From Flavobacteriales bacterium (lineage in GTDB: Bacteria; Bacteroidota; Bacteroidia; Flavobacteriales_D; Sanyastnellaceae), in contig JAKMCW010000093.1 in the NCBI GenBank assembly GCA_022428205.1, forward strand, positions 1-64,000: a DNA stretch of 64,000 nucleotides, written 5' to 3'. The position numbers were made by a program, and so were the translations under genes. Of this stretch, positions 1 through 64,000 are shown piece after piece; the first letter of the stretch is position 1, and each line of letters starts with the position of its first letter. The notes below the pieces were generated by a model. It did no database searches. It saw only the letters and a program-made list of their open reading frames with translations, and was not told the origin of the DNA.

Positions 1-527
1 GTGTAATTGAAGGAGAATGTATACACCTGTGGCGGCGTCCAAGGCCCTTCCTTGGATACGGGGCGCTGTGGCGCTTCTGCATCCGGATTCAGCGCAATCT
101 TCTTTCCGGGCAGGGCCACAAACACGCTTTGCTTGACCCCTTCTCGAATCCCTTCATAGGCCCCCTCATTGATGCCTGACTCCCTGAGGTAGCGAACCAA
201 CTTTTTCTCCTTCATGGGGAGTATGGAGGGGTCCACCTTAAGCGCGTTGGTCAAGAGCTGATGGATGTCCACCAAAACATCCCGTTCATCCATTTCGACT
301 GCAGGAGGCTCCATGAACCGAGCAGCCTGTTGATGGGTCACCACATTGAATCCTGCTCGCTCGAACTCGCTCCAAAATTTGGAAGCAAAACCGCACTGAT
401 CTCCTTGCAAGTCCATGGCCAGGTAATCCGGGGTTCTGAACGGATTCGGAACGTCCACCCTGTAGGTTTGGGCGCCCATGGCAGGCGCAAACACAACAGC
501 GCAAATCAAAATCAGCATCGGCTTCAT
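1..527 (-). CDS. Secreted hypothetical protein, 3' end beyond window edge (not in the supplied ORF track)
   Basis: Reverse-strand open frame from ATG at 527 to the window edge: MKPMLILICAVVFAPAMGAQTYRVDVPNPFRTPDYLAMDLQGDQCGFASKFWSEFERAGFNVV...; N-terminal signal peptide. Confidence 0.75.
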   Translation of the reverse strand, partial: MKPMLILICAVVFAPAMGAQTYRVDVPNPFRTPDYLAMDLQGDQCGFASKFWSEFERAGFNVVTHQQAARFMEPPAVEMDERDVLVDIHQLLTNALKVDPSILPMKEKKLVRYLRESGINEGAYEGIREGVKQSVFVALPGKKIALNPDAEAPQRPVSKEGPWTPPQVYTFSFNY

Positions 528-639
528 GCCCGGAAGATAGGAGCCACTTTCAAATCAGCCAGACCACCCTTCGGACCATGTGTCGTGGCAGAGATGTCAA
601 GTTCAATTTTTTCGGGAGGTCTTACCGGTACCGAGTGTG

Positions 640-667
640 AAAACCCTCGCCCGCCCTGCTCGGGCGG
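640..667 (-). terminator. Possible intrinsic terminator after the FSMP-domain gene
   Basis: CCGCCC-TGCTC-GGGCGG stem (651-667) followed on the minus strand by GCGAGGGTTTTC. Confidence 0.4.
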
Positions 668-708
668 CCTCGGGAAAGTTTCAAAGTGTCAACCCTCCTT
701 CGCTCCGC

Positions 709-1884
709 TCAATCGGCATCCCTGAGACACCTGACCGAGAAGCCGCTCGTGAACCGTCGGCGCCGGTAGACGTCTGGATTGGCGTAGCTCAAGCCTCGGC
801 TCCAAGCAGCGCCGCCACTGGGCGAAGAACTCCACCAGTAGCCGCGGCTCCCGGCAAGGCTGAAGCTGCCAAAGCTGCTGCTGCGGTTGCCGCCCGGAAG
901 GGCCGAAAACCCAAAGTCATCCGTGCCGTTGCCAGCATTCAACCATCCATATGTAGACTTCAATTGCGTCCCTTCATCCGTTCCTCGCCATCCAGTTGAA
1001 TTCGCTTCGGATTCACTCATGCCCAACTCCATTTCCAATACCATCCACTCTCCATCCGTTGGCACATGCCAGCCGCTTGGACACAACTCCGCAGCATCTG
1101 TGGCTGCATGCCAATTGTAGAGGCGGCCATAGGTGGCCACATTGCTTGCATCATTGTCATAATCACAGCGCGCACCCGTGCTCAATCCGGGCCAAGTTCT
1201 ATTGTCGGTGACCTCCGGTATCGACGAGCCATCAGCATACACTGTAGTACGCAGGTTCTCCGAAAACCAGCACTGGTCGCCGATTTGGACTGTAGGGTAG
1301 GCGTAATCATCGAAGGTCCAATCTTGGCCACAGCTGAAAGTTTGGTTCTTAGCAGCCACTCCTGTCTCTCCAAGGCTTTGATTCAAGGCTTGCTTTCCTT
1401 CTATGCGGTCAAAGATGGCGTTGATTTTAACGTCGATACCCACAGCGCACCATTGCTGAACCGACTCTTTGCAATCCACCAGCTTCAGCTTGACCATGGA
1501 CTAACCGGCCAAGCATCCTACTTCGCAGAACACGACGCCCTCAGAGCCCTGAAGACAGCCTGCTTCTACCGCTTGGTCTTCGAATACGAGCCCTGACATG
1601 CCGAGGCTTTGCTCCTTCAGGATCATCTCCAAATGCTTTCGCTCTAAAATCTCGTATTGAGTAAGCAACCGCACTTCGGCATACTCTGCAACGGATTGCG
1701 CATCAATTTCAACGCCTTTACACGGGTTCGACTCCCCAGCAATAACGAAAACTCTGTCGATTTGAACGGTCGACTGGCTTCGATTGAATTGAACCTCTCC
1801 TTGCGCCATCGATGTGAATGGCACGACTAAAGCGAGCAGCAGGGTGAGGGCAGAGAACTTGACCATTTGAAGACTGTGCACCAA
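709..1884 (-). pseudogene. CsgG-like N-terminal region plus Fibrobacter succinogenes major paralogous (FSMP, TIGR02145-type) domain protein, interrupted by one in-frame TAG at 1501-1503
   Basis: ORFs 1501..1884 (-) and 709..1497 (-) are in the same frame, separated only by TAG TCC. N-half: signal peptide and YEILERKHLEMILKEQSLGMSGLVFEDQAVEAGCLQGSEGVVFCEVGCLAG (CsgG-like). C-half: PTVQIGDQCWFSENLRTTVYADG...LYNWHAA...LCPSGWHVPTDGEW...GGNRSSSFGSFSLAGSRGYWWSSS (FSMP). Confidence 0.75.
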
Positions 1885-1975
1885 AACTAAGCAATACCTG
1901 TCCTGTCATTTGCGCACCAATCATGACCATTCAAGGCTCTGAAGTAGCCTCAGTAAGCACAGGTGGGAAGCAAAA

Positions 1976-2002
1976 GTCCCCCAGCCGTTGGGGCTGAGGG
2001 AC
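1976..2002 (-). terminator. Intrinsic terminator downstream of tRNA-Asp
   Basis: 11-bp stem GTCCCTCAGCC/GGCTGGGGGAC (minus strand, one G-T wobble) followed by TTTTG. Confidence 0.7.
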
Positions 2003-2015
2003 TCTCGAATTGGGT

Positions 2016-2092
2016 TGGCGGTCTGGACGAGACTCGAACTCGCGACCCCATGCGTGACAGGCATGTATTCTAACCAACTGAACTACCAGACC
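2016..2092 (-). tRNA. tRNA-Asp (GTC), CCA encoded
   Basis: Minus strand GGTCTGGTAGTTCAGTTGGTTAGAATACATGCCTGTCACGCATGGGGTCGCGAGTTCGAGTCTCGTCCAGACCGCCA; 7-bp acceptor stem, anticodon loop CTGTCAC, T-loop GTTCGAGTC, G discriminator. Confidence 0.96.
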
Positions 2093-2135
2093 TGGTCTTT
2101 CGACCTCCACAAACGACTTCTCATCTGCGGGGGCG

Positions 2136-2143
2136 CAAATATA
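2136..2143 (-). promoter_or_regulatory. Bacteroidota -7 element upstream of tRNA-Asp
   Basis: Minus strand TATATTTG matches TAnnTTTG, 43 bp upstream of the tRNA 5' end. Confidence 0.5.
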
Positions 2144-2215
2144 CGATTGCGCCTTTTAATGGTTACAAGTGGCATCGCTTTTTTTTGCGGTAAATGCGTC
2201 CGCGGTGATCGAAGC

Positions 2216-2620
2216 TCATCTTTCGAAATCGAGCTTCATCAGGTCCTTCTTCGTCAGGACACTGAGTTCCAAGGTTCCAGAGGGCCAAGTGCGGGCATCC
2301 AAAACCAATTCGTTGGGACCAGGGGCCAACAGCCAAGACCCGCTCCTGAGCACCCTTCCGTCGGGCATGCCGACCTGAAAGAGCACAAAATTTTCTTCGT
2401 CCATGTCCACACAGAGTACTACACGCTCCTGTGAATCGGTGTCAATATGAATCCGTTCCAGGAGATGCTTCTTGTGGACAGGGTCTTCGACCGCAATGCG
2501 CTTGCTGGGCATGGACCATGCAATGTCAGCTGTGGCAGCGACCGAAAATGAGACCGGGGCCAGCATAGCAGCGGATGCTGCTGCGGCGCGTCCTGCGCGA
2601 CGGATGAGAAAGTGTTTTGC
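2216..2620 (-). CDS. Hypothetical secreted protein
   Basis: ORF 2216..2674; likely start MAKHFLIRRAGRAAAASAAMLAPVSFSVAATADIAW (signal-like N-terminus). No family recognised. Confidence 0.6.
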   Translation of the reverse strand, partial: AKHFLIRRAGRAAAASAAMLAPVSFSVAATADIAWSMPSKRIAVEDPVHKKHLLERIHIDTDSQERVVLCVDMDEENFVLFQVGMPDGRVLRSGSWLLAPGPNELVLDARTWPSGTLELSVLTKKDLMKLDFER

Positions 2621-2752
2621 CATGGCATGCCCTAAGGCGGTTGTGAAGGGCGGGCAAGAAAGCACGCTATTCACAATTGCGCAAGAAAATGCGTTGTTGA
2701 AATGTTGATAACCCTCCTATATCACTGGTTATCAGTGCAAAGAAATTAACAA

Positions 2753-3682
2753 TTAACGCATCCTCTGCCGCTTGAGCAGATAGGCTGTCAGCACGGGGTT
2801 GACCCCTTTGGCGATGTCCACATCGACCCAATCAATGCCCGCTGAGCCGCACCGAACGTCCAGTTCACGGCGCAATTCCGCCATCCTATTGACGTAAGCA
2901 TCGCGTACTTCTGCGGGATTGGCCCTTACCTCCTCCCCGCTCTCCAAATCGATGAACGTGGTGGGACGGTCGGCAAAATCGAACCGTTGCTCGGTCTTCT
3001 CGTCGAGCACATGGAACACGACGACTTCATGCTTGGCATGACGCAAATGAGCCAACGCCGCAAACATGGCATCGAGGTCCTGCGTTCTGTCCAACATGTC
3101 GCTGAACAACACAATCAAGGAGCGCTTTGGCGTAGCCTCAGCAATGGTATGGATGGCCTCAACCGCTGCGGTCTCTCCCCCTCCGTCACCAACACCCGCC
3201 AGCACCCTCTCAAGTTCGGCATACATCAAATGCTGGTGGGCTTGGGTGGACCTGGCCTTGTGGTGGGCGTGCAAAGTGCTGTCAAACAGACTCAGTCCAA
3301 CGGCGTCGCGCTGGCGCTTGAAGAGCTCAATCAATGTCGCTGCTGCATGCGTGGCAAACTTGATCTTGTTCATGCCCGACTCCGGCGAGACATCCGCCGG
3401 GTAATACATAGAACCCGAAGTGTCGATCACGACCTGACAACGCAGGTTGGTTTCCTCCTCGTAGGTCTTCACATAAAACCGGTCGGAGCGCGCATAGAGC
3501 TTCCAATCGACGTGCCGCATGCTCTCCCCGGGATTGTACAAGCGGTGTTCGGCAAATTCCACACTGAAACCGTGGTAAGGACTTCGGTGCAGGCCCGTAA
3601 TAAACCCCTCCACTGCCTGCTTGGCGAGGAATTCGAGAGATCCGATCTGGCGGAATTGATGGGGCTGCAAGTTGATGGGCAC
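2753..3682 (-). CDS. DUF58 family (vWA-like) protein
   Basis: LYNPGESMRHVDWKLYARSDRFYVKTYEEETNLRCQVVIDTSGSMYYP is typical of DUF58. The ORF-track start at 3736 lies beyond the trxA terminator; GTG at 3682 (VPINLQPHQFRQ) is a better start. Confidence 0.88.
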   Translation of the reverse strand: MPINLQPHQFRQIGSLEFLAKQAVEGFITGLHRSPYHGFSVEFAEHRLYNPGESMRHVDWKLYARSDRFYVKTYEEETNLRCQVVIDTSGSMYYPADVSPESGMNKIKFATHAAATLIELFKRQRDAVGLSLFDSTLHAHHKARSTQAHQHLMYAELERVLAGVGDGGGETAAVEAIHTIAEATPKRSLIVLFSDMLDRTQDLDAMFAALAHLRHAKHEVVVFHVLDEKTEQRFDFADRPTTFIDLESGEEVRANPAEVRDAYVNRMAELRRELDVRCGSAGIDWVDVDIAKGVNPVLTAYLLKRQRMR

Positions 3683-3707
3683 GTCCTTCCAAAGATACGG
3701 ACATGAA

Positions 3708-3733
3708 AACGCCCCGCTGGCAGGCGGGGCGTT
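3708..3733 (-). terminator. Intrinsic terminator after trxA
   Basis: Perfect 10-bp inverted repeat AACGCCCCGC-TGGCAG-GCGGGGCGTT, followed by TTTTC on the minus strand. Confidence 0.8.
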
Positions 3734-3758
3734 CAAAAGGTTGTGAATCGCAGGGCTG

Positions 3759-4079
3759 TTAAGCCATCAGCTTCTCGAGCTTTTCGGTCAGCACGTTTTC
3801 TGGGACGGCACCGACAGACTTGTCGACCACCTCACCATTCTTCAAAAAGACGATAGTGGGGATGGAACGTACGCCAAATTTCATGCTGATTTCCTGATTG
3901 GAGTCGACGTCGACCTTGCCGACGACGGCTTTGCCTTCGTAGTCGCCGGCGATTTTCTCGACGACGGGACCAACCATGCGGCAAGGACCGCACCATTCCG
4001 CCCAGAAGTCGACCATCACGGGCTTGTCCGTGTTCATCACGACTTCTTCGAAGTTTGCTTCGTTGATTTCAATAGCCAT
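3759..4079 (-). CDS. trxA: Thioredoxin
   Basis: 106 aa with VMVDFWAEWCGPCRMVGPVVEKIA, KVDVDSN, and SIPTIVFLKNGEVVDKSVGAVP. Confidence 0.97.
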   Translation of the reverse strand: MAIEINEANFEEVVMNTDKPVMVDFWAEWCGPCRMVGPVVEKIAGDYEGKAVVGKVDVDSNQEISMKFGVRSIPTIVFLKNGEVVDKSVGAVPENVLTEKLEKLMA

Positions 4080-4155
4080 GGGGAGCGTTGTTTGGTGTCA
4101 AATTTAGCCGGGTATGGACAGCTCAGCGTGACCCAAGTCGCCAAAGGGTGTCAAC

Positions 4156-7100
4156 TTATCCACCGGAACCCATCACCTTGTACTTGACGCCGTCCAAGGC
4201 GTCGAGCCCATCGAGCAACTCCGGGGTCAGTTCCACTCTCTTGCGCCGAGAAGGCATCTCCAACACCGCATCGGGATGGTGCAGCTCAACGGTAACGCCT
4301 ACACCGCCTTCGTGGGCCTCGATCAATTGGCACACTTCCTCCACCATGCCTTCGCTGACCTTTTCGAGGTTGAGCTGCACGCGCAGGCGGCCAGCCAGCT
4401 TCTCAAGGACATCTGAAAGAAGTTCGATCCGGGTGACCTTGAATTCGAGTTCGTCAGCACCGCGGAACTGCTTCATCTGCACTTTGCCCTTAATGTAGAG
4501 GAACCAGCCATCGGTCATGAAGTCCTTGAACTTGATGTAATCATCGCGCCAGAACGGCATGCGCCGGGAACCGTGATAGTCTTCGACCGTCATGCCACCC
4601 CACGGGCGGCCGTTTTTGCCGATTTTGTGTTCGGCCTCCGTGACCATGCCACCGAAGGAAATCGTGCGGCCACGGGCTGCAGCCAGGTCGTCCAAGTTGG
4701 CCAGTCCACCCGGCGTGCAGAATTGGTCCAACTGCACCTTGAACTGATCGAGAGGGTGGCCGGAGAGGTATACCCCCACCACTTCTTTCTCACGGGCAAG
4801 CTTGTCGAACGGTGCCCATTCTTCGCACACCGGGACGGGCGGCTCGGGAATTTCCATCGCCCCTGAATCACCACCAAACAGCGAGGCCTGCGATGAATTC
4901 TCGCTCTCCTGTGTCGCCTGGCCATAGCGGATGGCCAGCTCGATGGTCGTCCGGCCTTTCTGGTCCTCGGCGAAGCACTGCGAGCGGAAAATCGCTTGAG
5001 GCAGGTCGTCAAAGCCACCACCGCGGGCGAGCGCTTCGAACACGCGCTTGTTGCAGTCTTTGAGGTTGACCTTGACCGCGAAATCAAAGATGCTCTTGTA
5101 AGGTTCTTCGGTGCGGCTTTCCACGATGGACGCCACTGCCCCCTCTCCCACGCCACTCATGGCGCCGAGTCCGAAACGAATGGCCCCTTCAGCATTGACG
5201 GCAAACTTGAACTCGGATTCATTGACGTCAGGTCCGAGCACCGCAGTTCCCATGCGGCGACATTCCTCCATGAAGAAGGTCACCTTTTTGATGTCGGACA
5301 TGTTGTTTGACAACACCGCCGCCATGAATTCCGCAGGGTGATTGGCCTTGAGGTAGGCCGTTTGGTAAGCCACCCAGGCGTAGCAGGTGGAGTGCGACTT
5401 GTTAAAGGCATAGCTGGCAAACGCCTCCCAGTCCTTCCAAATCTTCTCCAACACCGTGGTGTCGTGACCGCGCTCCTCTCCTCCCTCCAAAAACTTGGGC
5501 TTCATCTTGGCAATGAGGTCTGCCTTCTTCTTGCCCATCGCCTTACGCAGGGTGTCCGCCTCACCTTTGGTAAAACCAGCGAGTTTCTGGCTGAGCAACA
5601 TGACCTGCTCCTGGTAGACGGTGATGCCATAGGTCTCAGCGAGGTACTCTTCGCAGGCATCGAGGTCGTATTTGACCGGCTCTTGGCCGTGCTTCCTCCG
5701 GACAAAGGCCGGAATGTATTCCAGCGGGCCAGGCCGGTACAGCGCGTTCATGGCGATCAAGTCCGCGAACTCCGTAGGCTTGAGGTCCTTGAGGTACCGC
5801 TGCATGCCCACCGACTCGTACTGGAAGATGCCCACCGTGTCTCCGCGCTGGAACAATGAATACGTCGCTTCATCGTCCAACGGAAAGGCTTCCGGGTCCA
5901 GCTCCACCCCGCTCCGTTTCTTGACGTTCCGAACCGCGTCCTTGATGATGGTCAGGGTCTTCAACCCCAAGAAGTCCATCTTGAGCAGGCCGGCATCCTC
6001 CGCCACTGAGTTGTCGAACTGCGTGCACACCATGTCGCTGTCCTTGGCCGTGGCGACCGGCACGAACTTGGTGATGTCGTCTGGGGTGATGATCACACCG
6101 CAAGCGTGGATGCCGGTGTTGCGCACCGAGCCCTCAATGACGCGGGCCTTTTTGAGGACTTCGGCTTCGAGGCCTTGGCCATTGTGTATGGCCTTGATGG
6201 CGTTGACCTGGTCCAGTCCCTCTTGACCCCGCAGCTTATCCTTAAGGGCCTTGTCGTCGAGCTTGAACAGCTTCGCGAGGGAGATGTCGGGCATCTGCTT
6301 GGACAAACGGTCGGCATCGCCCAGCGGCAACTCCATCACGCGCGCAGTATCCCGTATCGAACTCTTGGCCGCCATGGTGCCATAGGTGATGATCTGTGCG
6401 ACCTGGTTGGCCCCGTACTTGTTGATCACATAGTCAATCACCTTGCCGCGCCCCTCGTCGTCGAAATCGATGTCGATATCGGGCAATGACACGCGGTCGG
6501 GGTTCAGGAAGCGCTCGAACAGCAGGTCATACGCGATGGGGTCTACGTTGGTGATGCCCGTGCAATACGCCACTGCACTGCCCGCGGCCGACCCCCTGCC
6601 CGGCCCCACGCTGACGCCCATTTCACGGGCTGCTGTCGTGAAGTCCTGAACGATGAGGAAATATCCAGGGTATCCCGTCCGCTCAATGGTCTCCAACTCG
6701 AAATCAATGCGGTCGCGGATTTCGTCGGTGATCTCGGGATAGCGTTTCTCTGCCCCCTCATATGTAAGGTGCCTCAAGTAGGCGTTCTCTCCGCGCTTGC
6801 CACCATCTGCTGCGTCTTCTGCGTGCACAAATTCCCCGGGGATGTCAAATGCGGGCAGCAACACATCGCGCTCGAGCTCGTAGCCTTCGCAGCCTTCCAC
6901 GATGTCGTGTACTGTGTGAAACCCTTCAGGAACGTCTGCAAACAGACGCTTCATCTCCTCGGGCGACTTCAGGTAGAATTCATCGTTGGGCAGGCCAAAG
7001 CGAAATTCGCGACCGCGTTTGCCCACATAGCGCTTGGGCTGACTCACATTGGCGGCGTCCTTGACGCACAGCAAGATGTCGTGGGCGTCTGCTTCTTGGC

Positions 7101-8454
7101 GTGTGGTGTAGAAACTGTTGTTGGCCACGATGTAGCGCACATCGTGCTTTCTGCACATGTCGAGGAGGAAGTCGTTGACCACCTTCTCTTCCTCCAATCC
7201 GTGCCGGTTGAGCTCAGCGTAAAAGTGTTCGCCGAAATGGGCCTTCCACCACAGAAAAGCTTCCTCCGCCTGGCGGTCTCCCACGTTGAGCAATAAGCTC
7301 GGCACTTCACTGAACAGACCACCCGTGGTGACAATCAGGTCTTCCTTGTATTCGAGCAGTTGTGTGCGGTCGATGCGCGGGACGTAGTAAAAGCCGTCAG
7401 TAAAGGCGAGCGAACTCAACTTGGCCAACCGGTGGTAGCCCGCCCTGTTGCGCGCGAGCATCACAATGGGGTAGCCGTCGTCCTTCTTGGACCGATCGGC
7501 ATGGTCTTGACAGACGTTGAGCTCTGCCCCAACGATGGGCTTGATGCCCGCCTTGTTGGCGGCGCGCACGAAATGGAACGCCCCCATCATGTTGCCACGG
7601 TCGGTGATGGCCATGGCGGGCATGCCCGCTTCGACGGCCTTGTCGATCAGGGCCTGTACGCTCGAAGTGGCTTGAAGCACACTGAACTGACTGTGGACGT
7701 GCAAATGCGAAAACGGCACATCCGCAACCGCAGCCGCTCCAGCCGCTGCCGTCTGACCGCCGGCCACAGCAGGGTCCTGCTTGGGGGCCACTTTCGGCTG
7801 GGGTTGGGCGAAGTTGGCGGCTTCAAGTTTCGGCGCCTCATACTGTACCCCTTGACCTTGGGGAAAGCCATCCCGCTGAATGACGCCCCGCTGCACCAAA
7901 GCAAAAAAGCACTTGGCCGTGGCGTCTACGTCATAGGCCGCATCGTGGGCGTCGCCAAACCCGGTCCCAAACAACTTCTCGTGGAGCTCAGTAAGGGTGG
8001 GCCATTTGAATTTGCCGCCGCGTCCGCCTGGAATCGCACAGAATTCAGTGCCCTCGTCTTTTGAGTCTATGAGCGCCTTGTCCGTGACGCGCTCTGCCGC
8101 AGCGCCACGCCGGATCCACTCAGCCCCCATGATGTTGACATCGAATCCGATGTTGTGGCCCATGACGTATTCAGCGCGATCGAGGTCGCGCCCAAACTCC
8201 TCCAGAACGGCATCCAAATCGTGTCCCTCTGCTTCGGCCCGCTCGGTGGTGATGCCATGGACCTTGGCCGCATTGTAGGGTATGGTAAACCCGTCCGGTT
8301 TTACAATCCGGTTCCCGCGCGACACCAACTTCCCTTCCGGTGTGTGCAGCTGCCATGCCAATTGAACCAGACGCGGCCAGTTCTCTCCATCGGTGAGCGG
8401 CGCATTCCAATCCCTTGGCAATCCGGTGGTCTCGGTATCGTAAACGAGAATCAT
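4156..8454 (-). CDS. dnaE: DNA polymerase III subunit alpha with N-terminal DnaQ-like exonuclease domain
   Basis: N-term MILVYDTETTGLP...YVMGHNIGFDVNIMGAEW (DEDD exonuclease); PHP motif FSHLHVHSQFSVLQ; polymerase motifs GPGRGSAAGSAVAYCTGITNVDPI and PDIDIDFDDEGRGKVIDYV; C-terminal OB region. Confidence 0.96.
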   Translation of the reverse strand: MILVYDTETTGLPRDWNAPLTDGENWPRLVQLAWQLHTPEGKLVSRGNRIVKPDGFTIPYNAAKVHGITTERAEAEGHDLDAVLEEFGRDLDRAEYVMGHNIGFDVNIMGAEWIRRGAAAERVTDKALIDSKDEGTEFCAIPGGRGGKFKWPTLTELHEKLFGTGFGDAHDAAYDVDATAKCFFALVQRGVIQRDGFPQGQGVQYEAPKLEAANFAQPQPKVAPKQDPAVAGGQTAAAGAAAVADVPFSHLHVHSQFSVLQATSSVQALIDKAVEAGMPAMAITDRGNMMGAFHFVRAANKAGIKPIVGAELNVCQDHADRSKKDDGYPIVMLARNRAGYHRLAKLSSLAFTDGFYYVPRIDRTQLLEYKEDLIVTTGGLFSEVPSLLLNVGDRQAEEAFLWWKAHFGEHFYAELNRHGLEEEKVVNDFLLDMCRKHDVRYIVANNSFYTTRQEADAHDILLCVKDAANVSQPKRYVGKRGREFRFGLPNDEFYLKSPEEMKRLFADVPEGFHTVHDIVEGCEGYELERDVLLPAFDIPGEFVHAEDAADGGKRGENAYLRHLTYEGAEKRYPEITDEIRDRIDFELETIERTGYPGYFLIVQDFTTAAREMGVSVGPGRGSAAGSAVAYCTGITNVDPIAYDLLFERFLNPDRVSLPDIDIDFDDEGRGKVIDYVINKYGANQVAQIITYGTMAAKSSIRDTARVMELPLGDADRLSKQMPDISLAKLFKLDDKALKDKLRGQEGLDQVNAIKAIHNGQGLEAEVLKKARVIEGSVRNTGIHACGVIITPDDITKFVPVATAKDSDMVCTQFDNSVAEDAGLLKMDFLGLKTLTIIKDAVRNVKKRSGVELDPEAFPLDDEATYSLFQRGDTVGIFQYESVGMQRYLKDLKPTEFADLIAMNALYRPGPLEYIPAFVRRKHGQEPVKYDLDACEEYLAETYGITVYQEQVMLLSQKLAGFTKGEADTLRKAMGKKKADLIAKMKPKFLEGGEERGHDTTVLEKIWKDWEAFASYAFNKSHSTCYAWVAYQTAYLKANHPAEFMAAVLSNNMSDIKKVTFFMEECRRMGTAVLGPDVNESEFKFAVNAEGAIRFGLGAMSGVGEGAVASIVESRTEEPYKSIFDFAVKVNLKDCNKRVFEALARGGGFDDLPQAIFRSQCFAEDQKGRTTIELAIRYGQATQESENSSQASLFGGDSGAMEIPEPPVPVCEEWAPFDKLAREKEVVGVYLSGHPLDQFKVQLDQFCTPGGLANLDDLAAARGRTISFGGMVTEAEHKIGKNGRPWGGMTVEDYHGSRRMPFWRDDYIKFKDFMTDGWFLYIKGKVQMKQFRGADELEFKVTRIELLSDVLEKLAGRLRVQLNLEKVSEGMVEEVCQLIEAHEGGVGVTVELHHPDAVLEMPSRRKRVELTPELLDGLDALDGVKYKVMGSGG

Positions 8455-8557
8455 AGCGCCAATTTCGCCCAATTGGTCGGTGTGACCGCGCATTGTGGAC
8501 ACCCCGTGGATTGAACATCATCCGCCCGAATTTGCTTTTATCCTACACACCCTTGCG

Positions 8558-9247
8558 ATGACCACCTCCAACCCCATTCCAAACGGCGGATTTGACCGCA
8601 GCACCTCCACTGACATCATGGGCGATGACCATGTGGGCACATCTGTGGACACACCTCTTCGCTCCGATGCATTTGCGCTGAGTGACGCCGAGAAAATCGC
8701 GCGAATTGAACCGCTCTTTCGCGAAATCATGGAAGTCATGGGCTTGGATCTAACCGACGACAGCTTGTCGGGCACGCCGCACAGGGTGGCCAAGATGTAC
8801 GTGCAAGAGATTTTTCGTGGATTGAATCCAGAGAATCACCCAGTCTGCCGCACCTTCAACAACACGTATCAGTATGGAGAGATGCTGGTGGAAAAGGACA
8901 TCAACCTCAATTCTACTTGCGAGCATCACTTCCTGCCCATCACGGGAAAAGCACATGTAGCCTACCGCTCTTCAGGCCGGGTGATTGGACTCAGCAAAAT
9001 CAATCGATTGGTGGACCATTACGCCAAGCGTCCGCAGGTACAAGAGCGCTTGACGCGGCAGATTGCGGAAGCCCTCAAATCGATCCTCGATACGGAGGAT
9101 GTCGCGGTTGTCATAGAAGCGAAGCACCTTTGCGTCTCCAGCCGAGGCATTGAGGACGAGCAGAGTTCAACGGTCACCGCCGATTACCACGGCGCCTTCA
9201 AACAGGACGCTGCCCGCCGCGAATTCCTTGACCACATTCGGGGCTAA
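8558..9247 (+). CDS. folE: GTP cyclohydrolase I
   Basis: SGTPHRVAKMYVQEIFRGL, NSTCEHHFLPITGKAHVAY, GRVIGLSKINRLVDHYAKRPQVQERLTRQIA, EAKHLCVSSRGIEDEQSSTVTADYHGAF. Confidence 0.97.
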   Translation: MTTSNPIPNGGFDRSTSTDIMGDDHVGTSVDTPLRSDAFALSDAEKIARIEPLFREIMEVMGLDLTDDSLSGTPHRVAKMYVQEIFRGLNPENHPVCRTFNNTYQYGEMLVEKDINLNSTCEHHFLPITGKAHVAYRSSGRVIGLSKINRLVDHYAKRPQVQERLTRQIAEALKSILDTEDVAVVIEAKHLCVSSRGIEDEQSSTVTADYHGAFKQDAARREFLDHIRG

Positions 9248-9357
9248 TTCGCTTTCCTGATCAAAAGGTTGTTCGGCCATCGGTCGCGCACTATCTTCGC
9301 GCCCCATTTTACTAGTATCAACAACGGGGTTTCGGACCCTTCTAAAACGTTTTTCAA

Positions 9358-10008
9358 ATGGCAACACGCCTCCGCCTCCAACGTCACGGTAAGAAAGGCA
9401 AGCCCTTCTACCACATTGTAGCTGCTGATTCCCGCTCAAAGCGCGACGGCCGGTTTATCGAGAAAGTCGGTACCTACAACCCCAACACCAACCCCGCCAC
9501 GATTGATGTCGTGCACGATCGCGCCCTCTATTGGTTGCAGGTCGGTGCAGAAATGAGCCATACGGCCCGCGCGATCCTCAAGTACAAAGGCGTGGTTTAC
9601 CACAGCCATCTCCTGAACGGTGTCAAAAAAGGTGCCCTCACCGAAGAGCAGGCTCAGGCCAAGTTTGAAGAGTGGTTGCGCGACAAGGAGGGCAAAGTAG
9701 CCCAGAAGTCAAGCAAGCTCTCTGCTGCTGCTGAAGAAGCCCGCATCAAGGCCCTCGCTCGCGAGAAAGAAGTCAACGACGCCCGCGCCAAGGAAATTGC
9801 CGGCAAGCAAGCTGAATTGGCTGCTGAAGCGGCAGCTGCCCAGGCTGAAGCTGAAGCGGCAGCCGCTCCCGCTGAGGAGGCTCCCGCTGCTGAAGAAGCA
9901 CCCGCTGCTGAAGAGGCACCCGCTGCTGAAGAAGCACCCGCTGCTGAAGAGGCTCCTGCTGAAGAGGAGAAGCCTGCTGAAGAGGGTGGCGATGAGAAGG
10001 AAGGCTAA
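9358..10008 (+). CDS. rpsP: 30S ribosomal protein S16 with extended Ala/Glu/Pro-rich C-terminus
   Basis: [48 protein letters not shown]-terminal (EEAPAA)n tail. Confidence 0.97.
9860..9975 (+). repeat. Short tandem repeat encoding PAAEEA units in the rpsP tail
   Basis: Repeated cccgctgctgaagaagca / cccgctgctgaagaggca units; protein [35 protein letters not shown]. Confidence 0.85.
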
Positions 10009-10033
10009 TCCCTTCCAAAACACAACACTTTCA

Positions 10034-10058
10034 GAAGCCACCTTCGGGTGGCTTCTTC
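10034..10058 (+). terminator. UUCG-tetraloop hairpin between rpsP and rimM (terminator or attenuator)
   Basis: Perfect 9-bp stem GAAGCCACC-TTCG-GGTGGCTTC followed by TTCATTTC, 26 nt after the rpsP stop. Confidence 0.7.
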
Positions 10059-10086
10059 ATTTCACGCCAAGTCCGAAATTCGCACC

Positions 10087-10614
10087 ATGACCGCTGTGGA
10101 TGACATGTTTGAGTTGGGCAAAACCCTCAAGCCACATGGGCTCAAAGGGGAAGTCGCCATCAAATTAGATGTGGACGTCCCCCAGCATTACGCCAAGCTC
10201 GACATGGTCTGGGTGGAGCGCCAAGGCACCCTTGTCCCTTACACCATCACCTCGATTTCCATCCGCCCAAAGTCGACTGTAGTCACGTTTGACGGTGTGG
10301 ATGACATCGAAGGGGCGCAAGCCATGTCAGGGCATCGGTTGCTGCTACCGACGGCAGCATTGCCCCCGTTGGATGGACTTCGCTTCTATTACCACGAAGT
10401 GGTGGGCTATGCGCTGGTCGACCAAACATTTGGCCCCTTGGGCGACATCATCACCGTGCTGGATTTGCCAGGCAATCCGCTGTTCAAGTCCCAGCTTGGC
10501 GAACGAGAGGGCCTCTTCCCCATCATGGATGAAACCCTCGTGGAGGTGGACCGGGAAGCCCGCACAATCAAGGTCAATATGCCGGAGGGCCTGCCTGCCC
10601 TGTATTTCGGCTGA
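10087..10614 (+). CDS. rimM: Ribosome maturation factor RimM
   Basis: FELGKTLKPHGLKGEVAIKLDVD...GVDDIEGAQAMSGHRLLLP...YHEVVGYALVDQTFGPLGDIITVLDLPGNPLF...FPIMDETLVEVDREARTIKVNMPEGL. Confidence 0.94.
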   Translation: MTAVDDMFELGKTLKPHGLKGEVAIKLDVDVPQHYAKLDMVWVERQGTLVPYTITSISIRPKSTVVTFDGVDDIEGAQAMSGHRLLLPTAALPPLDGLRFYYHEVVGYALVDQTFGPLGDIITVLDLPGNPLFKSQLGEREGLFPIMDETLVEVDREARTIKVNMPEGLPALYFG

Positions 10615-10862
10615 GGCCCATTGTAGTCTGTTTCTCATTTCGGCGTCGGAGCGACAGAAGCTGCGTCGATAGCCCTTGAATTGCAGGGCTTTTCGTGCGG
10701 TCCAAAAACTGTCCCCCATTCTGAGTGAAGAAGTCCTCCGTGGTCCTTTTCACTCAGGCTCATACCGGCAATAGCTTGGGTTTGTCCTTCGGGGCATCAA
10801 ACATCATCATGGGCTTGAAGCAATCTCCCCAGGAGAACCAAAGGCTCGACAACTGACGCGAT

Positions 10863-12320
10863 TTGACAACCAAGCACCCCCTCATCTCCCCCGAGCAGCC
10901 TGAACATGGTGCTTTGGACACTGTCACTTCAGAAACCGTCGCCACCAAAACGCTCAAGCAGCGGGCCGGCAAATCAGCACCGTCCGTGCATCAAAAAGTC
11001 AAGGTGTTTGTGATTGACACCTCGGTCTTGCTGCATGACCACAATGCGATTGGCAACTTCGAGGACAACAGGATCGCCATTCCCATCACCGTGCTCGAAG
11101 AGCTCGACACATTTAAGGTGGGCAATGACACGAAGAATTTTGAGGCCCGTGAATGCATCCGCATCATTGACCGGCTGAGCAAGGATTTCACCCTGAAGGA
11201 CTGGATTCCTCTTGGCAATGAAGCAGAGGGCCTGATGCGCATCGTGATGAGCTCAGAAGGCCACCCGAGCGGACTAGATGCAGCCCGTGTGTTCGACAAG
11301 AAGACCAATGACCACAAAATACTGAGCGCGGCCCTGCAATTGCAGCACGACGAGCCCGATATGAAAGTGGTGCTCGTCTCCAAGGATATTAACCTTCGGC
11401 TCAAGGCCAAGGCGCTCAACCTTCCTGCAGAGGACTATAAAACGGGCAAGGTCAAGGACAAGCAACACCTGTACTCAGGCAAAACCTTGCTTGAAGACGT
11501 GGACGCCGAAGTGGTGCGCAAGATGTACGTCTCCGGACAGACGCGCAAGATCAGCGTGCTTGGCAAAGAGCGGAAGAACAATCACTTCTACATCCTGCGC
11601 AACCAATCTGCTTCTGCACTCGGCTACTTCAATGAGTCCAAGAAGTTGATTGAGCGGGTGGACAAGCGCTATGCTTACGGCATCAAGCCCAAGAATGCAG
11701 AGCAGGCCTTTGCCCTGCACGCGATTCTCAATCCTGACATTCACCTCGTTACTGTCAGCGGTGTGGCCGGAACAGGCAAGACCCTCCTCGCCTTGGCCGG
11801 CGCATTGGAACAGAAAAACCGGTACGACCAGATCATCTTGGCCCGCCCCATTGTGCCTTTGAGCAACAAAGACCTCGGTTTTCTTCCAGGTGATGCAGAG
11901 GAGAAGGTCAATCCTTACATGCAGCCACTTTGGGACAACCTGAACTTCATCAAAAGCCAGTTTGGCCAGAACGAGCGGAAGTACCGGGCCATCGAAGAAA
12001 TGCGGGAGGCGGGTAAGATCACAATCTGTCCCCTGGCCTACATCCGCGGGCGCAGCTTGTCCAATGTCATCTTCATAGTGGACGAGGCCCAGAACCTGAC
12101 GCCGCACGAAGTCAAGACCATCATCACCCGGGCCGGTGAGAACTCTAAGATCATCCTCACCGGGGATGTGCGGCAGATCGATACCCCTTATTTGGACGAA
12201 CAATCCAACGGCATGAGCCATGTGATTGACCGGCTAAAGGGGCGCGAGCTTTTTTGCCATGTAACCCTCGATAAGGGCGAGCGCAGTGACTTGGCCAATT
12301 TGGCCAACGAGCATCTCTGA
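10863..12320 (+). CDS. PhoH family protein with N-terminal PIN domain
   Basis: N-term KVFVIDTSVLLHDHNAIGNFEDNRIAIPITVLEELD (PIN); C-term GVAGTGKTLLALAGALEQ...RPIVPLSNKDLGFLPGDAEEKVNPYMQPL...IVDEAQNLTPHEVKTIITRAGENSKIILTGD (PhoH). Start called at TTG. Confidence 0.94.
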   Translation: MTTKHPLISPEQPEHGALDTVTSETVATKTLKQRAGKSAPSVHQKVKVFVIDTSVLLHDHNAIGNFEDNRIAIPITVLEELDTFKVGNDTKNFEARECIRIIDRLSKDFTLKDWIPLGNEAEGLMRIVMSSEGHPSGLDAARVFDKKTNDHKILSAALQLQHDEPDMKVVLVSKDINLRLKAKALNLPAEDYKTGKVKDKQHLYSGKTLLEDVDAEVVRKMYVSGQTRKISVLGKERKNNHFYILRNQSASALGYFNESKKLIERVDKRYAYGIKPKNAEQAFALHAILNPDIHLVTVSGVAGTGKTLLALAGALEQKNRYDQIILARPIVPLSNKDLGFLPGDAEEKVNPYMQPLWDNLNFIKSQFGQNERKYRAIEEMREAGKITICPLAYIRGRSLSNVIFIVDEAQNLTPHEVKTIITRAGENSKIILTGDVRQIDTPYLDEQSNGMSHVIDRLKGRELFCHVTLDKGERSDLANLANEHL

Positions 12321-12426
12321 CCGGCCATCGTCAGCGGAGGCAAACTCTGCATTCACATCGGTGAACCGCAAGTAAAAGAGGGCATCAAAGGGATTTGCTT
12401 CGGGGTGACAATCATCCCACAATCCC

Positions 12427-13104
12427 ATGAGATTCCCTTCCTTCCTCTCCCTCTTCATTGCGACGTGTCTGCTTTCCGGACCCCTCGCTGCCCAATGGCC
12501 CTCAATTCGTGCAGGCTGCTCTGCTGAACTCGACGGCGACGGTGTTGTCGGCCTGAGCGACCTGCTGGTGGTACTGGCTGAGTTCGGTACGACATGTGAC
12601 TCGGAACCGCCTGAAGACGGTTGGCCACAGCTGCACATCACCGAGCTGCACTACAATCCAGCTTCCACCCAGGGCAATGACAGTGAATTCGAATTCCTCG
12701 AGGTCTACAACCCCGGTGCAGCAGACGTTGACCTTGAAGGCTGGTCGCTCTCGGAAGGCCTCAGCTTCACCTTTCCCCAAGGCGCCAACATTGCTGGGGG
12801 CGGTTACCTCGTGGTGGCCGCCATGGACGCGACCTATTCAGGCCTGGGATACCCCGTCTACGATTGGGGGTCAGGTGGACTTCACAACTCCGGTGAGCTC
12901 ATCGCCTTGAGGTCGCCTGACGGTGCCGTCATGGAATCGGTTCAATACAGCGACAGCGGCGATTGGGACAGTGCCCCAGATGGGCAAGGGCCGTCGCTAG
13001 AGCGGCTGTTCCTTACTGGAGACCCTCACAGTGCTGCGCAATGGAGCGCTTCTATCAATACCGGAGGTACGCCGGGCGCCATCAACAGCCTGTGGGTGGA
13101 CTGA
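12427..13104 (+). CDS. Secreted lamin-tail (LTD) domain protein with dockerin-like Ca-binding motif
   Basis: Signal peptide; AELDGDGVVGLSDLLVVLAEFGTTC; LHITELHYNPASTQGNDSEFEFLEVYNPGAADVDLEGWSLSEGLSFTFPQG (LTD). Confidence 0.8.
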   Translation: MRFPSFLSLFIATCLLSGPLAAQWPSIRAGCSAELDGDGVVGLSDLLVVLAEFGTTCDSEPPEDGWPQLHITELHYNPASTQGNDSEFEFLEVYNPGAADVDLEGWSLSEGLSFTFPQGANIAGGGYLVVAAMDATYSGLGYPVYDWGSGGLHNSGELIALRSPDGAVMESVQYSDSGDWDSAPDGQGPSLERLFLTGDPHSAAQWSASINTGGTPGAINSLWVD

Positions 13105-13109
13105 AGCCC

Positions 13110-15383
13110 TCAGGACAGGTGGGCCGCTTCTCCGTCGATGACGACCTGGAGCGGCTCACCCGTCTGAAGGTGCACCTGGGTGCCATCGGCGTTCACTGTT
13201 ACTTTAAGTTGTCGTCCCCGGAAGTGCAGCTGAAAGCTGTAGCCCTTCCATGCGGCGGGCAACATGGGCGTGAAATGCGGTATTCCATCGCGGACCCTGA
13301 ATCCCCCAAAGCCTTCCACAACGCTCATCCAAGTCCCGGCCATGCTCGTAATGTGCAGGCCTTGGTAGGCTTCGCTGTTGTAATCGTCAAGGTCCAATCT
13401 GGCGGTGCGCAAGTACATCTCGACGGCTTTTTCCTCTAATCCGAGTTTGGCGGCGAGCACCACATGAACGCATGGACTCAGACTGCTTTCATGCACCGTC
13501 CTGGGCTCATAGAATTCGAAGTTTTCGCGGTGGGTTTCCAGGTCAAACTCGTCTTCAAAGAAGTAGAAACCCTGCAGGGTGTCGGCCTGCTTGATAAACA
13601 CCGAGCGCAAAATGCGGTCCCAGCTCCAGTGCTGGTTGATGGGCCGTTGATCTTGCGGCAGCGACGCGACGAGCGTTTGCTCCTTGTCCATGAAGCCGTC
13701 CTGCTGCAAGAAAACACGCGTCCCCTCGAGTTTGGGGTAATACATGCCTTCCATGACCGCTTCCCAATGTGGGCGCTCATCGGATTCACTGAAGGTCCAC
13801 CGCTTGTTTTGGCTGAGCAATTCCTCCGGCGCGTGGGCCTTCATCCAGTCCAAAGCAGCACATGCCCTGCGAAGACACCAAGCTGCCAACCGGTTGGTGT
13901 ACCAGTTGTTGTTGACGTTGTTCTCGTATTCGTTGGGGCCCGTCACACCGAGCATCACCCACGCCTGTTTGGCTTCAGACCAATTGACACGCTGTGCCCA
14001 AAAACGCGCCACTCCGAGGATGACCTCCCATCCTCCTGCTGCGAGATATTGCTCATCCCCCGTGTACCGGATATAGTTGTGGATGGCATAGACCATGGCC
14101 CCATTCCGGTGAATCTCCTCAAAGGTGATCTCCCACTCATTGTGGCACTCCTCGCCATTCATGGTGACCATGGGATACAATGCTGCGCCGCCCTCAAAAC
14201 CGAGCTTTTGCGCATTTTCTATCGCACGTTCGAGGTGTTGACGGCGGTATACCAGCAATTGTTTGGCCACCTCGGAAGGGTGAGTGCCCAAATAGAAGGG
14301 CAGACAATACGCCTCGGTGTCCCAATAACTGGCGCCCCCATACTTCTCTCCAGTGAACCCCTTTGGACCAATATTCAAACGGGGGTCGTCGCCAGTAAAT
14401 GTCTGGTTCAAATGGAAGATGTTGAAACGGATGGCCTGTTGAGCGGCTTCGTCTCCATCGATGGTGATGTCAGCGCGCTCCCAGATGCGTTCCCAGGCCA
14501 TCATGTGGTCTTGAAGGGCGGCATTCCATCCCTTGTCGACCGCCGACCCGACTTTTTCTTGAGCACGCAGAAGCAGCTGGTCCTCATGGTGGTCCATGCC
14601 TCTCAGCAGCGCAACCGTCTTGTCCACCACAATTCTGGAGCCTGGCTCTACGGTGAAGTCATGAAGAACCGCGTGACCTTCTGAACCGCCTCGGGACTTG
14701 GATGCGGAAGACCGACCGTCAAACCAAGCCGAAGACCTCATGGCATGTGCCACACGGAAGTCCGTTTTACGCGTGGCCACCAAAAGGTGTCCTCCCACAT
14801 CGTCTCCACCTGCTTCAAGCGTTCGCCAAAATCGCTCCTCCCAATTGGCGTCTTCGTTGGTGACATTGCCGTCCAAAATGGATGCCAGCGAAAGTGTCCC
14901 CTCGCCGCTGAGCACATCGACCGAATAGCGCAAATGCGCCGTTTCCACGTCGGCCATGCTGACGAAGCGCTGAGCCTTCACCGATAAGTGCATCTCCCCT
15001 ACGGTCGCCTCGAAAGTCCGGGTCAAGACGCCCCGCAACATGTCAAGTTCACGGCGAAAATGTCGGGGCACTTGCCGGGCTAGGTCGAGCTCCTCACCAT
15101 TGGCTTGGACGTGGATGGAAGTCCAATCAGGCGCATTCAAGACCTTGGCGAAGTACTCGGGGTAGCCATTCTTCCACCATCCCACCTTGGTCTTGTCGGG
15201 GTAGTATACACCACCGACGTAGCTTCCCCTCAGGTGGTCACCACTGTATTGCTCTTCATGATTGGCGCGTTGGCCGAACCGGCCATTTCCCACACTGAAG
15301 ATGGACTCAGAACTCCGTTGGCGTTCTGGATGAAATCCGCTCTCGACCACTTTCCAAGGGTCGACATCCAAGTATCTCAGCAT
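13110..15383 (-). CDS. Glycoside hydrolase family 65 protein (maltose/disaccharide phosphorylase type)
   Basis: ERQRSSESIFSVGNGRFGQRANHEEQYSGDHLRGSYVGGVYYPDK; GEKYGGASYWDTEAYCLPFYLG; GVTGPNEYENNVNNNWYTN; HESSLSPCVHVVLAAKLG. Confidence 0.93.
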   Translation of the reverse strand: MLRYLDVDPWKVVESGFHPERQRSSESIFSVGNGRFGQRANHEEQYSGDHLRGSYVGGVYYPDKTKVGWWKNGYPEYFAKVLNAPDWTSIHVQANGEELDLARQVPRHFRRELDMLRGVLTRTFEATVGEMHLSVKAQRFVSMADVETAHLRYSVDVLSGEGTLSLASILDGNVTNEDANWEERFWRTLEAGGDDVGGHLLVATRKTDFRVAHAMRSSAWFDGRSSASKSRGGSEGHAVLHDFTVEPGSRIVVDKTVALLRGMDHHEDQLLLRAQEKVGSAVDKGWNAALQDHMMAWERIWERADITIDGDEAAQQAIRFNIFHLNQTFTGDDPRLNIGPKGFTGEKYGGASYWDTEAYCLPFYLGTHPSEVAKQLLVYRRQHLERAIENAQKLGFEGGAALYPMVTMNGEECHNEWEITFEEIHRNGAMVYAIHNYIRYTGDEQYLAAGGWEVILGVARFWAQRVNWSEAKQAWVMLGVTGPNEYENNVNNNWYTNRLAAWCLRRACAALDWMKAHAPEELLSQNKRWTFSESDERPHWEAVMEGMYYPKLEGTRVFLQQDGFMDKEQTLVASLPQDQRPINQHWSWDRILRSVFIKQADTLQGFYFFEDEFDLETHRENFEFYEPRTVHESSLSPCVHVVLAAKLGLEEKAVEMYLRTARLDLDDYNSEAYQGLHITSMAGTWMSVVEGFGGFRVRDGIPHFTPMLPAAWKGYSFQLHFRGRQLKVTVNADGTQVHLQTGEPLQVVIDGEAAHLS

Positions 15384-15400
15384 GGCCGAAATTTAAGCGG

Positions 15401-16060
15401 TCAGGAGAGGCGATTGGACAGAACCTCGAGATTGAAGTCCTCAAAGCCCGCAATGACGAATTCGGCTGCGGCCAAGGTTTGGGGGTCTCCTACACCTACA
15501 GCACGAAATCCTCCGTTGACCGCAGCTTGCACCCCAGAGACGGCGTCTTCAAACACCACACACTCCGATGGAGCCACTCCAAACGCTTGGGCCCCTTTAA
15601 GGAAGACCTCGGGGTCAGGTTTTGAAAAGGTGATGCTGTTGCCGTCTACAATGGCCTCAAAGCGATCGACAATCTCACAGCGCTCCAATATGAGCGGGGC
15701 GTTTCTGCTGCTCGACCCCAATCCCACCTTGATGCCTTGGCTGCGCAATTCATCAATGAAAGGAATCACACCAGGAAAGAGCTCATCAGGTGTCATGCCC
15801 GACACCAACTCGAGGTACTGGTCATTTTTGCGCTCCATCAAACGAACCTTGGTGTCGTTGTCGAGGACCAAGCCCCCTTTTGACAAAATGTATTCCAAGG
15901 AACCAACGCGGCTTACCCCCTTGAGCTGTTCGTTGTCCTCTTGCGTGAAGGGCACCCCCAATTCTTCTGCCAATCGCTTCCAGCCCGAAAAATGGTATTT
16001 GGCCGTGTCGACAATGACTCCGTCGAGGTCAAAAAGGCAGGCTTTGGGGATGTAGGCCAT
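15401..16060 (-). CDS. pgmB: Beta-phosphoglucomutase (HAD superfamily)
   Basis: KACLFDLDGVIVDTAKYHFSGWKRLAEELG, KVGLGSSSRNAPLILE, KPDPEVFLKGAQAFGVAPSECVVFEDAVSGVQAAVNGGFRAVGVG; next to GH65. Confidence 0.92.
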   Translation of the reverse strand: MAYIPKACLFDLDGVIVDTAKYHFSGWKRLAEELGVPFTQEDNEQLKGVSRVGSLEYILSKGGLVLDNDTKVRLMERKNDQYLELVSGMTPDELFPGVIPFIDELRSQGIKVGLGSSSRNAPLILERCEIVDRFEAIVDGNSITFSKPDPEVFLKGAQAFGVAPSECVVFEDAVSGVQAAVNGGFRAVGVGDPQTLAAAEFVIAGFEDFNLEVLSNRLS

Positions 16061-16071
16061 GGGCTCAGCGA

Positions 16072-16941
16072 TTAAGACTTCAGGGCGGGAAGGATGTGCT
16101 TGAGGTGGTAAGAAGCCAGGCCGTCAATCGGCTTCTTAATGATCTGACCCACTTCAATGCCGTCCTTGGCGCATTCAGCGCGCAACTCCTCCTGAAAATG
16201 GTACGCTACACTGCCAATGAAGTGCACAGGTTCGTTGGGCCACTCACTGAAACACTTCACGTGTACGTCGAGAAAGGCCCTGAACCCTTCGGATAGCCAC
16301 GCTTTGAACATCGGTTCAGTCCGGTGCTTGCCGATGAAGGTCATGAAACTGGCCAAGAAGACATTGGGGTCCTCTTTGAGGTAGACGTGGTCGATGATGT
16401 CGTCTTTAGAAAGGCCGTAGCTCTCATCAAAGTCGGCTTCCACCGCTGCAGGCAGGTGGTGGTACAACTTGGCCGCCAGCAATTTCTTACCGTGCCAACT
16501 TCCGCTGGCCTCGTCTCCGAGGATGTAGGCCAAGGCTGGCACTTCCTCCGAAACACCTTGGCCATCAAAGCGACAGCTGTTGGAGCCCGTGCCAATGATG
16601 CATGTGATGCCCGCGCGACCGTCATATGTGCTGTAAGCTGCACCAACGAGGTCGTGGTCCACTTGTACCTCAGCGCCAGTAAATACCCGCTGAAGTCCCT
16701 CCTGTATGATGGCACACAGGTCGGGAGAGCTGCTTCCAGCCCCGTAAAAAAAGACATGCGTCACCTCTTCTTGAATGGTCCGCACATCGCTGTGCCCATT
16801 CATCACTTCTTCCACCTTGTCGGCATCGTGGAAATATGGATTGAATCCCATGGTATGGAATTCCATCATCTCCGTGCCTGAAGCGTCAAGGAGCTGCCAG
16901 TCGCACTTTGTTGAGCCGCTATCGGCGATCAGCACACGCAT
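16072..16941 (-). CDS. BadF/BadG/N-acetylglucosamine kinase-type ATPase
   Basis: MRVLIADSGSTKCDWQLLDASG, GTGSNSCRFDGQ, YILGDEASGSWHGKKLLAA, VHFIGSVAYHFQEEL. Confidence 0.87.
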   Translation of the reverse strand: MRVLIADSGSTKCDWQLLDASGTEMMEFHTMGFNPYFHDADKVEEVMNGHSDVRTIQEEVTHVFFYGAGSSSPDLCAIIQEGLQRVFTGAEVQVDHDLVGAAYSTYDGRAGITCIIGTGSNSCRFDGQGVSEEVPALAYILGDEASGSWHGKKLLAAKLYHHLPAAVEADFDESYGLSKDDIIDHVYLKEDPNVFLASFMTFIGKHRTEPMFKAWLSEGFRAFLDVHVKCFSEWPNEPVHFIGSVAYHFQEELRAECAKDGIEVGQIIKKPIDGLASYHLKHILPALKS

Positions 16942-16944
16942 GAA

Positions 16945-17955
<1,011 letters not shown>

Positions 17956-18936
17956 TCAGATACTGAGAATCTGGGCTACGCGGAGTTCTTCGTCGAGCCC
18001 TTTTGATTTCCTATTGATGGCTTCAGGGAACGGAGTGTAGACCACTTCATCGTTCACCATGCCGGCCATCACGGCTGTTTTTCCGCTCAACAAGGCTTCT
18101 ACAGCACCGACGCCGAGTCGGCTGGCCAGGACACGGTCAAAGCAACTGGGGTCACCTCCACGCTGGATGTGCCCGAGCACGGTAACGCGCGTGTCATACT
18201 TGTCGAAGCGAGCGTGCACTTTGGCGGCGATTTCCATCGCACCTCCATTGGTATCCCCTTCTGCTACGATGACAATGCTGCTGGTCTTGTTGGACTCTTC
18301 TCCCCGCGCCAAAATGGAAATGAGGTCGTCTACGTCCATGCCTGCTTCTGGCGTCATCACCGCAATGGCACCGGTCGCAATGGCCGTTTTCAAGGCGATG
18401 TATCCGCTGTCTCGGCCCATGACCTCCACAAAGAACAGCCGGTTGTGACTGCTCGCTGTATCGCGGATTTTGTCGACAGCCTCGACGACCGTGTTTGTGG
18501 CGGTGTCGTACCCAATGGTGTAGTCTGTACCCGCAAGATCATTGTCGATGGTTCCCGGAATGCCGACTACCCGAATATTCTGCTCCTCAGCGAGTTTTTG
18601 AGCGCCTGTGAAGGTCCCGTTCCCACCAATCACGACAAGGGCATCAACCTGTGCATCGCGCAAAACTTTCGCAGCCTTGGCCCTCCCCGACTCCTCGTGA
18701 AAGTCCATGCAACGAGCGCTCTTCAAGATGGTGCCGCCTCGGCCCAAAATCTTGGCTACACTCCGGGCGTGAAGCCGCTTTAAGTCTCCGGTAATCAAGC
18801 CTTCATAGCCTTGAAAGACACCCGTCACTTCAATGCCGTGAAAGACAGCACAACGCACAACTGCACGAATGGCTGCATTCATTCCGGGGGCGTCACCTCC
18901 ACTGGTTAAGACGCCGATGCGTTCAATTTTACTCAT
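17956..18936 (-). CDS. pfkA: 6-phosphofructokinase
   Basis: MSKIERIGVLTSGGDAPGMNAAIRAVVR, GRGGTILKSAR, IGGNGTFTGAQKLAEE, GIPGTIDNDLAGTDYTIGYDTA, GHIQRGGDPSCFDRVLASRLG. Confidence 0.97.
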   Translation of the reverse strand: MSKIERIGVLTSGGDAPGMNAAIRAVVRCAVFHGIEVTGVFQGYEGLITGDLKRLHARSVAKILGRGGTILKSARCMDFHEESGRAKAAKVLRDAQVDALVVIGGNGTFTGAQKLAEEQNIRVVGIPGTIDNDLAGTDYTIGYDTATNTVVEAVDKIRDTASSHNRLFFVEVMGRDSGYIALKTAIATGAIAVMTPEAGMDVDDLISILARGEESNKTSSIVIVAEGDTNGGAMEIAAKVHARFDKYDTRVTVLGHIQRGGDPSCFDRVLASRLGVGAVEALLSGKTAVMAGMVNDEVVYTPFPEAINRKSKGLDEELRVAQILSI

Positions 18937-18962
18937 CAGATAAGGGAGCGCGAAGTTAGCGA

Positions 18963-19005
18963 GAGATGTGTCAGCGAGAAATTAGTGTACTTTTGACACC
19001 ATCTC
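18963..19005. promoter_or_regulatory. Candidate divergent operator/promoter: inverted repeat GAGATGTGTCA-N20-TGACAC(C)ATCTC overlapping a TAnnTTTG motif
   Basis: GAGATGTGTCA at 18963-18973, TGACACCATCTC at 18994-19005 (one-base bulge), TACTTTTG at 18988-18995 matching the Bacteroidota -7 consensus, in the 69-bp gap between pfkA and the NUDIX gene. Confidence 0.5.
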
Positions 19006-19740
19006 ATGCAGAACGTAGCACTTAATAGGACTGTGCCAAACGCATCCGCTGCCACATTTGATCTCAGTGTGGACAATGTTGTTTTCGGCTTCGATGGCGA
19101 AAACTTACAAATCTTGCTCATCAGGCAGGGACTGCCCGGCGAAGACATGGAATCCGACCGCTTCCATATGGCTGTGCCAGGAGATCTTGTCTTTCCCGAG
19201 GAGGACCTGGATGAAGCAGCCGATCGCATTCTCAGCACCCTCACCTCCCTCAAGGGGATTTATCTAAAGCAATTCCAAGCCTTTGGCGCTCCTAACCGCG
19301 TCTTCGACGAAAAGGACAAGGAATGGCTCACACGATTCAGGCCGAACCCGGACCGCAGGGTGGTCACCATCGGATACTACAGTCTGGTGTCCATATCGGA
19401 ATACCGGCCTAAGCCGAGCAGCTTTGCCAGCCGCGCTGAATGGTGTCCACTTGAAGATGTTCCAAGGCTCGCCTTTGACCACAATGCCATCATAGAGGCC
19501 GGACTTCAGCGTTTGCGCGAAGACGTCGTGCACCGCAATATCATTTTTGAATTGTTGCCTCAGAAGTTCACTCTGGGCCAGTTTCAACGTCTCCACGAAA
19601 TCATCCTCGGCAAGTCCCTCGACAAGCGCAACTTCCGCAAGAATGTGAAGCGCATGGTTGGGGTGGTGCCCCTTGATGAGAAACAGGAGGGCGTATTGCA
19701 CAAGCCTGCGCAACTGTACACCTATCGGAAACCCGATTGA
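19006..19740 (+). CDS. NUDIX-domain protein, NrtR-like transcriptional regulator
   Basis: N-terminal degenerate Nudix (VFGFDGENLQILLIRQG...GDLVFPEEDLDEAADRILSTLT) and C-terminal wHTH-like region (NIIFELLPQKFTLGQFQRLHEIILGKSLDKRNFRKNVKRMVGVVPL). Confidence 0.82.
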   Translation: MQNVALNRTVPNASAATFDLSVDNVVFGFDGENLQILLIRQGLPGEDMESDRFHMAVPGDLVFPEEDLDEAADRILSTLTSLKGIYLKQFQAFGAPNRVFDEKDKEWLTRFRPNPDRRVVTIGYYSLVSISEYRPKPSSFASRAEWCPLEDVPRLAFDHNAIIEAGLQRLREDVVHRNIIFELLPQKFTLGQFQRLHEIILGKSLDKRNFRKNVKRMVGVVPLDEKQEGVLHKPAQLYTYRKPD

Positions 19741-19775
19741 GTGTAATTTCCACACTTACCTCAGGTAGACATATT

Positions 19776-22568
19776 ATGATGCATCGCCTCATGGTCACCG
19801 CATGGTGCGCCGTTTTCCCTCTCTTCCTCAGTGCTCAAGTCGTTTGGACAGAGCCACCCTTCCCTTCTGCAAGTGATCAAGTCACCTTGTATTACGATGC
19901 CTCGCAGGGCAACGGTGAGCTCGACGGTGTCATTCCTGTGTACATCCATACCGGCTTGATTACCTCCAATAGTTCCTCACCGACTGATTGGCAGTACGTC
20001 AACATGCCCTGGGCGAGCACAGACCCTGACTGGGTGATGGACTTTGAAGGGGCCAATTTGTGGAGCTACAACTTCGGCGGTCAAACCCTGGGAGACTTCT
20101 TTGGGGTGCCTGCTGGCGTCACTGCAGAGCAGCTGGCCATGGTCTTCCGCAACGGGAGCGGCTCATTGGTGGGCCGAGACTCCGACGGCGGCGACATCTT
20201 TTTGCCGCTCAATGATGGAAGTTTCTCAGCCGTCTTCCTCCAGCCAGCTTCGGACAATGCCCTTGCTGTTATGGGCGAGTCCTTTCCATTGCAGGCCTCT
20301 GCTTCGGAGCCAGCCAGTCTGGCCTACATCGTCGGTGGAGACACCCTTGCTTCAGCGGACAATGCCATCCAGCTGACCCATGATTTCTCACCCGAAGTGC
20401 CAGGGACGTTTGTGGTAGAGTTCCATGCGGACAATGGCGCATCCACCGTGGTCATTTCGACCACTGTATTGGTGCTCCCTGAGGAGCCGATTGCGGCTGC
20501 GGCACCCGCCGGGACCGTAGACGGTCTGAACCCTTCACCGGACGGCACCTCAATGGTCCTCCAGCTATACGCCCCTGGAAAGAGCCATGTGTTTTTCGTC
20601 GGCGACCTGACCGACTGGGCGACGCAGGCGCCTTTCATGATGAACGTGACGCCAGACGGTGACCGGTTCTGGATTGAGCTTACAGACTTGAATCCTCAGC
20701 AGGAATACCGCTACCAATTCCACGTTCTGCCCAACGACGACCGCTTCCCGGATCCATACGCAGAAAAGCAGCTCGACTACTGGAACGACCCTTGGATTCC
20801 CGAATCGACCTACCCCTTCCTCATCGATTTCCCAGTGGGTCAAACCAACCAATCACCGGTGAGCGTTTTCCAAACCGGCGGTCCAACCTTCAATTGGACG
20901 GACGGCGACTTTGAGCGACCAGCGCAAGAAAACCTCGTGATTTACGAGCTGCTCGTTCGAGACTTCAGCGAGGAGCGGACTTTCGACTTCATCATCGACA
21001 CCCTGGATTACTTGTCCTCGCTCAACATCACCGCCTTGGAACTCATGCCCGTGAACGAATTCAATGGCAACGACAGCTGGGGGTACAACCCGTCTTTCTA
21101 TTTCGCCGTTGACAAAGCCTACGGCCCCAAGGCCAAGTTGCAAGACCTCATCGATGCATGCCACGAACGGGGGATTGCTGTGATCCTCGACATGGTGATG
21201 AATCACAGCGACTGGCCGAACCCTCAAATTTTGATGTGGTGGCAGGACAACGCGCCATCTGCCGACAACCCCTTCTTCAATACCGTCGCCCCACCCAACG
21301 GCGTGGATTTCTTCTTTGACTACGACCACCAAGCTGAGGCCACACAGGACTTTACGAAGCGGGTGATGGACTTTTGGCGCGAGGAATTTCACGTCGACGG
21401 ATTCCGCTGGGACCTCTCCCAAGGATTTACTTGGAACGGCTCAGGAGGCGGATATGACCAAGACCGCATTGACCTGTGGGCAGAATATGGAGCGCATGTG
21501 TGGTCTCAGGATCCGGGGTTCTATATGATCCTAGAGCATTGGACGGACAACAATGAAGAAAAGGCGCTCAGTGACCTCGGCTTCATGACGTGGGCCAACG
21601 TCACCCATGATTACCAGGAAGCCGCCATGGGGTACAGCTCCAACCTCGCTTGGGCCAGTTGGCAAGAGCGCGGGTGGAACCACCCCCGTTCGGTCAGTTA
21701 CGCCGAGAGTCATGACGAAGAGCGTTTGATGTACAAGAACCTCCAGTTCGGCAATGGCGGAGCAGGATATAGCATCACGGATCTCGAAACGGCCCTGGCC
21801 AGAATGGAGCTGTCGGCCTGCTTCAACCTGCCCCTCCCCGGTCCCAAAATGATCTGGCAATTCGGTGAATTGGGCTATGACTACAGCATCAATACCTGTA
21901 GCGATGGCGTTACCATTTCTGAGGATTGCCGTGTTGCCGCTAAACCGGTCAAGTGGGAATACCGCGAAATGCCAGCGCGCTATCGCATCTATCAGGTCAT
22001 GGCCGCCCTCTCTGGTTTGAAGCGAGACCATGCTGTATTCCAGACGACGGACTTCACTTGGGACGTCTGGGGTTATGGCAAGCGGCTCTTGCTGAACGGC
22101 AATGACATGAATGTCGTGGTGGCCGGAAACTTTCAGGTATCCCCGCTCTCCATGGTGCCCGGGTTTCAGCACACGGGAACATGGTACGACTACTTTACTG
22201 GCGCGAGCATTCAGATTGCTGATGTCGAGGCTTCCTGGGATTTCGAGCCCGGTGAATACCACCTTTGGACGGACGTCCCCTTGGAAACCCCTGAGAACAT
22301 TCTCGGCATTGAAGAAGCCCAGCAGCCCGCCCGATTTAGCGTCATACCCAACCCAGGTCTGCAATCGCATTTGGCCTTGCACGAGACGGCTGTATCACAG
22401 GGCGTCGTCAAAGTGTTCGACTTGACGGGGCGGTGTGCCGCCACCATCGACATTCCGGCTGGTGCTGTACATGTCCCCTTGCCCGCTGGATTGCCTGAGG
22501 GGCCGTACCTCATACGGTATACCCAAGGCGGCACCAGTTCATCAACCTACTGGTTGAACCAGGAGTAA
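19776..22568 (+). CDS. Secreted alpha-amylase family (GH13) protein with T9SS C-terminal sorting domain
   Basis: Signal peptide at MMHRLMVTAWCAVFPLFLSAQ; NITALELMPVNEFNGNDSWGYNPSFYFAVDKAYG, VILDMVMNHSDW, FHVDGFRWDLSQGF; C-terminal SVIPNPGLQSHLALHE...PYLIRYTQGG. Confidence 0.92.
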   Translation: MMHRLMVTAWCAVFPLFLSAQVVWTEPPFPSASDQVTLYYDASQGNGELDGVIPVYIHTGLITSNSSSPTDWQYVNMPWASTDPDWVMDFEGANLWSYNFGGQTLGDFFGVPAGVTAEQLAMVFRNGSGSLVGRDSDGGDIFLPLNDGSFSAVFLQPASDNALAVMGESFPLQASASEPASLAYIVGGDTLASADNAIQLTHDFSPEVPGTFVVEFHADNGASTVVISTTVLVLPEEPIAAAAPAGTVDGLNPSPDGTSMVLQLYAPGKSHVFFVGDLTDWATQAPFMMNVTPDGDRFWIELTDLNPQQEYRYQFHVLPNDDRFPDPYAEKQLDYWNDPWIPESTYPFLIDFPVGQTNQSPVSVFQTGGPTFNWTDGDFERPAQENLVIYELLVRDFSEERTFDFIIDTLDYLSSLNITALELMPVNEFNGNDSWGYNPSFYFAVDKAYGPKAKLQDLIDACHERGIAVILDMVMNHSDWPNPQILMWWQDNAPSADNPFFNTVAPPNGVDFFFDYDHQAEATQDFTKRVMDFWREEFHVDGFRWDLSQGFTWNGSGGGYDQDRIDLWAEYGAHVWSQDPGFYMILEHWTDNNEEKALSDLGFMTWANVTHDYQEAAMGYSSNLAWASWQERGWNHPRSVSYAESHDEERLMYKNLQFGNGGAGYSITDLETALARMELSACFNLPLPGPKMIWQFGELGYDYSINTCSDGVTISEDCRVAAKPVKWEYREMPARYRIYQVMAALSGLKRDHAVFQTTDFTWDVWGYGKRLLLNGNDMNVVVAGNFQVSPLSMVPGFQHTGTWYDYFTGASIQIADVEASWDFEPGEYHLWTDVPLETPENILGIEEAQQPARFSVIPNPGLQSHLALHETAVSQGVVKVFDLTGRCAATIDIPAGAVHVPLPAGLPEGPYLIRYTQGGTSSSTYWLNQE

Positions 22569-22649
22569 CCCTGAGCGACCAAGGTGTGTCAATTCAACAC
22601 GCCCGCACTTATTTTAGCCCTCCCTTCGGGGCACCTTACCCACCGATTC

Positions 22650-25600
22650 ATGAACCATTATTTATCGAGCTTTCTGATGATGGCCTGCCTTTGGCTCGCC
22701 CAAGGACTTTCAGCGCAAACCCTGAATGGTATCATCAGTGACGAGAATGGAAACCCCTTACCCGGGGCCAGCATTTTGGCCAATGGAGGGGCGCGCGGTG
22801 TTTCCAGCGATATGGATGGCCGCTTCAGTCTGTCCTTGGGGGCAGGAGAACATACAGTCTCGTTCAGTTTTGTCGGTTACATCAAGGTCACCCGCACTTT
22901 GACCTTGTCCGCCGGAGAGACCAAGTCACTCAAGATTGCCTTGGAGACCGACGCGGTGCTCATGGACGATGTGGTCGTCGTGGGGTATGGTGTCCAGCGC
23001 AAGAAAGAAGTGACCGGCTCCATCGCCCAGATCGACTCCAAACAAATCACCGCGGTTCGGACGCCGAGCTTTGAAGCTGCCTTACAAGGCCAAGCAGCAG
23101 GTGTGCAGGTCTCCCAAAGCTCGGGAGTGGCCGGAGCGGGAAGTTTGATCCGCGTCCGGGGTGTGGCTTCAGTTTCCGCAGCAGGTGACCCCCTTTACGT
23201 GGTAGATGGGATCCCCATTACCCAGAACTATTTCTTGCGTGGCAACAGTGGCGCCATGAACAACAACCCACTGGCTACCATCAACCCCAATGACATCGAA
23301 TCGGTAGAAATCCTCAAGGATGCGGCTGCTACGGGCATCTATGGATCGCGCGGAGCCAATGGGGTTATCCTCATCACCACGAAAAGGGGAAAGACCGGCA
23401 CCAGCTTTGAATTCAGCAGCAGCCTAGGCCTTTCTGAGCCCGCCTCACTGCCCAACATGCTAAATACCGAGCAATACTTGACACTCCGCCAAGAAGCTTG
23501 GGAAAACGATGGTGGAACGGGCTACGTATGGCTGCCCGGATTCACCTCATCTGGCGACAGTCCAGAAGCCCGGAAAGCGGCCTTTGAGCAAGCCATGCTC
23601 ACCGATACGGATTGGGTCAATGAGACCATTGGCACGGGCGTCAAACACAACTACAGCTTTGGTGCCCGCAAGGGAGGCGAAGACTACAACCTATATGCTG
23701 GCGTCAGTTACGACGACAATGGCAGCTATCTCTTGGGCAACAGCTATGAGCGGGTGAGCGGCCGACTCAATGCCGACTTTGAGCCAACGGATTGGGCCAA
23801 GATCATGGTCTCATCCAGCTTGAGCCAGGGCATCAACAACCGCATCGATGCCGCTTGGTCCGGAGGCCTTGGAGATGCCATGTCCAATGCCCTGCCCTAC
23901 TACCCCGTGTACCGGTCGGACACCCTCTTCAATTCAGACGGTACGGTCAACGCCTTGCCCGGAGACTACTACCTCTACCAAGACGAGTGGGGCGGTACGA
24001 AAAACCCGGTTGCCGTGCGCGAGAGCAAGACCTGGGTGACGACTGAAAACAGGTCCATCAACAACGCGAGTCTCATCCTCACCCCCATGGACAACCTCTT
24101 CATCAAGGGGTCTGGTGGATTTGACTACATGCACGTCAGGGAGGACATCTACAATCCGCCGAGCATTTTCATTTCCAGTGAACTCGGCAATGCCAATCGT
24201 TACGCCAACTACGTGCTCAATTGGAACTACAGCTTGACCGCTGACTACAAGATGAACTTGACTGAATTCAGTGCGCTAAGTCTTCTGGCAGGTTCTGAAT
24301 TTCAACGCACCGACAGTTATGGGTACGGCATCGGCTTCGGCGACGTGACGGGCCCCATCTTCGATAACGACAGCCTGCTGGAAGTGGCCAATGGTCAGAC
24401 TACGGTCAACAACCCTTCTCAGCACAGTTTTCTCTCCTATTTCGGCCGGGCCAACTACACGCTGAAAGACCGCTATTTCTTCCAAGCTACAGCGAGAGTA
24501 GATGGGTCGAGCCGGTTTGGTCGGAACTACCGTTATGGCTTCTTCCCTTCCTTAAGTGCGGGTTGGGTCATCAGCGACGAGCCTTGGTTCGAAAGCGGCG
24601 CCTTGAGCTTTCTGAAGGCCCGCACCAGCTGGGGTAAAACGGGCAATGCGGCCCTGCCTGACTACGCCCGTTTCGGCACATACAGCGCACCTGACAATGG
24701 CATCCTCTACAATGGACAGCCCATCCTGTTCCCGCTGCAGCCCGCCAACCCTAACCTGCGTTGGGAGACCTCGAGGACGGTAGATGCCTCCATTGAAATC
24801 GGCTTGTGGAACGACCGGGTGACCACGGAACTCGCTTACTACAACAAGCTTTCTCAAGACGTCATCATGAACGTCTCTACCCCGCCAAGCACGGGATTCA
24901 CCAACCGTTGGGACAACGTTGCGACCATTCTAAACCGCGGCGTGGAACTCTCCATCAAGAGCCGCAATCTGATCGGCGAATTCCAGTGGACCACTGAACT
25001 CAACGTGGCGCGCAACTACAATGAGCTCCAGAGCATTGGTGACTACACGCCCGACGCGGTCAGCGGTGGCACCAACGACAGTCGTGTGATCACGGGAAGC
25101 CCCGTCGGCAGCTTCTACTTGATGATGTTCTCCCACGTAGACGCCGAGACGGGACTGCCCGTCTACCTCGACCGTGCCGGCAATGAGACCTTTGATTACG
25201 ACAACAACGAACGCCAGTATGTGGGCGACGGCCTGCCTGACTTTGTGGGTGGCATGACCAACACCTTCCGCTGGAAGAATTGGGACCTCCGGGCACTGGC
25301 CACATTCAGCTATGGCGCCAAGATTTTTGACAGTTCTTCCAAGCGTCAATTGGGCGTTGTGACCAGTTGGAACATGCGCACTGAAATCTTGGACCGCTGG
25401 CGACAACCCGGAGATGAGGCCACCTTCCCAAGGTTGACCCTCGATGAAACCACTTACGGATTGCCGAGTGGATTCCCATGGTGGAACACCAGCCTGTTTG
25501 TTTTTGACGCTTCGTATCTGCGGTTGCGCAACCTGACCCTCGGCTATACCATTCCGAGTATCGGCCAAGGGCCACATGCCATCAAAGACTTGCGCATCAA

Positions 25601-25766
25601 CGCCAGCGTCACCAACCTCTTTACCATCACAAGCTTCCCCGGTCTGGACCCCGAAGTTGTTCGCGACTTTGAGAACGCCCAGGACCGCAACATGAGTCCG
25701 AACGTGACCTACCTCACGCCACCCCAAGAGCGGGCCTTTACCCTCGGCATCAACATGTCATTCTGA
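22650..25766 (+). CDS. SusC/RagA family TonB-linked outer membrane protein
   Basis: QTLNGIISDENGNPLPGASILANGGARGVSSDMDGRFSLSLGAGEHTVSFSFVGY; VVVVGYGVQRKKEVTGSIAQI; IRVRGVASVSAAGDPLYVVDGIPI; IESVEILKDAAATGIYGSRGANGVILITTKRGK. Confidence 0.97.
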   Translation: MNHYLSSFLMMACLWLAQGLSAQTLNGIISDENGNPLPGASILANGGARGVSSDMDGRFSLSLGAGEHTVSFSFVGYIKVTRTLTLSAGETKSLKIALETDAVLMDDVVVVGYGVQRKKEVTGSIAQIDSKQITAVRTPSFEAALQGQAAGVQVSQSSGVAGAGSLIRVRGVASVSAAGDPLYVVDGIPITQNYFLRGNSGAMNNNPLATINPNDIESVEILKDAAATGIYGSRGANGVILITTKRGKTGTSFEFSSSLGLSEPASLPNMLNTEQYLTLRQEAWENDGGTGYVWLPGFTSSGDSPEARKAAFEQAMLTDTDWVNETIGTGVKHNYSFGARKGGEDYNLYAGVSYDDNGSYLLGNSYERVSGRLNADFEPTDWAKIMVSSSLSQGINNRIDAAWSGGLGDAMSNALPYYPVYRSDTLFNSDGTVNALPGDYYLYQDEWGGTKNPVAVRESKTWVTTENRSINNASLILTPMDNLFIKGSGGFDYMHVREDIYNPPSIFISSELGNANRYANYVLNWNYSLTADYKMNLTEFSALSLLAGSEFQRTDSYGYGIGFGDVTGPIFDNDSLLEVANGQTTVNNPSQHSFLSYFGRANYTLKDRYFFQATARVDGSSRFGRNYRYGFFPSLSAGWVISDEPWFESGALSFLKARTSWGKTGNAALPDYARFGTYSAPDNGILYNGQPILFPLQPANPNLRWETSRTVDASIEIGLWNDRVTTELAYYNKLSQDVIMNVSTPPSTGFTNRWDNVATILNRGVELSIKSRNLIGEFQWTTELNVARNYNELQSIGDYTPDAVSGGTNDSRVITGSPVGSFYLMMFSHVDAETGLPVYLDRAGNETFDYDNNERQYVGDGLPDFVGGMTNTFRWKNWDLRALATFSYGAKIFDSSSKRQLGVVTSWNMRTEILDRWRQPGDEATFPRLTLDETTYGLPSGFPWWNTSLFVFDASYLRLRNLTLGYTIPSIGQGPHAIKDLRINASVTNLFTITSFPGLDPEVVRDFENAQDRNMSPNVTYLTPPQERAFTLGINMSF

Positions 25767-25772
25767 TCCGCC

Positions 25773-27200
25773 ATGCTGACGAATATGAAATCACTTCGCC
25801 TCTTTGCCGGCATCGTTGGATGCACCATCGCCCTCACCGGCTGTGACCGCATGCTGGAGTTCGAACCTGGAGATGTCATCCTCGCTGAAGACGCCATCAA
25901 CACCGCTGACGACCTCCAGCGAATGCTCAACTCCAACTACGATGTGTTGGCCAACCTGCTCAATGGGCGCCAACAAAGCATTGCGGAACTGCTGACCAAC
26001 AACATGGCACGCCCCTACTCCAGCTTGGACTACACCGCTGTCTGGAACCGGGAAACGAATTTCTTTACCCCCACCACCGGAGGGCTCTACACTGACTTTT
26101 ATTATGCCATTTATCGGGCCAATGTTGTGGTCGAAAGCTTCGAATTGGTCGAAGACTTGGACGATGCAACACGGCTCAGGTTGGAAGCTGAATCCCGCTT
26201 CGTACGCGCTGTATGCCATTGGTACCTGGTCAAGATGTGGGCCTACCCTTATGGCTACACTGGCGACAACAGCCACCTGGGTGTGCCCCTGCGAACCGAC
26301 GCCGTGGCGCCGCCAAGCCCGCGCGCCAGTGTGGGTGAGGTCTACGCCCAAATCATCGAGGACCTCGAGTTTGCCAAGGCCAACCTCCCCAATGAAAACG
26401 GCCCATACGCTACGAGCATGGCGGCCAGCGGATTTCTGGCCCACATCCACTTTCTCAGGCAGGATTGGGGCGCTGCGCGCGTCGAAGCAGAGCGGGTCAT
26501 CAACAGCGGCCTCTTCCAGTTGGATGGAGACCTTGACCGCTTCGAGGCAGGCAGTGACAGCGTTCTTGCGGGAGAGCTCATCAACCCCGAGACGGTATTT
26601 GGCATTACCGGTGGCTACTTTGCTGTCGACGGCGACAGCTTGCTGAACGACCGCAGCTCAGCCTTTCGGGACAACTTCAGGCAGGACAACAACCTGAATC
26701 CGCAACTGACCTTCAGTGATGATGTCTTTGACCTGTTTCAGTTGAATTCGGCTGATGACCGGGGCGAATGGATTGAGAGCAATGGCGTCAACCACCGGGT
26801 GACCCGATTCGACAACAAGCAGTACTTCAATGTCCCCGTCATCCATTTGACCGGCTTGCACCTCTTGCGGGCCATGTCCCTTGTCGAACAAGGGGGCGAC
26901 CTGCAAACGGCCATCTCGGACATCAATGCCATTCGGGACCGTGCCTTTGGGGAAGACTTGAACGACCTCGACCCTACTTCTGGGGCAAGTGCCGTTCGCG
27001 CAGCTGCACGTGAAGAATACCGCAAGGAGACCCTGTGCGAGGGATGGGAGCTTGACCAGTTCAAGCTGCGCGGCGTGATGGGAGAACCTGAGACGGTGCG
27101 CGATGCGCCATGGGATTGTCCAGGGTCACTGCTTCAATTCCCGAACTCTTCTACCACAGCCGCTGGCTTTATCCTCAACGACGAAGGCGGATGCCTGTGA
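25773..27200 (+). CDS. SusD/RagB family nutrient-binding lipoprotein
   Basis: Lipobox LTGCDRMLEFEP; ANVVVESFELVEDLDD...ESRFVRAVCHWYLVKMWAYPYGY; directly downstream of SusC. Confidence 0.93.
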   Translation: MLTNMKSLRLFAGIVGCTIALTGCDRMLEFEPGDVILAEDAINTADDLQRMLNSNYDVLANLLNGRQQSIAELLTNNMARPYSSLDYTAVWNRETNFFTPTTGGLYTDFYYAIYRANVVVESFELVEDLDDATRLRLEAESRFVRAVCHWYLVKMWAYPYGYTGDNSHLGVPLRTDAVAPPSPRASVGEVYAQIIEDLEFAKANLPNENGPYATSMAASGFLAHIHFLRQDWGAARVEAERVINSGLFQLDGDLDRFEAGSDSVLAGELINPETVFGITGGYFAVDGDSLLNDRSSAFRDNFRQDNNLNPQLTFSDDVFDLFQLNSADDRGEWIESNGVNHRVTRFDNKQYFNVPVIHLTGLHLLRAMSLVEQGGDLQTAISDINAIRDRAFGEDLNDLDPTSGASAVRAAAREEYRKETLCEGWELDQFKLRGVMGEPETVRDAPWDCPGSLLQFPNSSTTAAGFILNDEGGCL

Positions 27201-27207
27201 ACCCCTC

Positions 27208-27723
27208 ATGAACGCGATGAACATGAATCAATTGAACACCCTCACCCTCCTTGCTGTGGGCTTGGCCTTGACCGTTGCCGGCTGCAAGCCCGAGATCGAA
27301 GGAGAGCTCGGCGACCCCATCGACAAGCGCGCGGGGTTCCTCGGGACTTGGGAGCTGGCCTCCTTTACCCAACAGGACCTCAACAACCCCGTCAAGGAAG
27401 TGCGCGACCTGAGTCACCTCTACATCCAAGAGGGCATCGCACCCCTGCGCATGGACTTCAACGAGGACGACTCTTACGGCATCACCCAAGAGATTGGCCG
27501 CTCTTATTTCGGCGATGGTGGCATGTGGGCCTTTGACGACCCCGCCTTTCCCACCTTCTTGATTTTGATGGGCGACACGGACACGCTCCAGTACAACCTT
27601 GGCACCACCGTTCGCCCCTATGACGACCAAATGGCGATCGAATACCGCAGGAGCTGTGGTGAAGGAGGCGCACTCGTCGAAACTGTGATCTACACGTTCA
27701 CCTTCAACCGCATTCCGCAATGA
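27208..27723 (+). CDS. Small lipoprotein of SusCD locus, function unknown
   Basis: MNAMNMNQLNTLTLLAVGLALTVAGCKPEIEGELGDPIDKRAGFLGTWELASFTQQDLNNPVKEVRDL (lipobox VAGC). Confidence 0.78.
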   Translation: MNAMNMNQLNTLTLLAVGLALTVAGCKPEIEGELGDPIDKRAGFLGTWELASFTQQDLNNPVKEVRDLSHLYIQEGIAPLRMDFNEDDSYGITQEIGRSYFGDGGMWAFDDPAFPTFLILMGDTDTLQYNLGTTVRPYDDQMAIEYRRSCGEGGALVETVIYTFTFNRIPQ

Positions 27724-28604
27724 ACCGCATTCTCTCCCTATCTGCCCTGCTCTTGGCAGGCGCCTTTTGGAACGCCGGCTGGGGACAGGCGGCCTATGTA
27801 CTCCCCTCGCCCACCGCAGTCGATTCCGAGTGCACCTTGTACGTCGACCTGAGTCAGTGCCAAGACCAGCGCCTGAGTGACATGTTGGACGCTTACCCAG
27901 AAGAAGATGTCTACCTCTGGATCTGGAACCCTTCGGCTCCCTTGGACGGGAACGGCGATTGGGGGGACAGTGACGACCACCAGAAGATGACCAAGGTGAG
28001 CGAAAAGCTCTACAGCTTGAGCTTTGTGCCCAGCACTTACTTCGGCGTCGATGGTCCCACCTTCTTCACCCGCGGTATTTCTTGTCTGGCCAAGTTCGAC
28101 AACGGATATGCCTACGAGGAAGAATTCGGAGGAGAAGCCAAGACAGAAGACCTCTCGGTCGGCATTGTGCCACAATTGTGCAATGGCCGCATGTGCATTT
28201 TCCCGGAAATTCGAGAAGGCGATGACTTCATCACCTTTACTTACGACAACAACCAGGAAACCAATCCGGACCTCCAGAATTTGAGTGACGTATACCTCAA
28301 CCTCACGGCGAGGACAGATGCATTCACACTGTACACTTATGGTGACGATGGTGTGGCTTCAACGCCATTTGACGCGGGAACGGTTCCGGAATTGAAGATG
28401 ACCCCCGTCGACGGCGAGCCCGGATTCTTCACCTTCACGTTTGTGCCAGAGACTTTCTTTCTCGGGACGCCCAGCAACATTGACCAAACGCCATACACCG
28501 GTGAACCACTCGAAAATGGGGTGCGTTGGTACATCACTAAGCCGGGGTACACCTTCACTGGCCCTCCTCCAGCCAATAGCCTGGGTGTCCTCATCTGTGA
28601 ATGA
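27720..28604 (+). CDS. Secreted SusE/F-position protein, putative glycan-binding
   Basis: ATGA overlap with the preceding gene; signal peptide; repeated DxFTLYTYGDDG/VYLWIWNPSAPLDGNGDWGD architecture; genomic position after SusCD. Confidence 0.7.
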   Translation: MNRILSLSALLLAGAFWNAGWGQAAYVLPSPTAVDSECTLYVDLSQCQDQRLSDMLDAYPEEDVYLWIWNPSAPLDGNGDWGDSDDHQKMTKVSEKLYSLSFVPSTYFGVDGPTFFTRGISCLAKFDNGYAYEEEFGGEAKTEDLSVGIVPQLCNGRMCIFPEIREGDDFITFTYDNNQETNPDLQNLSDVYLNLTARTDAFTLYTYGDDGVASTPFDAGTVPELKMTPVDGEPGFFTFTFVPETFFLGTPSNIDQTPYTGEPLENGVRWYITKPGYTFTGPPPANSLGVLICE

Positions 28605-28638
28605 CCGGCCACATCCCTGTCCATTGATCCTCCTGAAG

Positions 28639-28661
28639 CGCCCGGCCTTAACCGGGCGTTT
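28639..28661 (+). terminator. Intrinsic terminator between the SusE-like gene and GH13
   Basis: CGCCCGG-CCTTAA-CCGGGCG followed by TTTCTGATATT. Confidence 0.65.
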
Positions 28662-28678
28662 CTGATATTGAAACCGCT

Positions 28679-31048
28679 ATGCGCCATTATCTCATCCAAA
28701 CGCTGCCCTTAACCCTGGCCATTGTCGTCCTGGCATCTTGCCACTCCCCTGTGGTTCAAACGGCAGGCACTACGGAGGTCATTCAAGGCACGGTCCAACC
28801 CATTCGACTGCGCCCTGATTCCACGTGGGTCCCTCTGGGGGACTTCTGCCCTGGTGTACTTCCGGACTCCGTGACTTGGATTCCAAATTGGGGCCAAGGC
28901 CGCCGAGCGATGCTCACCGAGCACAATGGGCAAGCCGGGGTCTGGATCAAGCAAAAACCTCAAATGGGGTTCGGTGCGCTCGGCATTTCCACAGGCGGGG
29001 AGTCAGCGCAGGTCCCCGTCTTCGCCTCTACATCGCAACGGATCACCTTTGAGTTTGCCCCATCAGGGCCAGCACCCAAAGACGTCCGCATCATGGGCGC
29101 CTTTAACGGATGGTCGCGATCCAGCCAGCCACTTGTGGCAGAAGCAAGCGGCAACTGGCAGACCACTTTGACCTTGCCAGAGGGCCAACACCCCTACCAA
29201 TTGATCGTGGACGGCGAGGAAGTGCCCGACCCAGCGAACCCTCACCGCGTGGACAACGGGTTTGGCGGCTTTAATTCTGTCCTCACCGTGGGAGGAGACC
29301 AGCCTGCCGCATCTCTCAGCGCCATCGGCTTTGGCGGCAACCAAGTGCATGACGTGCGTTTGCTGGGCACACCTGGCGCACGCATCTGGGCTTGGTGGGA
29401 AAATCAACTGTACACCAGCACAATACTGGGTGAGGAAGGGACCGGTCTGGTGCGCATTCCTGCTGGTGCATACGGCGCTGGGCGCACCCAGCTCCGATTG
29501 TGGGCCACAGGCACAGGCAAGCCCAGCCGAGAAGTCCGCATTCCGCTAATGGACGGCTTGCCCATCGAATCTCCGGACATGCTCACGCGGCAAGATTGGG
29601 CATCACAGGTGCTTTATTTCATGCTTGTGGACCGGTTCCGAAACGCCGACGTCACCAACGACCGTCCGGTCGATGATCCATCCATTCTGCCTCAGGCCAA
29701 CGATCAAGGCGGAGATCTCGCCGGCATCATGGCCGCTTTGGAAGAAGGGTATTTCGACGATTTGGGTGTGACCGCATTGTGGGTGAGCCCACTCACGCGC
29801 AACCCCGATGCTGCCTATGGTTATTGGCAGGATCCATCTACCGACGTGACCAGCCGGTTCAGTGGGTACCACGGCTACTGGCCCATCTCGAATACTGAAA
29901 TCGACCCGCGTTTTGGTGCTCGGGAAGAATTTGATGCCCTTGTTGATGCCGCACACCGCAGGGACATGAATTTCTTGCTCGATTATGTAGCCAACCATGT
30001 GCACGAGGAGCATCCGCTTTACAAGGAGCATCCTGATTGGGCCACCGACCTGTATTTGCCCGATGGCACCGAGAACACACAATTGTGGGACGACCAGAGG
30101 CTCACGACGTGGTTCGACACCTTCATGCCCACCCTCAATCTCGAACGCGCTGATGTGGCAGAGGCCATGTCAGACAGTGCAGCGTGGTGGGTGCTCCACA
30201 GTAACATCGATGGTTTCCGCCACGATGCCACCAAGCACATTCCATTGTCGTTTTGGCGCATGCTCACGCGCAAGATCAAGGCAGAGACACAAGGGACAGG
30301 CAGGCGCATTTACCAAATCGGAGAAACCTACGGCAGTGCTGAACTGATCGGAAGTTATCTGGGTACGGGCCTGTTGGATGCTCAATTTGACTTCAACCTG
30401 TACGACAAGGCTGTAGTGGCATTTGGCCAAGACGGGGGGAATCTCGCTGACCTCATTCAAGTCGCACAGGAGGGCTTGGACCAGTACGGTGCCCACCACC
30501 TTATGGGCACCATCACAGGCAACCAAGACCGGCCGAGGTTCGCTTCTTTGGCAGAGGGGACTGTGCTTTGGGGTGAAGACCACAAGCTGGCGGGCTGGAC
30601 AAGAGACATCACGCGCAGTGGCATCCGCGGACACCAAGCCATGCGCATGCTGACGGCGTTCAACATGTCCATGCCTGGCGTGCCCTGTATCTACCAGGGA
30701 GACGAGTATGCCGATGTTGGCGGCAACGACCCGGACAACCGCCGCATGGTCCGTTTCGAGGACCTCGATCTCGAAGAACGCCGCACCCGTGAAATGACCT
30801 CCCGCTGGATTGCATTGCGCCGCAGCCGGATGAGCATGATGTACGGCCATACCACCCTCTCTACTGTGCAGCCACAATTGCTCAAAGTGACCCGCCAATA
30901 TCTCAGCGAAACCACGACCATTTTGATCAACATAGGAGACAAGGCCATCTCCGTTCCCGGATTGGATGATGCACACAGCCTGTTGGGGCACCCCATCGAA
31001 GGAACCATCCCCCCATATACCGCCATGGCCCTCGAAGGGTCCCTTTAA
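28679..31048 (+). CDS. GH13 alpha-amylase/neopullulanase-type lipoprotein with CBM48-like N-terminal domain
   Basis: Lipobox LASCHSP; ITFEFAPSGPAPKDVRIMGAFNGWSRSSQPL; VLYFMLVDRFRNADVTND, NIDGFRHDATKHIPLSFW, NQDRPRFAS, GVPCIYQGDEYADVGGNDPDNRRMVRFEDL. Confidence 0.93.
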   Translation: MRHYLIQTLPLTLAIVVLASCHSPVVQTAGTTEVIQGTVQPIRLRPDSTWVPLGDFCPGVLPDSVTWIPNWGQGRRAMLTEHNGQAGVWIKQKPQMGFGALGISTGGESAQVPVFASTSQRITFEFAPSGPAPKDVRIMGAFNGWSRSSQPLVAEASGNWQTTLTLPEGQHPYQLIVDGEEVPDPANPHRVDNGFGGFNSVLTVGGDQPAASLSAIGFGGNQVHDVRLLGTPGARIWAWWENQLYTSTILGEEGTGLVRIPAGAYGAGRTQLRLWATGTGKPSREVRIPLMDGLPIESPDMLTRQDWASQVLYFMLVDRFRNADVTNDRPVDDPSILPQANDQGGDLAGIMAALEEGYFDDLGVTALWVSPLTRNPDAAYGYWQDPSTDVTSRFSGYHGYWPISNTEIDPRFGAREEFDALVDAAHRRDMNFLLDYVANHVHEEHPLYKEHPDWATDLYLPDGTENTQLWDDQRLTTWFDTFMPTLNLERADVAEAMSDSAAWWVLHSNIDGFRHDATKHIPLSFWRMLTRKIKAETQGTGRRIYQIGETYGSAELIGSYLGTGLLDAQFDFNLYDKAVVAFGQDGGNLADLIQVAQEGLDQYGAHHLMGTITGNQDRPRFASLAEGTVLWGEDHKLAGWTRDITRSGIRGHQAMRMLTAFNMSMPGVPCIYQGDEYADVGGNDPDNRRMVRFEDLDLEERRTREMTSRWIALRRSRMSMMYGHTTLSTVQPQLLKVTRQYLSETTTILINIGDKAISVPGLDDAHSLLGHPIEGTIPPYTAMALEGSL

Positions 31049-31086
31049 CGTCCAAGAGATAACCTCAAGCGGGCTATCCTTGCACC

Positions 31087-32469
31087 ATGAAGTCCATTTG
31101 TTCTCTGCTGGGATTCGTATCCCTCGTTGTTCTGCCCGTGCAGCTCTCTGCCCAAGACACTTTCACTGTTGGCAATACCACCCTCTACGCGACCGACCTG
31201 GTCGAAGACAGCCAGATCCCTTGGGAACTCGTTTGGGGCGGTGATGACATGTTGTGGTGCAGTGAGCGCAAAGGACGCGTGATCCGCATCGACCCCTCCA
31301 CGGGCGAATACACCACCGTCCTCGACCTTAATGTCACCTTCAACGGAAACGGTGAGCCCGGTCTGCTCGGCATGGTGCAACATCCTGATTTTCCCGAGGA
31401 CCCCCGTGTATGGGTGGTTTATTGCGATGGACAATTCAGCGTGTCAGAGCACCTGAGTGTTTTTGAATGGAATGGCACGGAGTTGGTCAACGAGCAAGAG
31501 CTGATCACCCTCCCCGGCGCACAAATCCACAATGGAAGCCGCCTTCTGTGGTTGCCTGACAACACCATGCTGATGACCACAGGCGATGCCGGTGACACCG
31601 ACAACAGCCAAGACCTCGAAAGCCTCAACGGCAAGATTTTGAGGCTCAACCCCGACGGTTCAATCCCCGCTGACAATCCGTTTGGCTCCGACAGCTACGT
31701 GTACACCTGGGGCAACCGCAATGCACAAGGATTGTGTATCGGACCCAACGGCTTGGTTTATGCTTCGGAGCACGGTCAAAACCAAGACGATGAATTCAAC
31801 CTCGTGGAGGCTGGTCGCAACTATGGATGGCCGACGGTGCAGGGCGCGTGCAATGCACCCTCAGAAACTTCTTTCTGCAACGAATGGAATGTCATGGAGC
31901 CGCTGTTGGCATGGACGCCATGCATCGCATTGAATGGCCTCGAGTACTACACACACGAAGCCATCCCTGAATTTCAAGGCAAGATCATGATGGGCGTAAT
32001 GAGTGGTTTCAACGACCCCCTTCCCGGTCGCTTGATCATGATTGAATTGTCAGAAGACGGACAAGCTGCAGAAAGCCAAGAAGCTTTTTTCGGCAGCTTT
32101 AACCAGCGCATCCGCGACATCGCTGTCAATCCTTACACCGGCGGCTTCTACCTGGCGTTCAATGGTGAGTCATATCCCGGAAACCCGCCCAACATCATCA
32201 AGGAATTCAGCACTGCTGATCCTTCATTGGTGCCCACCCCTGTTGTGAAGCCCGTGCTGGTGCAACCCGTTCCTGCGCGCGACCGTGCTGCGGTCATGGC
32301 CACGGACGGAGCCATTGGTGGCCCCTTGGTGGTCCGCGACATGACTGGACGCATCGTTTACGAAGGCACGGTGAACAGCAGCACCTTTGAATTGAACCTC
32401 AGCGGTTGGTCTGCTGGGCGTTATATCGTCTGGACTGCCGTTGGTGCGGCGGACTTGATGGTCCACTGA
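31087..32469 (+). CDS. Secreted PQQ-dependent sugar dehydrogenase-type beta-propeller with T9SS C-terminal domain
   Basis: QIPWELVWGGDDMLWCSERKGRVIRIDPSTGEY, GLLGMVQHPDFPEDPRVWVVY, DNTMLMTTGDAGDTDNSQD, NGKILRLNPDGSIPADNPFG, GNRNAQGLCIGPNGLVYASEHGQNQDDEFNLVEAGRNYGWP. Confidence 0.9.
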   Translation: MKSICSLLGFVSLVVLPVQLSAQDTFTVGNTTLYATDLVEDSQIPWELVWGGDDMLWCSERKGRVIRIDPSTGEYTTVLDLNVTFNGNGEPGLLGMVQHPDFPEDPRVWVVYCDGQFSVSEHLSVFEWNGTELVNEQELITLPGAQIHNGSRLLWLPDNTMLMTTGDAGDTDNSQDLESLNGKILRLNPDGSIPADNPFGSDSYVYTWGNRNAQGLCIGPNGLVYASEHGQNQDDEFNLVEAGRNYGWPTVQGACNAPSETSFCNEWNVMEPLLAWTPCIALNGLEYYTHEAIPEFQGKIMMGVMSGFNDPLPGRLIMIELSEDGQAAESQEAFFGSFNQRIRDIAVNPYTGGFYLAFNGESYPGNPPNIIKEFSTADPSLVPTPVVKPVLVQPVPARDRAAVMATDGAIGGPLVVRDMTGRIVYEGTVNSSTFELNLSGWSAGRYIVWTAVGAADLMVH

Positions 32470-32477
32470 GCTCGCAT

Positions 32478-34436
32478 TCAGCGAACCGGCAGCACCATCA
32501 AGGTGGTGCGCCGGTTTTGCTGACGGGCTGCATCGGTATCGCCTTGCACCGCAGGGCGGCTTTGACCATACCCTTTGGCCACCAGTTGATCGGGCACAGC
32601 CCCGGCGTCCTCGAGGGCAGATTTGACCACAGCTGCGCGCTGCTCTGAAAGCGACTGGTTTTCTTGGGCGGACCCTACATCGTCGGTATGTCCACCGACC
32701 TCCATCATCACCTGTGGATTTGCGGCCAACCAAGCGCCCACCCTCAGGAGCTCGGCACCCGATGATGCGTCTAAGGTGGCACTGCCACTTTCAAAAAAGA
32801 CGTTTTTCAAGACCACTTCAGCCCCTGGTGCCAGCAGCGCAAGCTCGAAATCGCGTTGGACCAAGCCACTTAACGCGCCCTTTTCAATCCGTTCCGAATG
32901 GAGCATGTAACCTTCGCCTTGGGCCAACACAACGAAAGCCCGGTCTAAGGGGACCGGCACGTGATAGCGCCCATCTTGGCTGGCGATTGCTTCCGCAAAA
33001 GGCATCCCGTCCTCAAGATCAACCAAGCTGATCCTGCCACCGCCGATGGGCCTGCCTGCTGCAGAAAGCAGTTTGCCCTCCATGGCCGCAGTGGGGTCGG
33101 CAGCCACTGCTTTGGGCAGCATCGTTTGGTGCAAGTCCATTTGCCCTTCAACCGAACGGCTGAAATACCCGGTCTCACCGTCAGATGCGACCACCATGCC
33201 ACTCTCGTCGTCTGGCGTATTCAAAGGCCACCCCATGTTGACCGGCTCTCCCCATTGTCCGCGCTCATCGCGTTCACACACGAACAAGTCCATGCCCCCC
33301 ATGCCCACACGGCCATCCGATGCGAAATAAAGATGCCTGCCATCGGGGTGGATAAAGGGCCGCATCTCCTGGCCGTTCGAATTGATGTTGCCCCCCATTC
33401 TGTATGCCGCTCCCCAAGAACCATCTGGATTGCGCAACGCCGTAAAAATGTCGTGTTTGCGACGGCCCGCGCGCCCCGAGCCGCGTGTGAAATACAGTTG
33501 CTGGCCGTCGGGACTCAAACAAGGCTGGCTTTCCCAAGCCGGGGAATTGACCGCTCCCAGGTTTTGTGGCACGCTCCACCCTTGCCCTTCGCGCTCTGCG
33601 ATGTACAAATCACAGCTGCCCTTGTGCGGTCCTTCTCCTGGACGGTCCGCGTCGCGGCAAATGGTAAAGCACAAGGTCATGCCGTCGCCCGACAAGGTGC
33701 CTGCCCCTTCATTGTTGGAAGTGTTGATTCCCCGCAACGGCTGAGGCTCTGACCAGTCCTCGGCGTTTTTGAAGGAGACAAACAGGTCTTCTTGACCCTG
33801 TTTCCAGCGCGCATTCTCCAGCCTCCGGGTGAACACCAAGGCCTCCCCTGCCTGCCAAGGACTTGGGAAGTATTCGTCCATCGCAGTGGATACGGGAAAG
33901 GGCAACGGTTCCGCTTGAAGCGTTACCGGCACCGCGAGTGAAGCGCTGATAAAGCCCGCATCCTTGAGGACCCGCTCGATGGCTTTGACGTCCGGTCCCT
34001 CCAGCACGCCAGGGATCTGCTTCATCGCCATCATGGCCGTTTTCATGCCTTCCGGATCCAAAGCATGACGGGCAGATTCTGCCCATGCCATGTGGTCACG
34101 GATCCAATCTTGTCCGCAGTGCGATAAATAGTGGGCATAATGATCACAGGCAGCTTCAAATTGTCCTTGGTCAAACCGCAGCGCGGCCAACACCCGTTCA
34201 GCCTCGGCAAACATGGGGTCCACTTCAAGGGCTTTGATCAAGTTTGCCTCCACCTCCAATTGGGCTGCGGCCTTGTCCACACCAGGCCCCATCGCCGCCC
34301 GGCTCGTTTCCATCGCCTTGCGATACAGCTTGGTGGCCTTCTTGCTTTCCGTGTGCAACCTGGCACCCGGTTGTGCCCAAGCTTGGACCACAACCCCTAA
34401 AATCAACAACACAAGCAAGGTGAAACGTTGGCGCAT
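32478..34436 (-). CDS. OmpA family protein with PD40/WD40-like repeats
   Basis: SPAWESQPCLSPDGQQLYFTRGS, RPFIHPDGRHLYFASDGRVGMGGMDLFV; C-term VFFESGSATLDASSGAELLRVGAWLAANPQVMMEVGGHTDDVGSAQENQSLSEQRAAVVKSAL. Confidence 0.92.
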   Translation of the reverse strand: MRQRFTLLVLLILGVVVQAWAQPGARLHTESKKATKLYRKAMETSRAAMGPGVDKAAAQLEVEANLIKALEVDPMFAEAERVLAALRFDQGQFEAACDHYAHYLSHCGQDWIRDHMAWAESARHALDPEGMKTAMMAMKQIPGVLEGPDVKAIERVLKDAGFISASLAVPVTLQAEPLPFPVSTAMDEYFPSPWQAGEALVFTRRLENARWKQGQEDLFVSFKNAEDWSEPQPLRGINTSNNEGAGTLSGDGMTLCFTICRDADRPGEGPHKGSCDLYIAEREGQGWSVPQNLGAVNSPAWESQPCLSPDGQQLYFTRGSGRAGRRKHDIFTALRNPDGSWGAAYRMGGNINSNGQEMRPFIHPDGRHLYFASDGRVGMGGMDLFVCERDERGQWGEPVNMGWPLNTPDDESGMVVASDGETGYFSRSVEGQMDLHQTMLPKAVAADPTAAMEGKLLSAAGRPIGGGRISLVDLEDGMPFAEAIASQDGRYHVPVPLDRAFVVLAQGEGYMLHSERIEKGALSGLVQRDFELALLAPGAEVVLKNVFFESGSATLDASSGAELLRVGAWLAANPQVMMEVGGHTDDVGSAQENQSLSEQRAAVVKSALEDAGAVPDQLVAKGYGQSRPAVQGDTDAARQQNRRTTLMVLPVR

Positions 34437-34503
34437 AGCTTTTATCACTAAGAGTGAAACGCCAAGATGGGGACATTCGCGCAGTGAACCCGAAATTTGA
34501 GGG

Positions 34504-34995
34504 GTGCGCATTGGACTCATCAGCGATACCCACGGCCATGTGGACGACAGAATTCTCCATCACCTCTCCTCTTGTGATGAGATTTGGCATGCCGGCGATA
34601 TCGGAGATTTCAAGGTGACCGATGCATTGGCCTCTGTGGCCCCCTTGGTTGCCGTGCACGGCAACATCGACGACCAACTCTTGCGCCGGGATTTCCCTGA
34701 ACACCAGCACATTGAGCGAGAGGGTTGTCGCATTTGGATGACCCACATCGGTGGGCGGCCCGGGCGATATGCCAAGGGCATTCGGGCGGGGCTCACAGCG
34801 CATGCACCCGACATTTTTGTGTGCGGTCATTCACACATTCTCATGGTTCAAAACGACAAGACGTGGGGCGGAATTCACCTCAATCCCGGCGCCGCAGGTC
34901 AACAGGGATTTCACAGGGTCCGAACGCTGCTCCGCTTTGATTTGGAAAACGGGCAAATTCTCGCACCGGAAGTGGTCGAATTGGGACGTCGGTGA
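34504..34995 (+). CDS. YfcE/MJ0936-type metallophosphoesterase
   Basis: MRIGLISDTHGHVDDRILHHLSSCDEIWHAGDIGD, VHGNIDD, FVCGHSHILMVQ, HLNPGAAGQQGFH; GTG start. Confidence 0.93.
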   Translation: MRIGLISDTHGHVDDRILHHLSSCDEIWHAGDIGDFKVTDALASVAPLVAVHGNIDDQLLRRDFPEHQHIEREGCRIWMTHIGGRPGRYAKGIRAGLTAHAPDIFVCGHSHILMVQNDKTWGGIHLNPGAAGQQGFHRVRTLLRFDLENGQILAPEVVELGRR

Positions 34996-35114
34996 GCCTG
35001 TGTGGACTTCAATAAAGTTGTCGTAAACTTGCGGAGCGCCGAACAGGTGCGAAGCCTTCGGGCTCCCTCAGGGAAATTTGAACGCAGAGTTGCCCACGGA
35101 AGTGGGACCCCCAC

Positions 35115-36866
35115 ATGTACGACATTATTGATTTGAACAGCCGAAAGGTTGCTGAACTCCGGGACATTGCCAAGGAGTTGAATATCGCCCGCACGGACAA
35201 GCTGAAGAAGCAGGAATTGGTGTACGCCATCCTCGACGAGCAAGCTGTCACTACGAGCGCCAAAGCCAAAACCTCCTCCGATTCTCAAGAAAAGGAGAAG
35301 GATAGCAAGCCTTCTGGGCGCGGACGCCAGAGGGCTGCCGCCAAGAAAGAGCAAGGCGAAGGCGGAGAAGACGGAAAGGACAACGATCGCCGCAAGAAGG
35401 ATGAAAAGTCCGGCGACCGTCCTCAGCGCGGCCGTGGCCGTGACCAAGCCAAGGGTGACCGCAAACAAGGCGGAGAGCCAGGCAAGGACGACCAAAAGAA
35501 GGACCAGGATTCTGGCAACAAGGACGGCCAGTCCCCAGAGCGCGGACAACGCCGCGACCGGGACGACCGCGGGGATCGCCGCGGCCGAGACCGGGACCGC
35601 AACCGCCGCGACGACCGCGGAGACCGGGGTGACCGGGGTGACCGGGGTGACCGCAAGGACCGCGGTGACCGCAAAGACCGGGGTGATCGTCGGGACCGAC
35701 GAGACCGAGACCGAGACCGTTTGGGAGAACCCGAAGAACACGGGTTCAACTTCGATGGCATCGCTCAAGCAGAGGGTGTCCTCGAAATCATGCCCGAAGG
35801 CTTTGGTTACCTGCGCAGCGCAGACTACAACTATTTGAACAGCCCGGATGACGTTTACGTCAGCAATCGGCAAATCAAAGCCGCCGGTCTGCAGACGGGT
35901 GACAATGTCGTCTGTACGATTCGCCCACCACGCAAAGGCGACAAGTACTACCCCATGGTCGAGGTGTTGAAGGTCAATGGCCGCGATCCTTCATGGGTCC
36001 GCGACCGTGTTCCCTTCAAGTACTTGACCCCGCTCTTTCCGCAGGAAGCCTTCAACCTCTCCGGGAAGAATGGCAGCATTTCCACGCGGGTCATGGACCT
36101 CTTCTCTCCCATCGGAAAGGGCCAACGTGGCATGATTGTGTCACAACCCAAGACAGGTAAAACCACCTTGCTCAAGGACGTGGCCAACGCCATTGCTGAG
36201 AACCACCCTGAGACTTATCTCATCATCCTCCTGATCGATGAGCGTCCAGAAGAGGTGACGGACATGAAGCGGAGTGTCAATGCCGAGGTCATCGCCTCCA
36301 CATTTGACGAACCTGCCGACCGTCACGTGAAGATTGCCGAAATCGTGTTGGAGAAGTCCAAGCGTATGGTAGAGTGCGGACACGACGTCTGCATCTTGCT
36401 CGACTCCATCACCCGTTTGGCGCGTGCATACAACACCGTCGCTCCAGGATCTGGAAAGGTCCTCTCAGGTGGTGTGGAGTCCAACGCATTGCAGAAGCCA
36501 AAGCGCTTCTTCGGTGCAGCGCGCAACATCGAAAACGGAGGCTCATTGAGCATCATCGCAACCGCCTTGACCGAAACCGGCTCTAAGATGGACGAGGTGA
36601 TCTTCGAGGAGTTCAAAGGAACGGGCAACATGGAACTCCAGTTGGACCGTCGCATTTCGAACCGCAGGATCTATCCCGCCATCGACATTCTCACTTCGGG
36701 AACCCGTCGCGAGGACCTCTTGATGCACAAGGATATGCTCCAGCGCATTTGGGTCTTGAGGAAGCACCTGTCGGACATGAACCCCATCGAAGCCATGGAG
36801 TTCTTGAAAGACCGCATGAGCCGGACCGATTCCAACGAGGAGTTCCTGATCACAATGAATGGCTGA
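35115..36866 (+). CDS. rho: Transcription termination factor Rho with long charged low-complexity insert
   Basis: [121 protein letters not shown]. Confidence 0.97.
35520..35725 (+). repeat. Imperfect short repeats encoding RGD/RKD units in rho
   Basis: gaccggggtgaccggggtgaccggggtgaccgcaaggaccgcggtgaccgc; protein [37 protein letters not shown]. Confidence 0.85.
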
Positions 36867-37419
36867 GGAATTGCGCACACCGCGCAACATCATACGGTGG
36901 TCTCCTGCCATCGCGGTTCTGCTGTGGTGGACCATTCGCCTCTCGACTACCGGCCGGGTGCCCTTTGAGACGGGCATTTCCATAGGGGTCTTGGTGCACT
37001 TCGCTTTGCTCATAGGTGTCGCCTTAACTGCTGCTTTTCAACGGATTGAAGGCGCCGAGTTTATCGATCGGTTCAAACTTGCCCTGCGGCCCGTGGTGCT
37101 GTATGCCTTGTTGGCTTCGGTCAGCACTGTATGCTATCACCACGTGGTATGCGCTCAAGCGACAGAGCTCAGACTGCTGGAGCGAGAGCGCTTCATCGAC
37201 CAATCGCTCTCCGACGAAGCCGCTTTTGCCGTGCTACAAGAAAACGACCCTGCCCTGGCCGCCATGGACTTGGAAACAGCACGCGAACGTGCGAAGTCCA
37301 GTCTGCGCTTTCAATTCGATCCCCTGTGGCACTTTACCGCTAGCTTGCTCATGTGGATAGCTGCTGCCATGTCGGCTGTATTCGTCACTTCCCTTTTGGG
37401 TCAATGGCTCCGATCCTGA
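36859..37419 (+). CDS. Membrane protein, DUF4199-like
   Basis: About 4 predicted TM segments; [27 protein letters not shown]; overlaps the rho stop by 8 nt. Confidence 0.6.
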
Positions 37420-37442
37420 ACCCCATGAAGCAATAAGCGCCC

Positions 37443-38210
37443 ATGCGTCACGTTCACCGCATACAGCATGTCATGTCATCCATCTCCGTGAACACCCTGC
37501 GGCCCCTCCGTTGGATCGTGCTTGTCTGTGTTTTGGCATCCGGATTTGGGGCACATAGCCAAACGGCCAAACAGAACCTCGCAAAGTTCGATTACCGATC
37601 CTATCACTTTGGCTTTCTGCTCAGTGGTAACTCGAGCAGTTTCAACTTCAACCTGAGGCCAGACTTTACGTTTTCTGACAGTCTGCTCAGCGTAGAAAAC
37701 AATGCACTCTCTGGATTCAACCTTGCCTTGTTGGCTTCTCTGAATGTCAACAACACCATCAGAATCCGCTTCATCCCAGGATTGAGTTTTCAGGACCGCG
37801 GCATGCTGTATCGCTTCCGCGCCCCGGACGGCACCATCCAACCCATCAACGTCAGAACGGAAAGCGTATACCTCGACTTCCCATTGCTCATCAAACTGCG
37901 CACCGACAGGATTGGAAACTTTGCGCCCTATGCCCTATTCGGTGGCAAACTAAGTCGGGACATGCAGTCCCAAGCAGATGTCAACCAGAGCCTGCAAGAC
38001 GGATACATCCTCAAACTCGCCAAGGGAAATGCCAGCCTCGACTTCGGGGCCGGTGCGGACTTCTTCTTGCCCTTTTTCAAGTTCTCTGTGGAGATGAAGA
38101 CTGAGTTTGGGATGCGGAATGTGCTGATCCAGGATGACACCCCGTTCAGCGCAGCTTTCGATCAACTGCGCACCCGAAGCTTCATCATCAGCTTCACCTT
38201 CGAAGGGTGA
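37443..38210 (+). CDS. porT: PorT-family protein (T9SS-associated outer membrane beta-barrel)
   Basis: FDYRSYHFGFLLSGNSSSFNFNLRPDFTFSDSLLSVENNALSGFNLALLASLNVNNTIRIRFIPGLSFQDR...VYLDFPLLIKLRTDRIGNFAPYALFGGKLSRDM. Confidence 0.82.
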   Translation: MRHVHRIQHVMSSISVNTLRPLRWIVLVCVLASGFGAHSQTAKQNLAKFDYRSYHFGFLLSGNSSSFNFNLRPDFTFSDSLLSVENNALSGFNLALLASLNVNNTIRIRFIPGLSFQDRGMLYRFRAPDGTIQPINVRTESVYLDFPLLIKLRTDRIGNFAPYALFGGKLSRDMQSQADVNQSLQDGYILKLAKGNASLDFGAGADFFLPFFKFSVEMKTEFGMRNVLIQDDTPFSAAFDQLRTRSFIISFTFEG

Positions 38211-39048
38211 GAATGCGCCATTCCTCTTCCTGACGCTTGCCCACCAGAGTGAGCCCTTCGGACGCTGCTGCCGCGCACAAAGCGGGCACATCCGGCTCCA
38301 TGAACCCGCTCAACATCAAGGTGCCACTGGGCTTCAATGCCCGTCCATAGGCAGCCATGTCCTCCAACAATATGTTGCGGTTGATGTTGGCGATGACCAC
38401 ATCGAATCGCGCCGTGTCCGAACCTTTCAATTGTCCTGCCCCTCCTTCGCGCACCTTGAGGTCCTCGGATTCACTCAGCCCATTCAATGAGAGGTTTTCT
38501 TGCGTATTGCGCACGCTCCATGGGTCGATGTCGATGAACAGGGTGCTTGTGGCGCCGCGCTGAGCCGCATAAATGCCGAGGACCCCAGAGCCACACCCCA
38601 TGTCCAAGACGGTGATGCCTTCCCACGTCATCTGTACCATTTCTGCGAGCAAGCCATAGGTCGTTCCATGGTGACCCGTTCCAAATGCCATGCGCGGCTG
38701 AACGGTCAAAACGTGGTCAAACGCCACTTCGGAGTGCTCGGGATGGAACGGTGCGCGCACCCGGATGTCCTCGCCAATAATGACCTCTGGGTAATCCTCC
38801 TCCCACTTGGCGTTCCAATTCTCTTCTTCTACCAAGGAGGCCCGCCATGTATCAAGCCCAACGGGCTTCAAGTCTTGACGAATGACCTCGAGCAATGCGG
38901 CATCCAGCTCCTCTTCCTTTCCATATGCCTGCAACCCTTCATCGGTCTCCTCAAACATGCTGCATCCTGCGTCGGATAGCCAAGCTGTGGCAATTTCATG
39001 CCCAGGTTGCGCCGGATTGCACAAGATGTGGAGACGCAACCAGCCCAT
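38194..39048 (-). CDS. prmA: Ribosomal protein L11 methyltransferase
   Basis: RMAFGTGHHGTTYGLLAEMVQMTWEGITVLDMGCGSGVLGIYAAQRGA; DVVIANINRNILLEDMAAYGRALKPSGTLMLSGF. Confidence 0.92.
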   Translation of the reverse strand: MGWLRLHILCNPAQPGHEIATAWLSDAGCSMFEETDEGLQAYGKEEELDAALLEVIRQDLKPVGLDTWRASLVEEENWNAKWEEDYPEVIIGEDIRVRAPFHPEHSEVAFDHVLTVQPRMAFGTGHHGTTYGLLAEMVQMTWEGITVLDMGCGSGVLGIYAAQRGATSTLFIDIDPWSVRNTQENLSLNGLSESEDLKVREGGAGQLKGSDTARFDVVIANINRNILLEDMAAYGRALKPSGTLMLSGFMEPDVPALCAAAASEGLTLVGKRQEEEWRILTLRR

Positions 39049-39050
39049 GC

Positions 39051-39830
39051 TCAGGCCGCGCTTGTGGCTTCTACCTGCGCTGCATGAGCGCGACCAGCGG
39101 CATCCACAATTTCGCGGAACATCACAGAGTCCAGAGAGGCACCACCAATGAGACCACCGTCGACATCTTGACAAGCGAAAAGTTCATCGGCGTTGCTGGG
39201 CTTGCAGCTTCCGCCGTACAAAATCGGTACGGCACCGGCAATGTCCTCATCGTGGGCTTCGCGCAGCCAGCCACGTATGGCGGCGTGCATTTCTTGAGCC
39301 TGCGCAGCAGTAGCAGTGAGGCCTGTGCCAATCGCCCAGATGGGCTCATAGGCGACAACAACACGGTCCATGACTTCCGCTGGCAAGTGAAGGATGGCCG
39401 ATTCCATTTGGCGCAAGACCTTGTCGAAATGGACATCTGACTGGCGGTCTTGAAGTGACTCTCCGCAACAAAACACCACGCGTAAACCCGCTTCAAGGAC
39501 CCTATTCACCTTTTCGGCCACCACTTCATCTCCGTCTCCGTAACCCTCTCGGCGCTCACTGTGGCCCACAATGACATCGTGCACACCACATCCTTGTAGC
39601 ATGTCCGCTGTGAATTCACCCGTATGAGCGCCTGGTCCAGTCGCAGAGACGTTTTGTGCGCCAAGGCGAAAAGCCCATGGAGTGCTGCCCAACGCGGCGA
39701 GATACGGTGCTGGAGGAGCGATCATCATCTCCACGCCATCCGGCAACGGAGGCATGCTGGTGAGGGCGTTGGCAAATTCCTTGGCCTCGTTGAATGACTT
39801 GTTGCTTTTCCAATTGCCAGCTACGAGCAT
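39051..39830 (-). CDS. tpiA: Triosephosphate isomerase
   Basis: MLVAGNWKSNKSFNEAKEFANAL, GAQNVSATGPGAHTGEFTADML, VIVGHSERREGYGDGDEVVAEK, VVAYEPIWAIGTGLTATAAQAQEMHAAIR, ILYGGSCKPSNADELF. Confidence 0.97.
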   Translation of the reverse strand: MLVAGNWKSNKSFNEAKEFANALTSMPPLPDGVEMMIAPPAPYLAALGSTPWAFRLGAQNVSATGPGAHTGEFTADMLQGCGVHDVIVGHSERREGYGDGDEVVAEKVNRVLEAGLRVVFCCGESLQDRQSDVHFDKVLRQMESAILHLPAEVMDRVVVAYEPIWAIGTGLTATAAQAQEMHAAIRGWLREAHDEDIAGAVPILYGGSCKPSNADELFACQDVDGGLIGGASLDSVMFREIVDAAGRAHAAQVEATSAA

Positions 39831-39920
39831 CTTTCGGTGGTTTGCATGGGGATGTGAATCCCGGGTTGAGGGGCGAAAGTTAGAGCTCTCCGACGCGTCC
39901 GCATCTTCAAATTCAAGGAA

Positions 39921-41819
39921 ATGGCACAAGAGCACCCTTCCCGTACGTCACTGGCTTCGCTAAGAGGTGTGCTGCGCGAGCATTGGGGACATCCGGACTT
40001 CCGTCCCTCCCAAGTTCCCGTGGTCGAGTCTGCGGTATCAGGGGGGGATACTTTGGCCATCCTCCCTACCGGTGGCGGAAAGTCCATTTGCTATCAAGTG
40101 CCTGGACTCGTGCGCGGTGGCGTATGTCTGGTCATCAGTCCTTTGGTCGCCCTGATGAACGATCAGGTCGCTGGACTGCGCCGCAAAGGCCTGAGGGCCG
40201 AAGTGCTGACGGCTGGAATGCCAAAGTCAGAAGCTGAACGGGTGTTGGACAATGCCCGGTTCGGTCCCGGTGGATTTTTGTTTGTCGCACCTGAGCGATT
40301 GGCCCAGCCCCATTTCGAATCGGCCTGCAGGGATATGGATGTTCGCACCATCGCCATCGACGAAGCCCACTGCGCCAGCCAATGGGGCCATTCTTTTCGC
40401 GCCGACTACCTCCAACTCGCCGTTTTGCGAAAATGGCATCCACGGGCAGGATGGATTGCACTGACTGCGACAGCGACCGAGAAGGTGGCCGAAGACATTG
40501 AGCGCTTGCTGGGAATGAACAAGCCCACGCGCATTCGCTCCAGCATGCGGCGGCCCAATTTGGCCTTTGCCGTCCGCACGGTGCCGGACCGCCATGCCGC
40601 CTTGGTTGATTGGGGACACAGGCTGGAGGGTACGGCGATCCTCTATGTCCGGACGCGTCGGGAATCAGAGGCCATGGCCAACATGTTGAAAGCCCACGGG
40701 ATTGCAGCAGCTCCGTATCACGCGGGGATGGACCGCAAGACCCGGGATGAGCACCAAAGGCGTTGGCTGCGAGGAGAGCTGGCTGTTTTGGCCTGCACCA
40801 CGGCCTTTGGCATGGGCATCGATAAGCCCGATGTGCGCCATGTTGCCCACGCCCACATCCCTGAGTCCCCAGAAGGATACATCCAAGAAGCAGGTCGTGC
40901 AGGAAGGGATGGGCAGCCCGCTATGGCCGAACTGTTCTTAGATCCTCACGCGGTCGGTGAAGCTGAGCAGCATTTGGCCCGCCAATGGCCTGACCAAGCC
41001 ATGGTTCGCCGGACACTACAGGCCCTCTCCAACCAATTGGCCCTTGCAGAAGGTGCGGTCATGGAGGCGCCCGAAGAGGTCTGGGTGGGGCCTTTGTCCA
41101 TGGCTGCCAAATGCTCCATTCCCCTCACCAAGAAAAGTGTGGACCTCATGGCCCGCGCGGGTTGGATAGCGCTGCACCCCGTCCAACAGCGGATCCTCTG
41201 CAAATGGCGCATCGCTCCAGAGGAACTCCAGCGCAATGCTCCGGAATACGGCAGTGACAGAGGGGTCCTCTCCGCCTTGCTGCATGCCTACGGCAGCAAG
41301 CGCACGCCTCAGTGGTCACTGGATATTGAAGCGGTCTTCGCGGCTGCTGGATGCGACATGAAAGCCGGATGGCAGCACCTCAAGCGGCTCTCGGAATTGG
41401 GGACCATCGACATCGCTGCGCCCGCTGACCGATTGTCAGTACAATTCACAGTAGCGCGGCCCTCATCCAAAACCGCACGAATTCCGGCCAAGATCTTGGA
41501 AGACCGGGTGCGGGACGCTGAAGAACGTTGGGCCTTTATGCGTGACTACCTCAATGTGGGTTCATGTCGCGCTCAAGCCCTCGAGTCTCTCTTTGAACGC
41601 GACGTCGCCCCTCCTTGTGGGCTCTGCGATCGCTGTCAACCCCCACCCCCTCCCAAGGCGGAAGACGTCCTCAACTGGATCGGCAATGGGATGACGTTTG
41701 CGGAACTCCAACAACGCGTGCCGGCCCTTCACCGTGAGGAGGTGAGGGAATTGCTCGAAGCTTGGCGTGCTGAGGGCGTGATCACTTGGAACGAAGGACG
41801 GATCGTGAAAGTCCAATAA
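39921..41819 (+). CDS. recQ: ATP-dependent DNA helicase, RecQ family
   Basis: FRPSQVPVVESAVSGGDTLAILPTGGGKSICYQVPGL, IDEAHCASQWGHSFRADYLQL, FGMGIDKPDVRHVAHAHIPESPEGYIQEAGRAGRDGQ, CGLCDRC zinc motif. Confidence 0.95.
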   Translation: MAQEHPSRTSLASLRGVLREHWGHPDFRPSQVPVVESAVSGGDTLAILPTGGGKSICYQVPGLVRGGVCLVISPLVALMNDQVAGLRRKGLRAEVLTAGMPKSEAERVLDNARFGPGGFLFVAPERLAQPHFESACRDMDVRTIAIDEAHCASQWGHSFRADYLQLAVLRKWHPRAGWIALTATATEKVAEDIERLLGMNKPTRIRSSMRRPNLAFAVRTVPDRHAALVDWGHRLEGTAILYVRTRRESEAMANMLKAHGIAAAPYHAGMDRKTRDEHQRRWLRGELAVLACTTAFGMGIDKPDVRHVAHAHIPESPEGYIQEAGRAGRDGQPAMAELFLDPHAVGEAEQHLARQWPDQAMVRRTLQALSNQLALAEGAVMEAPEEVWVGPLSMAAKCSIPLTKKSVDLMARAGWIALHPVQQRILCKWRIAPEELQRNAPEYGSDRGVLSALLHAYGSKRTPQWSLDIEAVFAAAGCDMKAGWQHLKRLSELGTIDIAAPADRLSVQFTVARPSSKTARIPAKILEDRVRDAEERWAFMRDYLNVGSCRAQALESLFERDVAPPCGLCDRCQPPPPPKAEDVLNWIGNGMTFAELQQRVPALHREEVRELLEAWRAEGVITWNEGRIVKVQ

Positions 41820-41857
41820 TCCGATAGAAGCCCGGGCCTCCGCGCTACCTTGCCGGC

Positions 41858-43105
41858 ATGTCGAAACCGACGCCAGCACATCCTTTTCTGTATTTGAAAC
41901 CCGGCAAGGAAAAGAACCTCCTCCGCGGACATCCCTGGGTATTCTCTGGGGCCATTCAGCGCATTGAGGTGGATGATGAGGCGCCTCTTCCAGGCGATTG
42001 GGTGCGTGTATACACGGCAGATGAATGCCCGATTGGCTGGGGCCATTGGGGCGCAGGATCCATCGCTGTCCGGATTATTGCGGAGGGTGACTTGGAACAC
42101 CCCCCCGGTAAGGACTGGTGGACCCAAAAGTTCGCTGAATGCCTAGAAGTCAGAAAAAGCATGGGGCTTGCGCCACTGCAACCGTCTGAGACCGACTGCT
42201 ATCGGCTTGTCCATGGCGAAGGGGACGGACTTTCCGGCTTGGTCGTCGATTGGTATGCGGGCATGGCCGTGGTTCAGACGCACACGATGGGCATGCACCG
42301 TGCCTGGCCCGACATCCTGATCGGTTTGCGTGAAGCATTGGGTGCCCCATTGGACATGGTCGTCAATAAAAGCGCACCGCTGCTGGCGAAGCTGCCCGAT
42401 GCAGCGCTGCCCGCTGAGGGGTTTTCCGATGGAGTGGTGTGGTCTGCCGACACTGAGGCTGCCGCTGACACCCGCATGGTGACCGAGCACGGTATTCGCT
42501 ACACGGTCTCGCCTCTGACAGGACAGAAGACCGGCTTCTTTCTCGACCAGCGGGACAACCGCAAACTGTTGGCTGAGATGGTGGGCGACCGTGCGGTGCT
42601 CAATGCCTTTAGCTATACCGGGGGGTTCAGCATGGCGGCATTGTCTGGTGGAAGCCCTCATGTGGTGAGCCTTGACGCATCAGAGCCGGCTGTTTTGGCA
42701 GCCAATGAGCATGCCGAAATCAATGGATATGCCGATCGACATGAAGGCGTACAAGGCGATGTCCTCACCTACATCCGGAATGTGGAACTCCTGCCTCCGG
42801 TGGTGATTCTGGACCCACCTGCCTATGCCAAGAGCCGCTCGGCAAGGCACAAAGCCGTGCAAGGTTACAAGCGTCTCAATGCCACGGCCATCTCCAAGAT
42901 GCCCGCAGGTGGTGTGTTGTGGACGTTTAGCTGCTCACAGGTCTTGGACGCTCAACTCTTCGAGGACACCATTGTCGCTGCAGCTGTGGAGTCGGGAAGA
43001 AAGGTTCGCATCACACGTCGTCTAGATCAGCCATCGGATCATCCGACCAAGGCCGGCCATCCCGAAGCCCGTTACCTCAAAGGACTCATCCTTTATGTAG
43101 CCTGA
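41858..43105 (+). CDS. rlmI: Class I SAM-dependent rRNA (cytosine-C5-)methyltransferase, RlmI-like with PUA domain
   Basis: YLKPGKEKNLLRGHPWVFSGAIQRIE; TGQKTGFFLDQRDNRKLLAEMVGDRAVLNAFSYTGGFSMAALSGG; VILDPPAYAKSRSARHKAVQGYKRLN; WTFSCSQ. Confidence 0.9.
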   Translation: MSKPTPAHPFLYLKPGKEKNLLRGHPWVFSGAIQRIEVDDEAPLPGDWVRVYTADECPIGWGHWGAGSIAVRIIAEGDLEHPPGKDWWTQKFAECLEVRKSMGLAPLQPSETDCYRLVHGEGDGLSGLVVDWYAGMAVVQTHTMGMHRAWPDILIGLREALGAPLDMVVNKSAPLLAKLPDAALPAEGFSDGVVWSADTEAAADTRMVTEHGIRYTVSPLTGQKTGFFLDQRDNRKLLAEMVGDRAVLNAFSYTGGFSMAALSGGSPHVVSLDASEPAVLAANEHAEINGYADRHEGVQGDVLTYIRNVELLPPVVILDPPAYAKSRSARHKAVQGYKRLNATAISKMPAGGVLWTFSCSQVLDAQLFEDTIVAAAVESGRKVRITRRLDQPSDHPTKAGHPEARYLKGLILYVA

Positions 43106-43108
43106 ACC

Positions 43109-43756
43109 TTAGGGCTGCAATCTGCGCCTCGTCCATCCGTGACCCGATTTGCGGGCCACGAGGCGGTCGTGCATGCGACCTGGACGCCCTTGCCAAAATT
43201 CGATTTCTTCGATGTGCAGCAAAAAGCCGCCCCAATGCGGCGGGCGCGGCACAGCTCCTTCAAACTTGTCTTCAAAGGCCGCATAAGCATTTTCCAATGC
43301 ACTGCGTCCCTCTACTTCCTCGCTTTGGGACGACGCCCAGGCGCCAATTTGGCTCGCCCGAGGCCGGGATTCGAAGTAACGGTCACTGTCGGCCTCTGGC
43401 ATTTGCTCAACCCGGCCCCGCACCCGCAGCTGTCGCTCCAAATCGCGCCAAAAAAAGGTGGCTGCGGCGTGGGGGTGCGCCAGCAACTCGCGGCCCTTTG
43501 CGCTTTGGTAATTGGTGTAAAAAGTCAGGGCGTCTCCGGCATCGTTGGATTGGACTGCCCTCAACAAAACGATGCGGGCATTCGGATGTCCATCCGAGCC
43601 CACCGTCGACAGCGTCATCGCGTTGTAATCGTCGGGGTCAGATGCTTTGGCCTCCTCCAGCCAGAGCGTCAGCAACTGCAACACATCAAAGCCTTCCGCA
43701 TCGTCCAAGCTGCCCTTGGCGTACACCTTTCTGTCGTCAAATGCTGTCATAGCCAA
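43109..43756 (-). CDS. pdxH: Pyridoxamine 5'-phosphate oxidase
   Basis: DPDDYNAMTLSTVGSDGHPNARIVLLR, FYTNYQSAKGRELLAHPHAAATFFWRDLERQLRVRGRVEQMPEADSDRYFESRPRASQIGAWASSQSE. Confidence 0.95.
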   Translation of the reverse strand: MAMTAFDDRKVYAKGSLDDAEGFDVLQLLTLWLEEAKASDPDDYNAMTLSTVGSDGHPNARIVLLRAVQSNDAGDALTFYTNYQSAKGRELLAHPHAAATFFWRDLERQLRVRGRVEQMPEADSDRYFESRPRASQIGAWASSQSEEVEGRSALENAYAAFEDKFEGAVPRPPHWGGFLLHIEEIEFWQGRPGRMHDRLVARKSGHGWTRRRLQP

Positions 43757-45172
43757 TCAACCGGCTTGCTCGGCGGATGTTTCCTCGCTGGGCTTTTCTA
43801 CCACCAGCAGCAAATTGCCCCCGCTCTCCGAAAGGTCCAGCGCTTGGCCGGACTGCTCCACATATCCGATGCGGTAAACCTCGACCACCCTCAGGCCACA
43901 TGAGGCGACAAGGTCCTCCATGCGCTCCCGGGTGGTGTAGTGCAAGAACGCCACAGCCTCACCATCGTGTCGCTTGTAAAAGACATCGCCACATTCATAG
44001 CCCTCTTCCTGAAGGTTCAGCTCGTCAAAAATCCTAACAGCTTCAGGGCCCCATTCATGAGGGTTCTCCACGTTGAAGACGTCGAAATAGAACCTCCCCC
44101 CTGGTTTCAGTGCTTGAAAGACTTTAGACAAGCTGCGCTTGCGCTCTGCACGGTTGGGTATGTGGCCGAAGGCATAGAGAAAGGCTATGGCGTCATAAGC
44201 ACCCGGAGTCACGGTGCATTCGTTCCACATTCCGATGCGCGCATCGACCCCGCGCTCCTTGGCATGCTGAACCATAGAGCTGCTGATGTCCACGCCCTCA
44301 AGCACATAGTCCAGGCCAGATTGCTGGCGGATATCGACCGCGCGGCGCCCAGTCCCACACCCAATGTGCAACATGCGTTTTGGGCCACATTCTCTCAGGT
44401 CTTTGGCGATGATGCTGTCGATGCTGCCGGTATACAGCCTGCGCTTTTCGCTCTCATCATCCAGGTGGTCGTACAGTTCCGCTTGCTCCGCATAGTAAGC
44501 GGAAATAGAGGACATGATGGCTCCACGATCCGGTTTGGGAATCAAGGGGTACAGCATATGCGTGCTGTTGCCCGGCGCATCGCTCATCGGGATATAGGTA
44601 AAGGCCCCCTTTTCCAGACTTCTGAACCCTGCTTCATCCTGATGGAATGAGGCCGTCGTTGCGGTGGCATTCAATTCGCCACGCCACCCTTTCTCGGCAT
44701 CGAACAACACCATCCCATCCAAGTCCTCCAAGGCTGGTGCATAGAAATGGACCGTGATCAGGGGCGATTCTGCGCTGGGGTTTACAATCTTATGGATGGT
44801 ACCGTCGGGCTCCGGCAAAACACCTCCTGCCCTCACCCTCAGCGCGCCCTTTTCACGAAGCTCTTTTCGCTCGGCGTCAAATGTGTATTCGACATTTTCC
44901 ACTTCTCCTTCAAGGCACAACACATAGCCCCAAAACCCCTCGTGATGGTGAATGGCACTTTCAACGCCCGGTGGCCAATGCAACACCACGACCTCGAAAG
45001 GATCCATGAGCAAAATATTCCGGGCATAGTTTCCAGAACCCGCGTCGTATTCAGGCACGGTTGTCGCGTAGTCGAGGGCCGAGCAATCGATGCCCCGAAC
45101 AAAACGCCCCAGCCAATCGAAATCGAAGTCTGCCGGGGTGTGTTGCCGTATTTGCTCTACGAGGTTCCGCAT
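43757..45172 (-). CDS. Bifunctional-looking fusion: cysteine dioxygenase type I domain and class I SAM-dependent methyltransferase domain
   Basis: N-term: YARNILLMDPFEVVVLHWPPGVESAIHHHEGFWGYVLCLEGEVENVEYTF and GTIHKIVNPSAESPLITVHFYAPAL (CDO cupin). C-term: MLHIGCGTGRRAVDIRQQ...YDAIAFLYAFGHIPNRAERKRSLSKVFQALKPGGRFYFDVFN (methyltransferase). Confidence 0.88.
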   Translation of the reverse strand: MRNLVEQIRQHTPADFDFDWLGRFVRGIDCSALDYATTVPEYDAGSGNYARNILLMDPFEVVVLHWPPGVESAIHHHEGFWGYVLCLEGEVENVEYTFDAERKELREKGALRVRAGGVLPEPDGTIHKIVNPSAESPLITVHFYAPALEDLDGMVLFDAEKGWRGELNATATTASFHQDEAGFRSLEKGAFTYIPMSDAPGNSTHMLYPLIPKPDRGAIMSSISAYYAEQAELYDHLDDESEKRRLYTGSIDSIIAKDLRECGPKRMLHIGCGTGRRAVDIRQQSGLDYVLEGVDISSSMVQHAKERGVDARIGMWNECTVTPGAYDAIAFLYAFGHIPNRAERKRSLSKVFQALKPGGRFYFDVFNVENPHEWGPEAVRIFDELNLQEEGYECGDVFYKRHDGEAVAFLHYTTRERMEDLVASCGLRVVEVYRIGYVEQSGQALDLSESGGNLLLVVEKPSEETSAEQAG

Positions 45173-45302
45173 GCTTTTTGGTTTGCCTTCAAAGATACTG
45201 AGGTATGAAAAGCTAGCCTCATGGAACAGAGCAACTCCAGATCAGAACGAAACCTTTTTTGCGCGGTAACAGTATCGGAAGTCGATTCCAAACTGTTGCC
45301 CT

Positions 45303-45521
45303 ATGTCCAACCGACGCATCGTGAGCTACGAGAAGCTCGAACAACCCATCCGCAAGCTGCTCAAGTCCCGCTATCCTGACGGATTTGACGGCCAAACCTT
45401 CAATCTGCGCCTTCCCACAAGCAAGGAAGTCTTCAAGATGATCCGGGTCGAAATGGAAGGGATTCAATACATGGTCAAAGTAGGCCCCGCCATCGAAGGG
45501 GTTGACTATACCATCGACTGA
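45303..45521 (+). CDS. Small conserved-looking protein of unknown function (72 aa)
   Basis: MSNRRIVSYEKLEQPIRKLLKSRYPDGFDGQTFNLRLPTSKEVFKMIRVEMEGIQYMVKVGPAIEGVDYTID; independent ORF with its own downstream terminator. Confidence 0.72.
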   Translation: MSNRRIVSYEKLEQPIRKLLKSRYPDGFDGQTFNLRLPTSKEVFKMIRVEMEGIQYMVKVGPAIEGVDYTID

Positions 45522-45547
45522 CTTTACTTCTAACATTCTGTGCTTTC

Positions 45548-45582
45548 AGGGTTGGTTCCGAACTTCGGGGCCAACCCTTTTT
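45548..45582 (+). terminator. Intrinsic terminator after the 72-aa gene
   Basis: AGGGTTGG ... CCAACCCT stem with inner loop, then TTTTTC. Confidence 0.65.
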
Positions 45583-45583
45583 C

Positions 45584-46930
45584 ATGACCGCCATTTTTCA
45601 CCGCACGTTTTTTGTTGCCGGCCTTGCACTGATTTCTTGGAATGTCGCTGCCCAGCTTGCCTGTCAGCCCATGGTAGGACATGTCGGATTGCGCGATGCC
45701 CGTATTTGGATTCAGACGGAGGGGCCATGCACTGCCTCCCTGCAGTGTTGGGCCGATTCCCTAGATAAAGCACCGAAAGCAGTCCATGCTACTCCACTAC
45801 AGGACTTAACAGCAGGTGGTGCCTATACCACCACCTTCGATGTGGCTGACCTCAATCCTGGAACCACATATCGGTTTCAGGTATTGGTGAATGGCAAGCG
45901 GGCCAAAACAGGATTTGACCCTGCACTGCAACGGTTCACCACACAGCCTTTGTGGCAGTATCGGTTCGATCCTCCCCCATTTACTGTCGCCCTCGGCTCC
46001 TGTGCCTTTGTCAATGAAACCGCCTTTGACCGTCCCGGCAAACCTTACGGCGGCGAGTATGAAATTTTCGATGCCATCGCCCAATCACAGCCCGACATGA
46101 TGTTGTGGCTTGGGGACAACGTCTATTTCCGCGAAGTCGATTGGTATGCACGGTCGGGCATGCAACACCGCTACAGTCACCTCAGGAAGTTGCCCGAATT
46201 GCAGCAATTGCTCGGCGCGTGTCCCCATTACGCCACATGGGATGACCATGACTATGGCCCTGATAACTCGGACGGCAGCTGGGTACACAAGGATTGGGCT
46301 GCTCAGACTTTTGGTGAGTTTTGGCCCAATCCCTCACAAGGATTGCCCGACCTCTCCGGCGCAGGAGTGACCACTGCTTTTAAATTTCACGACGTCGATT
46401 TCTTCTTGTTGGACAACCGCACATTCAGGGTCAATCACGACAATGTTTCCACCCCTCCCCAAGTCCTCGGCGCGGAGCAGGTTGACTGGCTGATCCAAGC
46501 ACTGCAATACAGCCGTGCTCCTTTCAAGGTGGTGACCATAGGGGGACAATTCCTCTCTGATTTCGCCGACTTTGAGAACATGGCGCTCTATCCAGCAGAG
46601 CGCGATGGCATATTGGAGCGCATCCAGGATGAGGGCATCCATGGCGTGGTCTTCCTCTCAGGTGACCGGCACAGTTCGGAGCTGACCGAATTGATGCTGC
46701 CCAACGGTCAGAAGGTCATCGACTTCACATGCAGTGCCCTGACCAGCGGAACCTATGACCACAGTGACGAACCCAACACACTCCGCGTCGACGGCACCAT
46801 GGTCGGCGATCGGAATTTCGGCACACTCGAAATCACTGGCCCCCGCAAAGACCGCAGCATGACCATTCGTACCCATGGCACCGATGGCAAGGTCATATGG
46901 GAGCGGAAATACAAAGCTTCCGACCTCTAA
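45584..46930 (+). CDS. PhoD-like alkaline phosphatase family protein (secreted)
   Basis: Signal peptide; VGHVGLRDARIWIQTEGP; FTVALGSCAFVN; MMLWLGDNVYFREVDW; ATWDDHDYGPDNSDGSW; VVFLSGDRHSSELTEL. Confidence 0.9.
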   Translation: MTAIFHRTFFVAGLALISWNVAAQLACQPMVGHVGLRDARIWIQTEGPCTASLQCWADSLDKAPKAVHATPLQDLTAGGAYTTTFDVADLNPGTTYRFQVLVNGKRAKTGFDPALQRFTTQPLWQYRFDPPPFTVALGSCAFVNETAFDRPGKPYGGEYEIFDAIAQSQPDMMLWLGDNVYFREVDWYARSGMQHRYSHLRKLPELQQLLGACPHYATWDDHDYGPDNSDGSWVHKDWAAQTFGEFWPNPSQGLPDLSGAGVTTAFKFHDVDFFLLDNRTFRVNHDNVSTPPQVLGAEQVDWLIQALQYSRAPFKVVTIGGQFLSDFADFENMALYPAERDGILERIQDEGIHGVVFLSGDRHSSELTELMLPNGQKVIDFTCSALTSGTYDHSDEPNTLRVDGTMVGDRNFGTLEITGPRKDRSMTIRTHGTDGKVIWERKYKASDL

Positions 46931-46941
46931 GCGTCGGGCTG

Positions 46942-49563
46942 TCAGTCCTGCTTCACCAAACGGCTGACGGCCCCCATGCCCTGCTGGTCCATGGCCCGGA
47001 TCAGGTAAACGCCCGCAGGTTTACCTGCAAGTGTCCCTTGTACTACACTGGATTCGACCTGCAGCAAGTCAACCCTCCTGCCCGTCACATCGGTCAATTC
47101 CAATTGACCATTGAAAGGACGTGAGAACTGCACACGGTATGTGTCTCGGGTGGGATTCGGAGACACCGCAAACTGCGGAACCTGCCATTCTTGGAGGCCG
47201 ACAGGCACAGACACCACAATACTGGTCGTGCATCCATCACCACCGGTCACTTCCAAGGTCCAATCACCCGCGCCCAAATCATCGGGATCCTCTGCGCCGG
47301 TAGAGCCTGTGGGCCCTGTCCACTCGAAGCTATAAGGCTCAACACCACCCGTAACCGTCACGGCAATCTCTCCGTTTTCTTCATCAGGATTGGCGCCTCC
47401 GATTTCATCAACAATGATTTCCATTCCCTCTGGATCCACCACTGCAATGCTCGCTGTATCGGAACACGTATTGGACCCTGTGGTCGTCAAAACATTGACA
47501 TTGACGAAATATTCCCCTGCTGACAAGCCCAGAAAGTTGCCGTCGATGCTGGCCGGTTCTCCATTGAGCTGATAGGACGTGGCCATCACATTTCCAGCCA
47601 CGAAAGCTGACACACTTCCGTCGTCTCCTCCAGCGCATGCCGGCGAAGAAGCCACCAAGAACAAGGATACATCGGGTGCTGCCACCACCGAGAAGACTTC
47701 CACAGCGCTGCAAGACGAATCTCCATCAAATACCTCCAACAGATAGTCTCCCGGGATGAGGCCATCAAAGACCCCGTCCGTCCACGCACCGGAACCCGCA
47801 AATCCGGGAGCAGTAAGCGCATAGAACACCGAATCGGTCAATGCCGAATCCAACACCACCAGGGCTGTGCCATCCAATGTTTCGAAGCAAGATTCATTGG
47901 TCACTACCGGGTCAGAGAGGACCAAGTCACAGTAGGTACAACTTCCATCTTCCTCGGTGGCCCCGGGGTTGAAGTTGGATGCGGCTGCATCTGTGCACCC
48001 CACACATGAAGTGAATTCACAATTGCCGGCATCCAAAATGGCCGCGGCATCATAGTTGCACGCCTCAGGATCCAAACACCCTGCACAAGAGCTGTATTCG
48101 CACAGCCCACTTTCAATGGTCGCATCCGGACTGAAGTTGCACGCATTGCTGTCCGTACAGCCATAGCAGTTGAAGTCGCACAGCGTCAAGTCATTGATGA
48201 CCGCCGTGCTGTCGAAATTGCAAGCGGCGAGAAGACCACAACCGGCGCAAGAACTGTAATCACAGGATCCGTCATCAAACGTGCCAAAGGGGTTGAAATT
48301 ACAGGCCAAGGAATCGAGACAAGCCCCAACCTCTACACCATCGCAAATCAAAACGAAGTCAAAGCCCCCTACCGCTGGCGTTACGGCGTTGGAACCGCTT
48401 ACATGCAGGAAGTACTCCACCCCCTCCTCGCTCTCCCAGTCCACAGAGGATGAGAGGAAATTCTCGAAGCACGGCTCAGCAAAGAAGTTGATTTCATCCT
48501 GATCGTCGTTGCCCCCAACACAGTTGAGGTTCCCACAATCGCCTTCGTAGACACTCAAATAGGTGTCGTACTCTGTTTCCTCAAAACACATGGTCGCCCG
48601 CAGCGTGTCACCGGTGCCCATGATGGTGTACCACAATCCACCATGGTAATACTGCCCAATGTTGTATTGGTCGCAAAACTCAGATTCGGTGGTATCCGCG
48701 CAGACGGTTGTGCCAGAAATCACCTGTCCACAGGCCACCGGGTCGGCGAAACCGCACTCGTCGTTGTCCACTGGAAGACAGAATCCCGCGCAATCAAACC
48801 CAGGTTGGGCATAGAAACAGCTGCCATCCTCCTCGGTGTATACGGGCGCATAATTGCACGCTTCCGGATCCGTGCAGCCTGGGAATTCAAAGGGGTCACA
48901 CACGCCATCCTCATCCTCATCACAAAGGCAATTGCCCTCACAGTCGAAACAGAAAAATGGATACTCACATGAGCCGTCGTCCTCCGTGGCTTCAGGGTTA
49001 TAGTTGCACGCCGTTTCGTCCATGCACCCCGGCGTGGCACAACTCGGGTCAAGCATGCCCTGCAGCGTGATCATGCCACCCTCAACAGGAAGAGAGAATA
49101 CCGGGCTTTCCAACAGATTGATGGCTGTTGATGTGTCCCCCACTGACCAGACGATTGAGGCCGAATCCAATGGGAAGCCCGAGAGATCAAATGACACGTT
49201 CATCTCCGAACCGCCCGTATTGACCTCCAAGGTGAACAGCACTGCGCTGTCACCATTGGACGGCATGGCATGGATCACCAACAGGTTGCTTTCGGCTGAC
49301 AGACAGGCGTAGCTCAGCGCACTGTCCACCGTGCACAGCGAATCCAAACCGGCATCGAAGCCCAGCGTTGCAGCTGTATCCAACACCAACATCAGTGAAG
49401 TGGTATCCGACATGTGTTCCACGACAATGGGAACATTCCATTGGGGAGCGCACTCTTGGGCTGATGCTTTTTGCGGCATTGCAGCCGAAGAAAGCAATCC
49501 GAACAATACACCGGCGATGGTCATTCCCCTCCCCCTTTTGGAATTCGATGTGGTCGTTTTCAT
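46942..49563 (-). CDS. T9SS-sorted secreted protein with seven GCTDxxACNYD Cys-rich modules and SprB-like repeat
   Basis: Start MKTTTSNSKRGRGMTIAGVLFGLLSSAAMPQKASAQ; modules such as GCMDETACNYNPEATEDDGSC; C-terminal VSPNPTRDTYRVQFSRPFNGQLELTDVTGRRV...GVYLIRAMD (sorting domain). Confidence 0.88.
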   Translation of the reverse strand: MKTTTSNSKRGRGMTIAGVLFGLLSSAAMPQKASAQECAPQWNVPIVVEHMSDTTSLMLVLDTAATLGFDAGLDSLCTVDSALSYACLSAESNLLVIHAMPSNGDSAVLFTLEVNTGGSEMNVSFDLSGFPLDSASIVWSVGDTSTAINLLESPVFSLPVEGGMITLQGMLDPSCATPGCMDETACNYNPEATEDDGSCEYPFFCFDCEGNCLCDEDEDGVCDPFEFPGCTDPEACNYAPVYTEEDGSCFYAQPGFDCAGFCLPVDNDECGFADPVACGQVISGTTVCADTTESEFCDQYNIGQYYHGGLWYTIMGTGDTLRATMCFEETEYDTYLSVYEGDCGNLNCVGGNDDQDEINFFAEPCFENFLSSSVDWESEEGVEYFLHVSGSNAVTPAVGGFDFVLICDGVEVGACLDSLACNFNPFGTFDDGSCDYSSCAGCGLLAACNFDSTAVINDLTLCDFNCYGCTDSNACNFSPDATIESGLCEYSSCAGCLDPEACNYDAAAILDAGNCEFTSCVGCTDAAASNFNPGATEEDGSCTYCDLVLSDPVVTNESCFETLDGTALVVLDSALTDSVFYALTAPGFAGSGAWTDGVFDGLIPGDYLLEVFDGDSSCSAVEVFSVVAAPDVSLFLVASSPACAGGDDGSVSAFVAGNVMATSYQLNGEPASIDGNFLGLSAGEYFVNVNVLTTTGSNTCSDTASIAVVDPEGMEIIVDEIGGANPDEENGEIAVTVTGGVEPYSFEWTGPTGSTGAEDPDDLGAGDWTLEVTGGDGCTTSIVVSVPVGLQEWQVPQFAVSPNPTRDTYRVQFSRPFNGQLELTDVTGRRVDLLQVESSVVQGTLAGKPAGVYLIRAMDQQGMGAVSRLVKQD

Positions 49564-49603
49564 GGTACTATAATTTCGGCAATTCTGCCGGTTTAATAAA
49601 ATG

Positions 49604-49630
49604 AAAACGCCGACCAATGGCCGGCGTTTT
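49604..49630 (-). terminator. Intrinsic terminator after the 1360-aa cargo gene
   Basis: AAAACGCCG-N9-CGGCGTTTT. Confidence 0.7.
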
Positions 49631-49653
49631 CTAATCACTTGCAGGTTCGGAGG

Positions 49654-52600
49654 TTAGTGGCGTACCACCACACGTTGTGTGGCCATGGCATCTTCAACCG
49701 TGACACGCACTTGGTAAACTCCGTCAGCCAAACCACCCAAATCGAGTGGCATCCGGTTGACGATGTTCAACGCCTCTTGACGGAATACGCGACGGCCAGC
49801 GCCATCAAACACTTCCAAAATGGCATCGTTTACAGCTTGTCCCAATTCCATGACCAGTTGCCCATTTGTGGGGTTTGGCATAAAGGAGACGGTCAAGGCA
49901 CCTGTCACTTCAATCAATCCGACCGTCGTCAACGTTACAACTTCTGATTCTGTACAACCGTTTTCGTCAGTCACGGTCAAGGTGTACGTTCCATCGGTCA
50001 ATCCAGCGATGTCTTCTGTGTCGTAAGGGCCATTGGGTCCTTCCCAGCTAAATCCAAGGTCCCCTGTTCCACCTTCTACAGAGACAGAGACTTCACCGTT
50101 GGGGGCATTGTCAGGATCCACAGTGGCGTCTACCGTGATCACGATAGCAGCAGGGTCTTCCACATCAGCTGCAATGTCTGCCTCACAACCGTTGGCATCG
50201 GTAGCAAACACTGTGTAAGGACCGGCGTCCAGTCCAGTGAAGTTTCCATCCACATTGCTGTCTGCTCCCAATTCAAAGGTGATCAAGCCAGTACCACCTT
50301 CTCCTGATACGAGGATAGAGCCGTCATCACCTCCATTACACAGAGGGTCTGTTGCAAATGCAATGAGCACGATGGGTGAAGGTTCAGTTACACTGACTTC
50401 AAGGGTGTCTGAACACATCAGCGAGTCCATCGCAATCACCTTGTAAGAACCTCCCGCCAACTGGTCGAAAACCAAGTTGTTTTGGAAGGGGTCTCCTTCC
50501 AACGCATAGGATACGGTTCCAAAACCACCGGTTGATCCTTCAATCGAAATGCTGCCGTTGGCATCCCCAGCACAAGCCAAGTCCACCACAGTCACCGCAG
50601 GATCAATCTCCAAGTCACAATAGACACAAGTCTCATCGTCAATGGTAGCCGTTGGATCATAGTTGGCGGCAGACTCATCGGTACAACCCAAACAGCTGTA
50701 ATCACACAGTGTCACGTCATAGTCCGTGGCATTTGGATCGTAGTTACAAGCACCGTCATCCAAACAACCTGGGATCTCATCTTCATCGCAGATCAAGTCA
50801 CCGTCGGCGTCGTTGATGCAGTTTCCATCACAGTCCACATAAGGAGAACCGTAGAGGTCAACTGGATAGAGGCAACCTTCGTCAATGGTGGCTGTGGCAT
50901 CGTAGTTACAGGCCATATCGTCCGTACACCCTGCGCAAGTGGTGTAGTCACAACTGCCGTCATCTTCGGTGGCCTCAGGGTTGTAGTTACAAGCATCTTC
51001 ATAAATGCAGCCATCAACTTCGGCTTCATCACAGATGCCGTCGCCATCAGCGTCATTCAAGCAAGCGCCTGTACAATCGTAGTAATCAAATCCATACAGG
51101 TCGATTGGGAACGTACAAGAGGAAGCGTCGTTGATGGTCGCCTCACTGTCATAGTTACAGGCCAACTCGTTGAGACATCCTGCGCAGCTCTCGCTCTCAC
51201 AACTGCCGTCATCAGTAGAAGCCAATGGGTTGTAGTTGCAAGAAACCAAGTTGGTACAACCTGAGATGGCGGGCACAAGCACAGCGTCAATCACATGAAC
51301 AACTCCATTCTCGGCAATCAAATCTGCAATGATGATTTCCGAATCGTTGATGAAAATGCCACCATTGTCAAAGGAGATGGTCGCGGTTTCTCCGTTGATC
51401 ATCTCAATCGGCATTCCGTCAGAAAGCATATCACTGGTCACTGAGTCTGCTGCAACGTGATAGGTCAAGATGGCCGCCAATGCCTCTGGATTGCTCAAGA
51501 CATAATCCACGACCATGTCTGGAAGCGCACCTACTGCTGCGTCTGTTGGTGCGAACACCGTCCATACCTCGTCATATGTCAGCGTGCTGTCCAATCCAGC
51601 AAGCACAATGAGGTCCTCCAAAACGGTGTGCACTTCACTGGCTGCAATGATGTCGAAGACGCTTGGAGCTGGATACTCACAAGAACCGTCTTCGTCCGTC
51701 GCAGTATCATCGTAGTTCAACGCCGTAACATCGGTACAACCAGGCAGCTCGTCCTCATCACAAACACCATCCTCATCAGCATCATTCAGGCAATTGCCAT
51801 CGCAATCGACATTGTCCACGCCGTATACGTCATCGGGGAACAAGCAGTCCTCGTCTTCAGCCACGCAAGCATCGCCAATGTTGAAATTGAAGAACAACGC
51901 GTTGGCACCAATGCCATTTTCAAATACCTGAACGTAGAAGTTGCCCTCCACTGCGCCGTCGGTGGTCAACTGAGCCACGAGCACTTGTTGGTCACTGCTG
52001 TTGGCTGCGATACCATTGGCATCACCGTTCAAGGCGAACCATCCACCGCCTACGTTGTCGTCGATCACAATGCTTGCGCCCAAGGCACCAAAGCCTGGCT
52101 CAAAGTTGGTCGACCAGGGGTTTTCACTGCCCTGTACCGTTGAAATGGCCGCCTCACCAATGCTGGCATCTGGTGCTTCGCTCAATCCGATGGTGACCCA
52201 TGAGTCATACTGGAGGTCAGGGAATGTGCCGAAGAGGAACGGCGTGATGGCGTTAGGGGTCACCCCTCCGAGTTCGTCTTGATAAAACCCAGTGGTCGTA
52301 GCAATGGAGACTGGGTTAGATACATCACCCGTCACGGAGCTCAAAAAGTCTGCAGGGTTGGCACACTTCACATAGTAACGGTAAGTGGTCATGCCCGCCA
52401 AAGCGCCCGTCGTGTGTGTGGCTACGGTATCCACGATCAAGCAGTAGTCCGCTTCTACAACTACTGCAGATGGATCGTAGTTACAAGCAGTGGGGTCTCC
52501 ACAGCCTTCTTCCTCATCACAAAGACCATCATTGTCTTCATCGTTGATGCAGTTGCCATCACAATCGAGGTAACTGGCGGCGGGATAAGTGCAGGAACCA

Positions 52601-53736
52601 TCATCCACAGTGACAGTCATGTCATAGTTACAGGCTTCTGAATCGGTACAGCCATTGCAGCTAAAGTCACATGAACCATCGTCAATGGTAGCTGAAGCAT
52701 CGTAGTTACAGGCTGACCCGTCAGTACATCCTGCGCAACTCGCAAATTCACAGCTGCCGTCATCTTGGGTGGCATCTTCATCATAGTTGCAGGCCATGGA
52801 ATCTGTACAGCCCACACAACTCGTGTATTCACAAGAGCCGTCGTCATCTGTAGCGTTCTCATTGTAGTTGCATGCGGTCATGTCCGTACAACCGTTGGTT
52901 TCGAACTCATCACAGAGCCCATCACCATCGGTGTCATTGATGCACTCACCTGCGCAATCGAGATAGTCTTCCGCTGGATAAGTACATGAACCATCGTCGG
53001 CACCAGCGTTCTCATCATAGTTGCAAGCCGTAGCATCGGTGCATCCTTCCGTCACCTCTCCGGGCCAGAAGAATGTAGGCCGCAAAGCTCCGTCGTCACC
53101 TGGCACTTCGTTCAATCCATCACCATTGATGAAGATTTGCGAGTAGAACTGAAGGGACAAATCTCCCGTTGTCGTGAATTGCCCTGCGAGCACTCTTAGG
53201 TCTGTTCCGGCCACACCATTGGCGTCACCGTTCAGCGCATACCATGCTCCCCCAATGGGGTCGTCAATGGCTACGTTCTGTCCTGGTGCGCCGCCACCTG
53301 GTTCGAATGCGGTAACCCATTGGTTGCTTCCGGCCTGCACAGTGGCAACAGCCGCTTCACCGATGGCTGCATTTGGAACACCTTCGAGACCAATGGTCAC
53401 CCAAGAGTCAAACTCCAAGTCAGGATAAACTGCAAAAAGCAAGCTATTGATGCCGTTTGGCGTCGCTGCACCCAATGCTGCGTGATAGAAATCCGTCGTC
53501 GTCGTGATGTACGTTGGATTGTTGCTATCTCCCGAGATCGAACTCAGAAAGTCGTCCTCGTTCTCCATGGTGATGTAGGCCCGGTATGTCGTGTATCCCG
53601 TGAGGTCCACAACGCCAAGGGCGCCAGTCAAAACGCCAATGTTGTCGTTTTCTACCTCAACCACCAGCCCATATTCTTGGGCAGACATCAGTGAGGGTAA
53701 GAGGCACAAGGCCAAAAGGAGCTTATTCAGCTTCAT
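49654..53736 (-). CDS. Giant T9SS-sorted secreted protein: two copies of an unrecognised ~200-aa domain, 13 GCTDxxACNYD modules, FAS1 domain, SprB-like repeats
   Basis: MKLNKLLLALCLLPSLMSAQ signal; 13 GC..xACNY modules counted; FAS1 at VFDIIAASEVHTVLEDLIVLAGLDSTLT...VFAPTDAAVGAL...GVVHVIDAVLVP; C-terminal VSFMPNPTNGQLVMELGQ...GVYQVRVTVEDAMATQRVVVRH. Confidence 0.9.
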   Translation of the reverse strand: MKLNKLLLALCLLPSLMSAQEYGLVVEVENDNIGVLTGALGVVDLTGYTTYRAYITMENEDDFLSSISGDSNNPTYITTTTDFYHAALGAATPNGINSLLFAVYPDLEFDSWVTIGLEGVPNAAIGEAAVATVQAGSNQWVTAFEPGGGAPGQNVAIDDPIGGAWYALNGDANGVAGTDLRVLAGQFTTTGDLSLQFYSQIFINGDGLNEVPGDDGALRPTFFWPGEVTEGCTDATACNYDENAGADDGSCTYPAEDYLDCAGECINDTDGDGLCDEFETNGCTDMTACNYNENATDDDGSCEYTSCVGCTDSMACNYDEDATQDDGSCEFASCAGCTDGSACNYDASATIDDGSCDFSCNGCTDSEACNYDMTVTVDDGSCTYPAASYLDCDGNCINDEDNDGLCDEEEGCGDPTACNYDPSAVVVEADYCLIVDTVATHTTGALAGMTTYRYYVKCANPADFLSSVTGDVSNPVSIATTTGFYQDELGGVTPNAITPFLFGTFPDLQYDSWVTIGLSEAPDASIGEAAISTVQGSENPWSTNFEPGFGALGASIVIDDNVGGGWFALNGDANGIAANSSDQQVLVAQLTTDGAVEGNFYVQVFENGIGANALFFNFNIGDACVAEDEDCLFPDDVYGVDNVDCDGNCLNDADEDGVCDEDELPGCTDVTALNYDDTATDEDGSCEYPAPSVFDIIAASEVHTVLEDLIVLAGLDSTLTYDEVWTVFAPTDAAVGALPDMVVDYVLSNPEALAAILTYHVAADSVTSDMLSDGMPIEMINGETATISFDNGGIFINDSEIIIADLIAENGVVHVIDAVLVPAISGCTNLVSCNYNPLASTDDGSCESESCAGCLNELACNYDSEATINDASSCTFPIDLYGFDYYDCTGACLNDADGDGICDEAEVDGCIYEDACNYNPEATEDDGSCDYTTCAGCTDDMACNYDATATIDEGCLYPVDLYGSPYVDCDGNCINDADGDLICDEDEIPGCLDDGACNYDPNATDYDVTLCDYSCLGCTDESAANYDPTATIDDETCVYCDLEIDPAVTVVDLACAGDANGSISIEGSTGGFGTVSYALEGDPFQNNLVFDQLAGGSYKVIAMDSLMCSDTLEVSVTEPSPIVLIAFATDPLCNGGDDGSILVSGEGGTGLITFELGADSNVDGNFTGLDAGPYTVFATDANGCEADIAADVEDPAAIVITVDATVDPDNAPNGEVSVSVEGGTGDLGFSWEGPNGPYDTEDIAGLTDGTYTLTVTDENGCTESEVVTLTTVGLIEVTGALTVSFMPNPTNGQLVMELGQAVNDAILEVFDGAGRRVFRQEALNIVNRMPLDLGGLADGVYQVRVTVEDAMATQRVVVRH
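50640..53060 (-). repeat. Diverged tandem repeats encoding Cys-rich GCTDxxACNYDxxATxDDGSC modules
   Basis: Recurring plus-strand pattern (a/t)tcgtagttacaagc / catagttacaggc ... gtacatcc/gtacaacc across the gene. Confidence 0.85.
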
Positions 53737-53860
53737 AAGTATTGGATTGGTTCAATTCTACTCGCAAAGTCCACTATTAATCCTTCCGCAAAACACAGAT
53801 GTATGTTGTCATTTCAACATCGAATTATGAATGAGTGCCGTTTCAGAATCTCAGGCAAGA

Positions 53861-53888
53861 AAAAAGGCAGCCTCTCGGCTGCCTTTTT
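53861..53888 (-). terminator. Intrinsic terminator after the 817-aa cargo gene
   Basis: AAAAAGGCAGCC-TCTC-GGCTGCCTTTTT, symmetric A/T tracts. Confidence 0.78.
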
Positions 53889-53907
53889 CAAATGATATAC
53901 CGTGCAA

Positions 53908-56361
53908 TCAGTGCTTGACAATGCGCAGCACTTCTGATGCTGATGCGACATTGACACGCAAGTAATACACGCCAGACTCGACTGAGGACAGGTCCATGGT
54001 GTGCATGAACTGACCCGCCAAATTACCGAGGTCTTCGCGAGATACCTCACGGCCGAGGCCGTCGACGAGCACTGTGCTCACGGGCTGACCGGCCAGACCG
54101 TTCAAGCTCATGGTCACATTGCTATTGGTGGGGTTCGGGAAGAGAGAGACGTCAATCAAGCTGACCACCTCCTCAATGCCACTCACCACAACAATCGTGG
54201 TACTGGTGAACTCGCAGTCGTTGCCATCCGTGATCGTCACAGTGTAATCACCTGCAACAACACCGGATACATCTTCGTCCTCACCCGTGTAGTTGGGGCC
54301 TGACCAGCTGTAGTCGTAAGGTGGGGTACCTCCTGAAACCGTAATGTCAATCACACCGTCGGCGTCTGTACCAGAAGCGCCATCGTTAGCATCTACCGTG
54401 ATGGCAATCGCGTCAGGTCCACCCACTGTGATGGTCGCTGATCCTCCGCACTCGGAGTCATCCTGTACGGTGATCAGGTAATCCCCTGCTGACAAACCAT
54501 CGAAGTCGGAACCAGGACCGAATACTCCATTGTCAATGGAATAGGTGTATCCCATTCCTGTTCCACCTGTTACAGTCAGTGCAATGGCGCCATTCTCATC
54601 TCCGTTACACAATACATCTGTTACGGCAGCAGTGGGCACGATCTCACTGGGTCCGGTCAATTCAACAGAGGCGTCATAAGTGCAGCCGTTGCCATCCACA
54701 ACCTCTACACTGTAGGTGCCTGCACCGACCATGTCTAAGGTCAGCATGTCCAAGGTCTCTCCGTCATAGACGTAAGAAATGGAACCGGTACCTCCTTGAA
54801 CCTCCAAGTCCACTGAGCCGTCCTCGTTGCCAAAGCAGCTCGGGCTCACCAATTCAACCTGCGAGACAAACTCTGCTGGAGTCGTCACTTCCACATCCAT
54901 CAACGTGTCCAAACAACCATTGACATCCTGTGCGTAGAAAGTGTAAGTACCAGGACCCAAATCATAGGTGTTGTTGGCGTCATAGGTGATGCCATCTGTG
55001 CTGTATATCGTGGTGTTGCCGCTGCCTCCGAAGAAGTTCAGCACCACAGAACCGTCGTTTGAATCCGGGCAGGTCGTTGGGACCACTGCTTGGGCATACA
55101 AGTTGAAGGGCTGTGGCTGAGAAATCGTGATGGGCGTGGTGTTGTCCAAGCAACCGTTAGCATCGATGCCATAGACAGTGTAAAGACCAATGCCCATGTT
55201 TTCGAACAACAATGTCTCTGAGCTCATCTCAAAGAAAGGACCGGTGCCTGTGTCCTGGGGGGCCATCAAACTGTATGAAACAGCTCCTGTACCACCGGTA
55301 TGTCCTCCGCTCAACACAGCGTCAGAAAGGCCAGTACAGCTGATGGGATCAGCCAAGATCGCGGTGACTTCGAGGGGCTCAGGAGCACCTACCGTCACCG
55401 TGGCTTCAGCTTGACAGCCTTGGCTGTCCGTAATGGTGATGGTCATGTCTCCCGCATTCGCGTCATTGAAGATGCCCGTCGCGTTGGTGGCCATTCCATT
55501 GGAATAGCTCAATCCACCTTGGCCACCTGAAACCGATACACTGACCACGCCGTCTGGGGTGCCGCTGCAGCTCAAATCACTGACATTCGTGGCCGTCACC
55601 ATCAACATCGTGCCGGGGAAAGCGCAATCGTAAACACAGCTGCCGTTGTCTTCGTTGGCATCCATGTTGTAGTTCTCAGCTTCCATGTCGGTGCAACCAA
55701 ACACGGCGTCAGGAATGCTGCTAAAAGGGAACGTTCCCAGCGCAGTGCTGTCTTGGTCACCTCCAACAAATGACGCGATGCTGATCACACCATAAAGAGT
55801 GGTGTCCGTCGTGAACTGACCAATGAGAATGAGGCTATCCTCACCAGCAAAGCCATTGTCATCTGGGTAGAGGGGGAACCAAGAACCTCCCGTTTGGGTC
55901 TCGATGATGATGTCGGAACCGGCAGCACCTGCTCCGGGCTCGAACAAAGGAACCCAGTCAGCCTCGGGGTCACCGATGGTGTAGATGGGACTCTCACCGT
56001 TGTTGGCATCCGCAGGGGCGGTCATGCCGATGGTCACAAAGCTGTCATACACCAGGTCGGGATAGACAGAGAACAAAAGCGGGTTGTACCCTGAATTGTC
56101 CTTTCCGCCGAGAACTGCATTGAAAAAGTTGTCTCCGCCTTTAATGCGCGTGGGGTAATCTGCATCCCCATAGACCGCCGTCAGGTAGTCTTGGTCGGAA
56201 GCAAACTTGACGTAGACTCTGTAAGTGTTGTAACCAGTCAGGTCTTCGTCTCCCACCATTCCGATGTTCTCGGCAAAAGTCTCAACAACAACTTCTGTGG
56301 CTTGGGAATAAGCAAGGGTGCTGCAGCAAGCTGCCAAAACACCGAGTAGCAATCGCTTCAT
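53908..56361 (-). CDS. T9SS-sorted secreted protein with N-terminal ~200-aa domain shared with the neighbouring gene and multiple SprB-like repeats
   Basis: MKRLLLGVLAACCSTLAYSQ; SGTPDGVVSVSVSGGQGGLSYSNG..., ISCTGLSDAVLSGGHTGGTGAVSYSL..., repeated C..(D/N)GS/A..V.GGTG motifs; C-terminal VSLFPNPTNSNVTMSLNG...GVYYLRVNVASASEVLRIVKH. Confidence 0.9.
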   Translation of the reverse strand: MKRLLLGVLAACCSTLAYSQATEVVVETFAENIGMVGDEDLTGYNTYRVYVKFASDQDYLTAVYGDADYPTRIKGGDNFFNAVLGGKDNSGYNPLLFSVYPDLVYDSFVTIGMTAPADANNGESPIYTIGDPEADWVPLFEPGAGAAGSDIIIETQTGGSWFPLYPDDNGFAGEDSLILIGQFTTDTTLYGVISIASFVGGDQDSTALGTFPFSSIPDAVFGCTDMEAENYNMDANEDNGSCVYDCAFPGTMLMVTATNVSDLSCSGTPDGVVSVSVSGGQGGLSYSNGMATNATGIFNDANAGDMTITITDSQGCQAEATVTVGAPEPLEVTAILADPISCTGLSDAVLSGGHTGGTGAVSYSLMAPQDTGTGPFFEMSSETLLFENMGIGLYTVYGIDANGCLDNTTPITISQPQPFNLYAQAVVPTTCPDSNDGSVVLNFFGGSGNTTIYSTDGITYDANNTYDLGPGTYTFYAQDVNGCLDTLMDVEVTTPAEFVSQVELVSPSCFGNEDGSVDLEVQGGTGSISYVYDGETLDMLTLDMVGAGTYSVEVVDGNGCTYDASVELTGPSEIVPTAAVTDVLCNGDENGAIALTVTGGTGMGYTYSIDNGVFGPGSDFDGLSAGDYLITVQDDSECGGSATITVGGPDAIAITVDANDGASGTDADGVIDITVSGGTPPYDYSWSGPNYTGEDEDVSGVVAGDYTVTITDGNDCEFTSTTIVVVSGIEEVVSLIDVSLFPNPTNSNVTMSLNGLAGQPVSTVLVDGLGREVSREDLGNLAGQFMHTMDLSSVESGVYYLRVNVASASEVLRIVKH

Positions 56362-56478
56362 GCGTTTGATAGTGTTAAATGTGAATCTTGGCGCAATATA
56401 ATGGCGAAGCCCCTATCACAAGTTGACATTCATCATCTAAGCATGCAGGGGATTTCCACGATGATTGTAGGAAATAAA

Positions 56479-56501
56479 GAAGGGGGCTCACGGCCCCCTT
56501 C
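56479..56501 (-). terminator. Hairpin downstream of the 597-aa cargo gene (terminator-like)
   Basis: Perfect 9-bp stem GAAGGGGGC-TCACG-GCCCCCTTC followed by TTTATTTCC on the minus strand. Confidence 0.7.
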
Positions 56502-56528
56502 CCTTCTAAGTTCTATATGTCATCCTTT

Positions 56529-58283
56529 TCATTCCACGGTCAGACGCAACGTGGCCCTTTGCGTTGAACTGGAAGCTTCTAGGACATAGATGCCCGAACG
56601 GAGACCGGAGAGTGGATAAGTCACCACGGCTCCTGATTGAATCACCTGGCGATTGACCAGAACCTGCTTGCCTGCCAGGTCGAATAAACGGACCTGAAGA
56701 AGGCCATCCATTCCATTCACCCTCAGGTTGACAGCATCCCGTGCCGGGTTGGGGAATGCCTCGAGTCCAATCAAATCTTGGACCTCCTCAATTCCGATCA
56801 CTGTTCCAACGGTATCGCCATTGCAATCCAAGCACGAGCCATAACAATAGGCCCCGAGTACTTCAGGCAGCCCCGAACGCACGTGGGTGCGGTTGGATTC
56901 ACCAAAAGGATTGGCTTGACCACATCCCTCCGTCGCGAAGTCCCCAACCTCGGCAACCTCGTTGTCAACGGCGCCTCCCGGGTAAGGGTCTCCATTGCAA
57001 TAGCGGTATTCAAAGAAGGCCGACCCTGACACCTCGTAAGTCACCTCGTACACATTGTCACCGTCGGCGTCGCTCATGGCCAAGGCACCTGCCTGCCATT
57101 GTGGCGAAGTGATATTGCCCATCAACCAGACGCCATTTTCGGAGACGGTCTCGTTGGCCATGTCGATTTTAAATGTGATGGGCGCTGGATCGGGGTCAGG
57201 TACACAGGAAGCACTGCACTGATTGTAACAGTACTCCACGGTCACCGCTTCGTCTCCTACCGTAAAAGTGCGGTTGCCATTGCTCGTGCAATCCGCTGGT
57301 GGGTTTTCATTGTCGATGTTGCCATCACCGTCACCCCCCCAATTGTTGCCGTTGATGAACTTGAATTCGTAATCTCCCGGAGCCACATCGATGGTGGCCT
57401 CATATACCATGTCGCCGTCGTCATCGGTTAGGAAGTCCACACCAGGTGTCCATCCTTGAAAGCTTCCTGCCACGCACACGCCGTTCACCGACACTTCAGC
57501 TTGCGTGCTCATGTCGACCCGGAAGGTGACTTGTGAAGGAGAAACGCAGCTTCCACACGTGTTATAACAGTATGCCTGTCCGGTCTCCTCCAGTTGATAG
57601 ATCATGTCGCCTCCAGTCAAGACCATCATCCGGTTGCCATTGTCAGCACACTCTCCTTCTGGATTTTCGTCGAAGCCCCAAGCGTTGCCGTTGACAAACT
57701 TGAACTGCAAGGTGTCGACGGGATCCAATGCCGCTCCATCAATCTGGGTGGTGTACGTATATATCATGTCACCATCGGCGTCATCCATCATTAAGAAGTT
57801 GGTGCCGTCCCAACCGTTGAAGTTGCCGTTCATGTGCACGCCCACGGGATTGATGGCCTCTTCTTGGCTCATGTCAATCTGAAAGGTCACCGTAGTGACA
57901 CCACATCCGGCACAAGCGCCAAAGCAAACGACTGCCAAAACGGTGTCGCCTTCAATTTCCGCAAAACGGTCGGTACTGCCTGGAAAAGCACAGGCTTCAG
58001 GGCACGCTTCATCGACGCCCCATGCATTGCCGTTGAGGAATTTGTACTGAATAGAAGCCAGGGTGTCGGAGACGTCATAGGTCACTTCGTAAACGCCGTC
58101 CATATCATCGTCGCTGAGCATGGTTCCCGCTGGATCCCATCCTTGGAAATTGCCTGCCACGTGGACGCCTTCGCTTGCCACTGTCTCATTGTTCATGTCG
58201 ACGCTAAATGTGACCGCATGGGACTGCGCTTGAGCGGCCCATACCAAGGACAGCACCGCGAGTAAGGTGTATACTTTTTTCAT
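56529..58283 (-). CDS. T9SS-sorted secreted protein with four starch-binding/CBM-like 'VTFxVDM...GVxxxGNFQGW' repeats
   Basis: MKKVYTLLAVLSLVWAAQAQ; repeats VTFSVDMNNETVASEGVHVAGNFQGWDP, VTFQIDMSQEEAINPVGVHMNGNFNGWDG, VTFRVDMSTQAEVSVNGVCVAGSFQGWTP, ITFKIDMANETVSENGVWLMGNITSPQW; C-terminal LEAFPNPARDAVNLRVNG...GIYVLEASSS. Confidence 0.88.
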   Translation of the reverse strand: MKKVYTLLAVLSLVWAAQAQSHAVTFSVDMNNETVASEGVHVAGNFQGWDPAGTMLSDDDMDGVYEVTYDVSDTLASIQYKFLNGNAWGVDEACPEACAFPGSTDRFAEIEGDTVLAVVCFGACAGCGVTTVTFQIDMSQEEAINPVGVHMNGNFNGWDGTNFLMMDDADGDMIYTYTTQIDGAALDPVDTLQFKFVNGNAWGFDENPEGECADNGNRMMVLTGGDMIYQLEETGQAYCYNTCGSCVSPSQVTFRVDMSTQAEVSVNGVCVAGSFQGWTPGVDFLTDDDGDMVYEATIDVAPGDYEFKFINGNNWGGDGDGNIDNENPPADCTSNGNRTFTVGDEAVTVEYCYNQCSASCVPDPDPAPITFKIDMANETVSENGVWLMGNITSPQWQAGALAMSDADGDNVYEVTYEVSGSAFFEYRYCNGDPYPGGAVDNEVAEVGDFATEGCGQANPFGESNRTHVRSGLPEVLGAYCYGSCLDCNGDTVGTVIGIEEVQDLIGLEAFPNPARDAVNLRVNGMDGLLQVRLFDLAGKQVLVNRQVIQSGAVVTYPLSGLRSGIYVLEASSSTQRATLRLTVE

Positions 58284-58416
58284 GTATCGTGTTTGATGTA
58301 CACGACTAAAGTAAGCGTGCACGTCTTTAACCGGTAAATTCTGTTTTGCACATCCTGAGGTGGAATGTGCTTGCGCCCCTTACTTGCTTTACCGCAACCC
58401 GTAAATGTGGTCCGGC

Positions 58417-58881
58417 TTATTCCCCTGTGATGGCCTTGCGCCAATCGTCGTGGACACGCGCAACCTTTCCGGCGGCAGTGTTCCAGCTCACCAAGGTCGT
58501 GGCCGCCCTGAAAGCGAGCATTGTCCTCTCCTGTTTGCCCTCCTTTAGAACAAAGCCCTCGTATTTGATGTGGATGCTTGAGTTGCCCAATCCGGAAGCG
58601 CCCAGGCGGATGATCAACCGGTCCCCCGGTTCTACCGGCTTCAGATAGTCCATCTCATTGTGGGCCACCAAAACCCCATGTTTGCGGAAGTCCCACGGCT
58701 CGGGGACACAAGTCTCGAACCATGCGATGCGCGCGTCCTCCAGGAATGTGAAGTACCGTGCATTGTTTACGTGCCCGAACAAATCCATGTCGCTATAGCG
58801 CATGGGCACCTCATAATCGACGGTCGGCCCCATGGCTTCGAAGGGCAAATCCATGGGAGAAACAGGGGTGGAATCGTTCAT
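58417..58881 (-). CDS. Acyl-CoA thioesterase (hotdog fold, 4-HBT family)
   Basis: YEVPMRYSDMDLFGHVNNARYFTFLEDARIAWFET (D-x-D-xxGHVNN signature). Confidence 0.9.
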   Translation of the reverse strand: MNDSTPVSPMDLPFEAMGPTVDYEVPMRYSDMDLFGHVNNARYFTFLEDARIAWFETCVPEPWDFRKHGVLVAHNEMDYLKPVEPGDRLIIRLGASGLGNSSIHIKYEGFVLKEGKQERTMLAFRAATTLVSWNTAAGKVARVHDDWRKAITGE

Positions 58882-59033
58882 TTGGCGTTCTGGGTGAAGA
58901 ACCGCAAAGGTCAACCCCAGCACAGACCCCGCATCATTGCTGGATTTCCGGGTTTTTCCAATTCTAACGGTACTTTATTCACAAACTGAATAAAAACGTT
59001 CTGAATCCCCCGTCAAACGCGGGATTTCGCATA

Positions 59034-59041
59034 TACATTTG
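59034..59041 (+). promoter_or_regulatory. Bacteroidota -7 element upstream of hup
   Basis: TACATTTG matches TAnnTTTG, 27 bp upstream of the HU start codon. Confidence 0.5.
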
Positions 59042-59068
59042 AAAGGTTCACAACCTAAAAACAAAACC

Positions 59069-59341
59069 ATGAACAAATCCGAACTCCGTGATGCCATGGC
59101 CGAAGGCGCAGGCATCAGCAAGGCCGACGCAGGTCGCGCACTCGACGCATTCATCGACGCTACCTCCAATGCCCTCAAGGGTGGAGAGCGTGTAGCCCTC
59201 GTTGGCTTCGGTTCTTTCTCCGTCACCCACCGGGAGGCGCGCAAAGGCCGCAATCCACAAACTGGTAAGGAAATCACCATCGCAGCTAAGAACGTGGTGA
59301 AGTTCAAGCCAGGTGCTGAGTTGAACGACAAGGTCAAGTAA
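59069..59341 (+). CDS. hup: HU family DNA-binding protein
   Basis: [82 protein letters not shown]. Confidence 0.97.
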
Positions 59342-59369
59342 GACCCGTTTACGGCACCAGCCGAAATTC

Positions 59370-59403
59370 CCCCGGCTTGCCTTCGTGGCAAGCCGGGGTT
59401 TTT
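59370..59403 (+). terminator. Strong intrinsic terminator after hup
   Basis: Perfect 12-bp stem CCCCGGCTTGCC-TTCGT-GGCAAGCCGGGG followed by TTTTT. Confidence 0.88.
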
Positions 59404-59414
59404 CTTTGTCCCCA

Positions 59415-60101
59415 ATGCAAGACGACCGCTACGCTCTACTCTCCTCCTTCCTCACGGATGCGAGGCGTGCACGCTTTGAATCTGTGCTGGACGCACGGAT
59501 GCAATGGGTCACGGTTGTCACTGAGGACCTTTTTGACCCCCACAACATCTCGGCCGTTCTGCGCAGCTGTGACTGTTTTGGGATCCAAACTGCGCACATC
59601 ATCGAGGCCAACAACCCCTACCGCACATCACCTGGGGTATCCAAAGGAGCGTACAAATGGCTGGACATTCGCAGGCACACCGATACTGTGCACGGTCTGC
59701 AGAAACTGAAAGATGCGGGGTACGCGGTGTGCTGTACCACCCCTCACACAAACGACACCACGCCTGAAGCCTTGCCATTGGATCGGCCTGTGGCCTTGGT
59801 CTTTGGCTCCGAAGGGCCCGGTATTTCGGATGCGGCCAAATCCATGGCGGATCATTTTGTGCGCATCCCGATGTACGGTTTCACGGAGAGCTTCAACATC
59901 TCCGTTGCTGCAGCGCTGACCCTACAAACGGTCACGGAGCGCGTGCGTCAAAACTCCGACATCAAATGGGCCATTCCAGACTCAGAACGCTTGCGCATTC
60001 TTGGAGATTGGGCAGAACGGACCGTAAAAGACGCCCCTGGCCTGCTTGCACGGATGCGCAGTGGCGAAGGGCCGACGGCCACTGACTCATCTGAGCGATA
60101 G
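59415..60101 (+). CDS. trmH: TrmH/SpoU family RNA 2'-O-methyltransferase
   Basis: VVTEDLFDPHNISAVLRSCDCFGIQTAHIIE; PVALVFGSEGPGISDAAKSMADHFVRIPMYGFTESFNISVAAALTL. Confidence 0.92.
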   Translation: MQDDRYALLSSFLTDARRARFESVLDARMQWVTVVTEDLFDPHNISAVLRSCDCFGIQTAHIIEANNPYRTSPGVSKGAYKWLDIRRHTDTVHGLQKLKDAGYAVCCTTPHTNDTTPEALPLDRPVALVFGSEGPGISDAAKSMADHFVRIPMYGFTESFNISVAAALTLQTVTERVRQNSDIKWAIPDSERLRILGDWAERTVKDAPGLLARMRSGEGPTATDSSER

Positions 60102-60110
60102 GCCCTCTTC

Positions 60111-61439
60111 ATGATGACCCCGCTCAAGACCGGTTATTCCGACATCCTAAGGCTCGCCATTCCGGTCTCCGCGGGCACGTTCATGCAGTTTCTCGTCGTC
60201 CTGACGGACAACTACTTCCTGAGCCAAACCTCAGATGCCGCGCTGAACGGTGCCGGTAACGCGGGATTGCTCTACATCACCTTGGCCATGGTGGGCCAAG
60301 GTTTCTCCAGCACTGGACAGATTCTGATCGCGCGCAGAGTGGGTGAAGGGCGCGGCCACGAAGCCATAAACATCCTCCGTTCAGGACTCGCCGTCATGCT
60401 CTGCGTGAGCATTCTACTCGTGGCCTTGGTCCTCATCGCCTTGTACAGCGGATTCTCCGGGGTGTTCAAAGACACTGAGACCGGATACATCTTTGAATCG
60501 TTCATGTCCATCCGGATGTGGGGCTTTCTGCCCTCCTTCATGAGCATGATGCTTGTCGCCTATTTCATGGGGACGGCCCGCTCCAAGATTCTGATGTGGG
60601 CCATGATTGTCACGGGTACCGTCAACATCATCGGCGATGCGGGTCTCATCTCCGGCCGGTGGGGCTTGCCCGCACTCGGAGCCGACGGTGCGGCCTGGGC
60701 TTCGTTGCTTGCGGAAACCTTTGGGATGGCCGTGTTGGTGGGCAATGTGCTCTGGCGACACGGTGCTGAATTGTGGGCCTCAGCTTGGATGAAGGTGGAA
60801 GCCTTTCGCCGTTGGGTTCGGCTCGCCACGCCCATGGTCCTGCAATTGACGATCACCCTCGGCACGTGGAGCATGTTTTTCTTTTTCGTAGAACAAGTGG
60901 GCGTCATGGAGCTGAAAGTGAGCCACATCGCCCGCAACTTTTTCATGCTCGCTTTTGTGGTGTCACAAGGCATTCAGCAGACCACGCGGACGTTCATCAG
61001 CGGACTGCTCGGCGAGGGCCGAGGCCATGCCTTGGCCCCTGTCATAAAGCGGCTCCTCGTGGTCAATGCCAGCGGCATATTGCTGGTCTCTCACGGAGGG
61101 ATTCTGTACCCCACCCTGATCGCCAGCCCCTTCTTTGACGCACCGGAAGGATTGTACGCCGCTGTCCGGACGCTGCCGGTCATCTTCACCGCCATGATGA
61201 TGTACAGCTTCAGCAGTGTGCTGCTCAGCACGGTGCAAGGCAGCGGGAACACGTCAGCGGCCCTTGTGATTGAGTTGACCGCGCTCGTAGCGTATACCAC
61301 TGTCAGCATCCTGCTGACCTTGGTCTACCCGCAACCCGTCTGGCTCATTTGGCGGGTCGAATGGATCTACTTCAGCCTCATGGGATTGGGGTGCTTGGTT
61401 TTCTTGAAGCGCTGGGACTGGCGTTCCAAAGCGGTTTGA
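60111..61439 (+). CDS. MATE family efflux transporter
   Basis: DILRLAIPVSAGTFMQFLVVLTDNYFLSQTSDAALNGAGNAGLLYITLAMVGQGFSSTGQILIARRVGEGRGHEA; 12-TM-like hydrophobic profile. Confidence 0.88.
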   Translation: MMTPLKTGYSDILRLAIPVSAGTFMQFLVVLTDNYFLSQTSDAALNGAGNAGLLYITLAMVGQGFSSTGQILIARRVGEGRGHEAINILRSGLAVMLCVSILLVALVLIALYSGFSGVFKDTETGYIFESFMSIRMWGFLPSFMSMMLVAYFMGTARSKILMWAMIVTGTVNIIGDAGLISGRWGLPALGADGAAWASLLAETFGMAVLVGNVLWRHGAELWASAWMKVEAFRRWVRLATPMVLQLTITLGTWSMFFFFVEQVGVMELKVSHIARNFFMLAFVVSQGIQQTTRTFISGLLGEGRGHALAPVIKRLLVVNASGILLVSHGGILYPTLIASPFFDAPEGLYAAVRTLPVIFTAMMMYSFSSVLLSTVQGSGNTSAALVIELTALVAYTTVSILLTLVYPQPVWLIWRVEWIYFSLMGLGCLVFLKRWDWRSKAV

Positions 61440-61479
61440 CGCCTCCAACCACTGCTGCGGTCTACTACCTTTGTGCCGC

Positions 61480-62454
61480 GTGACACCGACTCCATCTCCT
61501 TCCCTTCGCGTGGCCTTTTTTGGTACGCCGGATTTCGCAGAAGCGAGCCTGCGCGCCCTGCATGCAAGTGCGCACGAAGTGGTGGGGGTTGTGACGGCCC
61601 CAGACAAACCTGCTGGACGCGGTCAGCGCATGTCGGTTTCTGCAGTCAAAACCGCTGCTGAAGCGCTGGGATTGCCTGTGGCTCAGCCCGAACGCCTCCG
61701 GGCGCAGGATTTCCTGACACTGCTCGACACATGGAAAGCGGATGTCTACGCCGTTGTGGCCTTTCGCATGCTCCCTGAAATGGTGTGGGACCGTCCCCGA
61801 CTTGGCACCATCAATGTCCACGGCAGCCTGCTTCCTGATTTCCGCGGTGCTGCGCCCATACAGCATGCCGTGGCCTCTGGAGCAGAACGCACCGGTGTGA
61901 CGTCGTTCTTCATCACAAGGGACATCGATACAGGCGCTGTGCTGCTCCAACGGGGTTGCCCGATCCAAGACGGTGACACTGCGGGCACCCTCTACGCGAA
62001 ACTCATGCATGAAGGTGCTGGACTGCTGGTAGATACACTCAGCGCCCTTGCCCAAGGTGACATCACAGGGATACCCCAGGACCAATTGGCCACGGGCGAT
62101 GAGCGAGACGCCCCAAAGCTCTTCAAGCAAGATGGCCGGATCGATTGGCGTCACCCGGGTCCGCGCGTGGTGGATTTCATCCGTGGCATGACCCCATTTC
62201 CCGGGGCATGGACCACGCTCAACGGCGCCACATTCAAGGTGCACGAAGCCCTGAACGCTGCGGCCCCATTAGACATGGCGCCACTGGCACCTGGGCAATG
62301 TCATACCGACAGCGGTACGTGGTGGGTAGGAACGGCCAGCACCCCCATACAATTGGTGCGCGCTCAGCTTGCCGGCAAACCGGCCATGCCCGCAGAAGAC
62401 ATCCTGCGTGGATACCGCTACCCCACTTCAGAGCTCGGCAGCCAAGGCGCCTAA
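61480..62454 (+). CDS. fmt: Methionyl-tRNA formyltransferase
   Basis: LRVAFFGTPDFAEASLRALHAS; VVGVVTAPDKPAGRGQRMSVSAVKTAAEALGLPVAQPERLR; GTINVHGSLLPDFRGAAPIQHAVASGAERTGVTSFFI; GTG start at 61480. Confidence 0.96.
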   Translation: MTPTPSPSLRVAFFGTPDFAEASLRALHASAHEVVGVVTAPDKPAGRGQRMSVSAVKTAAEALGLPVAQPERLRAQDFLTLLDTWKADVYAVVAFRMLPEMVWDRPRLGTINVHGSLLPDFRGAAPIQHAVASGAERTGVTSFFITRDIDTGAVLLQRGCPIQDGDTAGTLYAKLMHEGAGLLVDTLSALAQGDITGIPQDQLATGDERDAPKLFKQDGRIDWRHPGPRVVDFIRGMTPFPGAWTTLNGATFKVHEALNAAAPLDMAPLAPGQCHTDSGTWWVGTASTPIQLVRAQLAGKPAMPAEDILRGYRYPTSELGSQGA

Positions 62455-62458
62455 ATCC

Positions 62459-64000
62459 TCAACTGTAGGCCTCCAACAGGAGGTCCAAAATGCGCGTGGC
62501 TGATTGAACCACCGGCGTACCCGGACCGAAAATGGCGGTCACCCCGGATTCGAACAAAGCCGGATAATCCTCTCGCGGGATGACGCCCCCGACCACCACG
62601 AGCATGTCTTCTCTCCCGGCTTCGGCCAGGGCCGAAACCAAGGCCGGCACCAACGCCAGGTGACCCGCTGCCAAGGTGGAAACACCCACAACATGGACGT
62701 CACTTTCCACGGCCTGGCGCGCAACTTCTTCGGGCGTCTGAAACAGAGAACCCAAATCAACATCGAAACCGAGGTCTGCAAATGCGCTCGCAATCACCTT
62801 GGCACCACGGTCGTGTCCATCCTGCCCCATCTTGGCGACGAGGATGCGCGGTTGACGGCCTGCAAGGCCAGAAAATCGGGTGGCTTTTTCCACGGCTTGT
62901 TTGAATTCTTCACGGGCACCGAGGTGCTTCCTGAAAATACCACGAACGGGCCGATTGACCGGCACATGGCGTCCGTAAACGCGCTCCAACGCCTCGGAAA
63001 TCTCCCCCAATGTGCACCGCTTTCGGGCGGCATCCACAGCCAAGGCCAGCAAATTCTCACCGCCCTGAGCCCCGGCTTCCAGGGCCGCAAGCGCTCCTTC
63101 AACATCAGCTGCATTGCGGGCTGAACGCAAGGTTTTGAGGCGTTCCCGTTGACCGTCCAATACCGCATGGTGGTCCACTTTGAGCACTTCCATCCCTTCA
63201 GGGGCTTTGCCAGCAAACAAATTCAGCCCGATGATTTTGTCCCCACCAGCATCGATGCGGGACTGTTTTTCTGCCGCCGCCGTTTCTATGCCCCGCATGG
63301 GTAAGCCCTGTTCGATGGCGCTGGGCATCCCCCCTGCCGCCTGCATCTCACGGATGATGGCGTCTGCCGCTTCGACCAGTTCGGCCGTTCGACGCGCCAC
63401 TGTAGCGTCACCACCAAGGGGGTCCACCCAGCGCGTAGTGCCCGCCTCATTCTGCAAGATCAACTGGGTGTTGCGCGCCACCTTGGCCGTGTCGTCAGTG
63501 GGCAGTGCAATGGCCTCGTCCAACGAATTGGTGTGCAGACTTTGGGTACCGCCCCACACTGCTGCCAAGGCTTCGATGGCCGTCCGCCCCACATTGTTGA
63601 GCGGATCCTGTTCGGTCAAGGTCCATCCACTGGTCTGGCAATGGGTCCTCAGCATCGAGGACCTTGGGTTGGAGGGTTGGAATGTTGCCATCCACCGCGC
63701 CCAGAGCAAACGTCCTGCCCTCAGCTTGGCCACCTCAGAAATGAGGTCCATGCCGATGCCCCAGAAAAAGCTCAAACGGGGTGCGAAATCGTCGACACTG
63801 AGTCCCGCCTCAACACCGGCTTTGACATAAGCAAGGCCATTGGAAATGGTATAGGCCAGTTCTAATTCAGGGGTCGCTCCAGCCTCTTGCATGTGGTAGC
63901 CGGAGATGCTGATGGAATTGAATTTCGGCATGTGTTCCGCCGTGTAGGCGAAAATGTCACTGATGATCCGCATGCTTGGTGCAGGTGGATAGATGAACGT
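62459..64000 (-). CDS. scpA: Methylmalonyl-CoA mutase large subunit, N-terminus beyond window edge
   Basis: [78 protein letters not shown]-terminal B12 domain [43 protein letters not shown]. The frame is open through 64000. Confidence 0.95.

What the first reader, a model, noticed from the sequence alone, without database searches (positions are those of the whole stretch)
43109..45172. Cysteine dioxygenase fused to a SAM-dependent methyltransferase, abutting pdxH
The N-terminal half keeps the expected CDO catalytic set by motif alignment: Arg in YARNILL, two His in HHHEGFWGY, third His in TIHKIV, and Tyr in VHFYAP, with Gly at the position of the crosslinked Cys as in bacterial-type CDOs. 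The C-terminal half has a GCGTG SAM motif and downstream LKPGGRFYFDVF. I know of no standard pathway coupling thiol dioxygenation with methylation on one chain. Adjacency to pdxH (1-bp spacing) hints at a link to PLP-dependent sulfinate or amino-acid chemistry. It could methylate a sulfinate-derived product, or act on a related thiol such as 3-mercaptopropionate or a small-molecule thiol.
Basis: partly seen in the sequence, partly recalled or inferred. Interest (0 to 1): 0.75.

Follow-up and report, generated by a model that had tools for sequence, protein, structure and literature searches.

The report
Cysteine dioxygenase–methyltransferase fusion enzyme family
This bacterial gene encodes one protein that joins a cysteine-oxidising enzyme to a methyl-transferring enzyme; the same fusion is conserved across several families of Bacteroidota and often sits in an operon with the vitamin B6 gene pdxH, but what it makes is not known.

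Summary
One 471-aa ORF (43757-45172, minus) carries an N-terminal thiol dioxygenase (Pfam CDO_I) and a C-terminal class I SAM methyltransferase, followed 6 bp later by pdxH. It is not an assembly artefact: full-length fusions occur in 36 searched genomes from eight family-level groups of the class. Across 42 homologues the three iron-binding His and the catalytic Tyr are invariant and the substrate Arg is kept in 41, so the enzyme is 'Arg-type', expected to prefer L-cysteine over 3-mercaptopropionate. Both halves are under purifying selection. Four homologues lack the methyltransferase, one of them still followed by pdxH, so that link seems to belong to the dioxygenase. A second, longer CDO+methyltransferase fusion exists in two other families. 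I found no paper describing such a fusion. Most likely it oxidises cysteine to cysteine sulfinate; the methyl acceptor, perhaps that product or a derivative, is inference only. New variant of known kinds; moderate interest.

The parts
43757..45172 (-). CDO-methyltransferase fusion gene, 471 aa
   Evidence: ORF; Pfam CDO_I and Methyltransf_25; homologues over the whole length
44693..45172 (-). cupin thiol dioxygenase domain, residues 1-160; active-site Y49, R51, H75, H77, H127, H142, Y144, P146
   Evidence: Pfam, PDB sequence matches, fold matches, conservation in 42 sequences
44528..44692 (-). connecting segment, residues 161-215; its first part is kept in homologues that lack the methyltransferase, so it belongs to the dioxygenase
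   Evidence: alignment
43760..44527 (-). class I SAM methyltransferase domain, residues 216-471; motif I GCGTGRR at residues 271-277, D295, E373-W374-G375, H411-Y412
   Evidence: Pfam, fold matches, conservation
43109..43750 (-). pdxH, pyridoxamine 5'-phosphate oxidase, directly downstream on the same strand
   Evidence: NCBIfam TIGR00558, 236 bits against a cut-off of 180; adjacency in other genomes

Best explanation
A bifunctional enzyme of cysteine metabolism. The N-terminal Fe(II) cupin binds L-cysteine, holds its carboxylate with Arg51, and adds O2 to give cysteine sulfinate. The C-terminal domain transfers a methyl group from SAM to a small acceptor, most plausibly cysteine sulfinate or something made from it by a PLP enzyme. 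Shown here: one chain, both active-site sets conserved, purifying selection on both halves, conserved pdxH adjacency. From knowledge of the family: the dioxygenase reaction. Inferred: that cysteine is the physiological thiol, that the two reactions are sequential, and what is methylated and where. The pdxH coupling is best read as PLP supply next to an enzyme whose substrate can trap PLP (cysteine forms a thiazolidine with it; own knowledge) and whose product feeds PLP enzymes.
For: Catalytic residues of Arg-type CDO invariant or nearly so in 42 sequences; nearest solved structures are CDOs; methyltransferase motif I and a distinctive set of pocket-type residues invariant in 38 sequences; dN/dS 0.03-0.17 in both halves where measurable; full-length fusion in 36 genomes of eight family-level groups; pdxH directly downstream in 16 of 38 carriers with overlapping codons in several; a second CDO+methyltransferase architecture in two more families.
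Against: Four homologues (f86 and one f70 genus) lack the methyltransferase and one of them keeps pdxH, so the two activities need not be coupled. No methyltransferase subfamily model is reached. pdxH is not adjacent in over half of the carriers. No activity has been measured.
Confidence: 0.45

Rival explanations
1. The two domains share a chain only for joint expression or assembly: an ordinary Arg-type cysteine dioxygenase for cysteine disposal joined to a methyltransferase with an unrelated acceptor.
For: Homologues without the methyltransferase persist; the methyltransferase matches only generic families.
Against: The fusion is kept over deep divergence (39-52% identity between genera), and a second CDO+methyltransferase architecture exists.
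Confidence: 0.27
2. The methyltransferase acts on the same thiol (for example cysteine to S-methylcysteine), so that the two domains split cysteine between oxidation and methylation.
For: Both domains could see the same substrate pool; no direct evidence.
Against: No similarity above cut-off to thiol methyltransferase models was listed.
Confidence: 0.1
3. The methyltransferase domain is a SAM sensor that gates cysteine oxidation according to sulfur supply, with little or no methyl transfer.
For: SAM level reports sulfur sufficiency (own knowledge); the dioxygenase can exist without the domain.
Against: Besides the SAM motif, many residues outside it (Y333, H337, E373-W374, Y399, H411-Y412, Y437) are invariant, as expected of an acceptor site.
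Confidence: 0.1
4. The dioxygenase half acts on a different small thiol or does a different oxidation (as SbzM does on cysteine), and the fusion belongs to a specialised-metabolite route.
For: SbzM shows that a cysteine-using cupin need not stop at the sulfinate (PMC9113183).
Against: All Arg-type CDO residues are conserved; the neighbours are housekeeping genes, not a biosynthetic cluster.
Confidence: 0.07
5. The fusion is an assembly or frameshift artefact.
For: The window's genome is a fragmented draft (166 contigs, 84% complete).
Against: The same uninterrupted frame is found in 36 genomes, including near-complete ones of one or two contigs (G415, G439, G886).
Confidence: 0.01

Closest known systems
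Arg-type bacterial cysteine dioxygenase (B. subtilis YubC; PDB 3eqe, 4qm8, 4qm9 with Cys bound)
   Same: Cupin fold, three-His site, Arg and Tyr at the substrate-binding positions, Gly at the position of mammalian Cys93
   Different: YubC is a single-domain protein; here a methyltransferase is joined and a longer C-terminal segment is present
Mammalian cysteine dioxygenase type 1 (CDO1)
   Same: All catalytic residues other than Cys93
   Different: No Cys for the Cys-Tyr crosslink; methyltransferase joined
3-mercaptopropionate dioxygenase (Gln-type)
   Same: Same fold and iron site
   Different: Gln-type enzymes have Gln where Arg60 stands (own knowledge); here Arg51 is kept in 41 of 42
OvoA (5-histidylcysteine sulfoxide synthase with C-terminal methyltransferase)
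   Same: Precedent for a non-haem iron, cysteine- and O2-using domain fused to a C-terminal SAM methyltransferase
   Different: OvoA's iron domain is not a cupin; no such domain was found here, and the OvoA methyltransferase model scores far below its cut-off (16 against 170 bits)
SbzM cupin of altemicidin biosynthesis
   Same: A cysteine-using cupin oxygenase, in a cluster that also encodes a methyltransferase (PMC9113183)
   Different: Separate genes in an actinomycete cluster, with a different product; no sequence comparison was made here

Membership tests
Cysteine dioxygenase, Arg-type (CDO_I) | three-His iron site | tested here: met
   H75, H77, H127 invariant in 42 of 42
Cysteine dioxygenase, Arg-type (CDO_I) | Arg at position 60 and Tyr at 157 | tested here: met
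   R51 in 41 of 42, Y144 in 42 of 42
Cysteine dioxygenase, Arg-type (CDO_I) | family model above the curated cut-off | tested here: met
   36.6 bits against 23; all 16 members of alignment A4 match CDO_I
Cysteine dioxygenase, mammalian type | Cys93 for the Cys-Tyr crosslink | tested here: not met
   Gly in 42 of 42, as in bacterial CDOs
Cysteine dioxygenase, Arg-type (CDO_I) | O2-dependent oxidation of cysteine to cysteine sulfinate | not testable with these tools
   needs a biochemical assay
3-mercaptopropionate dioxygenase (Gln-type) | Gln instead of Arg at position 60 | tested here: not met
   Arg51 in 41 of 42 and Lys in one
Class I SAM methyltransferase | GxGxG motif I and an acidic residue after strand 2 | tested here: met
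   GCGTG; D295 in 36 of 38, Glu in 2; Pfam; fold matches
Class I SAM methyltransferase | SAM-dependent methyl transfer | not testable with these tools
   needs a biochemical assay
OvoA | N-terminal sulfoxide synthase domain and OvoA-type methyltransferase model above cut-off | tested here: not met
   no such Pfam domain; TIGR04345 16 bits against 170

The most novel reading that the evidence does not exclude
An undescribed bifunctional pathway enzyme that oxidises cysteine sulfur and methylates the product (or its PLP-derived product) on one chain, made together with PdxH, giving a methylated sulfinate or taurine-like metabolite in many uncultured Bacteroidota.
Probability: 0.35. Interest if true: 0.75.

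Novelty: new variant of a known kind. Interest (0 to 1): 0.5.

Why it matters
The characterised thiol dioxygenases are single-domain enzymes. A conserved natural fusion to a methyltransferase, with a conserved link to PLP supply, points to a step beyond cysteine sulfinate that no pathway I know of includes, and gives a compact enzyme with which to find it. CDO_I genes are rare in the phylum sample searched (9 of 398 genomes), and two of those nine are CDO+methyltransferase fusions of two different architectures.

Tried and rejected
Assembly artefact: rejected by uninterrupted homologues. Gln-type 3-mercaptopropionate dioxygenase: rejected on Arg51. OvoA membership: rejected. Assigning the methyltransferase to a named subfamily: the window protein reaches no NCBIfam cut-off and the 16 members match only generic families; the nearest stand-alone methyltransferases have uninformative neighbours. 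Pyridoxal decarboxylase as an obligate partner: present in 33 of 40 carriers but not among the neighbours of the fusion in the loci read. Separate origin of the second, longer fusion (L077, L116): not shown, since BLASTP aligns the window protein with L116_8 across both domains (46-380 with 60-452, E 1e-14). Plasmid records: only distant single CDOs, no fusion. Literature: no paper on a CDO-methyltransferase fusion found in the held library, which lacks most subscription journals; two CDO reviews looked up were not held.

Full report
What is there. The minus-strand ORF 43757-45172 encodes 471 aa. Pfam places CDO_I at residues 58-150 (E 4.3e-9) and Methyltransf_25 at 268-359 (E 4.2e-12), both above their cut-offs. 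The next gene on the same strand is pdxH (43109-43750), an equivalog-level match, 6 bp after the stop codon.

Dioxygenase half. The best solved relatives are B. subtilis YubC (3eqe, 4qm8) and mammalian CDO (with a 16-sequence profile E 7e-16). Aligned with rat CDO, residues Y49, R51, H75, H77, G82, H127, H142, Y144 and P146 stand at Y58, R60, H86, H88, C93, H140, H155, Y157 and P159. In 42 homologues these are invariant except R51 (41, one Lys) and H142 (41, one Asn). The kept Arg marks the Arg-type, expected to take L-cysteine; interactions of bound cysteine with Arg60 and Tyr157 are described in PMC8050391. A model of residues 1-179 built from six sequences has low confidence (mean pLDDT 59), yet its 43 best PDB matches are all thiol dioxygenases.

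Methyltransferase half. Residues 251-330 are modelled with pLDDT about 90 and match class I methyltransferases. Motif I is GCGTGRR, with D295 after strand 2. Y333, H337, E373-W374-G375, D396, Y399, H411-Y412 and Y437 are invariant in all sequences that carry the domain. The window protein reaches no NCBIfam methyltransferase cut-off, and the families matched by the 16 aligned members are generic, so the acceptor cannot be named from sequence.

Distribution. A pattern scan of genome contigs found five Flavobacteriales MAGs with 69-70% identity and the same genes around the fusion. A profile of the CDO half matched 36 of 199 genomes of the order; 31 of these are close homologues, of which 30 are full-length fusions and one (G545) is cut off by a contig end. 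A profile of the whole fusion found six more full-length fusions in five further families of the class (f67, f70, f87, f96, f111) among 395 genomes. That makes 36 genomes in eight family-level groups; three of the five MAGs are among them. A 398-genome phylum sample searched with the window protein found no other fusion, so the family is patchy and, as far as tested, confined to this class; other phyla were not searched with a sensitive method. Both halves are under purifying selection (dN/dS 0.03-0.17 where measurable; some pairs are saturated at synonymous sites).

Homologues without the methyltransferase. Four end after the connecting segment, at 191-198 aa: three in f86 and one in f70 (L110-L113). 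In the CDO tree the f86 ones fall among fused proteins of f70/f87 (support 83/88) and L113 sits nearby on a long branch, which favours secondary loss but does not prove it. No close match to the methyltransferase half was reported in these four genomes, three of which are incomplete.

Link to pdxH. Nearly all carriers have one full pdxH (38 of 40). It lies directly downstream of the CDO gene in 16: f1 (genera g1, g174, g176, g188), f59, f87 and f70, including L113, which lacks the methyltransferase. Stop and start codons overlap in L069, L072, L105 and L074 and abut in L109. The other neighbours differ between f1 and the f59/f87/f70 groups. The linkage is therefore old and probably operonic; it is absent in g178, g183, f57, f67, f96, f86 and in L108. 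That pdxH stays next to a CDO without a methyltransferase suggests that the PLP link belongs to cysteine oxidation rather than to methylation.

A second architecture. L077_5 (528 aa) and L116_8 (551 aa), from two families, share 51% identity and have CDO, a longer middle segment, then a methyltransferase; L079_3, L084_3 and L117_5 are relatives without the methyltransferase. The methyltransferase profiles of the two types align with 97% probability, and BLASTP aligns the window protein and L116_8 over both domains, so independent origin cannot be claimed.

How it most likely works. Shown: one chain, two conserved active sites, a probable operon with PdxH. From family knowledge: the N-terminal half should make cysteine sulfinate from cysteine and O2. 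Inferred: the methyltransferase acts on this product or on something derived from it. The main rivals are an unrelated methyl acceptor, competition for the thiol, and a SAM-sensing role.

Novelty. Each domain is of a known kind; the combination, its conservation and its link to pdxH are not described in any paper found, within a library that lacks most subscription journals. I call it a new variant of a known kind, with moderate interest because function is untested.

Noticed in passing
L077:8470-10056 (-) and L116:7555-9210 (+): A second, longer CDO+methyltransferase fusion (528 and 551 aa, 51% identical) with a middle segment of its own; L077 lies beside bioA/bioD/bioF-like genes and L116 beside YeeE/YedE-like transporter genes (neighbours read by eye).
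   Followed up: partly
L078:5083-7159 and L080:6179-7979: In other members of the order a single-domain CDO lies next to what reads, by eye, as a PLP-dependent decarboxylase gene, the expected cysteine-sulfinate-to-hypotaurine pair. This contrasts with the fusion's pdxH neighbour.
   Followed up: no
L058-L068 (genus g178): Fusion genes of this genus have no pdxH beside them, but a SulP-type anion transporter is repeatedly close by, in differing arrangements.
   Followed up: no
L105, L109, L113, L069, L072: In f59, f87 and f70 a family 2 glycosyltransferase-like gene follows pdxH, so the gene order CDO(-MT)-pdxH-GT spans three families.
   Followed up: no
window 45303-45521 (+): A small ORF (72 aa, ending VKVGPAIEGVDYTID) between the fusion and a PhoD-like phosphatase; a close homologue lies at the same place in L019 and the cluster includes the g1b locus L055. 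No known family was sought.
   Followed up: no
window 46942-53736 (-): Two very long secreted-type proteins with many Cys-containing GCTDxxACNY repeats and a C-terminal segment resembling a type IX sorting domain; similar repeats are found at the same place in the related loci.
   Followed up: no
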